The notes beneath the pieces are model-generated. The model was not told where the DNA came from and did no database searches. It was given only the letters and a program-made list of their open reading frames with translations. The position numbers and the translations under genes are program-made. 64,000 nt of DNA from Mesostigma viride. Lineage: Eukaryota > Streptophyta > Mesostigmatophyceae > Mesostigmatales > Mesostigmataceae. Below are positions 1-64,000 of the stretch, piece after piece (the first letter of the stretch is position 1; each line of letters begins with the position of its first letter). The stretch is taken from contig RPFO01000299.1 of assembly GCA_009746045.1 (NCBI GenBank), positions 2,369,850-2,433,849 of the forward strand, read 5' to 3'.

Positions 1-189
1 ACTCTGGGTGGTGCAGGTGCCCTAGTGCACCTAGCTAGAGCAAGTGTTGTTTACATTCCCACCCTTGCAGGAAGTAGCTTAGAATGTATGATAGGCCATA
101 TGCCCCTTCTCTGGGCTATGTGAGCACTACATATACTCCCAACGGAGTTATGTTACAATTCAATTCAATTCAATTCAATTCAATTCAAT
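1..189 (+). mobile_element. H element copy Ha, 3' end only
   Basis: This is the last ~150 bases of an H element in plus orientation. It matches the 3' UTR end of the complete copy at 13765-15750, including the run through CCCACCCTTGCAGG, the block GCCCCTTCTC and the terminal hairpin ACTCC-CAAC-GGAGT near 136-149. The tail is (AATTC)n, about seven units, rather than the (AATT)n seen in copies Hc, Hd and He. Copy Hf at 46251-48764 has the same (AATTC)n tail, so the two define a subfamily. The 5' part lies outside the window. Confidence 0.85.
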
Positions 190-404
190 GGATGTTGCCT
201 TCAGAATTTAGCCAAGCCATGCCTATAATGGGACCCCCATGGATGTTGCATTAAGAATTTAGCCATGCACAAGGATACACATTTCCATCACCATTCATCT
301 TCATCATCCTGAACGACTCGAACACGCGGACAAGATAACGGCAGGCTCAAGCTACCATGGTCCGGATTCTCCCGATTTCTGGCCTGCGCTGGTTGTCTCC
401 TTGA
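190..404 (-). repeat. Short duplication and fragment of dispersed repeat R1
   Basis: Two imperfect ~29-base copies (TGGATGTTGC...AGAATTTAGCCA) lie near 187-215 and 238-265. From about 265 to 400 the minus strand matches the first part of R1, whose better copies are at 6092-6367 and 54711-54993. Shared pieces include the block with GGAGAAT-CCGGACCATGGTAGC and the run TTCAGGATGATGAAGATGAATGG. No coding potential is evident; short ORFs here are repeat-derived. Confidence 0.6.
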
Positions 405-504
405 TGCTATGCCATGCAGAGACATGCTCTCTGTCGAGAAGCCATGTCCTAGCTCTTGTGAAGCCATGATGATCTTCCCCCACATAACATACTCCCCCTA
501 TTAT

Positions 505-2458
505 CAACATCACTCCGTTGGGAGTACTTAGATGTAGCACATAGCCCTGAGAAGGGGCATATGGCTTTTAATACATTCTAGGCTACTTCATGCAAGGGTG
601 GGAATGTAAGCTACCCCTGCTCTAGGTGCACCAGGGCACCCGCACCCTCATGGTCTATCACGCTATGCCCGGGTAAGGGGGGAGCATGCCTGTGAGGGGG
701 AAGATCATCATGGCTAGACAAAAACTAGAGCGTGGCATCTCAGCAGAGAGCAGCTCTCTGCATGGGCACAGCATTACTAAATAAAACTAGGCAGCGTCTG
801 GAGTGTGGCTCATCATAGGCACACATGTACATGACTAAAAAGGCTAGGCCTAAGCTGGTATAGTGCCTGTAGTAGGCGGGCATGTACAAGGCCACTGTCT
901 AACTATTCTACACTACTGCTGTATTCCCCTAGGCTGGGGCTGGAGTTGCTGGGGCCGCGGTGGTCGAGGGGGTCGCTTGCCAGGGCTTGTGGCCGACGTA
1001 GATGGCCGCCCCCTTCCAGTACACCGGCTGGCCCGCCTTGGTCTGCCGGAGCTGGGTGTAGGTCGGCCATAGCTCCCGTCGCCGTTGTTGCTGTGCCAGG
1101 GTCAAGTCGTCGTCCACGGTGAAGGGAGTATTCGCGAGCCGCTTGCGGCGTCTGAGAAACGAAATCTTGTCCGCTGGGCTATCAAAGATGAGAAGAAGCG
1201 GAGGCGCCCCTGCCTTACCCCGCGCGCGGGGGAGGCGGTGGGCGGTCAGCTTGATCTCACCAAGAAGGCCCATGCGTGCAAGGATTTTGCTCTCAAACGC
1301 GCGTGCAAGCTTCTCGGAATTCTCACCTTCTTCCATGTCCAAGTTCTTGAGTATGGCGTTGAGGCTGCGCTTGGCGAGCTCGGCCTCCTCGCGGAGGTCA
1401 AGCGTCTGCCGCTGGAGCTGGGCTGCGACGGCGGAGGTGGTGGAGGTGGTATGTTGCTTAAGCATGTCCGCCCAGGTCGTGAGGGAGGAGCATCGCCGGC
1501 CGGGCCAGCCGAGGCTGGCTTGGCGGCAATGTCCTTCACTGCCTGGGCGGTGAGGCCTGCCGTGTTCTGCAAGACCTCGATAGCGATTGCATTATCCTTG
1601 AGGCGCTGGTCGATGTCGCGGAGCTGGGCGGTGATGGAGTCGGTGGAGGCGGAGGGGGGGGGGGGTGGAGGCGAGGAGGGTGGCGGTGGCGGTGGGGATG
1701 GTGGGAAGCTCAGCAGCCAGCGTGCCACCTATTGCCGCCACATCTGCGGCAAGAGGGGTCACGTGCTGCTCGAAAGCTTCCTTGAGGAGGGTGCGGATGG
1801 TGGCTTCGGTGGGGAAGGTGGAGGGGGGCGGTTTGGGAGCCCAGATCTCGGCTTCGGAGCGTCCAACAAGGGAGCAGAGGGCGAAGCGTTGGAGCTTGGG
1901 GCGACTCATGCGGGGAAGGACGGGGAGAGTCTCGGCGGGGTCGACAAGCTGGCCAAGACCAGGCCCGCGGCCGCGGTTGTGGGACGTGAGGTACACGCAC
2001 AGGGCTAGAAGCGAGGCGTGATTGCCGTGAAACACGTCGTCCATGAAGCAACTGGGGCTGCGTTGCCAGAAGCCGGAGCGGTTGACGTCGAAGGAGGTCT
2101 CTTCCCAGGGCGGCTCAGCAGAGCGACTGCGCTTAGGATCAGGCGATGCAGATGGCGAGGTGAGCCCGGGAGGCTGGGCGAGCACCAGTGCACGACTAGT
2201 GTCACCGTTGCCATCTGGGCCGGTGGGCGAAGCTGCAGCCGAAGCTGCAGGCGTATTTTCATTGCCGAGCGCAGCCGCCAGGCTGCGTTGCGTCGAAAGG
2301 CGTTTGCTCATCGTATATTGCGTAATAGCGTCGGAAAATTATATCAGCATGTGCGTCGTAGAAAGACGCATCGATTGTGATATTCACGGCTAAATTCGGT
2401 GCTCAAACGTGAAAGTTATGAGCTCCGCCGTCAGCCATGGCTATCTCGTGGCTCGTGG
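505..2458 (-). mobile_element. H element copy Hb, near full length
   Basis: This is a minus-strand H copy. Its 5' end carries the CCACGAG repeats and the leader around GAGCTCATAACTTTCA; its 3' end has an intact hairpin (ACTCC-CAAC-GGAGT on the minus strand, near 512-526) with little tail. It is collinear with copy He over about 1.95 kb. Exact ends and a target-site duplication could not be fixed. It probably interrupts copy Hc. Confidence 0.8.
929..2311 (-). pseudogene. H ORF1 protein (L1 ORF1p-like), frameshifted, in copy Hb
   Basis: The protein starts MSKRLSTQRSLAAALGNEN at 2311 and ends after the YVGHKPWQA block at 929. It falls in three frames: 2311 to about 1640, about 1640 to 1450, and 1465 to 929. 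The N-terminal ~240 residues are Ala/Pro-rich. A heptad-rich segment (DIDQRLKDNAIAIEVLQNT, then REEAELAKRSL) could form a coiled coil. The C-terminal half has the L1 ORF1p RRM and C-terminal-domain pattern: NAILKNL, AHRLPRARGK, FLRRRKRL, DDDLTLAQQQRRR, YWKGAAIYVG. Known L1 ORF1 proteins bind RNA and chaperone retrotransposition. The first break is at a 12-base G/C run near 1650. No reverse transcriptase follows. Confidence 0.8.
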
Positions 2459-2515
2459 CATCATCACCCTGCAGCCATCTGGGCTGGGGGGCTTTGCTCC
2501 CCCTTAGCTGGGCAT

Positions 2516-3081
2516 TAATTAATTAATTAATTAGGAACATAACTCCGTTGGGAGTATATGTAGCACATAGCCCTGAGAAGGGGCATATGAGCCTATAATA
2601 CATTCTAAGCTACTTCCTGCAAGGGTGGGAATGTAAACAACACTTGCTCTAGGTGCACCAGGGCACCCGCACCCTCACGGTCTATCACGCTATGCCCGGG
2701 TAAGGGGGGAGCATGCCTGTGAGGGGGAAGATCATCATGGCTATACAAGAGCTATGGCATGGCTTCTCAGCAGAGAGTGACTCCCTGCATGGGCACAACA
2801 TTACTAAATAAGGCTAGGCATCGTCTGGAGTGTGGCACATCATAGGCACACATGTACATGATTAAATAAAGCGCGGGGCTTAGCTAGGATAGTGCCTCTA
2901 GGAGGCGTACATGTACATGGCCACGGTCTATCTATTCTGCACTACTACTGCTGTATTCCCCTAAGCTGGGGCGTCTGGAGTCGCTGGGGCCGCGGGGGGG
3001 GGGGGGTCGCCTGCCAGGGCTTGTGGCCGACGTAGATGGCCGCCCCCTTCCAGTACACCGGCTGCCCCACCTTGGTCTGCC
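2516..3081 (-). mobile_element. H element copy Hd, 5'-truncated, with target-site duplication
   Basis: This 566-base minus-strand insertion holds the last part of ORF1 (YWKGAAIYVGHKPWQA region near 3015-3070) and the whole 3' UTR, intact hairpin and (AATT)n tail at 2516-2533. It is flanked by perfect 11-base copies of TAGCTGGGCAT at 2505-2515 and 3082-3092. The target is the 3' UTR of plus-strand copy Hc. 5' truncation, tail and duplication are the marks of target-primed reverse transcription. Confidence 0.9.
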
Positions 3082-3270
3082 TAGCTGGGCATAGTGTGAA
3101 GATTATGAGGGTGCAGGTGCCCTGGTGCACCTAGAGCAAGGGTCGCTTACATTCCCACCCTTGCAGGAAGTAGCCCAGAATGTATTAAAAGCCATATGCC
3201 CCTTCTCAGGGATATGTGCTACATGTACTCCCAACATAGTAATGTTTCTAATTAATTAATTAATTAATTA

Positions 3271-3570
3271 ATGGCTGTCTGCCACTCAGCAAGCGGGGGC
3301 TCACCAGAGAGCAGAACACGGTTGCAGATCACGCCAGCGCAGAAACTCGGCCTGCATCGTCAGGTTAGGGATCTTGAGCAGCTTGGCCGACAGGTGGTCA
3401 TCACCGACCGCCGCATCGTACCGCAAGCTCGAGCAAGCTGGCGCCATCCATCCATCGGGGTTAATGCTCCGTGACTCCCCAACGGGAGCACGAGTCTAAT
3501 TAATTAATTAAGGGCGCCATCCGATTCCTCTCAAGTGAAGGGGTGGACATCGTGCATCGCCATGCGCCCA
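3271..3570 (-). mobile_element. LINE-B reverse transcriptase fragment
   Basis: The stretch matches 20775-20990 of LINE-B base for base in many runs, for example GCCGTCTGCCACTCAGC, AGCAGGACACGGTTGCAGA, GACCGCCGCATCGTACCGCA and AAGTGAAGGGGTGGAC. Coding sense is the minus strand, and the piece corresponds to the N-terminal part of the RT domain. It is too short and diverged to be functional and is broken by the 63-base insertion at 3450-3512. Confidence 0.75.
3450..3512 (+). mobile_element. 63-base LINE-B2 3'-end insertion with target-site duplication
   Basis: The insert contains only TTAATGCTCC, the hairpin GTG-a-CTCCC-CAAC-GGGAG-CAC and an (AATT)n tail. Perfect 10-base copies of GGCGCCATCC flank it at 3440-3449 and 3513-3522. 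The uninterrupted counterpart in LINE-B reads through GGCGCCGTCCAATTCC at about 20950. The same 3' end, in longer form, occurs on the minus strand at 49033-49533. Confidence 0.85.
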
Positions 3571-4319
3571 GGAATAGTTATCTCACTGAATACATGTGAT
3601 GATTCCGGCCCATGGATTTTTATAAAAAAAGTTTTACAAAATATTTTACACAATGTGACAACACCTTTAGGTTGTGTCCCCTAAATTACAAAAAAGCAAA
3701 GACATGGACTGGGTCCTGGTATAATTTACAGGTGACCTGTCATCCCATAAGAAGGGTAATTTGACGAAGTAAAGCTAAACCTGTTTTGGCTCACACCAGC
3801 AACTGGTGACACAAAATTTAAGCTGCCGAACATTAGTGATGAACCTTGCCAGTCCACCGCACCCAATCTGCAAAATTTGAGAGTGTATAATATGAACACC
3901 ACAAAGGAATGGCATATCGCCATGCTCTCAAATTAACCCACATGAACACTCTGTGGGGGAAACCTTGGCATCCTCACAATCCCACAAAGCATTGTATACT
4001 GCACTGCTAGTCATGTGCAAACAGATGTCAACACTATAGAGGTTTTTTATCGCAAACTGCACCGAAAAACTTGCCATCCCATGGGTGCCTGCTCATTTCC
4101 AAAACATGAGCCGCAGGGCAAGGCAACTGCCAGGCCTTTGCACGATTGAGAAGACTGGCCAATCCGCAATGCTCAATGCAAATTAATCCCCCACATAAAC
4201 TGCAATGAGGGACAAGACACTCTTTTTGAGGATATGACCAAAACATAGCCAGCAAGCTACATCAAAGGCTTTTCTCCGCAATCGCCCAACCCAACCCCTG
4301 GAACTCTACACCAAAATTT
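3571..4319. other. 3' flank of the WRC gene, no other feature seen
   Basis: This AT-richer stretch lies downstream of the WRC gene stop (minus strand). The 65- and 73-residue ORFs in it have no recognisable motif. It probably holds the 3' UTR and intergenic DNA. I could not place a polyadenylation signal with confidence. Confidence 0.4.
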
Positions 4320-7300
4320 TCAATTGTAGCTGGCCGCCTGCATGAGCGACTGCAACTCAGGGCGCGCCATCGGATGACCCACCATGTCCCTGGCCTCCGG
4401 CATGTTATAGGCATACGACTGCAGGGGGCCGGCCGCCACACCCCCCACGTCTGCCGCCCCCAACGCCTGCTGCATCATCACCATCTTCTCCTTGGCCACA
4501 CCTGATTGGTACCCGTACAGACCACGCGGCACTTCCTGCCCACGCATGCCATACATGGCCGCCTCATTGTCACCACCCTGGAGCGAATGGCCCCACACAC
4601 CGCCGGCACCATCGCGGGCCTGCAGCTTGCCCGCGCTGGCCGCCACCATGGTGTCACCAGCTGAGGCCATGGGCGAGGAGGCCGATAGCCCGCCCGCGGC
4701 GTAACCACGCAGCATGTCGTACACACCCAGTGGAAGCTCGCCACCCATGCGCGAGAGCCCTGCCATGCCACTCACACCCTGCTGGGGCATCTGGCCCACC
4801 TGCCGGTCGCCGCCCAGAAAGCTCCCCGAGGATGACACCGTCGAGGTCGCGGGGGTGAGCGAGGCCGCCAGCTGTCCCTGGGGCCCCTGCATGCCGACCA
4901 TTTGCACATTCCCGCCCAGCTGGCTGGACAGCATGGTCTGGTGCGAGAACGACGACGGCTGGCCCCGCAAGCTTCCCTGCGGCATGCCCATGCTTCCCTG
5001 CACAAACAGGCTCGGCTCGCCCATGGAGTGGAGGCTGCCCTGGGAGACCGTGCTGCCCATGCGCGCGGGGGCCGCGCCGCCCACACTCTGCATACCCAAG
5101 TTGGTGCTCTGCTGCATGCGCGCCAGCATGCCTGCAGCATACCCCGCGGGCATGTGATGCCCCAAGTCCTCGGGGCCCGCGAGCAGGCCCATGGACATAA
5201 GCTGCTGCGGCATGCCGGTGTGCTGGCTGCTGCCATCAAGCGCCGCCTCCAGACCCGCCATGACCCCTGCTGTGATGCCTCCCTCAGCACCCCCCCCGGA
5301 CATGTCCAGCCCTTGCATGCCACAAGCGCTGCCCGCAACCCCCGCTCCCACACTCACACACATGGGGCCCAGACCCGTGTCGTGCACCCCACTAGCCATC
5401 CCGCTGGTGTGCCTGTTGGCTTGGCTGTGCTGCGTGAGCAGCGTGTACATGCCCTCTGTGTCCAGGGTGGACGCCCACTCGAGCGACGCATCAGGGGGTC
5501 CTGCCCCCACCGCGCCCAAGCCACGCCCCGCCGCGCGCTCCAAGGGAAAGGACGAGAAGGTGTGCAGGCCCACCTTGGAGGCGCCAAACGTGGCGTATGG
5601 GTGGTGGTGCCGCATGGGGCGGCCGCTGACCTCGCCATCGTGAGAAAACCGCATCCGGCTCGTGCTCGTCGATACAGTACTGCTGCTCCCGTCCTGCGAG
5701 ACCTGAGGTTGCGGAGCCAGCATCGATGGCGGTGCGCGCTGGGGGGCCAGGGGGGAGGGGACGTGGGGACCACCTGCCACGTGGTAGACCTGCAGCGCAG
5801 GCAGGCTCTGGAAGCGGCGGACATCCTCTGCACCGCTTGTGGGCAGGGACGCACCGCCCACTTGGCGACACTCTGGGTTGGACAGCTGGCGCGCGGCGGC
5901 GGTCAGGGGCAGGTACGCGTGGGTCGCCTCGGGCGTGTCCCAGCCCTCACTCGTCGTTGTGCGCGCGTCAAAGCTACCCTCTGTCTTCGTCCTGTGCCAT
6001 CCAGGAAGAGATGTAATGCAGGCAACAACAAAACAAGACGAACGCGGAGTGGCGTGGAAGAAACCCCAGGAGGTGCTAGCACGTAAGTGAACGTCAAGGA
6101 GACAACCAGCGCAGGCCAAAAATCGGGAGAATCTGGACCATAGTAGCTCGAGCCTGCCTTTATCCTTTCTGCAATTTCGAGTAGTAAAGGAATGGAGATA
6201 GAATTGGGTAACCTTGTTCATGGAAATTATGGCTGGCTTACGTGAAGAGCGACTAGATGACCTAGACGGTGGCCGGGAACAGCTCAAGCGTGATCAGGGC
6301 ATGTGTTTTGAGCCTAGCTGGCCGGGAGTGTTTAGTGGTGAGCACCATTCCTGCAATGGCTCTCCCGTAAGTGAACGCGTTCGGAATATTAAGCAAGCGA
6401 TCTTGAGAGCGTCCTAAAAACGGACTGGGTAAAAAAAAAAAACGTTGTTGTTACTCCCACAGCGAGGTTACCAAAGAGGTGACCACCGCGAGAAACACAA
6501 CGTAAATACACACCGCAGTAAAGGAAGGCATCCAAGAATTGCCAGCAAGAAACAAAAGTGACCAACGATATTCATCTTGTAAATATTGTGATAGAATTCT
6601 TGTCAGCTTCACCACCAATCTCACCTGCCGAACGTGGTGCATACGTTGAAATTTTCCATGGACGCTTTGTGCAGAGTAGTAGCCGCATTGTCGCTCGAGT
6701 TGTTGTACATAGAGTTCCTCCAGACGGAATCCTCAATGGCTTCCGCATCCTGCTGAAGAGATAAGGCAATTTCGCCACACACACACAAAAAAAAAAAAAG
6801 GACAACGTCAGAAGGCCTCCTGGCATTACGGGATCATGACAAACACACCGTATTGCACATTTCCAGCAACTGCTATACGATAGGAAAATGAAAGAAAGTG
6901 GTGGGCAACACAACTGTACAGCGTACCAGATCCTCCCGGCAATTGGTGCTGTGCCGATGGAAACGCGTGACGGGGAACCGAACTATCTCCTCGCCAGACG
7001 GATGAAATAACTGCCTTTGCATCGTGGGCTCGACAACGCCGAATGGATCGTTTGGATCTCGCATACTTGGGTCATGGGAACGCTGAGCCCCGTTATCGGC
7101 GACGAGGCGCTGCAACAATGCAAACTGGTCGGCACCGATTGCCTGCCCTTGCAAGGGGCATGCCCCAGCAGCCACTAACCGCTGTATTATGCCCTCGGCC
7201 GAGTGCTCTCCGAGCCCAGAGTGGTGGCTCCGCGCTCGAGCACGCTCTGGCCGCATCCGAATTAGATGCGCTGAACAATACCGCTCGTCAGGCCCGGCGA

Positions 7301-7484
7301 TATCCCTCGAACACCGCCACCGTCTTCCATCTGTCCTCCTGCACCTGGTCTTCCTCGGGTCCTTCGCAAAAATTTCAGCGGAACGCATTCCGTGAATTTT
7401 GAGGGCGCCACTGTTTTTCTTGGTTGGTCTCTGGCTTTGATCCGCTTCAGATGTTGGCGGCACATCGTCTCCTTCCCGTGCCAT
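4320..7484 (-). CDS. WRC-domain protein, probable nuclear transcription regulator
   Basis: I rebuilt three exons: 7484-6927, 6752-6625 and 5991-4320. Both introns are GT-AG and phases agree (0, then 2), giving 785 residues. The ATG at 7484 has a good context (GACCATGG); the reading frame upstream lacks an ATG. Residues 42-75 form a WRC domain: CRRTDGRRWRCSRDIAG with zinc ligands C48, C58, C70 and H73. Spacing is C-x9-C-x11-C-x2-H; plant WRC usually has x10. Basic flanks (RPTKK, RMRPERARAR) suggest nuclear import and DNA binding. WRC domains occur in plant growth-regulating factors, but the partner QLQ domain is not visible, so this is not a full GRF. The last ~550 residues are rich in Met, Gly, Gln and Ser (GMPQQLMSMG, MPQGS), as in activation domains. 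Intron 2 carries a copy of repeat R1. The function is inferred from the domain alone; an undetected upstream exon is possible. Confidence 0.8.
6092..6367 (+). repeat. Dispersed repeat R1 inside intron 2 of the WRC gene
   Basis: About 275 bases match 54711-54993, starting at GACAACCAGCGCAGGCC and ending at GCTCTCCC, through AATTATGGCTGGCTTACGTG and GAGCGACTAGATGACCTAGACGGTGG. Partial copies are at 265-400 (minus) and 12905-12990. No ORF or terminal repeat was recognised, so the class is unknown. An open frame runs from here into WRC exon 3, but it is an artefact of the intron. Confidence 0.7.
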
Positions 7485-9000
7485 GGTCGGCTCAGTATAG
7501 CGGAAACACAGCGAATTCGCTGGCAACGGGTTTAGCGAGTGTTCATCGCTAGAAGGTGTACCCACTAATCGACACTAACGCAGCAGGACCATCAGTGACT
7601 GCGCGCGTGTTACTGGCACGGCAACGACTGCGCTATAAAACTTTTTTTCTCTGCCTGACCGTCCGACAAAGACCTTGCACATGGAGACACGTTGGTGCAT
7701 GTTGTCAAAAGTAGCCGAGTCACGCGATTACTTGGCGAGCGGGTTGCTTGCCCACGCTGACGGTCTTTAACCTGTCAGGATGGTAACGGTATTTTAGAAG
7801 ACGCTTCATCTCCAATCAGGATCAGTGAATGCTGAGCGGATGCAAGCTGAATTAATCGGGGGCCGCTATTTCAATACGGATGAAACGGCGAAGGGGTATA
7901 CAAGCCAGATGTTGCAACATGATGCATTTCCCGCCCCCGCCGCCTTGGAAAGTTCACGGCAAACATGCGGCTTGTGCGCACACGCACTTGGAGATCAATC
8001 AACGTGGCAAAGGAGAACAGTTCAGCATGACTAAGAACCCCCGCGCGAAGGTACCGAAGAGGATGGCCACGCGGCCCTAAAGTCTTTTCGACAAATCAAT
8101 GCCGCGGCAAATGGTGTCCCAGGGACAACGCATGCAGAGAATCCAAGCCGTTCAGCGGAGGGGTAGCGCACGTGGTCACGCTGAGATCTCACATGTCTGC
8201 ATTCCTGCAGTAACGTGCATCTGTTTGGCCTGCGTGGCCGAGTATATGCACAATACAACTGCCGGGCGCGCAAAGCCCTTACCAGAAGAGATCCCGGCGT
8301 GCGCAAATATCGACTGGAATCTCCCGAAACATGTCGTCATCTGAATTGCACTTGGGCGTTGGGGAATGATTTCATAATCTGATATTACGGTTTTAGACGT
8401 GATGCCAGAGGCACCTTGGCGTTACCGATTCTGAGACGCTTCGGGAGCCCCAGCTGTGTTCAGCATCCCATCTGACTTGGTAAAAGCATCTGACTTGGTC
8501 CAGCTGTCGACGCATAGGACGTTACTAACTGGCGCGCGCCCTTGGATACGTATATACCTCGGATATACCTCCGAGCAACTTCACCGTAGAGGGCTGGGTG
8601 CTCCGTGCAGGGCCGCGCCATGTGCCCCCGCGCCCAACGTGCTTGGCCCTGGCGCGGCGTCAGCAGGTCTCAGACAGCAGGTCTCAGACAGCAGGTCTTC
8701 CAAACAGTTTTTCCCCGTTGTTCCATACGGTTTCGTTGCGTTGACACGCCGGATGAAGCAACAGTAGTATAGTCCGTATTTTAACGGTACGGTGAGACAA
8801 GCAGATATCAATTCAGATTAGTTGGATGGATCGTACTATTTACATACTACATAGATTGCTTGTTCTTGTGGAGAATTCCCGTCATTATTTCCCGCGAAAA
8901 GCGAGGCCACAAGCTGCACGATGCGCCCAATATTCCGTGAATAAAATCCTCAGAGGATTTCGCGTATCCGGAAGCAAATCTGTACAAGTCCTCGGGATTC
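7485..9000. other. Upstream region of the WRC gene, no gene supported
   Basis: The region should contain the WRC promoter and 5' UTR. A TATAAAA at 7634-7640 lies on the plus strand, the wrong orientation for the WRC gene; it could serve an unseen plus-strand transcript or mean nothing. The minus-strand leader has one short upstream ORF (MVLLR). ORFs of 60-103 residues at 7825-8767 show no known domain. A short direct duplication (CAGCAGGTCTCAGA) lies near 8670-8700. Confidence 0.35.
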
Positions 9001-9190
9001 GGATTCATTTCAGGCATGGGTAATTTGCTTTATTACGCGATTTGGATTCATTTCAGGCATGGGTAATTTGCTTTATAAAGCGATTTGGATTCATTTCAGG
9101 CATGGGTAATTTGCTTTATAAATGCGATTCGCATGCATTTTCAGGCATGGGCAATTTGCTTTTCGCGATGCAGATTCCTTGCAGGCATGA
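9001..9190 (+). repeat. 43-base tandem repeat, four copies
   Basis: The unit GGATTCATTTCAGGCATGGG plus TAATTTGCTTTATAAAGCGATTT starts at 9001, 9044 and 9087. A fourth, diverged copy runs to about 9190. A fragment (GCAGGCATGAAAAAT) follows. No coding role is apparent. Confidence 0.85.
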
Positions 9191-10850
9191 AAAATATTTA
9201 TTGAAGCGAGCGACGTTTGGCTTTTTTTTTTTTTTAATGATGCGTGCGCGAGAAAATGGAAAACGCAAGCCAATCGACGAAATGAGCACATGTTGAGGTG
9301 AAATTACGCAGGTGCAGGAGCATAACATGGCCATTAGGATTTAGGAGTGCCCAAGGTTTACACTGTGCGAAATCAGTGAAATTCTTGGAGAAACAGGGGG
9401 ACAAGAACAGCAGATAATGCTATGAGCTATTGCGTTTACCACGAGCTTCTTGCGGCAGACGGTTGTATTCGAACATTCCGTTCGACTTATTGCCTTGCAG
9501 CATGGTAGCGATGTGCCCATAGCAAGGTCGTATGCCCCAACGGCTTCCTTTTTTTTTTTTTTCGATTTACAAAGTACCGAAGGCAACGGTGGACGATCAT
9601 ATTTAGCAACGCGGCAAGATGGGCGTGCACCCACGGGCGCTAGTTGTCGCGTCTATTGGAGCTTTACTAGGCGCCTAGCATAATTATACCGAACAAGAAA
9701 CCAGCCCTGGCCGGATCCTTTCTAGTGCTGGCTGTAGCAGGACTTGGAGGAAGGCTCTGACGTAGTGAGGATGTGTGGTTCGGCATGCATCTGACGCCAA
9801 TCGCTGGTGTATTCCGCCAACAGTCCGCAGTGCCTATGAACCAATTTTCTGCCAAACCAGCGCGGGCAGGCAAGGCAAACTTCTTGGGAAAACGTGAACC
9901 ACCTAAACAAGTTGAAAGGATCATTTGGGTAATGGGTAGCACAGCTGAAGGCGACGGTTGTGTTCGTCGCCAAACGTCGGTAGCCCAATGCAGGGCGTAC
10001 CCGACGCAAGCAAACGCAGACAAGTCGTGAGTGAACTTCTTCACTTTCGTCGCTTGTGTGTGCAGCAATTACCAACCAGATGTTTGGTGTGGTTACTGAG
10101 ATTTCTGTTCCTTGCCGGGAGAGTCGCGAGAGTTTTTCTTTTCTTTTCTTTCCTTCTCATGCTGCTGAAAGATGCAGGTACTAGGTGGCTAGTTCTTTGG
10201 ATTCGTGCGGTGCAATAGTCTGTTGTGCTGCAGAGCGCAGGATTGCGGTCTTTTTCAGCATATGTCGCAGCAGGTATCCTCCATGGATTTGCGAAGCATG
10301 GCACGGTGTATGGACCAGTATGCATTATTGCCCACTACTACGCATGTGGACCAGTTTGCATGTGTGGATGACGTATTCTGTATATTCGTGTGTGGACAGG
10401 TTGCCCCTTAATGGGCCAAGATGGCCAGGTCCTTGTCTCACAGCCATTTCACCACCAGAAAGAAGTCTCTCCGGTGCATATAGCTTTCCCTGTATCCCAT
10501 GGGCTGAACATGTGAGCTGAGCCTGCTGATGCTTTGATCGGCATCCACTGCGCTGCATTTGCACGGCCTTTATTCAACGTGCAGCTGTGCCGTGCTTTTT
10601 CGCTTGTGCATGGGAAATCCAGGGGCATGGGCGTGGACTTCCGCCCCATTGGCACTTCAGTGGCTTTGAATGATTTGGATACTTATTTTCTCTTTTTCAC
10701 GTTTTTGCTTACCGTGTTGCAGCACGCCCTCGCATCAGGAATGTGCCTTGCATGTCAGCCAGTAAGCGTGGCAAAAGCCTACTACCGCACGCCAAAGTAT
10801 TTCCGTATGCAAATGTGCTAGCGAGTAGCCAGTGAATCGGCATGTCTCAC
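9191..10850. other. Intergenic stretch, nothing recognised
   Basis: The stretch holds A/T runs at about 9223 and 9550, and ORFs of up to 133 residues (9667-10068 minus) without any domain I recognise. Near 10325-10385 the phrase ATGTGGACCAGTTTGCATGTG is an imperfect repeat of nearby sequence. I see no splice-supported gene. Confidence 0.3.
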
Positions 10851-11519
10851 TCTATGGTCTGGGTCTGTTCCGTGGTCCATGGTTTGGGGCTGTTTCGTGG
10901 TCTATGGTTTGGGGCTGTTTTGTGGTCCATGATTTGGGGCTGTTCCGTGATCTATGGTCTGGGTCTGTTTCGTGGTCTATGGTCTGGGCCTGTTTCGTGG
11001 TCGATGGTTTGGGGCTGTTTCGTGACCTATGGTTTGGGGCTGTCTCGTGACCTATGGTTTGGGGCTGTTTCGTGACCTATGGTTTGGGGCGGTTTCGTGT
11101 TTTATGGTGTGGGGATGTTTCGTGGTCTATGGCTTAGGGCTGTTTCGTGGTCTATGGTCTGGTCCTGTTTCGTGGTCGATGGTTTGGGGCTGTTTCGTGG
11201 TCGATGGTTTGGGGCTGTTTCTTGACCTATGGTTTGGGGCTGTTTTGTGGTCGATGGTTTGGGGCTGTTTTGTGGGTGTACGGTCTGGGGCTGTTTCTTT
11301 ATCCATGGTTTGGGGATGTTTTGTGACCTACGTTTTGGGGCTGTTTAGTGGTCTATTGGGGCTGTTTCTTTATCTATGGTTTAGGGCTTTTTCTTTATCT
11401 ATCGTCTGGGGCTGTTTCTTTATCTATGGTCTGGGGCTGTTTCTTTATCTATGGTCTGGGGCTGTTTCTTTATCTATGCTCTGGGGCTGTTTCGTGATCT
11501 ATGGTTTGGGGCTGTCATG
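10851..11519 (+). repeat. 25-base minisatellite, about 27 copies
   Basis: Imperfect units of GACCTATGGTTTGGGGCTGTTTCGT run in tandem, with variants such as GTGGTCTATGGTC and TTTATCTATGG. Because 25 is not a multiple of three, all three frames read a similar Trp/Gly/Phe-rich pattern and stay open over several hundred bases; these ORFs are not genes. Confidence 0.9.
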
Positions 11520-12195
11520 TTTTGTGAGGAGCCTCTTCCTGGGATGGATGACCATGGGGAAAATGGCTGGCCAGCTGTCGTCCCTCTGATGCCATTTCCT
11601 AGGTTGCGCTCGGCAAATCATGTTTGTTTCATATTGAAATAGCGCGACAGTGGCATCATCAAGGTAGCATACACCAATGGTAACCTCTGTATGAGGGTAT
11701 TCCGTAAAAATTGTTATAGGTTACATTCACTGTGTGGCTTTGGCTATGTCTGCAGCAGGTCGCCTCTGGACCCTTTTCATCTGGACATTTGTACGGCGGG
11801 TGTAGCAGTACCTGGCAGCCGCAGCCGATATTCCTTTGCTCATGATAGTTTACGAGAGCTCTGGCCATCCTTACTTGTGAGTTTCGGACATCAATCAACC
11901 AACACATCAAGTTGCATGCCGACTCCCGTGCATTCCAATTTCTTGGGCGTATTGCGTGCAAGTATAGGTGTTAAGCATTCCAGGAAGTATTGCCCAGGGC
12001 GGCTTGCACCCAGCTATAGCCTATTCGGCCCGGCGTGTGGGCTTGCGAGCTAGAGCTCTCCTTCCGCTAGTCGCATGTGTCGGCCAGGGCCCACATCCCT
12101 CCCTCCCACCCCTGCCATCCATCCAGATCCGTCCCTCCGTCTGTCCCTGCCTCCGTCCCTTCGTCCCTCCCTCCCTTCGTCCCTCCCTGCGTCAA
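11520..12195. other. Intergenic stretch before the tetranucleotide arrays
   Basis: No supported gene. From about 12090 the sequence grades into CCCT-rich DNA. ORFs of around 100-120 residues at 11659-12053 have no recognisable motif. Confidence 0.3.
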
Positions 12196-12197
12196 GT

Positions 12198-12380
12198 GCT
12201 CACTCACTCACTCACTCACTCACTCACTCACTCACTCACTCACTCACTCACTCACTCACTCACTCACTCACTCACTCACTCACTCACTCACTCACTCACT
12301 CACTCACTCACTCACTCACTCACTCACTCACTCACTCACTCACTCACTCACTCACTCACTCACTCACTCACGCACTCACG
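12198..12380 (+). repeat. (CACT)n tetranucleotide array
   Basis: About 43 near-perfect CACT units, ending in CACG variants and then CGCTCTCTCGCTCGCTC. The open frames reading Leu-Thr-His-Ser are artefacts of the repeat. Confidence 0.95.
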
Positions 12381-12395
12381 CACTCGCTCTCTCGC

Positions 12396-12571
12396 TCGCT
12401 CCCTCCCTCCCTCCCTCCCTCCCTCCCTCCCTCCCTCCTCCCTCCCTCCCTCCCTCCCTCCCTCCCTCCCTCCCTCCCTCCCTCCCTCCCTCCCTCCCTC
12501 CCTCCCTCCCTCCCTCTCTCCCTCCCTCCCTCCCTCCCTCCCTCCCTCCCTCCCTCCCTCCCTCCCTCCCT
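12396..12571 (+). repeat. (CCCT)n tetranucleotide array
   Basis: About 43 units of CCCT directly follow the CACT array, with two slips (CCTCCTCC near 12436 and CTCTCTCC near 12516). The complement is a purine strand rich in GGGA. Long Pro/Ser and Gly/Arg/Glu frames here are artefacts. Confidence 0.95.
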
Positions 12572-12999
12572 GGCTGTTTGTTGCAAAACGAGAGGGGGGC
12601 CAGAGACAGCCACGCTAGGGGAGGGCCGGTGTTGCCGGTATCGGACAACTATGGCAGTTGCAGCGAATTTTCCACAGCCTTGCATGTGCATATGTCCTCT
12701 TGAGTGTCTGATCAGAATATGTCCTGTATGCATGTCTTATTCTGCATGCACAGCCTTGTCCACAGGGACCGACCGACTCCGCGCATGATAAGGTTGTCTC
12801 CTTGATGATAAGATGGACGTTGCACAATGTACCATGCCGGCAAAAGCTGCATGATTGACTATGAAGTGAGAAAACTATTCTTGGACTTAGAACTTTTGTC
12901 GATCATAGTTCCAAGACAACCATGAGCGCAGGCCAGCCAGAAATCTGGAAGAATCTGGACCATGGTAGCTCGAGCTTAAGTTGGTATCTTATCCGCTTT
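12572..12999. repeat. Unique DNA with R1 fragments
   Basis: R1 fragments are seen near 12795-12815 (minus; GGTTGTCTCCTTGATG) and 12905-12990 (plus; GACAACC, GCGCAGGCCAG, AATCTGGACCATGGTAGCTCGAGC). Otherwise nothing is recognised. Confidence 0.5.
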
Positions 13000-13059
13000 T
13001 GTCGAGTCGTTCATGCAGGATGTTGGAAATGAATGAGCCGACCGTCACTCTAGTACGCG

Positions 13060-13420
13060 ACCTATTTTCGGTAAGCCGACACGTGGCAAGTCGCGAAAGT
13101 TCGACCAACTATATACGCGCCAGTCAAGCTCGATCGAGTCGCTAACGTCAAAATGTCGCTACTTTAAAGCCATTAAAGATGCCAGCGAGTGAACGCCAAT
13201 AGTTTCCCACTGAACAAATGATCTCCGTCCGCCGCCCAAGATACGGCGTTTTCGGTCCAACCACGAACGGAAGCCCGTACGATCTCCAAATTCCGTCGAC
13301 TTGCGCCCAACGGGAAACGTCCCTAGGGACACGCGTCGACCACGAGGACCCCTTAAAAAGACCGGAAAAGTACGGAGATCCACCACAGGATGCCCGATGG
13401 TCTTAAATATGTAGGGATAC
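13060..13420 (+). repeat. Dispersed repeat R2, copy 1
   Basis: The stretch matches the opposite strand at 60160-60620: TTTCGGTAAGCCGACA, CAAGTCGCGAAAGTTCGACCA, CGCCAGTCAAGCTCGATCGA, then the block running from TCCGCCGCC through CAACGGGAAA. Its last 50 bases (CCGGAAAAGTACGGAGATCC) are the reverse of the unit that recurs in the G-rich array at 60545-61210. No coding sequence was recognised; the class is unknown. Confidence 0.65.
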
Positions 13421-13753
13421 TCAGTGCATAGCGAGAACGTAGCGAGGCTATGGCGGCGTAGAGGATAACAGGCGATAGCTTCGGCCATCCGCGACCAGCG
13501 ACATACCAACGGATTCGCCGTGAAAAGGTGCGTCTAACGATACCCATATAAGCAACTTTCATTCGGTCCTTGAGCCGCCACGCTATCTGTGATGTCGGCT
13601 GGCAAGGCGTACAGGAAGTACGGCTGATGCCTAGAGGCATACAGAATAGCGTGACGGCTCACTACAAATGGACCTGGAATAGTGGTAGAACAGCTCAGGA
13701 AGCTGGACGCTTCCTGGTAGTGCTGTTTCTACTCACCCCTTACACCTTTAACC
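13421..13753. other. Unassigned, possibly LINE-A 5' leader
   Basis: The H copy He inserted at 13754-13764; before that event this sequence joined 15762. It could therefore be part of the LINE-A 5' UTR or its flank. No ORF stands out. There is a small inverted repeat (CAGGAAGCTGGACGCTTCCTG) near 13695. Confidence 0.3.
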
Positions 13754-13935
13754 ATGCGATCCTGACCGAGCCACGAGCCACGAGCCACGAGCCACGAGCC
13801 ACGAGGTAGCCATGGCTGTCGGAGCTCATAACTTTCATGTTTGAGCGCCGAATTCAGCTGTGAATATCACAATCGCTTCGTCTTTCTAAGACGCACATGC
13901 TGATATAATTTTCCGACGCTATTACGCAATATACG

Positions 13936-15314
13936 ATGAGCAAACGCCTCTCGACGCAACGCAGCCTGGCGGCTGCGCTCGGCAATGAAAATACGCCTGC
14001 AGCTTCGGCTGCAGCTTCGCCCACCGGCCCAGATGGCAACGGTGACACTAGTAGTGCACTGGTGCTCGCCCAGCCTCCCGGGCTCGCCTCGCCATCAGCC
14101 TCGCCTGAACCTAAGCGCAGTCGCTCTGCTGAGCCGCCCTGGGAAGAGCGCTCCTTTGACGTCAACAGCCCCGACTTCTGGCAGCGCAGCCCCGGTTGGA
14201 TTATGGAAGACTTTTATTACGGCAATCACGCCTCGCTTCTAGCCCTGTGCGTGTACCTCACGTCCCACAACCGTGGCCGCTGGCCTGGTGACGGCAGGCT
14301 TGTCGACCCCGCCGAGGCTCTCCCCATCATTCACCGCATGCCTCACCCCAAGCTTCAACGCTTCGCCCTCTGCTCCCTTGTTGGACGCTCCGAATCCGAG
14401 ATCTGGGCTCCCAAACCGCCCCCCTTCCCCTCCGAAGCCTCCATCCGCACCATCCTCAAGGAAGCTTTCGAGCAGCACGTGACCCCTCTTGCCGCAGATG
14501 TGGCGGCACTTGGCGGCACGCTGGCTGCTGAGCTCCCCACCATCCCCACCGCCACCGCCACCCTCCTCGCCTCCACCCCGCCCCCCCCTCCGCCTCCACC
14601 GACTCCATCACCGCCCAGCTCCGCGACATCGACCAGCGCCTCAAGGATAATGCAATCGCTATCGAGGTCTTGCAGAACACAGCCGGCCTCACCGCCCAGG
14701 CAGTGAAGGACATTGCCGCCAAGCCAGCCCCGGCTGGCCTGGCCGGCGATGCTCCTCCCATCACGACCTGGGCGGACATGCTTAAGCAACATACCACCTC
14801 CACCACCTCCGCCGTCGCAGCCCAGCTCCAGCGGCAGACGCTCGACCTCCGCGAGGAGGCCGAGCTCGCCAAGCGCAGCCTCAACGTCATTGTCAAGAAT
14901 CTCAAGATGGAGGAAGGTGAGAATTCCGAGAAGCTTGCGCGTGCTTTTGAGAGAGAAATCCTTGATCGCATGGGCCTTACTGGTGAGATCGAGCTGGCCG
15001 CCCACCGCCTTCCCCGCGCGCGGGGTAAGGCAGGGCCGCCCCCGCTCCTTCTCACCTTTAAGACCCCGGCGGACAAGATTTCTTTTCTCAGACGCCGCAA
15101 GCGGCTCGAGAAGACTCTCTTCACCCTTGACGACGACTTGACCCTGGCACAGCAACAACGGCGACGGGAGCTATGGCAGACCTACCTCCAGCTCCGGCAG
15201 ACCAAGGCGGGCCAGCCGGTGTACTGGAAGGGGGCGGCCATCTACGTCGGCCACAAGCCCTGGCAAGCGACCCCCTCGACCACCGCGGCCCCAGCAACTC
15301 CAGCCCCAGCCTAG
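13936..15314 (+). pseudogene. H ORF1 protein (L1 ORF1p-like), one frameshift at a poly-C tract
   Basis: The frame opens with MSKRLSTQRSLAAALGNEN at the ATG at 13936 and stays open to the C run at about 14577-14590; the rest of the protein continues in another frame to the stop at 15314, about 460 residues in all. Order: Ala/Pro-rich N-terminus; LWAPK-rich middle (SEIWAPKPPPF); coiled-coil-like DIDQRLKDNAIAIEVLQNT and LREEAELAKRSL; RRM-like NVIVKNLKMEEGENSEKLAR and AHRLPRARGK; C-terminal domain with SFLRRRKRLEKTLFTLDDDL, QQRRRELW and VYWKGAAIYVGHKPW. This is the layout of L1 ORF1 proteins (RNA-binding chaperones). Copy Hb breaks at the same tract, so the shift may be a shared mutation, slippage or programmed frameshifting. 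Confidence 0.85.
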
Positions 15315-15709
15315 GGGAATACAGCAGTAGTGTAGAATAGTTAGACAGTGGCCTTGTACATGCCCGCCTAATACAAGCACTATACCAGCTGAGGCCTAGC
15401 CTTTTTAGTCATGTACATGTGTGCCTATGATGTGCCACACTCCAGACGATGCCTAGCCTTATTTAGTAATGCTGTGCCCATGCAGGGAGTCACTCTCTGC
15501 TGAGAAGCCATGCCATAGCTCTTGAATAGCCATGATGATCTTCCCCCTCACAGGCATGCTCCCCCCTTACCCGGGCATAGCGTGATAGACCATGAGGGTG
15601 CGGGTGCCCTGGTGCACCTAGAGCAAGTGTTGTTTACATTCCCACCCTTGCAGGAAGTAGCTTAGAATGTATTATAGGCTCATATGCCCCTTCTCAGGGC
15701 TATGTGCTA

Positions 15710-15732
15710 CATATACTCCCAACGGAGTTATG
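15710..15732 (+). promoter_or_regulatory. 3'-terminal RNA hairpin of the H element
   Basis: The sequence folds as CATA-(bulged T)-ACTCC-[CAAC]-GGAGT-TATG, about 25 bases before the end. LINE-B (19729-19749, minus) and LINE-B2 (3471-3493; 49090-49115 minus) have the same shape with compensating base changes. Such hairpins are known to be the RT recognition signal in stringent LINEs; here that role is inferred. Confidence 0.75.
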
Positions 15733-15970
15733 TTCCTAATTAATTAATTAATGCGATCCTGCTGAGGAACAGGCTCTCGCATAACTCGGTGACAGGAAGT
15801 CACCATGACACCCGATACAGACCCAACCTGACATTGCAATCACGGATGGTGCAATGCAGGCTTTCCCCCAGCATAACCCCTGGAATGGGACACCTTTTTT
15901 CGCTATCTAACTCTTTATTGCTCCTGTTGTCCTCGTTGTCATACCTGCAGATTACCGCCTCCTACACCGG

Positions 15971-17598
15971 ATGGCAAACCCCGATCCCTACTGGGAGGAA
16001 CGCCTTCGGCTGGCACAACCCCAGGGTGACCTACAAGCGCTGGCGGCGGGAAAAATACCATGGAGTCCGGTGTTGGCCTCAAGCTACGCTAATATGAGCA
16101 AACGCATGCTCGTCCTCGAGGTCCAGGGCAAGAACCTTTCTCAAGCGGATAAACGTGCAGCCGCCGCTACCGTGGCAGGGCGTTCAGGCCAGGTGATTCA
16201 AGGTCTCAAGGGCCACCCCAACGTTGAGATCTGTTTCTTTACTCCGGAGACAGCCAAATCGGTCCTGGACACCCTCACAACGGTTAACTCCCACCCTGGG
16301 GTCACCGTGGGCGGCACATTTATCCCGGTACGATATTGGCGCCATACAGACCTGGCGGGGACATACCACTTGACCCTGCACAACGTCCCTGGCTGGATCC
16401 GGACTCGAGAGACCCTGCATGAAATCTTTAAGCCCTACGGATCGCTTCATGGGTTGAACCTGCCCAACAAGGCGGAGGACCTTCCTCGCACGGGTGGTGG
16501 CAACTCCTACCAAGCCTACAGCATCGTCTGCAGCTACACGCCCCGGTTCGAACCGGACCAAGGGCTAGGACTGAACGGCACTGGGCAGATCTATGGGTGC
16601 CCCGGCGGCTATTCCGGCACCTCGCCACGCTGCCTATACCGGACATTCTGCAAATCCCCATCATGGAGTTCGACATTGCTAAGCTGGCTGACTCTCGGGT
16701 GACTACCCAAATCAACATGGAACCGCTGCTATGTATCACCTGCATGCGCACGCGTGAACATTTATCCAACGCGTGCCCAGAGGCCCTCAGGCTTGCAGCT
16801 GCCAAGCAACAGCGGCTCGGTGGCCTGCAAACCGAGCAGGACCCAGCGGCGCCCCCAGAGGCGGTCCCACCGTACGTGCTCATCAACCGCTACATCATGG
16901 GCGGCTACAGCGAATGGGATCTGCAACAACTCGACATCCCCAAGGACGCCTCGGTGGGCAGCCACCTCTACCCATACATCACCTCGGCCAATCAACCCAA
17001 CAAGGTACTCTGCACCGTCGCTGCGGATAACAGCCCCAGCTTGTTGATGCACAAGCCCATGGGGGCTAGGACAGGGCGGCCACTTGACATCTGGACGGAA
17101 ACGGAGGACTTTCTCAAACGTAACCAGCTCGACACGCTTGTACAAGTCTCCCGAAACGCGCGCCGGCTGTCCATCATGTTAGACGCTTCAACTGACTACC
17201 GCCCCAGGGCTGGCACCATCTATATCCTGAAAACACTAGTGCCATGTCTCACATCCAAGGAAGGAGACTTCGCAACAGCCGGGGCTCGCTTGGTATGGAC
17301 CAACGAGGAGGCCGCACTGAAATCCATCGGGGTTACGTCGGCCCAACTCCAGAGCATCCTCCGACGCGTCCCCGGGGCGAACTACGTGGATCCCCCGGGA
17401 GCGCACAACCAGCCGTCACCGTCTGATCCGGCGGCACGGCTGCCGGCCCTACCCCATGATCTCGACATGATGCCCTCCTCAACTGGCTCTTTCGAGGAAG
17501 CGACAGCGCAGGACGACCCCTCGGCCAAACGGTCGCAGCCAACGGTCACCACAGCCGACGCAACCAAGCGGGCGCGTGCATCGTCTTCCAAGGCATGA
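15971..17598 (+). pseudogene. LINE-A ORF1, RRM and zinc-knuckle protein, frameshifted
   Basis: The first frame opens at ATG 15971 (MANPDPYWEERLRLAQPQG) and runs to about 16580; the second continues through 16600-17598. An RRM-like segment (TYHLTLHNVPGWI, then EIFKPYGSLHGLNLP) lies near residues 135-170. The second frame has a Cys/His cluster, CITCMRTREHLSNAC, like a CCHC knuckle (C-x2-C-x5-H-x4-C), and a basic end (TKRARASSSKA). This is the ORF1 type of plant and algal L1 LINEs, distinct from the coiled-coil ORF1 of LINE-B and H. Its expected role is binding the element's own RNA. It stops 52 bases before ORF2. Confidence 0.75.
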
Positions 17599-17650
17599 GA
17601 GGTACGCCAACGCTCGCATTCTTCTGCATTCTCTCTCCTTCTACTATCTT

Positions 17651-19707
17651 ATGAGTCAACTTACTATAATATCTTGGAACGTTCAGGGTTTAAATACTTA
17701 TGGTGTTCGCACCCAGGGGCAGTCTAAAATATCTGCGCTCCAGGCACAACTAGCCAGTATCACTCAACCCTATGTCGGCCCATCTCATGAAATCTGGGTA
17801 GGCCTACAAGAACATAAATTTCCTGGAATAGACGCCAAAGCGCTACAATCCTTTACAAGACGCACCCCAGACATGGAACGCAGATGGGCATGGGCACGGG
17901 GGACTAGTGGAGGCACTGCACTGCTACAATATCGACGTCCGCCACACCCTCATGTTCAACTGCACCCATGGGCCCAGCACATAGATACTGCTCCCAACAC
18001 ATGGCAGGGTCGCTGGACCCGGCAATGCATCTCCTGGGGCGGTAAGACTGGCTATATTATATCGGTATATTCTGATCAGACACTCCGCAAAGGTGAAAAC
18101 CTTTGCGTTCAGTGCCGGGCCGCGGAAAACGCGGAAAACGCGATCTGCGGTATCGGTATATGCCCCCAACGAACACTCTGACCGTATAAAATTTTTTGAT
18201 GATTTGTTTGCTATGGTTGCCCCCCTCCTGGACCAATCTCATGAGGTCATACTAATGGGTGACTTTAATGTTGACCTAGACCATGGCCTTGGGCTTGAGA
18301 CGACCTCGTTAGCCAACCACCTCACACGCCTCTCACTACAGGATGTTATCAAACCTCGCGACCATCTGCATACTCGCGAGTCCACTCGTCAGGGCACCCG
18401 CATCACTAGCCGTCTAGACTACATATTTATGTCACCCTTTTGGGCATCCCTCATTTGTCACGCAGAGGTCATACGCTCCACAGTTTTTTCTGATCACTAC
18501 CCCTGCCTTCTCACCATGGTGTATCACTCCAGCCCCCCCAGAGGACCCGGCGTCCCTCGCCTCAATAAAAAGCTGCTGGCTGACCCCGCCTTTCGCACCC
18601 TAGTCCGAGAACAATGGCGGGACTGGAAAACTAAGCAAGTAGACTACCCAAGCACGACGCTCTGGATGCAAGCATGCCTCTCGCACATCCTTGACTCCTC
18701 TAAGGCATACGATCTAGAACAACGCCGCATAAAAGGCAAAGACTACAATTACTACAAACGAGTTATTACTATGTTGCAATCCAAACCCCGCCTAGCCCCG
18801 CACGAGTTAACACGACTGCAATTGTGCCAGACTGAGATGGATAAGCTACGCCTTGAACGCCACGCAGAAGCCCTAGATGTGGAAAATACATGGTGGCATG
18901 TCAAAGGTGAACGAATGAATAAGGAATTCTTTGCATTTATCCCACCCCCGCGCTCACAAACCACCATCACTGAAATTACAGACGAGACTGGCACCCATAC
19001 CACCCCTCAAGACATCCTACAATCTGGACATGCTTTTTTCTCCACCCTGTTCCGGACAGAACCCGACCCCTCTGCAAATACAGCCACACAAAAAATCCTC
19101 GATGCTATTCCCCACCGCCTCTCTCCGTCACAACAAGCTCTACTAGACGCCAGCCCCACTATGGAAGAAACATCTCTAGCACTTCAACATCTCAAAACAG
19201 GTAGCGCACCTGGTGCAGATGGCCTTCCAGTAGAGTTTTTTAAAACGTTCTGGCCCCTCATAGGCAGGGATCTCTACCAATGCATCCTGGAAATCTGGAA
19301 CACCGAAACTGTTGTGGGCCAGTGGTCTGAAACAATCCTCATCCTCTTACACAAAAAAGGGGATAAAACAAGTTGGAAGAATTATAGACCCATTCGCATG
19401 CTCACAGTCCCCTACAAACTAGCCAGCAAACTCTTGCAACGCCGTTTCTATAGTGTACTAGATAATCTGATCGGTCCGGAACAAGTTGGATTCAGGTCCA
19501 ACCTACACATCAGCGACAGCATCACCATGATCATGGACATTGTTGATGACGCATGGCGCAACAATATTATAGGTCTTATTTTATTTTGGGATTTTGAAAA
19601 GGCATTCGACCGCATATGTTGGAAATACCTCGAGGCTATACTACACGGGCTTGGTTTTGGACCTAAACTTATTAAGGTCAGTCTAGGCATGATCAAATCC
19701 CTCACTT
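17651..19707 (+). pseudogene. LINE-A ORF2 N-terminal part: APE endonuclease and RT fingers
   Basis: It starts MSQLTIISWNVQGLN. APE-type endonuclease motifs follow in order: WNVQG, GLQEHKF, MGDFNVD, RLDYIF and SDHYPC. The RT domain begins with the block GSAPGADGLPVEFFK, then LLHKKGDKTSWKNYRPI, GFRSNLHISD and motif A, LFWDFEKAFDRICWKYL. The frame is broken by the 80-base insertion at 18071-18150 and then cut by LINE-B at 19707 just before motif B. The continuation is at 24331. Confidence 0.85.
18071..18150 (+). mobile_element. 80-base insertion with 11-base target-site duplication
   Basis: TATCGGTATAT occurs at 18060-18070 and again at 18151-18161; removing the insert and one copy restores the expected endonuclease reading IISVYAPNEH. 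The insert contains a perfect hairpin, CGCAAAGGT-GAAA-ACCTTTGCG, with a GNRA loop, and the direct repeat GCGGAAAAC twice. It has no terminal inverted repeats, tail, ORF or GT-AG boundaries. I do not know its class. Confidence 0.75.
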
Positions 19708-19728
19708 AAAAAAAAATTAAATTATAAC

Positions 19729-19749
19729 ATGCCTCCGTGGGGAGGTCAT
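19729..19749 (-). promoter_or_regulatory. 3'-terminal RNA hairpin of LINE-B
   Basis: On the minus strand: ATG, bulged A, CCTCC, loop CCAC, GGAGG, CAT, then GTT and an A/T tail. Stem pairs differ from those of H and LINE-B2 but stay paired, and the bulge and loop shape are kept. The role in RT recognition is inferred from other LINEs with structured 3' ends. Confidence 0.7.
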
Positions 19750-19832
19750 GTAGCACATATTTCATGATGGATGGGGTGGAGGAAGCCGCGTGATCGAACT
19801 ATCCTAACTCTATCTAGAAAAGCCTAACTACA

Positions 19833-22483
19833 CTACTCATCAAAACGCCTCCTCCGCTTGGGGGGAGGTGGCTTGCCCACAGGGTCGGGCGTGTGTGCCT
19901 TGACAATCTTCTTCCACCGCTCCTTGTCCTGCATGGCAGTCCAAAGACGGGAGAGAGAGTGGATGCGGTACTCAAACTGGGCTGGGACCACTAGGTCGTC
20001 CAGCAACATCTGGGTATAGGTCATGGCATGTTTCCCTACCTTTTTAGGAATGTTCTTGGGGCCAGGCCAGGTCAAAATGTGCCGCCCCGGTTGGCCGAGC
20101 CGCTGGGGACCGGCCAGACCAAGGGCGGTGTCGACCTGGCTGGTGCGAGCAAGATGTCCTACAAATGCTATCCTACGCTGTCTAATCTCGTCCGAAATAC
20201 GCGGCATACCGTGATACAAAGACTCTAAGGACCGACGCTGAGAAAACCCGACATTCAGGACCTGTCGGAGCATCCGGGTTACCGTGCCGTCTAGCTTGGC
20301 TGCCAGTGTTGCCGTGAGTGTCCATGCCTCGGCGCCATACGTGAGCACCGTGAGGACGAGGACCTTGAAGAGCATGCGCTTGCGGTGCTCGTCCAGGCCC
20401 TTGGAGCGCCAGTAGGCCGATGCGGGTGTCCACATCGTCGGCAGTGTCCGGAAGCCAACTCCCCAACAGCTTGAAGCGGTCGCGGAGTGGGACCTCCGTC
20501 CCGTCTAGCAGGCGCGGCAGCGGTGAAATGAGGACCAGCGGCAAACTGTCAGGGGGAAGGCGACGCACCTCCTCCATCAACCGGCGCGCGACAAACACAG
20601 CCATGACAGTGTTACGACCACTACGGAAACCCATCTGAGACTCACCCAGGTGTGGGTCCAGCGCGGCGCGGAGCCTGTGCAGCATCATGCGCATGAAGAC
20701 CTTCAGCGCGGCGCTCTGGAGGCAGACACCCCGGTAGTTACCGGGGTCAGCAGCAGAGCCCTTCTTGTACAGCATGACGCGGATGGCCGTCTGCCACTCA
20801 GCAGGCGGAGGCTCGTCAGAGAGCAGGACACGGTTGCAGAACGCCAGCAGAAGATCCCTAACCGCCAGATCAGGGGTCTTCAGCAGCTCAGCAGAAAGGT
20901 GGTCGGCCCCGACCGCCGCATCGTACCGCAGGCGAGCAAGGGCGCCGTCCAATTCCTCCAAAGTGAAGGGGTGGACGACGTCGTTGGTGGCAAGGCAGCC
21001 CTCCTTCAAGGCGGGGACTTGGTAGTCCGCGGCCGAGGAGGGGGGCGCTGGCGGCGGCGGGGGTCCGGCGACCCCGAGGCGGGCGGCCGTCTCGGGGTGA
21101 AGCGGCGGGGGGGGGCGCGAGCCCCACCGGTCAAGGAAACATTGTGGGCCAACCAGCGGTCAAGGCTTACCGGCGCCGTGCCGTCCCCCGTGTGCTCCAC
21201 CGGGGTGCGCTGCCGCCGGCCGCCGAGCCGGTCGAGGTGGTACCACATGTCCTTGCCCTGGTTGCGAGCCTGGCAGGCCTTGGCATCCGCGATGCACTGG
21301 GCCGCCTCCGCGTCCTGAGCATGCTCGTAGGCCTCCACAAGGGCGGCCTTGAGCAATGGTTTCTGCAGCGGTCCCGGTTACGCTTGAGGCGGTGCCGGGC
21401 GGCCAAGACCTTGGGGTCCTGGCGGTAGAGCGGGCCGGGGCGGCGGCGGGGCATGACCGGCAGGTGCCGGGCCGCCAGCAACGGGGCACGGGCCGCAAAG
21501 CCCGCAAAAATGGCTGCGTTGGGGGCACCCTTGTCCAGCTCGTCGACGTCCGCCCGGGCGTCCAGTGCCGACAGGTACTTCCGTCGGCACCAGTTCCGCT
21601 CGTGCTCGGCGTCCGTCCAGTCCTCAGGATCTCCCTTGACCGGACGTAGAGCAGACCAGTCAGGGCGGACCACTGGGGCGCGGCGCGCGGGGACGTGGAA
21701 CCGGAGCCGAAGGGTCGCGCGCACCAACCGGTGGTCAGAGCACACCGTGGGCGTGTCAAACACTCGGGTGTCCAGAACCGAGGTACACCTGGGCTGCCGT
21801 ACCACCACGTAGTCCAGACAGGCCTGACGGCCGTTAGGGCCACGAAAAGTGACCAAGTCCTGGGAGGGACGTTGGAAGTGGCAGTTGACAGCAACCATCC
21901 CGCTATCCCGCAAAAAGGCAGAAAACAGGGGAGTGTTGTCATTAGCAGCAGTGTCAGCAGGCGCAAAGCGACTGCCAGCAGTACCCACGGGGAGCGTGGC
22001 ATTGGCGTCTAGCAGCATAACCAAAAAGTGGCGGGCCGGGGTGGCCCCCTCAAGGCTATGCAAGTCCTCGAAGAACTTCTGGCGTTCCAACGCAGGTAGA
22101 CCACTATGGGGTGCGTAGCCCACCCCCACCGTGAGGTGGTGTTTAGACCGCCCCTCGACGGAGGTGAAGTGTGCTACCATAAGGCGTGGCGTTAGAAACT
22201 TAAGCGTGCTGAGGCTAGCAACTGCCAGCGGCGAACACAAAAGACCAACACCACCTTGGCCAGACGTACCGCTGCCAGCGAAGAAAAACCGCCAGCCACC
22301 CGCCAAGCGATCAGTGCTCACCATGCCAAGTGGCACCGTGCGGCGGTGTTCCTGGACGCCTAATATAGACACACGATGCTCAATGCAGAATGCGACTAGC
22401 TCCTCTACCCGGCAGCTATGGTCGTCATCTAGCAATGTGCGGGTGTTAAAAGTGGCAAGGGCCAAGGATGCCTGCTGGCCCAC
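19833..22483 (-). pseudogene. LINE-B ORF2: APE endonuclease, RT (core deleted), C-terminal domain
   Basis: It starts near 22483 (MGQQASLALATFNTRTLL). APE motifs: FNTRTL, GVQEHRR, LLDANATL, CLDYVVV and CSDHRLV. After frame changes near 21350 and 21050, the RT starts with AAVGADHLSAELLK, MLYKKGSAADPGNYRG and SQMGFRSGRNTVMAV. Then, near 20540, sequence that should hold motifs A to E (including YxDD) is absent and the frame resumes at LLDGTEVPLRDRFKLLG. The C-terminal domain follows: YWRSKGLDEHRKRM, LTYGAEAWTL, RRIAFVGHLARTSQVDTALG. It ends KPPPPKRRRRFDE at 19833. The deletion and frameshifts make this copy inactive. Confidence 0.85.
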
Positions 22484-22853
22484 CAGGGGAGGACGACGAT
22501 GGGTGATGGGGGTGGGTGCGGCGGGGGTGGAGGTGGGGGTGAAACGGAGGGGGGAAGGGAAGCGGTAGAAATAGTGCTTTTCATCGCATTTATTTTGTCC
22601 TGCAAGCGTAGGATGCGAGCCTGCCGCCTGCTCTGGGTATTCGGGGATGCTTGCGCAACGCAGAGGCGTAGGAAATCTAGCATGCGTTGGGTGTTGCTAA
22701 TCTTGCTGCTGAGAGCTGTCGTTCTGGCCCGAGATACCGGCACCACCATGTGTCTCAGTCGACTGTTAGGTCGATGCATGGTAGTGGAACGGGACTATTT
22801 AGAGGCTGTCCCCGAAGCCTGTTAGCCGCGAGCCGACGAGGAAGGTTGTCTAC

Positions 22854-24029
22854 CTACTGTCTACCAACAGAGGCAGCACCCTTCTGGCTAGACGCCTGAC
22901 GAGACTCCGCTCCGGGGGTGTTAAGCGGAACACCTGTAATCCTGTGCCCATCAAAGAATGCTGCAAAGGAGCCATCCTGAAGCAGACGCAACTTAATGCG
23001 CTTACCCTTGGTCTCTTGCTTCTTGGTCTCCTGGACGATGGTGCTGTTCCACACCGCGCTCCTCGCCTTCAGTTGAGCCGTCGTGTAGTCCTCGTCGAGG
23101 CTGAAGTCATCGCGTTGGAGCAGACGACGTGCTCCCAGCACGAGGCGTTTGTCGTGCATGGAGGCCATGGTGACGACGACCAGGCCCAGAGGGCCTGGCA
23201 GCCGAATGGCACGTTCAATGGCAACACGGTTCTGGAGCTGCAGCTTCCCCAGAAACGCTGGGCCGCGCAGCTCCTCGGCAAGTGAGTGTGCTGTCTCCTG
23301 TGCTGCCGCGCCTTTCTGGAAGCCTTTGATTACCATATTGCGTTGGCGTTGCTGCACTGCATTCTGGGTGACCGCAGCGGTAGCTGCAGACTTGGCCGCC
23401 TGTTGAACAATGGTGGTCAATTGCTTGCCGGTGACATCGGCAAACGTGGTAGTTTTGGCAGGGGCTGCCATGGCTTTCTTCAGCTCCAGCATCGTCTCCT
23501 TCAGGACCTTAATGTCGCCCTGCACGGTCGTAAAAGACTGTGCGAGGTCCTGCAGCGGCACGGTAGTGTCGGTCGCGGGGGCTGGCCTGGCGATGGGTGT
23601 CGCCGGCAGCTCGACAAGTTCAGAGCAGCACGAAATAAGACATGCAAGACGGCAATCCTTGGGCTCCAAAGCATCAATGGTATCCGAAGGAGCGTCCATA
23701 ACCTGGCCGGTGCGAGGGTGGCGAATCGGGGCGTTGTGTTCGTAGCGGAGCTGCAGCACGCGTCGCACCTCGGCGTCGCTGAAGCCAAGGAAGGCAGCGA
23801 TGTCGTCCAGGCTCAAACGTGCGACTGGCATGTAGAATGAGGAAGAAATGGAGTCCGGCAAGGAGGTTTCAACCGCTATCGGAGTTGCTTCCGAAGTCGC
23901 TGCCGAAGTCTTGGTGCGCTTGTTAGCGGCTTTCTTGGCCGCGGCAATGTCGGTGGCGATTTTGTTTGCAGCAAGTTTGTCCTCGAGAGACTCGGCAGCA
24001 AGAACTGAAGACGATGCGGGGGCCTCCAT
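22854..24029 (-). CDS. LINE-B ORF1 protein (L1 ORF1p-like), intact frame
   Basis: The frame is open for about 391 residues from an ATG in a good context (GTAGCCATGG). The N-terminal ~75 residues are Ala/Lys-rich (AAAKKAANKRTKT). A heptad-like segment, VQGDIKVLKETMLELKKAM, sits near residue 190. An RRM-like start, QRNMVIKGFQ, is near 245, followed by AIERAIRLPGPLGLVVV, KRLVLGARRLLQRDDFSLDEDYTTAQLK and a final FAAFFDGHRITGVPLNT, the pattern of the L1 ORF1p C-terminal domain. Expected role: trimeric RNA-binding chaperone of the LINE particle. It is the best candidate relative of the H protein. It lies 370 bases before ORF2. The start base could be off by one. Confidence 0.8.
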   Translation of the reverse strand: MEAPASSSVLAAESLEDKLAANKIATDIAAAKKAANKRTKTSAATSEATPIAVETSLPDSISSSFYMPVARLSLDDIAAFLGFSDAEVRRVLQLRYEHNAPIRHPRTGQVMDAPSDTIDALEPKDCRLACLISCCSELVELPATPIARPAPATDTTVPLQDLAQSFTTVQGDIKVLKETMLELKKAMAAPAKTTTFADVTGKQLTTIVQQAAKSAATAAVTQNAVQQRQRNMVIKGFQKGAAAQETAHSLAEELRGPAFLGKLQLQNRVAIERAIRLPGPLGLVVVTMASMHDKRLVLGARRLLQRDDFSLDEDYTTAQLKARSAVWNSTIVQETKKQETKGKRIKLRLLQDGSFAAFFDGHRITGVPLNTPGAESRQASSQKGAASVGRQ

Positions 24030-24330
24030 GGCTACGTTTAATAGCACCTAGACGATGGCAGGGGGCGCAGGCGCACGGCTCACGTGCGTGGTGCCGCCAT
24101 AACGTGCAGAAAAATAGCGATATCTGCTGGGCAGGCCGCCGGCGATAACTTTCGAAATCCGGGGCGATGGCTGCCAAAAATTAGATCAGCGTGTTCGTCA
24201 TCAAAAAGCGAGTCTGTAGCAATTTACCCGACCAAATTTCATGCCCGGAATCAAAAGTTATGAGCATTCTCGGCATCCATAGCTCGGCGCACCGTAAACC
24301 GGGAATATTATGGGGGATGATCCCTCACTT

Positions 24331-26832
24331 GGCACCTACTAATTAATGGACATAAATCCCAAATAGGCCATAGCACACGCTCCCTCCCACAAGGCGACTG
24401 TCTCTCTCCCCTTCTCTTTTTGCTTGCTCACGCTGGCCTCTTCTTTCTTCATCAACAGGACAGCCGTATTCAAGGCTACCCCATCCCTCACCACACACGT
24501 GGTCTGTTTCAAACTGCCTACGCCGATGACACTACTAACATTTGCACCTCCCTGCGTGATGTTGATGCTGTGCTTGACAATATATCTACATACTGTACCG
24601 CCTCCCAACAACGCTGCAACGTGCAAAAGTCCACGGGCTTGCATATTGGCAGAACAACCAACCCGACTCTCCAACCTACTAACCTGGCGGTGACATGGGT
24701 CACGCCAGGAGGATACCACCTTTTGCATAACTGCCCTATCGGTCGGACAGCCGAAGGGAGGTTATTGGAAGTCAAAACCTTTCTATACGACGAATCACAA
24801 CAACTGGGCAAACTCACTGGTGTACAACAGGTGGCCAACCGCTGGGCTGGCGTACACCGCCTCAGCCTCCGGGGCAAGGTCCTCGTCACGAACCAGCTGC
24901 TGTTCTCCAAGCTGCTGTACTTCGGTCAGGCCCACCCACCGCCCACCGGATGAACACACCGTGTCTCTTATTCAACGACTGGGGCATAACTTTGTTTGGA
25001 AAAAATCGAGCGATCTCAGCCGCCAGGTACACGGATGGATCAGAGAGTCAATGTCTTTTATGCCGTGGCCTCTTGGAGGACTAGGCTTACACAATATGCA
25101 ATGGCGTTTATGGTCGGTGTATGCCAAACAAGTTATCTCTGCCCACATTGGTGTCAACACACACCCTGGATGTCTTCTGGCACGTGTAACCCTCTCACGT
25201 CTTACTCATCACTCCAATGGTATTTCCTGGCACTCTGGAGCCGCACTGCTTACTGCTCGCCTCCCCTCCCCGAAGCTCACTAGAGGTCTTCCTTGGTACT
25301 GGGCTCGTATATGGCAAGGCTTTATGGCACTTAAACCCGACCGCCTATTATTTCCCACACTACGTGAGGAAGTTGCACGCCAACCCCTATTCTTTAATGA
25401 TATATACCTCAACCCCCTTAATCGCCCCTTCGGAAGCTTAAGTGGCCCTAACCCCTATGAAGGCTTCATAACATCCCCCCACCCTGTAACCACTATTCTC
25501 CACCTGTATATTCTCCACGGTGACTGCTACCGCCTCTTAACATATAACGAACTGGCTGCCTGGGTCCCCAATATGCCTACTTATGCTGCCTGGGCTGCGC
25601 TAGTACAAGCCATACCCCCACGCTGGCACACACTCATGACTTCTCCCCGTGCCCCCTATAAAGCTGGTGAATGGTGCTGCTTTTGTCCATACAGCACGAC
25701 CGCAACATGCTCGGGGAAGGTGATCGCAGAACTCCCCCTTGGAACCCTGCACGTTCAACTACTGGCGCCGCTGAGCGGCCACAATGGCTGTCTGGCTCAA
25801 CTTACAACTGCAGTGGTGCTCCTCCCCACCCAGCTATGCCACCGGATTCGGGTTGTACCTTGGTCCCTAGAACAGTCATGTGTATACCAACCCAACCCCA
25901 ACCTTCCAGACGCTGCTATTATTTGGCTACATGTGGGATCAACTCGCCTGGACATGTTGTCATTGGATCCAGTGGAATTTGGCTGGGTGCTAAATCAGGG
26001 TGACAGCAGAATTGTAAAAGGCCTTTACGAGTACACGGCAGAGTGGGGCTACACAATGCTCCGGCATAAAAACCATCAATTCCACCCCGGACGGACACGC
26101 TGGGGTGCTACTGAGTGGCCTGGCCACACCTGGGTCCGCAACATCACCCTCGCCGCTGACCGGCACCCGCTGATTGATCGCCGCGCGACCGACGTACAAC
26201 ACCTCTTGATGCACCGATCCATCGGGGTCGGGGAGATCCTCCACCGGCGATTTCACCACCCTGCTACTTGTTTATGTACCCACCCCAATGAAACTGTGGA
26301 ACACCGATTTTTATGGTGTAACCTCCAGGGAGTTTGGACCTGGTTGATTGGTTTATGGGCAGCCTGGACATCTGAGCCTACTATCATACCGGTGTCTACC
26401 CGCTCAATTATCTTTGGCATCACTGGCACCCCTGGCCTTGAGCTCACCTTTTCACAACAAGCGTGGATATGGCTCCGCACATGCATGTTATATACAATCT
26501 GGACGCCGTGCGAAACGATGTGGTGTTCAATAGGCGCACAGTTTTCGACAAAACTGGGGTTCCGGGTAAATGGGTATTTTTATTAACCAAACAACGACAA
26601 AACTGGGGTTCTCTCACGCTTCATTTACCTATGGAACTCCGGCATGCGACGCTACTGGATGGTTGCATATGAACAAAACAAAATCTGGGACCCTGGCGCG
26701 GACCAGGATAAGCCCAGCCCACTTGAGATCTTTCATGACCTCATGGGCAAAAACAGGATCTTTACCCACATGCCCAATGACAACCCATTAGAAGTCCAGT
26801 GGCTTCCGTGGTCTAGTAAGGCTCCGTTTTAG
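24331..26832 (+). pseudogene. LINE-A ORF2 C-terminal part: RT palm and zf-RVT-like tail
   Basis: This is the continuation of LINE-A after LINE-B. RT motif B reads RSLPQGDCLSPLLF (24395-24440) and motif C reads TAYADDTTN near 24520. A 7-base duplication near 24936 shifts the frame; the second frame runs to 26586. The C-terminal region has DVQHLLMHRSIGVGE and a Cys/His cluster, CLCTHPNETVEHRFLWC, typical of the zinc-binding domain behind L1-type RTs. After the 33-base insert the tail reads to the stop at 26832 (VQWLPWSSKAPF). Confidence 0.85.
26562..26594 (+). mobile_element. 33-base insertion with 16-base duplication in LINE-A
   Basis: CGACAAAACTGGGGTT occurs at 26546-26561 and 26595-26610; copy 2 of LINE-A has it once (52329-52344, with one mismatch). 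The insert, CCGGGTAAATGGGTATTTTT then ATTAACCAAACAA, resembles 26936-26975 just past the LINE-A end (GGGGAAATGGGTATATTTTATTAGCCAA). It may be the extreme 3' end of another retroelement. Confidence 0.6.
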
Positions 26833-26900
26833 CCACTGACATCTTGACACCCTAGGCTTAGCAGGGATTAATTACTGGCTATATTTGGAATAAACGTACA

Positions 26901-28029
26901 CCTATTTACCTGGAAATATGTAGGGATACTAATTTTTTCGGGGAAATGGGTATATTTTATTAGCCAATTACGGACCAAAGAGGTGAGAGGGGAAATGAGT
27001 ATCAGCGAATCCTAATGAAGGTGGGCACACACACGTGTGGCGGTGACAGGTGAAAGGCTAATAGGGCGCGTTATTAGATACTAATTTAGGGATACTAATT
27101 TAGGACTTTTAGGGGCTTTTACTCTGGAGTAGTAAAAACTAGTACAAACTATCGATTATAGATAACTAGATATACAGTAGCTGACAGGCTACTGTATTGG
27201 AGTTGAGCTTTGACCACAATGATCATGAGTCTGAGGCCTGAGGGCTGAGGCCTGAGGCCTGAGCTCGGGCGTCTATGTAATTATTAGACCCTGATTAGAC
27301 TTTTAAATCTTCAGTCTTGCGTGTTGGTATATGTAATTAATTAGCACGTCCAGTGGCGACAACCGTCTGCCTGAGGAAAAGCATGAGGTATTTATTTTAG
27401 GGGCAACCGACGTGAATCACGTGATGTGGCGCAACCAGTTGGCGCACCAGTTCATGTGCTAATTTGGCTAAGTGGACAGATTGTTAAGAAACAAAACACG
27501 ATGCCCACTCTTACAGAAGGGCTCGGCCTTACGCAACCGAAGGCATTGGCATGGTTTTCCGCGGGGAAACGTTTCTGAGTGCTGACGAATGAATAGAGCG
27601 CATGCATAACTCGCTGCTGCTTGTACGGGTAGGGAACGAGTGCGTAGCCTTCGAGACTTGAAGCGCAGTCACGGCTGCAATTCCTGGGAAAGCGATTGGA
27701 CTTGGCTGACAGTAGGTGCACAGAAATTTTTGTCGCGAATGGATTAAATTTAGACGCTTATTCATGTTTTGAAAAAAAAATTCTGGGGAGGAATCAAGCA
27801 ATGGTCATGCAGGATTCCCCTGTCATCACCGGGTGTATCCGAACCAGGACCTTCAGGGTCGACGCACGGCCAGGGATGACGGCGCCTGTTGCCGTTAATC
27901 CTGCGAGAAGCATCGCACAAATACCCAGAATGCCGCCTCAACAAGCGGCGACCGTTTGCATTCCCGATATCGCCCTGTACACGCTAGTATAGGAGCACGA
28001 CAGGGCGAATTTCGAGAAATACCAACATC
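26901..28029. other. AT-richer intergenic DNA upstream of the large gene
   Basis: It holds short direct repeats (GGGATACTAATTTAGG, 27085-27110; GAGGCCTGAGG near 27232-27262) and no supported ORF. The final ~100 bases should contain the promoter and 5' UTR of the gene that starts at 28030, but I could not identify a TATA box. Confidence 0.35.
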
Positions 28030-31000
28030 ATGTTGTCTGCAAAGGCCCGCCCTCCCTCGCCGACCTCCTTTCTCGGGAGACCTGGCGCGGCCACCCTCCC
28101 CTCTCCAACCACTCCCCGGCCTCCCCAGGTCGTCATAGTCACCCCCGAGGAAAACGGTCACGTGCCAGTCTCCCCCCCTGGCGCGGCGCTGTCGCCGACA
28201 CCGCCGGCGCTGCCCCGTAGCCCCGAGGCGCGGGATTCCCCCATCTCCCGTGGCCGGTTTGCGGTGGACACGAGTGCCAGCATCGACACGGACAGCTCCT
28301 CCCCAGGTTCGGGCGCGGGGACCCTGAACGGGGAGCACGGAGACGACGGCCAGCGCGCTCAGACGCCGCGGCCGCGTCGGAAGAGCATCGGCGGCGGCCT
28401 GCACAAGAAGGGGCCAGCCTCGGTCCCTGGGGAGCCCAAGGGCCAGCGGTGGGAGGACATTGTGAGGCAAATCTTCAAGGTAGGGGTGACATAAGCAGGA
28501 TCTCAAGGTCAGTTGGCATGTCTTTAAGGTAAAGATTACTAGGCAGGTGAAGATGAATAGACAGATCATCAAGGTAGGGTGAAATAGGCAGGTTTACAAG
28601 GTAAGGTTGAGCATGTGTGCAGATTAAGATGATACAGATCTTAAATGTAGGGGTGAAATAGGCAGGTTTCCAAGGTAAGGTTGTGTGGTTCTGTAAATCA
28701 GGGTTAATAATATCTTCAGGATAGGCCCCATGGCTGGCTCACGCTCCAGGCGCCCGCATGGTGGGGTGAAGCACACCGGCGGGGCTCGATGCCACACGCA
28801 CCCTACCCACTCCTGATCCCTGGGTCGAGCGAGTGCGGGTGCTTCCTTTAAGAACCGACCTGGGGAGGTAAGGTGGACAAGTCATGGAGGGAAGGGCACA
28901 CCACGGAGCAAACCTCAGCACACAGCACCGTCCATGGCTCATTCATGCTCCCTACATCGTCTCCCCCCTCCTTCATGCGCGTCCCCCCTCCATCAGCTGC
29001 CTGTGGGTGGCTTGGTTCATTGCAGATTGAGGTGGTGTAGGAATTTCCCCACCCCCCCATCCTGGGGCCTGTTGCACCACAATGGCCCCCCTTGGTAGCC
29101 AAATGTAAGGGTGGCCGGGTAGAAGGGAGCGTGCATCGAGGATAGTCTCCACGGCGGTTCCCTGGCCGCAGCAGGCCACTGGCGATGGAGGCTTACACGT
29201 CCGCACGATTTTTCCTGGTTAACGGTTGCGTCTTTCCCCGTGCCCTCTGATCAATGGCCAATCCCCACCATGGATGACCTTTCTGGCCCTGTCTCCGCAC
29301 CCCCCTCCCCCCACCCCCACTTGCTGCGCAGTTACTGGACCGCAAGGGCGCCGGCAGCGTGAGCGGGTGGGAGCTGTCGCAGATGATGGCCGCCATGGAG
29401 AGTGACAAAGTGGGTGATCTGGCTCTGCGCTCGAGCGGGCGACGCGGCGCGCGGGATGTGCCCCTGCGGCTCGAGGACATGCGTATCGTGCTGGACAGCT
29501 ATGGGTGCTCACGTACGTAACCCGTTGCATCCCGCGCCAACGCTGTGCTAGTATTGCTCACGGTGTTTTGCTCCCGGTGGGAGCCGGGCATGTGCGCCAT
29601 GCTGGGCTGCTTACAGGTGCTTGCGTGCGTAGCCCCCACGTGTGCCTCGCGCAGCGTGGGTGGCGCGGGCCATCTTTGCCACCACACACAGTGACAAGTG
29701 TGGGCTGTTAGTGTGGCTGCGCTATGCGAACATGCGTGTGGCCGGTCAGCACGGCGGTGCCCCCTATGGTATGCGCACAACCGCTGGCCACCACCGCTGG
29801 CCCACGAGGTGGTTGCGCATGAGAGTTCTCCCACCAAGAAAGCGGGGGGCGGGGTCCCTGCCCCAAACCTGGGGTATTGCCCTTCCCCTTTGGGTGTGCG
29901 GTGTGTGTTTGTTTGGGCCCTCCGGCCTGCAAGCGCGTGGCATGCGGCCACCTGTCCGACGCCCCCATGACTCACGTGGTCCCTTGCTGGACTGTTGTGA
30001 TGATTGTCATGATGATTGTAATGATGATTGTAATGATGACTGTCATGATGATTGTCACGATGATTGTCGTGATGATTGTCATGATGCACTGCCCCAGCCC
30101 GCGCTGTCCGAGAGCCTGCACAGCACTTATCCCACCGCGAGCATGATTGGAAACGTAAAGCCGCGCGTGCACATGCGGCCTGGCCTAGCCACTCCGCACC
30201 CCCCTTGCTTCTCTCTTATTCCCCCCTGTGTCACCCCCCTGTGGCTAAACACCCTCCCCCCCCCCATCATGATCCAGGGCTGGAGGACCTGCTGTGGTTT
30301 GTCGAGGGGGTCATGCGCGTGGAGCAAGGCATGGCCAACAAGTGGACGTCGGCGGTAAAGGCATGGCACGCCCTGGTGTCGCGCCTGCACGCAGCTGGTG
30401 CGTGATGGGGTGGTGAGCGTGGGGGGGGTCAGGCAGTAGTGTACGGGGGATGGTAGGCTGTAGGGAGGGGAGGCAGGTAAGTGCGTGCTACTGTGTGGGT
30501 GTTGGGGAGCGCATTGCTGAGGGCCACGACTGCGGTGCTCACAATGCAATGGCTAGGGGGCTGAGAGGGGAGGGGGCATCCCATGAGGAACCGCGAGGAA
30601 GGTGGTGCCGAGCTGGCGTGGGACCAATGCCATAACACATGGTTGCTTGTCATGTGTTCGTCTGTTGTGCTAGCCTGTGTACAGGACTTGGTGTGATGGA
30701 GCCGTGTGATGGGAGTCGTCATTAGGAGTCAGCATGTGCGGCCATGCCTGTGGCCGCTGGATGCAGAACGGTGGCCAGGCCGCGGCAGTTGCAGGCTAGG
30801 TGGCAAATGCATGCCTCTGTGCATCACCCAGCCTGGCCTTGGTGGCTACAAGTCTAAGGTAGTGGTTGGGGGGCCGGGGGGTGGGAACGTGGGTGGTGAT
30901 AAACACATGCATTGGTTTTACCCGACAAGTAAGATACAGTGGCCACTTTTGCCTTGCGTTATCTTCCCTTGCTCTTTACTTTACCACTTTTGTTTACATC

Positions 31001-34000
31001 TTTTATATGCCTCTTTGGTTCACCCCCTCGATCGACCTCCCTCTTTTTTTTTCTCAAAACATATGCCTTAAGGACAGTGCTCCCATGTCACCATCCGGCC
31101 ACGCCACCATGTCGCCACGTCGCCATCCCGCCCCCCCTGCGCGCTGATCCTGTGCATGCTCGCTCGCTGGTGCCAGGCATGCACATGATCGGGTGCCACT
31201 CACAGAGCCCGGAGATCGAAAAGTGGCTGATGTCGCGCGCGCCCGCTACCAAGGCGCACCGCCAAGAGTTTGCGCTCGCCGCCAGCCGCAAGATCCCGGC
31301 GGCCAAGCGGGGCGATGCACTGTCGGCCAACGAACCCCCCCCAAAGCACGCCGGGCCACCCTCGTCGATGGGGGGGGGGGCCGCGTCGCTTGCGGTGGAG
31401 GGGTCGGTGGACTTCAATGCGGTCAAGGAGCTGCTGCGCAACCTTCCACACCACGAGGTGAGGGGCTGCGCCGCCCGCCGCATCGTGATCGGTGAGGGGC
31501 GTGACACTATCAGGTTGATGGGCCTCGTGATCGGTGAGGGGCGTGACACTATCAGGTTGATGGGCCTCGTGACCGGTGAGGGGCGTGGCACTATCAGGTT
31601 GATGGGCCTCGTGATCGGTGAGGGGCGTGACACTATCAGGTTGATGGGCCTCGTGACCGGTGAGGGGCGTGGCTCTATCAGGTTGATGGGCCTCGTGATC
31701 GGTGAGGGGCGTGACTCTATCAGGTTGATGGGCCTCGTGGCCGATGAGAAGTGCGGCGGGCAGGGCTGCGATTTCTGAGGGCGACCTCTCCGCATAAGGG
31801 GCCGCGTGGCCACACAACAGTTCTAGGGTGCACCAGGTTCATGGGTAAAGGGCGGGATTGATCTGGCGGTGCTTCCTATGTTGATGACATAGGCACACAC
31901 ACACATACACACATACACTTCTTTGCCTGCAAAATGTCCGAACATACTCTTTGAACGATACAGTCATATCATAGGATGTATGGTTGTATGATGGCATGGC
32001 TTTCTGCCCACAGCAAGTCCACAGGGGCACAATGGCAAGACGGCCATGGCTGCGCCCGTACCCATGTAGCGACAAGAGGCGTCGCCAGGGCGATGCCGCG
32101 GGTTGGTTGTTGGTCCCCGCTGGCCGTGGGGTTGCTTTGACAGGAGGGGGACATCCCCCCCTTAAATCGCACAAGAGCGCGCTCCCTCGTCTGGCCTAGC
32201 GCGCCGCCCGGCGCCAGCCAAAGTGGAAACTGGCCGAGTGCGCTCTGTCAGCCAAAAGGCTGCGCCGGATCGAAAATGGCTACTTTGGGAGTGTGCTACG
32301 AGCTGCGTTGGTTTTACGACACGTGGCGCTTCTTATAGCAGCTCTTAGTAGAATCTCTTAGTAGCAGCTCTTAGTACGAGATCCAAGTAGAAGGAGTTCA
32401 ATGATTATTCATCATATTGTACTGCAGTGCTCCGGCTTCAGGCCGGTTATTGGTGTAAGTGTAGCCGCTGCGATGGTGGTTTACAACTTGCAAGAACGTC
32501 AAGCAAATATCAGTATGATGATGCCTGACGCCAGGTCGGGTGTCAGAATCAACAACAACAACCCTGACGCCGGCCTGAAAGTTGATACGTCTTCCTAGAA
32601 TCAACCAATACTTGGTCAGTTCTCAGCGTAAGTTGTAAGTACAGCATGGTCAAAGCTGACTCCTGCACTAAAAATCAAGCGCCGGACCACGCTAGCGGGA
32701 CCACCAGAGCGCACTCCTTTTCCTAAAACCAGGCGCCGGACCGGCGGGAAGAGTGCACTCCTGAAACTTGTCCTTGGCGCCGCCCTCAAACAATTTGACC
32801 GGAGCGCACTCCGTCGCCAAAATTCTGGCGCCGAACCTGTTTTCCCCGGTTTTGGGTGCTCGCTCCACGTCCCGAGGTGCCGCGCCGGACCAGTGATGGA
32901 GTGTGCTGTTTGCCTGGATGTCCCCCCTCCTGCTTTGACGTGCTTCCGGTGGCAGGATTGGCTCCGTTTCTTTATCAATTTCTTCTAACTGTCTCAATGG
33001 GCTTGTACACTCGTGTGCCTCGTGCATGGTGGGGGCTGCTGGCGACCGTGGGAGCAGCGGCCGTGGCTGAGAGGGCAAGCATTCACCCCAGTCCTTCCCT
33101 GACCGGTGCTGCAAGTATCGGTGCTTTCCTCCTGCCCTCTCCTTTATCCCTCCCTTTGCCCCCTCCGTTTCCTCTCTTCCCAGCCCCTCCCTCCCCGCCC
33201 CTCTCTCCCCCTCCTCCCCTCCATCCCTCCTCGCTCTTCCCCTCCTTCCTCCCTCCCATCCCCTCTTTACACCTTGTCTCCCCCCCCCCCCCCCGCCCCC
33301 AGATCGCCAAGTCGCTCTCCTACCTGCTCCCCGTGGACATTGCGAGGGAGCACAAGGAGCGCCTCTGGGCCGCGTTTGAGCGTGCGCAGACGCTGCAGCA
33401 GCAGCTGGCGTCCGCAAAGCGACGCAGAGGGGCTGCTGAGAGGTCGGAGCGCCGCTCCGTTGATGGCAATGACGCCACCGACGCCAGCAATAACAACAGT
33501 AATGCAAACGGCAGCAACAACCCAAGCGGCAGCGGCATAGGGGCACCTGCGGGTGGTCTGCTGGGGGGCGGTGCTGGTGGAATTGTTATTAGTCCATCAA
33601 CCCGCAACACCAACCGCCGGACCACCAATGGCGACGGCACGCCGCCAGGTGGCAGCGACACAGCGTCTCGTCGCAGCGACTCTGTCTCCCTGGATCGCAA
33701 AGTGGCGCTTGCGTCGGCGCGCGCGGAGCTACAGTCGGTGCTGGCCATGGTTCACAAAGGTCTGCGTCCGTCCTTGCTCCACCGGGCCCCCCTGGGTGCG
33801 TCCCAGCTGTGGACGCCGGAGGAGTATGACAGCGAGGCGGCGATCGTGGTGAGGGGGGCGGACGGGCTGGCGGGGGTGGAGCCCAGGGGGGGGGCGCTGC
33901 GCCACCTGTACGGTGCCGCGTTGGTGAAGGCCGGCGCGCTTACGGCTCTGGTGGAGATGATTGATGCCAGCATGCCCATCCGTGATGCTACCACGCGGCA

Positions 34001-34652
34001 CGAGGTGGAGGAGAGCCTGTGGTTTGGGGGGGGGGGGGCCAGCGGGCCGCGCGACATGCCAGCCGGTCCCCGTGGGGATGATGGCAGTAACAACGCAGTG
34101 ACATCGCACAGCATGCAGGGTGGTACCGGCACGGAGGGTGCAGCGGCGACGAATGGTGAGCCAGCGGATGAGCAAATCGTGGGCGAGCGTGGGAATGCGG
34201 GCGATGAGGGCAGGTCGCTGCGCCGTCGGTCGCGGGGCCATCGGCGGAGTGACGACGGCAGTCTAACGCATCACAGCACGTCGAGTGAGATCGTGATGTT
34301 GATGGACCCGGTTGCACATGGGGGCAGCGGGGGCCACCACGAAGGGCCGAGTGACCCACCGCAGCAGAGCATCGAGCGGGGGGCAACCACCGTAGGCACG
34401 CCGCCGCCGGCTCCTGTGCCTGCGCCCCCCAGTAGTGGCACCACCGAGGGTGGTGGGGTCGGGCATCGTGGCGCGGGTGCCAGCAGCATCCATACAGGCG
34501 TGGTGGAGCCAGCGGTGGTGGCGGCAGTGGACTCTCGTGAACGGCTGCGCATATCGGAGGTGGTGCAGGCGATCGTGGACCTGAACCTGCACGACGTCAC
34601 GCAGGCATGCATGGCACCCGCCAAGAGGTATGGGGCAGGGGCAGGGGCAGGG

Positions 34653-34724
<72 letters not shown>

Positions 34725-34736
34725 GCAGGGGCTGGG

Positions 34737-34778
<42 letters not shown>

Positions 34779-37700
34779 GCAGGGGCAGGGACAGGGACAG
34801 GGACAGGGGCAGGGGCAGGGGCAGGGGCAGGGGCAGGGGCAGGGGCAGGGGCAGGCCACGGCGTGCTAGGTGAGATGAGCACAACCTTAAGCTCGGGTGT
34901 GGCTTGCCTGCCCTTTCCCGAGGGCAACCATTTTCCCGTGGAGGTTGACTGGCCACAGGTAAGCCTTGCAGGGGATAGGCGCAGTCAGCATATGCCAATG
35001 GGGTGCCCTGTCTCCAGTGTTTTTGCTAACGGACCACGTGCGGACATGTGTGACCGCCGACCGCCGGATTTCGGAGCCCGCGGTCACACATGACCGCCGG
35101 ATTTTGGTGGTTGCGGTCACACATGACCGCGGGATTTTGGTCACCGCGGTCACAGTCAGGCTGCGGTCACAGGTCTAGTCTTGTGACCGTAGCCACGTCT
35201 GGCAGCAGGTTGTGCGTCCATCGGCCGGTCAGTGGTCTGTCAGGTAACTTCGAGCTGTACAGGTTTCGTCAGAATCACATGTTAGAATCGGGTTTACTCA
35301 ACAAGGTAGGTAGGTATTTAGTAGTTACCACTTAAAAGACGTCAGTTAGAAATTCGGCTACAGTCTATTCCAGTTCTGAAGCAGACAGCAGCGACGTTGA
35401 GAACCTACCTACCTTAAGGCTTTCGCGTTACAAAATACCTGATAAATGAATTCCCTGCGTTCTTGACAGTGCGGGAAGTAATTTTTTGGCTGACGACGTC
35501 GAAAACATTATGCTCGTTCTCTAGACTGGCGGGGATCAGCAGCGCGATAATCGCTATGAAAAACGGAACAAATTAACAAGCTTCATGTCTAGGTAGCGCT
35601 GCTATAATGGGTGGGGACTAAGCTTGCCCTAGCATTAACTACGAACATGTCGGGTAACCGACAAATCAAACATGGCCAGCAAGAATAAGAAAACGTCTAG
35701 ATTTGGAGCGGCCTCGGCCTCAGGCAGAGCTAAGGGCGTAGGTTTATTGACGTGGATCATTCCACGAAAGTCATCAGGCACAGCTGGCCACAGCCCTCCT
35801 GACAACACCATGCCCAAAGCAAGGCCTGATTCGGCGCCATTGTCAGGCAACTTGCAGCCGTCTGGGAATGTAAATAGTGTCGGAGCTAGTCGCCGTTTGG
35901 AATCTAACGAGACGACCAGGGGAAAAAGGTCTGGGGCCAGTGGCCATGACTCCTCTTCTGACCCATTGCTCCTTTGATTTTTCTTACCCACAATCATCGT
36001 GGAAGATGTGGCCATTTGGGCGCCGTGATGGCCTTCGGCCTATGCATAAAGATGCTTGGTGTCTATTAAGTGAGACAACCACAGTTAAGGATGTATGCTA
36101 TTGTTTTATGTAGCATTTTCAGTCAAGCAGGTGGGATTGAGTTTTTAAACCTCCATAGCCGTTGGACCATGCCCCACGGCCCAAGTCACAGGTGTAATCG
36201 TTCATGTGTATTATGAATGCACCATTAGGGTAAGCCAGTTTGTGTTTATGCTCAAGGCTTAAGGCCCAAGGGTGGAGGGTCATATTATTTTATTGATGCA
36301 GGCATTCCACATAAGTACAAACTACCTAGCTGTGATGTAAGTAGACTAAAGCCAAAGTGCCTATGACCCCCCTGGGCCCCCCACAAGACTAGGATGAGGC
36401 ATTGAAACGTATAACACATCACGCACAGTGCTTGCAACAAAGCTATGTAAGGTCATGCGCGACCGCGGGATTTTGGTGGCCGAGGTCACCACGACCACAG
36501 GATTTTGGGGGCTGAGGTCACCGCGAGGGCCGAGGTCACCGCGACCGCAGCCCAAAAACCCTCAGCAAAAACACTGCCTGTCTCACATGGACATCCCATT
36601 CGTTCCGCGCACAAAGCTGCGTTGTTGGCATATCCTCTGATCGTGTCCCCCTTCGCGGTGTGAGCCCCTGATACTTCTCCCTCATACTCTCCCTCTATCT
36701 TTCCCCCCTTCCCCCTTCCCTTCCCCTTCCCCCTTCCCCCCTTCCCCCTTCCCCCTTCCCCCCTTCCCCCTTCCCCCTTCCCCCCTTCCCCCTTCCCCCT
36801 TCCCCCCTTCCCCTTCCCCCTTCCCTTCCCCTTCCCCCCTTCCCCCTTCCCCCCTTCCCCCTTCCCCCTTCCCCTTCCCCCTTCCCCTTCCCCCTTCCCC
36901 CTTCCCCCCTTCCCCCCTTCCCCCCTTCCCCTTCCCTTCCCCTTCCCCTTCCCCCCTTCCCCCTTCCTTCCCCCCTTCCCCCTTCCCCCTTCCCCCTTCC
37001 CCCTTCCCCCTTCCCCCCTTCCCCCTTCCCCTTCCCCCCTTCCCCCCTTCCCCCTTCCCCCCTTCCCCCTTCCCCCTTCCCCCCTTCCCCCTTCCCCCTT
37101 CCCCCTTCCCCCCTTCCCCCTTCCCCCTCCCCCCTTCCCCCTTCCCTTCCCCCTTCCCCCTTCCCCCCCCTTCCCCCCTTCCCCCTTCCCCCTTCCCCCT
37201 TTCCCCCCTTCCCCCCTTCCCCCCTTCCCCCTTCCCCCCTTCCCCCTTCCCCCCTTCCCCTTCCCCTTTCCCCCCTTCCCCCTTCCCCTTCCCCCTTCCC
37301 CCCTTCCCCTTCCCCCCTTCCCCCTTCCCCTTCCCCCTTCCCCTTCACCCTTCCCCCTCCCCTTCCCCCTTCCCCCCCCCTTCCCCCCTTCCCCCCTTCC
37401 CCCCTCCCCCCTTCCCCCCTTCCCCCTTCCCCTCCCCCTTCCCGCTTCCTGTCCCCCTCCCCCTTCCCCCTTCCCCCCTTCCCCCCTTCCCCCCTTCCCC
37501 TTCCCCTCCCCCCTTCCCCCTTCCCCTTCCCCCTTCCCTTCCCCCTTCCCCCTTCCCCCTTCCCCTTCCCCCTTCCCCCCCTTCCCCCCTTCCCCCCTTC
37601 CCCTTCCCCCCCTTCCCTTCCCCCCTTCCCTTCCCCCCTCCCCCCTTCTTCCCCCCTTCCCCTTCCCCCTTCCCCCTTCCCCCTTCCCCCTTCCCCCTTC

Positions 37701-40700
37701 CCCCCTTCCCCCTTCCCCCCTTCCCCCTTCCGCCTTCCCCCTTCCCCTTCCCCCCTTCCCCCCTCTTCCCCCCTTCCCCTTTCCCCCTTCCCCTTCCCCC
37801 CTTCCCCTTCCCCCCTTCCCCTTCCCCTCCCCCTTCCCCCCTTCCACCCTTCCCCCCTTCCCCTTCCCCCTGTCCCCTTCCCCCCTTCCCCCTTCCCCCC
37901 TCCCCCTTCCCCCTTCCCCCTTCCCCCTTCCCCCTTCCCCCTTCCCCCTTCCCCCTTCCCTTCCCCTCCCCCCTTCCCCCCTTCCCCTTCCCCTTCCCCC
38001 TTCCCCCCTTCTCCCCTTCCCCCTTCCCCTTCCCCTTCCTTCCCCGCTTCCCCCCTTCCCTTCACCCTTCCCCCTTCCCCTTCCGCCTTCCCCTGTGTTC
38101 AGGCGCGTGGACGAGTTCCTGGAGTTGCAGCCGGTGGAGCTGGAGACGCGCACGGTGAGGGATGGGGGACGGGCCACAAACTGCGGGGCAGCCAGGGGGG
38201 GTACCAGTTCATGTTTCCTTCGCAAAGATCTTTACATCTTCTACCACGATAGCAAAACAGTCGCCTGGTAAAGGAGGCATCGCGATGCTTTCCTCCATCG
38301 CCATTGATCCTGGAAGTAGGCAAAAACAAACAAACACGGCGGTGTGGGTTCACACGGAAAAGGGGTGGGTTCATTCGGTGGGTGGGATAGAGGCTGAATA
38401 GGGATGTCTGTGTTTTGTGGGGCTCCTAGGCTAGGAGGAAAAGGCGTGGTTAAGAAACAGTGGTTTTGGGGTTCAGGGCATAGCGCAGGGGCCCGCTGCT
38501 AGATGACATGTGGTAGATCCTTGGGACTGCATTAATGGGGTCCATGGCATGCATTTGTTGCGGGGAAAGCTGCCTCCATGTCCCCAGGCTCCACGCGGCT
38601 GGCTTGGATATGGCCTGTGTGGCTTTGTGAGGATGCAACCACACTCAGTGATGCTGGTCTCGGGTAGCTGGGGGGTCAGGAATGAGGGTTGAAGCCAGCT
38701 GGGTTTTCTGTTCTCCCCTTACCTACTTGCGGGCAAGAGGACGTTGCTGTCAACAGTTGTTTGCCTTTGGTGGCGGTTGGGACTACGGTTGCGGTAGCAT
38801 GCGTGGGCGACCCTCTAGCCACTGTCGTTAAACGCAGACCCCTCTAGCCATTACTTTTAGTTGTCTTCTGAGCATCCACTGCACTTTCTGGCCGGGCCGT
38901 TATCTCGTTGCCGCGGTGACTTGCTCGCTCCCCCCCACCCCCTACAGGCGTCTGATTGGCTGAACCTGCTGCTGACGGCCCCCGACGACGTGGAGCGGTT
39001 CCGCGCGCTAGAGCAACTCGTGGCGGTGCGTTTTGCGCCTTGTTTTGTGTGACGGCAGTACGTTTGCCGTACTTTTGTGCAGCTATGATGCGCTTACGTT
39101 TTTTTCTCTGGTGGAGCCAGGTGCCGCACAGCCTGCGCCACTGCATGCGCACGGTCGCACCTGGATCTCTCCCTCTGCAGCACGACCAAACACGGGGGTG
39201 CCATCTCGCTGCCCTGTGTTTGCTCACAACGAGTGATTTTGGGTAGTAAGGATAATCCGTGGATTTCTCTTGGAGACCATTGCTTTCGGATGCATTTCAC
39301 CCTCAAGGCCTTCGAGGAAGGCCTTGATGCCATGCACGCCCCTGCTGCCACGGCTGCCACGGCTGCCGCCTCAAAGGCTTACCCCCATGCCCATGCCCCA
39401 TCATGCCCCCATGCCCCCATGCCCCCATGCCCCCATGCCCTCCCATGCCCTCCCATGCCCTCCCATGCCCCCCCATGCCCACAGTGGGAACGTCGCCGGC
39501 TGCATAAGTCGACCGCCTCCTGGCGCCGCCGCAGCCGCGCCGCGCTCGCCCTCGCATGGGGCATCACGCCGGCCACTCCAGGCAGCGAGGGCGACGAAGA
39601 GATGTCCTTGGGGGCACCTGCTGCGCCCGCCTCGCTGGCCCCTGCCGGCCGCGGGTCCATCGCGCAGCAACAGGCGGCAGCCGAGGCAGCGGCAGCAGCG
39701 GCGGCGGCGGCGACAGGGGCGGCAGGGGCGGGGTGGTCTGCTGGGTCCTCGCTGGGCCTCAAGCCAAGCCCCCTGTCCACCAGCAGCGCGGTGGCGCTTG
39801 TGCTGGCGCGACTCAACCTGGCCACCCACGCGTCGCTGCACGAACACCGGGGGCCAATCCGCAAGCTGCTGGTGGGTGGGGTGCGGGTGGGGGTGGGGGG
39901 TGGGGGTTGAGTTGGGGGGGGGGGGTTCAGGGAAGGGGGCTGTTGGCTATTTAATTCCGCCAAATGTGCATATGAACACTGGGCTGGAAGCGTGATGGCA
40001 TGCGTCACGTATGACCCACAGGTGGATGTAAGCAAATGGGATCGTGTCTGTGTCCCGTATTTCCCTTTCTCTTTCCTTACACTGCTAAGGTCTCCAGCAT
40101 GAACGCTTCTCCCACAGGTGCCATGCAGTGCCCTGGTTGCCTGCCCCACTTGTACGTTGCCTTGCGGTCGGGAATGGCCGACAGATCCTCTCTCTCCTTC
40201 TCCCCTCCCCTCCCCTCCCATCCCCTCCCCTCCCCTCTTCAGTTGCCGCTCACCTCACCGCAGTTTATCGGCGCTCACCCGCTGTTTTCAAACGTGTGTT
40301 TGAGATGGGTCGTTCTCTTTGGCGCAAGCCCTCTTACCACCCCCTTCAGCATTGCCGTTGCCACATCACTTCATACACCCCGCATTATCATCACTGTCGC
40401 ATGTGAGAACTGACCCCTCATCGCCATTGCAACACGCATTATTACCCATGGCCATCACCGTGCTGGTGCTACCTGCCTCCCCCCCCCCCCCAAGGTCACC
40501 TTCCTTGTGAGCCTCCTCCAAGGCATGGGTGACGCGGGCCGCGCCGCGTTCTCCGAGGCCAATGGGGTCGAGATCTTGTCCCGCCTGCTCTTCGGGCCAT
40601 GTGGGTGGCGGCGGCGCCACCTGCCCATTGGCCGCGAGGACGAGGAACTGGACGACTTTGTGCTGGCAAACGTGCCCCTCTTCCCCGCCGCTTTGCTCCG

Positions 40701-43700
40701 TGACAGCGCCAACTCAACGGGTTTGGCCAGCGGCAGCAACGGCGCGGCATCCGAGAATCCCCCTTCTGCCTCCTCCGCGCGGCGGCCCAAGTCCGGGAGT
40801 GGCTACGGCAAGAACTCCTCGGCCGGCCGTATCCAACCCCCCCCTGCGGTGTCGCTCGTGCCCTGGGGCGTCGACTGGCATTATGAACGTGATTTTGCGG
40901 ATGATGCGGTGTACGGTGCGCGGGACCGGGAGGCGGTGGTGGCGGCGCTGGTGTGCCTCGTGTGCGATGGCGGCGTGTGGGGGCCCAAGCGGGGGGGGGA
41001 CACCCTGCTGCGCTGCCCGCTGATACTCCCTGCCCTTGCGCTGGTGCGTATTTTGGACGTAGGGTTCAGGGTGTAGGCCTCTTAGATCATGGCAACTTGA
41101 TGGCTAGGATGGGGCGATTCTTGTCTGTGGGGCAGTGTTCAAAGGTGAGGGTATTGATGACAGGTCCAAGGTGCAAGATATCCCCTGATTATCACATTTG
41201 TGAGGTTTGAACATCGCGATGGCTTGGGTAGACATAACGGTGGCGCAGCATAGGGAAGGGCGAGACACGGTCATTGTTATGCCTGGAAATGGGTACGAGC
41301 GTGATTGGTGTTCTAAGGGCACAGCTACTGGCACTGTCCCACTTTGCCATCCGTTTGAATCCCTATCTGCCTTTTCCCCTACCTTCCCTTTCCCCCACCT
41401 TCCCTTTCCCCCACCTTCCCTTTCCCCCACCTTCCCTTTCCCCCACCTTCCCTTTCCCCCACCTTCCCTTTTCCCCTACCTTCCCTTTCCCCCACCTTCC
41501 CTTTCCCCCACCTTCCCTTTCCCCCACCTTCCCTTTCCCCCACCTTCCCTTTCCCCCACCTTCCCTTTTCCCCTACCTTCCCTTTCCCCCACCTTCCCTT
41601 TCCCCCACCTTCCCTTTCCCCCACCTTCCCTTTTCCCCTACCTTCCCTTTCCCCCACCTTCCCTTTCCCCCACCTTCCCTTTTCCCCTACCTTCCCTTTC
41701 CCCCACCTTCCCTTTCCCCCACCTTCCCTTTCCCCCACCTTCCCTTTCCCCCACCTTCCCTTTCCCCCACCTTCCCTTTCCCCCACCTTCCCTTTCCCCA
41801 CCTTCCCTTTCCCCCACCTTCCCTTTCCCCCACCTTCCCTTTCCCCCACCTTCCCTTTCCCCCACCTTCCCTTTCCCCTACCTTCCCTTTCCCCCACCTT
41901 CCCTTTCCCCTACCTTCCCTTTCCCCACCTTCCCTTTCCCCCACCTTCCCTTTCCCCCACCTTCCCTTTGCCCCACCTTCCCTTTCCCCCACCTTCCCTT
42001 TCCCCTACCTTCCCTTTCCCCCACCTTCCCTTTCCCCTACCTTCCCTTTCCCCCACCTTCCCTTTCCCCCACCTTCCCTTTCCCCTACCTTCCCTTTGCC
42101 CTACCTTCCCTTTCCCCCACCTTCCCTTTGCCCCACCTTCCCAGCCCCCTGCCATCCCTCCTCTTGGCATACCCAGCCAGTGCTCCCGGCCCGCCATCGG
42201 CCGTGCTGGCCCCCCATCACTGCCCACTTCTCGGCCACCACAAAGGCATCATTCGTATTCCCCCGTTCTAGCCGCTGAAGCCTCTGGGTGTATGTTGCAG
42301 GTGAACGATCTATCTTCTTTCCCACGTCACCCCCTGACGTGCGCCCTCCCCCCCCCCTGCTTGTGCACATACACCCACGCCGCCCCCCCATCCTATGCGC
42401 ATATACCCCCCCCCCCCCCCCCCCCCCCAACACCTCTGTTTACATGGCCCCACTCATGCTCACTTGTGAATGTGTGTCCGCCACCAACACTCGTACACAC
42501 AATCATGGCCCTGTCCCCCAAGTGCAGCACGTGTGCACGCCCATGTCCCTTTACCACGCGCTGCTGGCACACTCACTGGCCCACGAGAACCTGCGCGTGC
42601 TTCAGGACGCGGCCGCCCTCAGCTTCTCCCGCGGCCTTTCCTTTGTGCTTGAGGGAGCCGCCCCATGTCTCGGACTCGGGCTACCCCCCACACTCCTCCC
42701 CGCAGAGCTCGCGGGTGACTGGGCGCTAAAATTGGCGCGTGCACTGGCCTCTCCCATTGGCCGTAGCAAAATGCTGGAGCTCATCGCCGCTCTAAAGACC
42801 CGTGCAGACGCCGCTGTGCTGGCGTCCCTACGAGCCGCGCTGCGCCCCGAATCCTTCTTCATCAGCCACGCCGCTGCCGCGTTGCCGGTCAGCATGCCGT
42901 TATCCTCGGCATTAGCTGGCATCAACCCTGGGTTCCCTTCTTCCCGCAGCGGCTCGTCAATGGACGCAGCAGCGGCAGCTGCGGCGGCAGCAGTAAGCGC
43001 AGAGCGTGACGGCGCGGGCTGCGTCCACCATGCCCTGGCATCTGCACCGCGCGAGGCCTTGCGCCCGCCGCTGCACCTTCTGCAGGAGCTGGACCCCGAC
43101 GTGGCCCGCCTCGTCATCATGGTCGCGTGGCAACCCCGCGTGGACGGGCCGTGCACGTGCGGGCAGCACCGGTTGCAGAAGGGCGGCGCTGGTGACCGTG
43201 GGAGCAAGGGTGACGTACGCCAAGGCAATTGGGGTGTTCATGCGGGGGGGAGGAACCCCCTGCCGTTCTCGCCGCCTGGGAATAGCCACAACTTGTACGG
43301 CATGATCAGTAGCACCATGCATGGCAGCAGCAGTGGCCTCTGCAGCAACACGAGCATGGCTGGCAACCGGCCGGTCCTGCCCTCGCCCTCGCCTGCGCCC
43401 ACCCAGTGCGTCATGCAGGCGCTGAACATCGCCGAGTGGGATGCGGCGGGCCGCGTGCTCAGCCTGTGTGCTGCAGGGCTGCTGCACACCAACCGCCAGC
43501 TGGCGGAGCAGATGCTGGCGCTCATCACCGACGCGCTGCTGGCGTTCCGGCAGAGGATGGGCGCCGTGCACGCGGCGCTGCGACGAAGGCTCGCGGCGCG
43601 CCGCCTGCAAGTTGCCGCCGAGGTGGAAGCCAGCGCGCACCGGGGCGCCGAGGTAAGGGGGGAGGAGAAATGGGACGGGGTAGGACGGGATGCGTTGAGA

Positions 43701-45536
43701 GGTGACGCAAACGTGACCATGGCGGTCAGTACAGGGATCGCAGCGGGTGCCGGGCATGGCTTGGGGGTCGGACCAAACCATGACAACCAGCCGGGGCAGG
43801 ATGGTCGCGGGGCGATGGACAACAGCATGCATTTGGCCGGCACACCTGCAGAGCATACATCCGGGGACGGGCCTGCGGAGCCCATCCGAGTCTCCCCTCT
43901 TGCACGATATGACGTGGCCTACCCGCCCGACTTCCGCGCGCCGTTTGGGGACCTGAGCGGCGCCGAATGCCCGCCCGTCCCGGCCAGCTGCAACCTGGGC
44001 CTGGCCCTGGGGGGCGAGCTGTCACCGGGGCCACAGGGCGCGGTGGCGCTGGTCACGGCGGGGAGGCTGCTCCAGCTGGCCGCGTGGAACCTGGGCATGC
44101 CCCCCCTGGCCGCGGTCATTGCCGCCCGTGCGATATCCCTGCAGGGGGGCGCGTTTGTGCCGGACGCACGCCAACCATGGGGGGAGTCCCTGTACGTGCT
44201 CGCCCCCAGCTTTGCGGCCGATGGTCCCCCGCATCCCCCCCCCACGGGTGGCAGCAGTGCCACAGGGGCCATGAGTGCTGTGGTGGGTATTATCTCCACC
44301 AGTGTCGCGGCAGCAAAGGGAGGGCCGGCTGTCCCTGGGAGACCAGGGACTCCACTGGACCCCAAAGCACAGGACCCAGGGGGAGGGCAGCGGGGGAGTG
44401 CGCGGTCCAACCCACCGCCGGTGCCCCCTTGCCCGAGCTCCCCCGCAGAGCAGCTTGCGGCGGCGGTGCTGGCGGTGCTTCGGGCGCAGCCGGGGCAGGG
44501 CCCGCTGCCTGGATCGCTGGACGCTCGCCAAGTGGCGCTGCGTGGCGGCGTGAACGTCTTCTCGCTGCCCTCCCCGCTGCCCTCGGCGGTGGCGGACGCA
44601 TACGGCCTATCTCAAGTCTCCATCATCCGCGTGGGCACATATTACCCGCGCCAGTCGATGCTGGAGCGGTACCCCCAGGGGGACCTGACGGCGCTCGTCA
44701 CCTCCCTCGACCGCATCATTCGCGCGCTGAAGTCCTGCGCGGCCGATGGCAGCAATAACAGCAACAGCAACGCCACCAACGGCGGTAGCAACAGCAACAA
44801 CAGTGCCAGCAGCGGCAGTGCCAGCGGGAGTGGCAGCTCCAGCAGCAGTGGTGGTGGCGGCCGCAGCATGCAGGAGCAGCATGCCATGCTCGAGCTCGCG
44901 TCTCACCTCGTGTTTGAGCTCAGCTTCACGGAGGGGGAGGAGCTGTCCTGGGAGGGCGGACCCACGGGCCTGCTCGACCGCCTGGGCATCTGCACCGACG
45001 ATTTCCGCCTGCTGCTGCCCGCCGTGGTGGCAGGGTCCCTGGAGATGCTGACCGGGCCGGCGGGCCTGTCGGGCGCGCGGGGGCTGCTGCGGCCTGACCG
45101 CAAGGAGCGCTTTGGGCGCCAGGAAGTTGGATTCCTGCGCGTCGGCTCCCGCTGGCACCTCTGGCTGAACGGCACGGGTGGCCGATGGTGGCAGCGGCAG
45201 CAGACGATGCAGCAGCTGCTGCAGCAGCACATGCGGCGGCCTCAACACCGGCGCACAGCCAAGCCTCAGGCGAGTGCCCCACCAGCACCGGCCGCCAAGC
45301 CACCGGTCATGGGGGCGGCTGAGACTGGAGGTGGCGCTTCAGTGGCAACTCCCGGCCCGCATGGTGTCATGGAGGGGGAGGAAGGGGATGATATCGGTGA
45401 AGATGACGAGGAGGAGAGCATCCACGTGCAGGACGATGGGTATAAGCCACATAGGGTACCTCTTCAGCCCATCACATGTGGGAAAGCATTCTATGGATAC
45501 CTTGGCATTGAAAGCGTCCCAAAGTTTGCATCTTGA
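28030..45536 (+). CDS. Large multi-exon protein of unknown function, about 2143 aa
   Basis: Ten exons: 28030-28479, 29332-29512, 30278-30397, 31177-31457, 33303-34627, 38103-38154, 38948-39025, 39485-39871, 40495-41043, 42528-45536. All introns are GT-AG and phases agree at all nine junctions (0,1,1,0,2,0,0,0,0), total 6432 bases. The exon 1/2 junction creates an EF-hand-like stretch, [20 protein letters not shown] followed by ELSQMM; loop positions 3 and 5 are Lys and Ala, so calcium binding is doubtful. The middle and C-terminal parts alternate long helical segments ([58 protein letters not shown]) with Ser/Asn/Gly and Ala/Gln linkers, possibly a helical-repeat scaffold. The C-terminus is acidic ([14 protein letters not shown]). 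No signal peptide or catalytic motif was seen. A 33-base exon at 39121-39153 and an intron from 43653 (GAG|gtaagg) are possible alternatives. I do not recognise the family. Confidence 0.7.
29996..30087 (+). repeat. 12-base tandem repeat in intron 2 of the large gene
   Basis: About seven units of GATGATTGTCAT with C/T and A/G variants. ORFs reading Asp-Asp-Cys or His-His-Asn on either strand are artefacts. Confidence 0.9.
31484..31745 (+). repeat. 42-base minisatellite just after exon 4, six copies
   Basis: Units start GTGATCGGTGAGGGGCGTGA and continue CACTATCAGGTTGATGGGCCTC; six copies with few changes. The array starts 27 bases after the exon 4 donor (GAG|gtgagg, 31458). Each unit carries GGTGAGGGG, itself donor-like. 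The unit is 14 codons and the frame of exon 4 stays open across it ([14 protein letters not shown]), but a donor inside a unit would leave phase 1, which does not fit exon 5. Confidence 0.9.
32170..33302. other. 3' half of intron 4: short repeats and pyrimidine tract
   Basis: Between 32690 and 32900 a loose ~60-base pattern recurs: GAGYGCACTCC followed by GGCGCCGGACC. A related GAGTGCGCTC/GCGCCGG pair is at 32240-32270. From 33110 to 33302 the intron is CCCTCC-rich and ends in a C run and AG, a strong polypyrimidine tract. No gene is seen inside. Confidence 0.5.
34628..34858 (+). repeat. (GGGRCA)n array at the start of intron 5
   Basis: About 38 hexamers of GGGACA and GGGGCA directly follow the exon 5 donor (AG|gtatgg). 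All six frames are open and read simple dipeptides. The frame of exon 5 also continues through it, but the phase of exon 6 requires the donor at 34628, so I treat the array as intronic. Confidence 0.85.
35040..35175 (+). repeat. Palindromic GACCGC/GCGGTC repeat cluster, with second site at 36450-36555
   Basis: Units such as ACACATGACCGCGGGATTTT and GGTCACCGCGGTCACA recur four times here and about three times at 36450-36555 in the same intron, with inverted halves (GCGGTCACACATGACCGC). Both clusters are non-coding. Confidence 0.7.
35180..36440. other. Middle of intron 5 with one 101-codon ORF of unknown status
   Basis: An ATG ORF at 35672-35977 ([20 protein letters not shown]...) is Lys/Ser-rich and ends DSSSDPLLL; no domain is recognised, and it may be noise or a transposon remnant. 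A perfect 13-base inverted repeat, AAGGTAGGTAGGT and ACCTACCTACCTT, lies near 35304-35416, spaced about 85 bases. Otherwise nothing is recognised. Confidence 0.3.
36684..38095 (+). repeat. 1.4-kb polypyrimidine (C4-6T2)n array in intron 5
   Basis: This is an almost uninterrupted run of C and T on the plus strand (units CCCCCTT, CCCCTT, CCCCCCTT), ending eight bases before the exon 6 acceptor (GTGTTCAG). The minus strand is all purine with GGGGGAAG units. The 579- and 456-codon Gly/Lys/Glu/Arg frames on the minus strand are artefacts. Confidence 0.97.
39385..39482 (+). repeat. CCCATGCC-type repeat before exon 9
   Basis: About eleven units of CCCCCATG or CCCTCCCATG precede the acceptor CCCACAG at 39484. 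Open frames through it are not supported as coding. Confidence 0.85.
41366..42143 (+). repeat. 16-base CCTTCCCTTTCCCCCA array in intron 9
   Basis: Roughly 48 tandem units of CCTTCCCTTTCCCCCA with variants (CCCCTA, TTCCCCTA, TTTGCCCCA). Because 16 is not a multiple of three, every frame reads the same Phe/Pro/Ser/Leu pattern; long ORFs on both strands are artefacts. A 25-base C run at about 42404-42428 follows in the same intron. Confidence 0.97.
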
Positions 45537-46250
45537 AGGGGATTCTGGGGTGGTCCCACCAAGTCGGTTCGAGCAAGCTGCTGTCCTGACCATATGGTGT
45601 GGGCCCATTCGTTCCATGTGCATGCCCGGAGTACAAGTCTGTAGTGCACGACGAAGCGTACATTTTCCATGGGATTTAGTGACACAACTATTCCTGGACA
45701 CATGGCATTCCATGGTGTGAGGACTCAAGATCAGCTGTTTGAGGTGGAAGGCGTGACGATCGCGGAAGCCGCATGTCTATCTGTAGTCCAAGAATGGGAT
45801 AATCACAATAACTGTACATATCAGAAAATCAGAAAATCAGAATATATTCTTATGCTGCATGCCACTCTCACCTCCGTAATCTATTCTTCTCAATGAATAC
45901 ATATTCATTGAGAATGATAAACAGGTGGAAAAGGGCTAAAGTCCTGAAAAAAGTCAGAAAAGTCGCGAGCGCGCGGGGGCTGAGATTAGTTAAGAAGTAA
46001 GTTGATACTACATATTAAATAAGAGGCATGCCTCTATCAAGATATGTTATTGGAGGCGAGTTTCTTTTGGCGTAAATGTGTACTAGTGTTGTACGACAAG
46101 ATGTCAAGGGTGACGGAAAGTACTCTGAAGTCGCGGAAAAGTCGTAAAATTCATGAGTCTCGGTTCTTTACGCCGTTGAGCACTGGCATGCCAGTCAGTC
46201 AAGCGCAAACACTCGTGACATTCGTTAATTGCAGCCGGACATTGCTGAAC
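45537..46250. other. 3' flank of the large gene, with a hairpin at 45887-45914
   Basis: TTCTCAATGAAT-ACAT-ATTCATTGAGAA is a perfect 12-base inverted repeat 350 bases after the stop. It could mark a transcript end, which is only a guess. The rest has no supported gene. The last ten bases, ATTGCTGAAC (46241-46250), are the left target-site duplication of copy Hf. Confidence 0.5.
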
Positions 46251-48764
46251 CTCCGCCTCCACCGACTCCATCACCGCCCAGCTCCGCGACATCGACCAGC
46301 GTCTTAAGGATAACGCCATCGCTATCGAGGTTCTGCAGAACACCGCAGGCCTCACCGCCCAGGCGGTGAAGGACATTGCCGCCAAGCCAGCCCCGGCTGG
46401 CCTGGTCGGCGATGCTCCTCCCATCACCACCTGGGCGGACATGCTTAACCCTTAGTCCGTTAACCCCCCGACCTGTCGGGGGGTTTGACTAACGGTCGAA
46501 TTTCGCGCCGCGCCGAGAGCGCCGCGCCACTTGTGACGGATGTCAGTGGTCCAGTGGGTCCGGGAACACTTAGGGACAAAGGTGATGCATAGGTTTGGGG
46601 GTAATATTCGCCATAGCCTGGTAATTACAACGTGCATTGAGAATGTATCACGTGACTTTGGCGGGAAATTTTCGCTCGTGCGCGCGTAATGAGATATGGC
46701 TGCCAACGTGCCGCTGTTACGAAATGTTTGCGTCTCACGGCTTGAAACGGTTCAGAATGTTGCTCAGAATGACGATGCATGATTTTCGTAGGTCAGGCAC
46801 GGCCAGATTTATAGGGTTGGGAAAATACAGGTAGGAAAATATAACTTTCCTGGTCGTCAGTTCCAGATGAGTCATAGCTTATCATAGGTCGATTTCCTCC
46901 CTATGGCCGGGCAAATCTGCGCCAGCCCGGGCATCCAGTTTGGGTATGGGACGTCAGCTGCAGCGTTTGCTGAGAATGCGGACTAGTTTAGTAGCCATCT
47001 TTGCACGGAACATCGACCTGGTAGTCATGGCGGATCATGAAGTATGCGGCTATGGCGGCCTTTGCATGTAGAGCATCAGTATGTGTGAGATATGAGGGTC
47101 CCGGCCAGCGGAATCCGGGTAGGGCATGAACGAGCCAGGTACGACAACGTATTTGCGTGTTGTTTGCAGCGGAATACGTATCCCATGCATTATAAATGAC
47201 GATTGTATCCATGCATATTTCAGCAAGTTCCATGCCTGTTGTAAAGAGTGGTATTAGCCCTGAAAGTGCCCAGTTTTTGGCATTTCTTTGGAGTATACCA
47301 CTCCGTCAGTGCAGGTAGGCAACGTGTTTGTATTCCAGCACTTTTGGCAGCCTTTGATAGCTTGTTATAATGCATTATTGTGTTGCATGTCATAGATAGC
47401 TGTTTACACGCGCGTAACCCACACACATGTATGAGCACGTTATATAGGGGTAATGGGTTATCCGGGTGGTCTGACCCAAGGAAACCACCATTGGACTATC
47501 CAACTAAGTTGTCCAATGTTGTTATTGAGATTCCCTGCCCTCCCTGGGAAGTTAGGGTGGGGTAGACTTTTCCTTGGGGAAAAAAGATCGTCTTTTGGCC
47601 AACTTTGACTGGAGCTATCATCCAAATGCTTTGATAAAGCCAAGGTATTATTGCATATTCTGAAAGCCCTTGAAGTGTAGATACTCCTAGAATCTTGGTT
47701 GGGGGTATTTGGAGTTGTGGCCTGTGCGTTATGATTTTTTTCATTTTCAGGGGTATGAAAGTGCCAAAAATGGGTCAGCGGACTATGGGTTAAGCAACAC
47801 ACCACCTCCACCACCTCCGCCGTCGCAGCCCAGCTCCAACGGCAGACGCTTGACCTCCGCGAGGAGGCCGAGCTCGCCAAGCGCAGCCTAAACGTCATTG
47901 TCAAGAACCTCAAGATGGAGGAAGGTGAGAATTCCGAGAAGCTTGCGCGTGCTTTTGAGAAAGAAATCCTTGATCGCATGGGCCTTACTGGTGAGATCGA
48001 CCTGGTCGCCCACCGCCTTCCCCGCGCGCGGGGTAAGGCAGGGGCGCCCCCACTCCTTCTCACCTTTAAGACCCCGGCGGACAAGATTTCTTTTCTCAGA
48101 CGCCGCAAGCGGCTCGAGAAGACTCTCTTCACCCTTGACGACGACTTGACCCTGGCGCAGCAACAACGGCGACGGGAGCTATGGCCGACCTACCTCCAGC
48201 TCCGGCAGACCAAGGCGGGCCAGCCGGTGTACTGGAAGGGGGCGGCCATCTACGTCGGCCACAAGCCCTGGCAGGCGACCCCCGCGGCCCCAGCGACTCC
48301 AGACGCCCCAGCTTAGGGGAATACAGCAGTAGTAGTGTAGCATAGATAGACCGTGGCCATGTACATGTACGCCTCCTAGAGGCACTATCCCAGCTAAGCC
48401 ATGCGCTTTATTTAATCATGTACATGTGTGCCTATGATGAGCCACACTCCAGATGATGCCTAGCTTTATTTAGTTGTGTTGTGCCCATGCAGGGAGTAAC
48501 TCTCTGCTGAGACGCCATGCCCTAGCTTTTGTATAGCTATGCTGATCTTCCCCCCCATGACAGGCTCCCCCTTCGCTGGGCATAGTAGCTTGAAGATCAT
48601 GGGGATGCAAGTGCCCTGGTGCACCTAGAGCAAGGGTCCTTTACATCCCCACCCTTCCAGGAAGTAGCTTAGGATGTATGATAGGCCATATCCCACCTCT
48701 CAAGGGCTATGTGCTACATATACTCCCAACGGAGTTATGTTACAATTCAATTCAATTCAATTCA
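46251..48764 (+). mobile_element. H element copy Hf, 5'-truncated, split by a piggyBac-like element
   Basis: Target-site duplications ATTGCTGAAC lie at 46241-46250 and 48765-48774. The copy starts within ORF1 at the CTCCGCCTCCACCGACTCC segment, is interrupted at 46449-47789, and resumes to the ORF1 stop at 48316, the 3' UTR, hairpin (ATA-T-ACTCC-CAAC-GGAGT) and (AATTC)n tail. The ORF1 pieces are 46251-46448 and 47794-48316; joined, they match copy He closely, so the element was probably young when hit. Confidence 0.9.
46449..47789. mobile_element. piggyBac-like non-autonomous DNA transposon, 1341 bases
   Basis: TTAA flanks both sides (46445-46448 and 47790-47793); copy He has a single TTAA at the same place in ORF1, so excision would be exact. 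The ends are inverted repeats: CCCTTAGTCCGTTAACCC on the left and, on the opposite strand, CCCATAGTCCGCTGACCC on the right (15 of 18 bases alike). The left end has a subterminal palindrome, AACCCCCCGAC-CT-GTCGGGGGGTT. TTAA targets and CCC ends are the signature of piggyBac. No transposase is recognisable; the internal ORFs (81 and 72 residues) show no DDE motif. Confidence 0.85.
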
Positions 48765-48854
48765 ATTGCTGAACATTAGGTCACCATTGAAGTGACCAAC
48801 CCTGAACCTACAGGTATACTTCAAATGCCAGTTACGTGGGCCCAGCTACGATCG

Positions 48855-49720
48855 ATGCTGAACTAACTACGGAATGTTGGGGAAAGATGCGCCATGATCT
48901 TTATTTGCTGACACATGCATGTCACGAGATCTCACTAGCGCAAAATTTGTGGCTTCACTGGCGAAATGAAAATATTCCTGTCGTTTGCACGCGAAAACGT
49001 CACGATTTCGCCACGGGTGCATGCATGCCATTAATTAATTAATTAATTAATTAATTAATTAATTAATTAATTAGTTAGACTCGTGCTCCCGTTGGGGAGT
49101 CACGGAGCATTAACCCCGATGGGTGGATGGATGGGTGCAAACAGTCCTACCGGTCTAATCTATCTATATCAGCTACCTACTACCACTATCTAACAGCATG
49201 ACTACCACTTCTATCTAAACAGCATCACGCTGCCCTAGGGGAGCTGTCTGGCATGCCTCCCGTGGGTTTGCACACGCGGGCGCTTCCCCACAGGGGGGGC
49301 TCGTTGTCCTCTATGACCTGGGCCCACTTGGCCTTGTCCATCATCTTCTTCCAAATCACGGAGAGGCCAAGGCCCCCATGTCCTCTACTAGCTGTTCTTT
49401 GAAGGTGCGGGCCTTGCATGCAATTACTCTGCCTTCACTCTGTATTGGCACCCACGCCGGTGACGCAGTCACGTGCTTATAAATTAATTAATTAATTAAT
49501 TAATTAATTTAATTAAAATTAATTAATTAATTAATGCCATTGGCTATCGTTAATTTGGGAGCACGACGAAAGTGTAAATTAAAGTGCATCCGCTTCCACG
49601 CAACTTGCCAATCAACCGACGTCTTCGCGCAATCACATCCTATAAGCTCGATGCCATGGATTTGGTCAAAAAGCTCGCCGCTTAGGAGTTCTCTGAGGAC
49701 CTCATTACGAATTTGGACCT
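48855..49720 (+). repeat. Dispersed repeat R3, copy 1, interrupted
   Basis: 48855-49032 and 49534-49720 match 54130-54313 and 54306-54490 respectively with few changes (CTACGGAATGTTGGG, GCGCAAAATTTGTGGCTTCACTGG, GAGCACGACGAAAGTGTAAATTAAAG, AAAAAGCTCGCCGCTTAGGAG). The second copy is continuous, so it serves as the empty site for the insertion at 49033-49533. R3's class is unknown. Confidence 0.85.
49033..49533 (-). mobile_element. LINE-B2, 5'-truncated copy with target-site duplication
   Basis: This 501-base minus-strand insert lies between ATGCCATT copies at 49025-49032 and 49534-49541. It holds the last ~65 codons of a LINE ORF2 (LSVIWKKMMDKAKWAQVI, stop near 49225), related to the LINE-B end LSRLWTAMQDKERWKKIV, then a ~110-base 3' UTR, the hairpin GTG-a-CTCCC-CAAC-GGGAG-CAC and an (AATT)n tail. 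A further run of AATT units at the 5' side (49480-49533) is unexplained and may be a second event. Confidence 0.8.
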
Positions 49721-50040
49721 CTTGTCACCCATACCATCCGACACCGCCGCCTCCTCTTTGCCGGCCATCTTGCCCGCACAGACCAGGTGAATACCGATGT
49801 GGGCCCTGCCGGGGGGCTTAAGACGGGCCAACTGAGGTAGACACCGGCCTCCTCCTATGGCAGGGTCCCTTTGTCCCATCGCAACCCACTGGCAAACTTG
49901 CGCGCGCCCGGCACCGGCGCGGCGCGACCCGGACCTATGTGACACAACTGCTTGAAGATGCAGGGCCTCTGGGACTATCCGTATTCCGCGCCCACATGAT
50001 TGACAAGGAGAAATGGGCTGCCATTGATCTGCGATAAGCA
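49721..50040 (+). pseudogene. LINE-B-related ORF2 C-terminal fragment
   Basis: The frame reads IRHRRLLFAGHLARTDQVNT then GPAGGLKTGQ, clearly related to the LINE-B RQRRIAFVGHLARTSQVDTA block; further on, TYVTQLLEDAGPLGLS and HMIDKEKWAAIDLR end at a stop near 50037. Frames change in between. It is a decayed fragment of another LINE-B relative. Confidence 0.65.
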
Positions 50041-50435
50041 CCTTCCTGAGGGGTATGCTCCTGTTTTCTCCCCACGGGCCCCGCGGCCTGTTGCTAGCCA
50101 GGGTAGAAGTCCGCATGGGTGGAGGTTATTGGCCCTGACCGGGTTGGTCTGTACGCCGTACGAATGCGATAAAATGCGGGATAAAGCATATTATGGGCCT
50201 CGACGTATTTTACGCGTATTTTACGTCTGACCATGCGGTTTGGACTTCGAATTTTTCGGGGGTACCAGCGGGCAGCGGGCACTGGCGCGGTGCCCAGGTT
50301 CTGGGCGCGGCGCGCTCACTGCACATTTGAGATTTTTACTACTAGAAGTAGATGCGTACAGTTCTTTTCATAAAGCGCAAGCCTTGCAAAATGTTTGGCC
50401 GGTAGGAGACAGCTAGGACTAGGTACATAACGCAT
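50041..50435. other. Spacer with AT-rich CGTATTTTACG repeats
   Basis: Near 50195-50230 the motif CGTATTTTACGCGTATTTTACG repeats; a similar cluster is at 53655-53730. No gene is seen. Confidence 0.35.
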
Positions 50436-50455
50436 AATAACAGTGTGCCAGCAAA

Positions 50456-52525
50456 CCCGACTCTCCAACCTACTAACCTGGCGGTGACATGGGTCCCGCC
50501 AGGAGGATACCACCTTTTGCATAACTGCCCTATCGGTCGGACAGCCGAAGGGAGGTTATTGGAAGTCAAAACCTTTCTATACGACGAATCACAACAACTG
50601 GGCAAACTTACTGGTGTACAACAGGTGGCCAACCGCTGGGCTGGCGTACACCGCCTCAGCCTCCGGGGCAAGGTCCTCGTCACGAACCAGCTGCTGTTCT
50701 CCAAGCTGCTGTACTTCGGTCAGGCCCACCCACCGGATGAACACACCGTGTCTCTTATTCAACGACTGGGGCATAACTTTGTTTGGAAAAAATCGAGCGA
50801 TCTCAGCCGCCAGGTACACGGATGGATCAGAGAGTCAATGTCTTTTATGCCGTGGCCTCTTGGAGGACTAGGCTTACACAATATGCAATGGCGTTTATGG
50901 TCGGTGTATGCCAAACAAGTTATCTCTGCCCACATTGGTGTCAACACACACCCTGGATGTCTTCTGGCACGTGTAACCCTCTCACGTCTTACTCATCACT
51001 CCAATGGTATTTCCTGGCACTCTGGAGCCGCACTGCTTACTGCTCGCCTCCCCTCCCCGAAGCTCACCAGAGGTCTTCCTTGGTACTGGGCTCGTATATG
51101 GCAAGGCTTTATGGCACTTAAACCCGACCGCCTATTATTTCCCACACTCCGTGAGGAAGTTGCACGCCAACCCCTATTCTTTAATGATATATACCTCAAC
51201 CCCCTTAATCGCCCCTTCGGATGCCTAAGTGGCCCTAACCCCTATATGAAGGCTTCATAACATCCCCCCACCCTGTAACCACTATTCTCCACCTGTATAT
51301 TCTCCACGGTGACTGCTACCGCCTCTTAACATATAACGAACTGGCTGCCTGGGTCCCCAATATGCCTACTTATGCTGCCTGGGCTGCGCTAGTACAAGCC
51401 ATACCCCCACGTTGGCACACACTCATGACTTCTCCCCGTGCCCCCTATAAAGCTGGTGAATGGTGCTGCTTTTGTCCATACAGCACGACCGCAACATGCT
51501 CGGGGAAGGTGATCGCAGAACTCCCCCTTGGAACCCTGCACGTTCAACTACTGGCGCCGCTGAGCGGCCACAATGGCTGTCTGGCTCAACTTACAACTGC
51601 AGTGGTGCTCCTCCCCACCCAGCTATGCCACCGGATTCGGGTTGTACCTTGGTCCCTAGAACAGTCATGTGTATACCAACCCAACCCCAACCTTCCAGAC
51701 GCTGCTATTATTTGGCTACATGTGGGATCAACTCGCCTGGACATGCTGTCATTGGATCCAGTGGAATTAATTGGCTGGGTGCTAAATCAGGGTGACAGCA
51801 GAATTGTAAAAGGCCTTTACGAGTACACGGCAGAGTGGGGCTACACAATGCTCCGGCATAAAAACCATCAATTCCACCCCGGACGGACACGCTGGGGTGC
51901 TACTGAGTGGCCTGGCCACACCTGGGTCCGCAACATCACCCTCGCCGCTGACCACCCGCTGATTGATCGCCGCGCGACCGACGTACAACACCTCTTGATG
52001 CACCGATCCATCGGGGTCGGGGAGATCCTCCACCGGCGATTTCACCACCCTGCTACTTGTCTATGTACCCACCCCACTGAAACTGTGGAACACCGATTTT
52101 TATGGTGTAACCTCCAGGGAGTTTGGACCTGGTTGATTGGTTTATGGGCAGCCTGGACATCTGAGCCTATCATACCGGTGTCTACCCGCTCAATTATCTT
52201 TGGCATCACTGGCACCCCTGGCCTTGAGCTCACCTTTTCACAACAAGCGTGGATATGGCTCCGCACATGCATGTTATATACAATCTGGACGGTGCGAAAC
52301 GATGTGGTGTTCAATAGGCGCACAGTTTTCGACAAAGCTGGGGTTCTCTCACGCTTCATTTACCTATGGAACTCCGGCATGCGACGCTACTGGATGGTTG
52401 CAAATGAACAAAACAAAATCTGGGACCCTGGCGCGGACCAGGATAAGCCCAGCCCACTTGAGATCTTTCATGACCTCATGGGCAAAAACAGGATCTTTAC
52501 CCACATGCCCAATGACAACCCATGA
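50456..52525 (+). pseudogene. LINE-A ORF2 C-terminal half, copy 2
   Basis: The frame is open from 50456 to about 51244, where a 2-base insertion (CCTATATGAAGG against CCTATGAAGG in copy 1) shifts it; it then runs to 52525. It contains the region after the RT palm and the Cys/His tail CLCTHPTETVEHRFLWC. Copy 1 has a 7-base duplication and a 33-base insert that this copy lacks, so the two copies complement each other as sources for the ancestral sequence. It ends MPNDNP, 13 residues before the copy 1 stop. Confidence 0.85.
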
Positions 52526-52648
52526 GAAGTCCAGTGGCTTCCGTGGTCTAGTAAGGCTCCGTTTTAGCCACTGACATCTTGATACCCTAGGTTTAGCAGG
52601 GATTAATTACTGGCTATATTTGGAATAAACGTACACCTATTTACCTGG
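50456..52648 (+). mobile_element. LINE-A copy 2, 5'-truncated, 20-base target-site duplication
   Basis: AATAACAGTGTGCCAGCAAA is present at 50436-50455 and 52649-52668. The 2193-base copy begins within ORF2 just downstream of the YADD region and ends TTTACCTGG with no tail. It is over 95% alike to 24660-26900 by eye. The absence of a poly-A or AT tail, with a long duplication, separates LINE-A from H and LINE-B. Confidence 0.93.
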
Positions 52649-52761
52649 AATAACAGTGTGCCAGCAAATGCCAGCTGTGCTACTGACGGTGTAATGCAAT
52701 ATAGCGACGACGAGGCCAGTGCGACTGTGCGACAGTGTGCAGCCATTTTCGATTTGCAGCC

Positions 52762-53435
52762 ATGAAGAAGAAAGGGCCTGAATGGGATTTCGTTCTCGAG
52801 AAGAAAGAAGCAGTCACAGATGCTGTTAGTAACAAAACGCAGTTTGTGTCGAATAAGTTCTGCTCATTTTGCAACAAGAAGTTCTCATACGGGGCGGGGG
52901 CAATCAGCGTATTCCGAGTCCGTGCACACTTTGCCGGAATCGCAGGGGAAGGGATGTTACCCTGCGACAAAATTCCACCGAATATCCGGAGCAAGTTTCT
53001 CAGGATGTATAACAACAAGTCGCAGCAGTCAGACGCCAAGAAGCAGCACAATTCGAACAGGGCAATGGCGGAGATGGGAGGGGCTGCGCCGGCTGACTTG
53101 TCGTCGGTTCCCAGCAAAGGCCAGCTGAGCATCACCAAATGGCTGGTTCCCGTCGACGAGAAAGCTGTCCAGCTGCTGGCTGCCGAATTTTTTATCGAGA
53201 ACGGCATTGCCTTCAATGCGGCTGAGAGCGCCTCTTTCAAGCAGATGGTGGCCGGCATGGTCCAGTACAGAGGAGGGCACGCGTCACCCCTCCTTCTCGG
53301 AAGTTGTTGGGTGGCGAGCTTCTCGTGAAGAAGAAGGAGAGCGTGCAGGTGGCTGTCGAGGATCTCAGGGCCAAGAACAACCGTTACAGCTGGACCCTCG
53401 TTTCTGTCCATTATATAGTGGATGGCTTTCCTTAA
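52762..53435 (+). pseudogene. hAT-like transposase N-terminal region, frameshifted
   Basis: ATG at 52762 (GCAGCCATGAAG). A BED-type zinc finger is suggested by FCSFCNKKFSYGAG followed by RVRAHFAGIAGEGMLPC: C-x2-C, then H and C. Further on, AEFFIENGIAFNAAESASFK and QMVAGM match the region before the catalytic domain in hAT transposases. Near 53283 the frame shifts; the next frame reads TPPSRKLLGGELLVKKKESV and ends VDGFP at a stop at 53435. The DDE domain and the dimerisation domain are not found, so this is a decayed fragment. LINE-A copy 2 lies just upstream. Confidence 0.65.
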
Positions 53436-53782
53436 AATTAATTAATTAATTGATTCCTTACAATTCCCGTTGCAGCATGCTCCCCCCTGCATTTATCAAA
53501 TCATAATCAGATAGGATTGCAGGGCATAAATGGAAGATGTTAATAAATAAGCATATACACCAATTTTCAGTTGTAATAACTGCATGACCATCATCAAGGA
53601 GCGTGCTAATTGGGTGACTGACAATTGGACCACAAAAACTGTCGCGCATTTTACCGCCGCGTATTTTATACCCCCCACGTATAATACGCGTATTTTAAGT
53701 CCACGTATTATACCCCGCACACGTATTTTCCAACCCGGGGCCCTGAGGATAGCCGCTACACTAGTACCGCCTCGTCTGCCAT

Positions 53783-53972
53783 TACAGTAGAGGACAACTC
53801 GGATGAGGATTACATCCCCGGCATCTATAGTGCTTAATAACGCGTTGGGGAATGATGCAGACGATATTTGTTTAACCTTTTGTGTAATTATTTTTTTTAA
53901 TTAGATTAGCATAGTACTCTGTGTCATGCCTTTGCGCATGACACGCAAGTACTTACTTACTTACTTAATTAC
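53783..53972 (+). repeat. Direct repeat flanking the Penelope-like region, left copy
   Basis: It matches 57203-57378: GTAGAG-ACAACTC-GATGAGGATTA-ATCCCC, GATTAGCATAGTACTC, then GCGCATGACACGCAAGTACTT. The right copy begins just upstream of the Penelope-like ORF start. The pair is 3.4 kb apart and may be the pseudo-LTR-like repeats known from Penelope elements, or simply another dispersed repeat. Confidence 0.6.
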
Positions 53973-53984
53973 TTACTTACGAAT

Positions 53985-54710
53985 TCGGGCAATAGCCACC
54001 AGGAGTTCTCCGACATGCCCTTACGGCTTTAAAGGTACATAGATATGCATGCGCAAAGGGGGCCAAAGATTGTGTGGATTATGCTGATGGAAGCCGAATG
54101 ACAACCCCAATATTCTGTATTTCTGGTATTGATCAATTCTAGCTACGGAATGTTGGGCCGGGAAAGATGCGCCATGATCTTCATTTGCTGACGCATGTAA
54201 CGAGATCTCACTAGCGCAAAATTTGTGGCTTCACTGGCAAAATGAAAATATTCCTGCAGTTTGCACGCGAAAACGTCACAATTTTGCCACGGCCGGGGTG
54301 CATGCATGCCATTGGCTATCGTTAATTTGCGAGCACGACGAAAGTGTAAATTAAAGTGCAGCCGCTTCCACGCAACTTGCCAATCAACCGACGTCTTCGC
54401 GCAATCACGTCCTACAAGCTCGATGCCATGGATTAGGTCAAAAAGCTCGCCGCTTAGGAGTTCTCTGAGGACCTCATTACGAATTCGGGCAATAGCCACC
54501 AGGCTCGTTCTCCGGCATGCCCTTACGGCTTTAAAGGTACATAGATATGCATGCGCAGAGGGGGCCAAATATTGTGTGGATTATGCTGATGGAAGCGGCG
54601 AATGACAACCCCGATATTCGATCTGTATCAATTCTCGGAACCATCTTGCCCTTGAGGATAGCCGCTACTGGCACTACACTACAGTACCGCCTCGTCTGCC
54701 ATTATCAAAG
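53985..54710 (+). repeat. R3 copy 2 and an internal ~130-base duplication
   Basis: The unit starting CGAATTCGGGCAATAGCCACCAGG and ending ACAACCCCRATATTC is present at about 53980-54115 and 54480-54625. Between them lies the uninterrupted R3 copy (54130-54490), with the empty target site ATGCCATT at 54306-54313. No coding sequence was recognised. Confidence 0.75.
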
Positions 54711-54993
54711 AGACAACCAGCGCAGGCCAGAAATCGGGAGAATCCGGACCATGGTAGCTCGAGCCTGCCGTTATCTTTTCCGCGTTTTCGAGTCGTTCAG
54801 GATGATGAAGATGAATGGTGATGGAAATGTGTATCCTTGTGCATTGAAATTATGGCTGGCTTACGTGTGGAGCGACTAGATGACCTAGACGGTGGGGCCG
54901 GAAACAGCATGCTTGATCAGGGCGTGTGTTTCTAGCCTAACTGGCCGGGAGTGTCTAGTGGTGAGCACCATTGCTGCGATCGCTCTCCCACCA
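54711..54993 (+). repeat. Dispersed repeat R1, longest copy
   Basis: About 280 bases, collinear with 6092-6367 in the WRC intron, from GACAACCAGCGCAGGCCAG to GCTCTCCCACC. This copy also has TCAGGATGATGAAGATGAATGG, shared with 265-300. There are no terminal repeats, tail or ORF. Confidence 0.75.
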
Positions 54994-55261
54994 TTTACGA
55001 GGAAATACCCGCAAATGGAAAACCACTGAAAAGGTCTAGCTAGTCAGTCATCACGTTAGCCATGCCATGATTCCAAACGTCCAAGAACTGCACACGGTGC
55101 AAAGGCAAAAAGCCGGAGGACAGCACTTTCAAATGTGCGGCGGGAACCAAAAGCCCGCGGATGCCAGAAAACATCGTGTTGCGGCAGCGACGCGACGATG
55201 TGGACAACGAATCCAGTGCCAAGCTCGGAACGGCCGCAAAGGAGATCTGGCATCACAGGGT

Positions 55262-57163
55262 TCAGATGTGCGGAGATACTATGCGATCCAGCCGGTCCAC
55301 GACCTGTTTGTAGAGCTTGTGCCAAGGGGCAGCACCGAACAGATGTGGGTGACGTTGCAAAAAACATCGGACTTGACGGAGCATAATGGCTCGGTCATAG
55401 TCTTTGACCAATAAACGCTGCAAGAGTTCAACAAGAGTCGTGATGAAATCAACACGATAAGAACAAAGACGGGAAAAACGATGTAACTGAGAAAGAACAA
55501 CACCATATTTTGCTGTGTGGGAAAGGAGACTGTGAATATCGGGGTAACGAATAAAAGGAATTTGCTGGTATTTAGGATCCTTGCGCTTATCATAGATAGC
55601 CGTACGCCAGCCCTTCTTGTTATGGGTAATGTTAAGATCGAGGTAATTGCAATGAGTATCCTCCGACGTGAGCTTTAATGTGAGGGACGCTTGCGGGTAG
55701 ATGCCAGGCAGACCAGCGGTGATATACAAATGGGTTGCGAAATCAGGGTTGTCGAAAGCGATGACATCATCAATGTATCGACATGTATGGATAAAACGCC
55801 TGATGAGAACATCATCGTTTGAGGCAATGAGATTCTCCATGAATGCAAGCTCATAAGTGTATAGATAGAGGTTTGCAAGGAGCCCGGCACAGTTAGTGCC
55901 CATAGGGATGCCGATAGCTTGTTGGTATACATTGCCCGCAAAACAGATGAAGGTGTTATCAACAAGATAAGAGATCCAATGGACAAGGTCAGCCTTCGTG
56001 ATAATATAATTATAACCATCCCGCACGATAGCACCTGCCGCGATCCCTGAGAGCCACGTTGCCGTGGGCTTGGTCTGAGAAACACGCACGTGCAGGTGGT
56101 TGCGCCCGTGAGGCCTACGTGCATACAGACGAGTAAGGAGGCTATCTAAACGAGCTTTCAAATCGTGCAAATCTAGTGTGGTATATAGAGTGGTGAAATC
56201 ATAGGTGGCTATGGGCATAGGTATACGTTTCTCTGCTGCTGTCTTAGAACGGCTAAGGGCGGCAAGGCGTAGGCGTACTTGGGCTGAGTCTATGACGATC
56301 CAACTACCAGCGCATTCATACCCGGCATTCGACAGCACCTCCACCCATAATGCATTGGCTTCGGGGAGAAGAGCATTCAAAGCATGGCAGATGAGTTTCG
56401 AGAGAGGCATCAGTGGGGCTGAATGCGACGCAGCAATGGTGCGCAAAGCAACAGGAGTTTTGTGCAGCTTAAGAGTGAGATACAGATATGGGAACGTAGT
56501 GGTGGTGGCGCGTCGCTGCCGCTTAAGGAATGCCCGAGCAAAAATGTTTTGGCTGTGCAGAAAAGCCCGATGAGCAGCGGTGATACTGGCGGTGGACTGT
56601 GCACGCTGAACATAGGTAGGGCTGGACGCCAACTCGTGTTGCAAAGTAGCAAGGTAGTGCTTCTTGCATATGAAAGCAAAGTTGTTGGCACTCTTGTCAA
56701 CACACGTGATGATAAAGTCCTGCTTGAAGTGGTCAAGAAGTGCTTTATCTGTGGTGTTGAGCCAGGTGGTGCGGTGGACCTGCTGGAGACGGTAATCAAG
56801 CCTGGTGAGACGTGCATTGCATTCGTGAATGACGGCGCGAAACCACGGTTCCATGGCAAGGGGAGCAAGCTGTAGGTCCGTGCTCATGGCATTGCAAAAT
56901 TTGCGCAGTGATGTGGAGAGCAGTGCATTCACCTCTTTGGCACACGTGCGCTGGACCCACGGCCGAAACTTGGTGCCTTTGGCAAAAAGGTCTACAAGCG
57001 TGTGGCTCGGCAGGATGCTGAGGTCAGCGGTCATGACGTGCTGTGAGGTGGGATCAAGGTACTTGAAATACCGTTGTTGTTGGCAGGGGCAGGGCCCTGC
57101 CAAGATGGTGGCCAGCTCGGTGGGCGTTGTATCGCGGCTGACCTTCCCGTTGCTGAAAACCAT
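55262..57163 (-). CDS. Penelope-like reverse transcriptase, open frame
   Basis: The frame is open for 633 residues from ATG 57163 (MVFSNGKVSRD); the frame upstream is closed by a TAA. Order: N-terminal CPCQQQRYFKYLDP and HVMTADLSILPSHTLVDLFA; VDKSANNFAFICKKHY; LTLKLHKTP (fingers); motif A, TYDFTTLYTTL; motif B, QQAIGIPMGTNCAGLLANLY; motif C, CRYIDDVIAF; then YLDLNITHNKKGW, AIYDKRKDPKY and KYGVVLSQLHRFSRLC. IDD and GIPMGTNC are marks of Penelope-like RTs. No GIY-YIG endonuclease was found on either side; related algal elements carry it at the N-terminus, so this copy may be N-truncated. The catalytic residues look intact. It lies between direct repeats at 53783 and 57203. Confidence 0.85.
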   Translation of the reverse strand: MVFSNGKVSRDTTPTELATILAGPCPCQQQRYFKYLDPTSQHVMTADLSILPSHTLVDLFAKGTKFRPWVQRTCAKEVNALLSTSLRKFCNAMSTDLQLAPLAMEPWFRAVIHECNARLTRLDYRLQQVHRTTWLNTTDKALLDHFKQDFIITCVDKSANNFAFICKKHYLATLQHELASSPTYVQRAQSTASITAAHRAFLHSQNIFARAFLKRQRRATTTTFPYLYLTLKLHKTPVALRTIAASHSAPLMPLSKLICHALNALLPEANALWVEVLSNAGYECAGSWIVIDSAQVRLRLAALSRSKTAAEKRIPMPIATYDFTTLYTTLDLHDLKARLDSLLTRLYARRPHGRNHLHVRVSQTKPTATWLSGIAAGAIVRDGYNYIITKADLVHWISYLVDNTFICFAGNVYQQAIGIPMGTNCAGLLANLYLYTYELAFMENLIASNDDVLIRRFIHTCRYIDDVIAFDNPDFATHLYITAGLPGIYPQASLTLKLTSEDTHCNYLDLNITHNKKGWRTAIYDKRKDPKYQQIPFIRYPDIHSLLSHTAKYGVVLSQLHRFSRLCSYRVDFITTLVELLQRLLVKDYDRAIMLRQVRCFLQRHPHLFGAAPWHKLYKQVVDRLDRIVSPHI

Positions 57164-57202
57164 TTGTCCCAAGGTGGATTATGTACAGACATGTTCTCTA
57201 CT

Positions 57203-57378
57203 GCAGTAGAGAACAACTCAGATGAGGATTATATCCCCCTCTAGCTAGTGACTATACGGTTGGGACATGATGCAGGCGATAATAAACTTGTAACTTTCGT
57301 GTATAATTATTTTTCTAATGAGATTAGCATAGTACTCCGTGGCATGCCCATGCGCATGACACGCAAGTACTTATACTA
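57203..57378 (+). repeat. Direct repeat flanking the Penelope-like region, right copy
   Basis: This is the counterpart of 53783-53972. It starts 40 bases upstream of the Penelope-like start codon (minus strand) and could hold its leader or promoter. It ends at CGCAAGTACTT. Confidence 0.6.
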
Positions 57379-57614
57379 ACTTGCCCGAGACAGAAACATC
57401 GCCGGCTCTGCACCAGTATTACCTTACAGTAATTGATGGAGTCTAAAGATGACTCCTTTCTTTCCTCTTTGCTTGCAATGAGTGAGGGGTGCTTCAGGAG
57501 CAAATTATTCGTCAGATCTTAATTTTCATGGTCTTGCTTCAGTTGACTCAACGTGTGGGGGGACAGGTCAGTTCCGGAGTTTTTGGTCTTTGAACCTCGC
57601 ATGTGTGTATCAGT

Positions 57615-58770
57615 GGCCGGCGGGGCCAGCATGAAGGGGTTGGCCGGGCGGCAATGTCCTTCACCACCTGAATGGGCGCGCAGTGAGGCCTGCGGTGTTT
57701 TGCAGGTGCACTCGATGGCAGTGGCGTTGTCCTAATTCAAGAAGCGCTGGTCGATGTCGAGGAGCTGGGCGGTAATGGCGTCGGTGGTGGTGCCTGGTGG
57801 CTTGGGAGGTGCAGCATGGAGGAGAGAAGGGTGGAGTTCAGCGGTGGAGGTCAGGTGGAGAGAAGGTAGGCTGCAATTAATGAAGCTCGGTGCCATGCAG
57901 CCAGAATGCGTCCCATGGCTGCCTAGCTGCCACATCGATGCAGCGGCAGCAGCGCGGGGGGTCACGTGCTGCTCAAAGGGAGCGGACGTCGGCTTTCAAT
58001 GGTCACGGGGTGGGGGGGTGGGGGGGGATGGGGGTGGGGGGGGTGGGGCATACAGACAGGGGGTTACGGACATACGGCGGTGGGAAGCCCAGAGCTCCTC
58101 GCCGGTGAGCTGGAGGACGGAGGGAGAGGAGGGCGCGCAGCTAGATCTGGAGACCTGTGAGCCGAGGGCGCCGGTTGTAATTATGCAAGTCGGCTGTTGT
58201 TCAAACGAAATGAGCCTCAGATGATCCCTCTGGGCTCACGGAGGCTCTGGTGGCGGAAGTACTCGCGTTTCGCATAGTGCAAGAAGCGAGGCCTCCGACC
58301 CATAGAATACGTGCGTCAGGAGTTCTCGGGGGGACCGACTGCCGAAAAAATCCAGGCTGGTTGATGTCAAAGTCGTGCTTATCCCAGCTCAGGTCTCTGG
58401 TTGCAGGGCGACTACATTTGGGCTCAGGATAATTATGGCGAGGCCGCAGGATCGACCTCGGAGCCAAGTAAACCACTAAGGTTTGATTATACCTAGTCAG
58501 TACCGCTGACGCCTTCGCGCGAGGCCAGGGGGCGTTACTAGCTGCAGATACATGTATGTAGTTTCAGGGCTCATGGCGCCATGGGTCAAGGTGCGTTTGC
58601 TCACCATAATACCTCACGCATGATAATTGCATGAGAGAATATATCAGCGTGTGCGTCTTACTTAATTAGAAAGATGAAGCCGGATATTGTGATATAGTCG
58701 CGGCAAAATTTGCAGAGCCCAAACGTGAAAGCTCAGGGCGCGCCGCCGTCCGGTCAGCCATGGCTATCTT
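57615..58770 (-). mobile_element. H element copy Hg, decayed and 3'-deleted
   Basis: The minus strand matches H from the leader (CCATGGCTGACC, GAGCTTTCACGTTTG, ACGCACACGCTGATAT) through ORF1 pieces: KCSRPATRDLSWDKHDFDIN near 58380, and DAITAQLLDIDQRF near 57760. A G-rich stretch at 58010-58050 replaces part of the middle. The RRM/C-terminal domain, the 3' UTR and the hairpin are missing. It is the most diverged H copy here, so H activity spans a long time. Confidence 0.7.
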
Positions 58771-58913
58771 ATATATATGTTAAAAATATAATTACTTACA
58801 GCAGAGTGAAATCACTCAAACCAAAGCAAACGCCCAGCTATAAACCTATATACAGAGCCATGTCAAAGCTCTATACTACGATAAGACCAATGGAAACGCC
58901 TAACGGGAGGAAC

Positions 58914-59611
58914 CTAATAGCCCTGCTGCACCGCAAAATCAGCCCGCGTACGGCGGAGCATGATGTCCGCCATGGCCCGAGTCAGCGCCACCGACAAGCG
59001 CTGACGCCAATATGACGTCCAGGTCCGCGCCGACCATGGGGCCCGCTGGCCCTCCAGGTCCAGCCGGTCCTCCCGGAGCCGGCAACACTCCTTGAAGAAG
59101 GCGGAGGTCAGGGGCCCCATGGCCCCAAACTCCTCCAGGACAAAGGGCACCACACGATGGTGCCCGACGTCGCCGTAGGCCAGGAGCTTGGCCCGCTCCG
59201 CCCGGTCCGCCGTGTAACCTGCCGTGAGGGAGGCCCCAGCCACGTGGCTAAGAGCCAAGGGCCGCGCCACCGAAACGTCAATAAGCAGATGCCGGCCACC
59301 CCCCTCAAAGTCCAGCACCACGATGTCAGGCCGGTGGTTGGGGAATAGAAGGCAGCGCCATCCGCATCCTCGGACCGGATGTTCGCGTGGGGGAAAACCG
59401 ACCGAATCATGGCGAGCACCACCGTCAGGAGGACAGTGTGCAAATACAAATACCAATTCTGATTCTGTTGGCCCCCCATGCAGGCAAGGTAGTGAGTCCC
59501 CGTGGGATCCAGCGGCTGCCCACAGCTACCACAAGGCCGCCCGGCCGGAACAAGAGGCTGCGGGGCAAATAGCTGGTGCCGGAGCGCCACCGAGTAGTGG
59601 CTGGGAGCCAA
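58914..59611 (-). pseudogene. LINE C-terminus with zinc finger and restriction-like endonuclease fold
   Basis: Two overlapping frames join near 59400. The first (59611 down) has CGSCGQPLDPTGTHYLAC, a C-x2-C-x9-H-x3-C finger. The second has HRPDIVVLDFEGGGRHLLID followed by VSVARPLA, the PD...D-x-V arrangement of PD-(D/E)XK nucleases, then AKLLAYGDVGHHRVVPFVLE and EEFGAMGPLTSAFFKECC. This architecture ends several algal and protist LINEs that lack, or carry in addition to, an APE domain. The RT is missing, so it is a 5'-truncated, frameshifted copy from a third LINE family. Confidence 0.7.
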
Positions 59612-59882
59612 GGCTTATATATATGCATGCATGGCTGCGGCGAATGAGTAGGTGGTATTGTGATAGACAGAATGATGAGTGGTGACTTGTGTGTTGCCCG
59701 TGATGCCCCCGCGGCCGAAAAATCAGCGTGTCAGGCTTGAAGCACGTGTGCTCACCCAACGTCCTCGCAGACTGCATGTGCAAAGGCGCTGCATGGCTGG
59801 CTTGCATGCCGTTGACCGCATTCTACTACGCAACTACGTCAAGCTCGATAGTTTTCTCTATACACCATGCCTGGCGCCAGTG
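59612..59882. other. Spacer, no feature recognised
   Basis: Short ORFs only. It might be 5' sequence of the LINE C-terminal copy next to it, but no match was seen. Confidence 0.3.
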
Positions 59883-60125
59883 GGTAATTAATTAATTAAT
59901 TACTTAAGCTCGTGCTCCTGTTGGGAAGTCATGCACGGAGCATGCACCGGAGTGCATGCTTTTAATCCCTGTATGTGCACAACAGGAAGGAAGGGCAGAG
60001 ACCCCCTTTCTCCTTCATGCCAGTGGCATGCCACAGCAGCAATCGGACACGATGGATGATCCGGCAAGTTCTGTGGGTGCAATAAGACCCACATGTGTGA
60101 GCATATCATCTCTCGCTGCATGGCA
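59883..60125 (-). mobile_element. LINE-B2-like 3' end, decayed hairpin
   Basis: On the minus strand it ends ATGCTCCGTGCATGACTTCC-CAAC-AGGAGCACGAGC followed by (AATT)n at 59885-59900. The hairpin is that of LINE-B2 with changes that weaken two pairs. The upstream ~150 bases are not found in the other copies. Confidence 0.6.
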
Positions 60126-60560
60126 TCTTTAATGGCTTAATAAAGTCGTCTCGCGACATTTTGACGTTAGCGATTCGATCGAGCTTGACTGGCGCGTAGT
60201 TGGTCGAACTTTCGCGACTTGCCACGTAATGTCGGCTTACCGAAACTGGGTCGCCTACTAGACTCAGTGACGGTCGGATTGACGGACGAAAGCCGTCAAG
60301 CCCCGGCCAGGACCAGTGACCATCGGGCATTAGGTGTGCATGGCCCGTATGTCGTAACTTTCCGTACTTATTTTCAGGGGTCCTCGTGATCGACGGATGT
60401 CCTTTTCGCCTTTTCCCGTTGGGCGCAAGTCGACGGAATTTGGAGATCGTACAGGCTTCCGTGCGTGGTTGGACCAAAGACGCCGTATCTTAGGCGGCGG
60501 ACGGAGCGCGTTTGTTCAGTGGTATACTATTGGCGTTCACTCGCTGGAATCTTAGGCATC
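60126..60560 (-). repeat. Dispersed repeat R2, copy 2
   Basis: It is an inverted copy of parts of 13060-13330, in two blocks (60160-60240 and 60410-60545), with unmatched sequence between. The unmatched part includes TTTTCAGGGGTCCTCGTGATCGACG, a variant of the unit in the array that follows. Confidence 0.65.
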
Positions 60561-61380
60561 CTGTGGCGGATCTGCGTACTTTTCCGGTCTTTTTCAGAGT
60601 CCTCGTGGTCAACGCCTGTCCTTCGCGCCACGCGTTTTCGCAGGGGGGCGGGGGGGCGCATCATGGCCGGCTGAGGGGGAGGGGGGGGGCCGGGGACCTC
60701 CGCGGGGTGGGGTGGGGGGCGGGGGGGGGGGGATCCCGCAGACTCTGGCGTCTCGCTGAGGAGGGCGGGGGGCCTTGCGACCTCGCCGTCTCACTCAGGC
60801 GGGGAGGCATCCGCCACAGGGCGGGGCGTCTCACTGTGCGGGGGGGGGGGGGGGGGGGGAACCTCCGGGTGGCGGGTGGGGGGGCGCGGGGGCCTTGCGA
60901 CCTCACTCAGGCGGGGAGGCATCATGTGGCGGATCTGCGTACTTTTCCGGTCTTTTTCAGGGGTCCTCGTGGCTGTCGACGCCTGCATGTCCTTCGCGCC
61001 ACACCTTTTCGCGGGGGGGCGGGGGGGCGCATCATGGCCGGCTGAGCTAGGGGGAGGGGGGGGGGGGGGGGACCTCCGGGTAGGTGGGTGGGCGGGGTGG
61101 GCGGGGGATCCCGCAGACTCTGGCGTCTCGCAGAGGAGGGCGGGGGGCCTTGCGACCTCGCCGTCTCACTCAGGCAGGGAGGCATCCTGTGGCGGATCTT
61201 CGTACTTTTCCGGTCCGCGAGGGGGCGCATCATGGCTGATGGGGGGGGGGGCGGGTATGAGGGGGGCCTCATTGCGACCTCAATACATGTAAAGACCATC
61301 GGCTCGCTGAGTGAGGGGGGAGGGGGTTGCGACCTCGCATGGGGCGGGGCGTCTCACTGAGGCGGCAAATGGCCTCCGGG
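60545..61380 (+). repeat. G-rich degenerate satellite, at least three units
   Basis: Each unit begins GGCATC.TGTGGCGGATCTKC, continues GTACTTTTCCGGTC..., then GGCGCATCATGGC followed by long G runs. Starts are near 60550, 60917 and 61180. Between units, GACTCTGGCGTCTCGC and CCTTGCGACCTCGCCGTCTC recur. Open frames rich in Gly/Arg are not genes. Confidence 0.75.
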
Positions 61381-61785
61381 TGGGTGGTCCCGAACTGGGA
61401 AGGGCGGACGGACTGCGGTGTTTCAGGACCACACAACGTGTCGTTATTTGTCTCCCGAGTTTTTCCTTTTTTCAGCCCCCTTCATCATAAGCTTCAGTCG
61501 ACTTGAATCCAGTTGCCATCTGTCGGCGGACGAATCGAAACTCGACCACTAGAGTTACGGTCGGCTTTGCGCCTTCTTTTGGGGGGGATGCGAAGCATCT
61601 CCCCCCCTTAAGCTTGTTCTAGCTGCATATGTACCAACAACTTGATAGGGTATAACCTGGTATAATGGGCCAAAGTCTAATTAATGGGCAGGACTGCATG
61701 GCATGATTGCCGACATCAGGCTTGTTCTGGATTCCTAGTGTAATTGGCAAAACGTACGGGCAGTACGGCACATTGCTGTTCTACA
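61381..61785. other. Spacer before the trinucleotide array
   Basis: No gene is seen. GGGGGGGATGCGAAGCATCTCCCCCCC near 61581-61607 is a nearly perfect palindrome that would form a strong hairpin. Confidence 0.45.
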
Positions 61786-62372
<587 letters not shown>

Positions 62373-62559
62373 GTCCCACGCCGCACATGGGCAGCAGTTG
62401 TTCTACTCTTGTACAGTACTGTAGCACTCGAAAGCTGTTGCCCCTGCCATTTCAGGCACGCGCGCAGTGTGTCATATCAGTCATTCAGGGTTGAGTTGAG
62501 TTGAGTTTATTCCCGCGCCGGTGGTCCGACAGGGTTATCTTTAAGTGATCTAGTGTCAT

Positions 62560-63125
62560 AGTGACCCTGACACCGCCGACGATGTGGACACCCGCATTGG
62601 CCTGCCAGCCTGGGCTAGGCTCCGTTCGCTCAACACCTACTGGCGCTCCAAGGGCCTGGGCGAGCACCGCAAGCGCATGCTCTTCAAGGTCCTCATCCTC
62701 ACGGTGCTCACGTATGGTGCCGAGGCGTGGACACTCACCCCCACACTGGCATCTAGGCTAGACGGCACAGTTTACAGGATGCTCCGACAGGTCCTGAACG
62801 TAGGGTTTTCCAAGCGCCCGTCATCAGAGTCTTTGTATCAGGGCATGCCTCGTATTTCGGACGAGATTAGACAGCGTAGGATAGCATTTGTAGGACACCT
62901 TGCTCGCACCAGCCAGGTCGACACCGCCCTTGGTCTGGCAGGCCCCCAGCGGCTTGGCCATGCAGCCGGCCAAGGCGGCACATTCTGACCTGGCCTGGCC
63001 CCAAGGGCATTCCCAAAAGGGTCTACAGGGAAACATGCCACGAACTATCTCAAGATGTTGCTGGGTGACCTACTGGTCCCAGCCCAGTTTGAATACCGCA
63101 TCCACTCTCTCTCCCTTCTTTGGAC
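62560..63125 (+). mobile_element. LINE-B ORF2 C-terminal fragment, plus strand
   Basis: From DTADDVDTRIGL at about 62566 the frame reads YWRSKGLGEHRKRM, LTYGAEAWTLTPTLASRLDG, RRIAFVGHLARTSQVDTALG and then shifts near 62960. Matching DNA continues to about 63125 (CCGCATCCACTCTCTCTCC). It is collinear with 20440-19960 of LINE-B. No hairpin or tail is present, so both ends are missing. Confidence 0.8.
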
Positions 63126-64000
63126 TCAGTGCCATTGTCCATTTACCCAGAGGCCTCAATTGAGGCCTTTTGGCTCAATTGAGGCCTTTTTCACCAAGGT
63201 CACATGGGGACGGTAATTTTGGCGGGAAGGACCGGTCCTATGGGTCGTCCGGCCCCAGTGGCGCGAATCTGGTATATGTGCTGAGCGTCCTGACCCGTTG
63301 GGGTCGACAGGGGTCGACGGTTACTGAAAGATATGTGAGGTGGAAAAGTACCTATTTTGGCCACTTTCGTGCAACCGGACGACGAATTTTCACGAATGCA
63401 CGACCATGGCGGCCTCGAGTAAAATAGACCGTATGGCCACGTTCGTGCATCATTTCGACCAGTAAGGAGCTCGTTGGGTAGATAATTTATCCGTGAAGCT
63501 AGCCCGATCGCTAAATGGGTCAGAAGTCAATTTCTAAATTCGTGGGGTCGTTATTTGTGTGCTGAATGCCAGGTTAGTGAAATTCAGCTGGGGCGTAATT
63601 GGCGTTGATAGTGCGCCTGCCAGCAGGCCGGTGCTTCGATATGCTGGGAAGAGACTAGCGAAACGGCGGGGGGGATGTTGGGGCAGCCGTGACTAAAGGG
63701 GCACTGGCTATTTTCGAGCCTTTTGGCGTGGATCCGTAGGTAGAGGAAGGGGTGTTTTTAGCTAGGAAAAACTGGGATGCGGACAATAAACGCGCGCGCG
63801 CCCCCAGCTATGGGAGCGCCATTATGCGGACAGCGCTGGTGAGGCCGCTGCAGCCGCTTTCATACGTCAATGGACGACGCATGGAGCGTCTGTCCGGCCA
63901 GATTTGCGGGCTGCATCGCTTCCGGACAACTTGAAAACGCCGAGCTTGAACAGCTTTTCTAATGCAGCCACGTTCAGCGCCAGCGCATATGCGTGCCTAG
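63126..64000. other. End of window, two adjacent palindromes, no gene
   Basis: AGGCCTCAATTGAGGCCT (63151-63168) is a perfect palindrome, followed at 63172-63186 by GGCTCAATTGAGGCC. They may fold as one structure or mark an element end. The remaining sequence has only short ORFs without motifs. Confidence 0.4.

Follow-up and report, generated by a model that had tools for sequence, protein, structure and literature searches.

An ORF1-only non-LTR element family in Mesostigma and its likely LINE partner with a common 3′ hairpin

HAL1 encodes only the ORF1 protein (ORF1p) and has multiple origins in mammals (PMC5753468), and it has been argued to depend on ORF1p acting in cis together with ORF2p supplied in trans (PMC3627910, PMC5753468). 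HeT-A is described as a Gag-encoding non-LTR element whose reverse transcriptase (RT) is thought to be supplied by another element (PMC5537684). Chlamydomonas SINEs have tails in common with LINEs, for example SINEX-3_CR and L1-1_CR; most green-algal LINEs terminate in short repeats, and the L1 tail is poly(A), according to the same source (PMC3747384). Why an element without RT keeps its ORF1 is a standing question, and the evidence comes mainly from mammalian HAL1 and Drosophila HeT-A. Our literature searches of open-licence papers found no algal ORF1-only LINE.

Here we analysed a 64-kb stretch of Mesostigma DNA (the window), for which the original prediction had described an ORF1-only element, H, that appears to parasitise a LINE named LINE-B. 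Our reading, to which we give a probability of about three in four, is that H is a coding non-LTR family without RT, which has its own ORF1 and uses endonuclease (EN) and RT of the LINE-B type by way of a common hairpin.

Anatomy and coding capacity of H

The reference copy, He, is a complete non-LTR element of 1,986 bp at 13765-15750. As predicted, the whole element is framed by an 11-bp target-site duplication (TSD), and it contains, in order, (CCACGAG)n, a 5′ leader, ORF1, a 3′ UTR, a hairpin and a (TTAA)n-type tail:

13754..13764, + strand: left TSD ATGCGATCCTG of He
13768..13805, + strand: 5′ tandem repeat (CCACGAG)n, with a repeat number that varies among copies
13808..13912, + strand: 5′ leader with homology to that of LINE-B (0/1000 shuffles)
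13936..14706, + strand: N-terminal frame of ORF1, 256 aa
14532..15314, + strand: C-terminal frame of ORF1, with coiled coil, RRM and CTD
14581..14588, + strand: C-run in ORF1; the length of the surrounding stretch varies among copies and decides whether ORF1 is one frame
15315..15734, + strand: 3′ UTR of about 420 bp, without detected RT remnant
15709..15733, + strand: 3′ hairpin, common to LINE-B and covarying
15735..15750, + strand: (TTAA)n-type tail
15751..15761, + strand: right TSD ATGCGATCCTG of He

The window contains seven H-derived pieces or copies, the number predicted, plus an old remnant. Both predicted tail types are present, TTAA in He, 2520-3088 and 3087-3262, and CAATT after 10-170 and 48757. 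Besides He, the H sequences are:

10..170, + strand: 3′ end of a copy, CAATT tail
404..498, + strand: 3′ UTR fragment, 80% identical
500..2459, − strand: copy with 93% identity to He
2520..3088, − strand: 3′ part of a copy, TTAA tail
3087..3262, + strand: 3′ end of a copy, TTAA tail
46250..48757, + strand: 5′-truncated copy in two pieces (46250-46448 and 47778-48757), CAATT tail
57616..58731, − strand: old remnant, matched in two pieces at about 70% identity

The TSD of the copy at 46250..48757 reads by eye as TTGCTGAAC. This copy is broken by a 1.33-kb insertion at 46449-47777, which is flanked by TTAA and has inverted ends (by eye, CCCTTAGTCCG.. and ..CGGACTATGGG), features that we take to be those of piggyBac-type non-autonomous elements; most of the insert recurs in locus L031 as a 97.6% copy. 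Elsewhere in the window, a 638-aa open frame at 55262-57178 (− strand) has no Pfam match and presumably resembles a Penelope-type RT by motif. The open frame at 58914-59525 (− strand) gives the impression of a C-terminal region from the protein of a further retroelement, and a long trinucleotide repeat at 61781-62400 is open in several frames.

The prediction of an L1-type ORF1 without RT holds for the family, but not the part in which He itself encodes one intact ORF1. The ORF1 of He is split into two different frames that meet near the C-run, and a single open frame of 458-459 aa is found in three of 41 He-type copies (L009, L012 and L015). Intact H copies encode a protein of 448-459 aa. In a second H family, H2, whose protein is 62% identical to the He type, ORF1 is without internal stop in 62 of the 63 scored loci, and dN/dS between the two families is 0.43. 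A low-confidence AF2 model of H ORF1 (mean pLDDT 53; RRM blocks mostly 65-80) is laid out like L1 ORF1p, with coiled coil, RRM and CTD, and the top PDB matches in a fold search with this model are human L1 ORF1p. Of the searches for a family or a known structure, only the fold search gave matches: no family was matched in Pfam, and phmmer found none among PDB sequences. A tblastn search of plasmid records found no match either. On the basis of this low-confidence model, we assign the H protein to the L1 type.

Protein searches with the ORF1 of H and of LINE-B, each among the best 7,997 word-sharing candidates scored, matched Mesostigma gene models only (at least 51 and at least 8, respectively). 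Compared with the He-type ORF1 of L009, gene model P0001 is 98% identical in the coil, 100% in the RRM and 44% in residues 66-181; the respective values are 98-99%, 90-96% and 45-50% for P0002, P0003, P0007 and P0014, and 69%, 63% and 44% for H2. CTD identity is 95% in P0001-P0003 and 52% in P0007 and P0014, where it may reflect gene-model errors. Either modules were swapped between families at residues 66-181, or this N-terminal part evolves very fast. ORF1 families that have a common C-terminal part and differ in one N-terminal module are a new observation.

Copies of H in the genome

The 440-Mb genome holds many near-identical H copies. The search with He scored the best 40 of 7,461 candidates, so copy counts are lower bounds: besides one 58-bp piece, at least 14 rows are 100% identical, at least 12 of them nearly full-length (He included in both counts). 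We read 40 He-type loci, 36 of them with a complete 3′ end; the other four (L030, L037, L039 and L040) were excluded from the TSD and target counts. TSDs of at least 11 bp were found near the junctions in 16 of the 36 loci, compared with 0 of 1,260 mismatched junction pairs. A looser search, run without a null, gave candidates of at least 8 bp in 31 of the 36 and none in five, and one of these candidates (L007) resembles the tail. Six of the 40 He-type copies are 5′-truncated with an intact 3′ end. These TSDs and truncated copies show that H moves by target-primed retrotransposition, with the ends described above as its termini. H insertions with TSDs are interior and lie in both orientations. 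In L070-L075, 3′ ends of H2, H and LINE-B type are inserted nested, side by side, and in L070 the hairpin belonging to LINE-B2, an element that resembles LINE-B, is immediately preceded by an H2 copy.

The original prediction named one layout as evidence against it, longer copies with an EN/RT ORF lying between the H ORF1 and the H 3′ UTR. This layout was seen at none of 46 loci (40 He-type and six H2), and no LINE-B-type RT/EN match lies inside the element at any of them. Comparison of LINE-B RT/EN with He and H2 gave no remnant (best E 0.36). LINE-B-type RT/EN is found in the flanks of 25 of the 46 loci, at three of them (L018, L026 and L029) on the same strand and downstream of the point where the H copy itself ends. 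L026 is the closest case: its tail is followed by the TSD ATGGCCACTTC, and the LINE-B EN match begins 126 bp past the element. On these 46 loci, we rejected the explanation that H is the 5′ piece of a longer LINE. At these 46 loci H does not encode the EN and RT of an autonomous LINE, and it is not non-coding as a SINE is, with long open frames in the 63 H2 loci and the 458-459-aa ORF noted above.

Ends and insertion targets of H and LINE-B

LINE-B is located on the opposite strand of the window:

19708..24296, − strand: LINE-B copy, of the likely EN/RT donor lineage; ends approximate, ~490 bp of RT missing compared with other copies
24177..24265, − strand: leader words matching H
22854..24047, − strand: ORF1, 397 aa
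21167..22696, − strand: endonuclease frame (PF03372, E 1.8e-6)
20182..21159, − strand: RT frame with a partial deletion in this copy (PF00078 at E 1.5e-5, which falls short of the curated cut-off)
19727..19751, − strand: 3′ hairpin

LINE-B is young, with at least 10 further copies whose ~100% match starts at or before query base 12 and extends to 3775. In L045, a full copy, ORF1 is accompanied by an EN frame and an RT frame that overlap (L045:3342-3492), the RT frame being open over 615 aa; with this arrangement, ORF2 of LINE-B may, like the ORF1 of H, be broken by a change in run length, or else be translated by frameshifting. A search with LINE-B RT gave 11 matches, none naming a clade. The window also holds an unrelated LINE, LINE-A, in which Exo_endo_phos and RVT_1 domains are matched, with one copy at ~15.8-26.9 kb that is split by LINE-B and a 5′-truncated one at ~50450-52661 with the TSD TAACAGTGTGCCAGCAAA.

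H and LINE-B match at both ends, as had been predicted. In the leader, GCTCATAACTTT is exact in He, one other H copy and LINE-B (three matches at no more than one mismatch; chance mean 0.10). ACGCACATGCTGATATAATTTT is exact in two H copies and has three mismatches in LINE-B (chance mean 0.00), and it sits 67 bases after GCTCATAACTTT in He and LINE-B alike. The alignment scores of H and LINE-B are 70 for the leader (He; shuffle maximum 40) and 47 for the 3′ end (shuffle maximum 37), neither reached in 1000 dinucleotide shuffles. The LINE-A controls do not exceed chance, their scores being reached in 926 and 150 of 1000 shuffles. These values reject chance as the source of the leader words. LINE-A was likewise rejected as the partner of H, as it has no common leader or 3′ end and none of its 20 counted insertions is in an H 3′ UTR. 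The ORF1 of LINE-B, predicted to be of the same type, is a distant relative of that of H: blastp with L009 gave 25% identity over 254 columns (E 6e-7), and hhalign a probability of only 32%.

The 3′ hairpins of H and LINE-B have similar folds (z −1.89 for H alone, −3.63 for LINE-B) and show covariation. Of the ten pairs, two differ on both sides; 99% of cells are paired, with a single cell unpaired. None of 500 shuffles reaches the covariation score or the seven changed cells, although 311 reach the two-pair count. Our survey of 107 sequences (363 kb, a sample biased to H and LINE-B) gave 94 distinct hairpin contexts: 56 of H, 24 of LINE-B type, 12 unclassified and two nested, the last being LINE-B-type hairpins with H immediately upstream that we took as nested insertions. 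H tails are TTAA in 39, CAATT in 11 and other in six, and LINE-B-type tails are TTTAA in 20 and other in four. These tail differences would fit an unseen LINE with an even closer hairpin that mobilises H, with LINE-B as a cousin of that partner. The same explanation would accommodate the two paired positions at which the hairpins differ (NTA or TGA before CTCC in H, GAC or GAT in LINE-B) and the 157 places in the genome with a restricted hairpin pattern (reversed control, 0). We consider such a partner unlikely, as 80 of the 94 contexts in the biased 363-kb sample are concordantly classified as H or LINE-B/LINE-B2, and as H and LINE-B have inserted at an identical base of H 3′ UTRs.

The 3′ flank begins in an H 3′ UTR in seven of 25 LINE-B insertions (L045, L046, L048, L050, L056, L062 and L067), six of 36 H insertions (L003, L005, L006, L009, L016 and L031) and none of 20 LINE-A insertions, about 18 of them independent. 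H 3′ UTR sequence makes up 2.5% of the wider flanks around H copies, and against this background the probabilities are 2e-6 for LINE-B and 3e-4 for H; against LINE-A, the enrichment is modest (Fisher 0.01 and 0.06, respectively). These counts cover 25 of the 26 listed LINE-B 3′ ends (all but the one on C335) and 20 of the 40 scored LINE-A rows. Not counted were the H flank of L012, which falls in an H ORF1, those of L023 and L034, close to H 5′ ends, and the LINE-B flank of L057, where the H match is 67 bases away; L006 was counted, though its match begins at flank base 14. L046, L048 and L009 are inserted at one identical base, He 1935, which points to one endonuclease.

Common targets, and an H ORF1 kept open in H2, would also be expected if the two elements cooperated, as proposed for HeT-A/TART, with LINE-B RNPs also using the H ORF1 protein. 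However, LINE-B possesses its own 397-aa ORF1, and we regard cooperation as improbable. Still less credible is that H is what remains of an autonomous LINE that was active until recently, with copies as deletion derivatives and ORF1 as a passenger: every module but ORF2 is common to H and LINE-B and ORF1 is broken in many He-type copies, but He and H2 have no EN/RT remnant, are identically RT-less in layout despite deep divergence (62% aa), and are separated by a dN/dS of 0.43, with H2 frames uninterrupted.

Proposed life cycle and comparison with known systems

From these observations we infer that H is mobilised in trans by LINE-B-type elements, the parasitism of the original prediction. H mRNA would be translated into an L1-type ORF1 protein that coats H RNA, and the 3′ hairpin, LINE-B-like in sequence and structure, would recruit EN/RT made by LINE-B-type LINEs. 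The enzyme would nick targets, frequently older H 3′ UTRs, and target-primed reverse transcription of H would yield the full-length or 5′-truncated copies with TSDs that we observed. H is probably an old descendant of a LINE-B-type element that lost its ORF2, and has probably diversified independently since.

More tentatively, and less likely than not, H may be a long-lived, self-diversifying ORF1-only lineage, rather than a single deletion derivative, that exchanges or rapidly renews residues 66-181 (44-50% identical, with 98-99% in the coil and 90-100% in the RRM in several families) and whose 3′ UTRs hold an insertion hot spot for both H and LINE-B. Through this common hot spot the parasite would offer its own helper a safe landing site; if this is true, H and LINE-B form a nested two-element ecosystem. 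What appears new is an algal half-LINE whose likely partner would recognise a specific 3′ hairpin. H adds an independent case, from an alga on an early streptophyte branch, and its young copies, open frames, named likely partner and definable hairpin make ORF1 in cis, ORF2 in trans and hairpin recognition separately testable.

The predicted parallel with HAL1 holds as one of function rather than of demonstrated family membership: H would work like HAL1, and it has ORF1 without ORF2 (0/46 loci with internal RT/EN). HAL1 has a poly(A) tail, whereas H tails are (TTAA)n or (CAATT)n. HAL1 derives from a LINE of the L1 clade; H is linked by its ends and a weakly homologous ORF1 to LINE-B, whose RT matches name no clade. 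Furthermore, the host of H is a green alga rather than a mammal, H has a specific covarying 3′ hairpin in common with its likely partner, and H and that partner are only about 25% identical in ORF1. Like HeT-A (with TART/TAHRE), H is an ORF1/Gag-only element with RT apparently from elsewhere, but HeT-A forms oriented arrays at chromosome ends and H inserts at interior sites, with TSDs and in both orientations. The pairing of a non-autonomous element with a LINE through a common 3′ end is also found in SINE/LINE pairs, from which H differs in encoding a protein of 448-459 aa and in having the LINE's 5′ leader as well.
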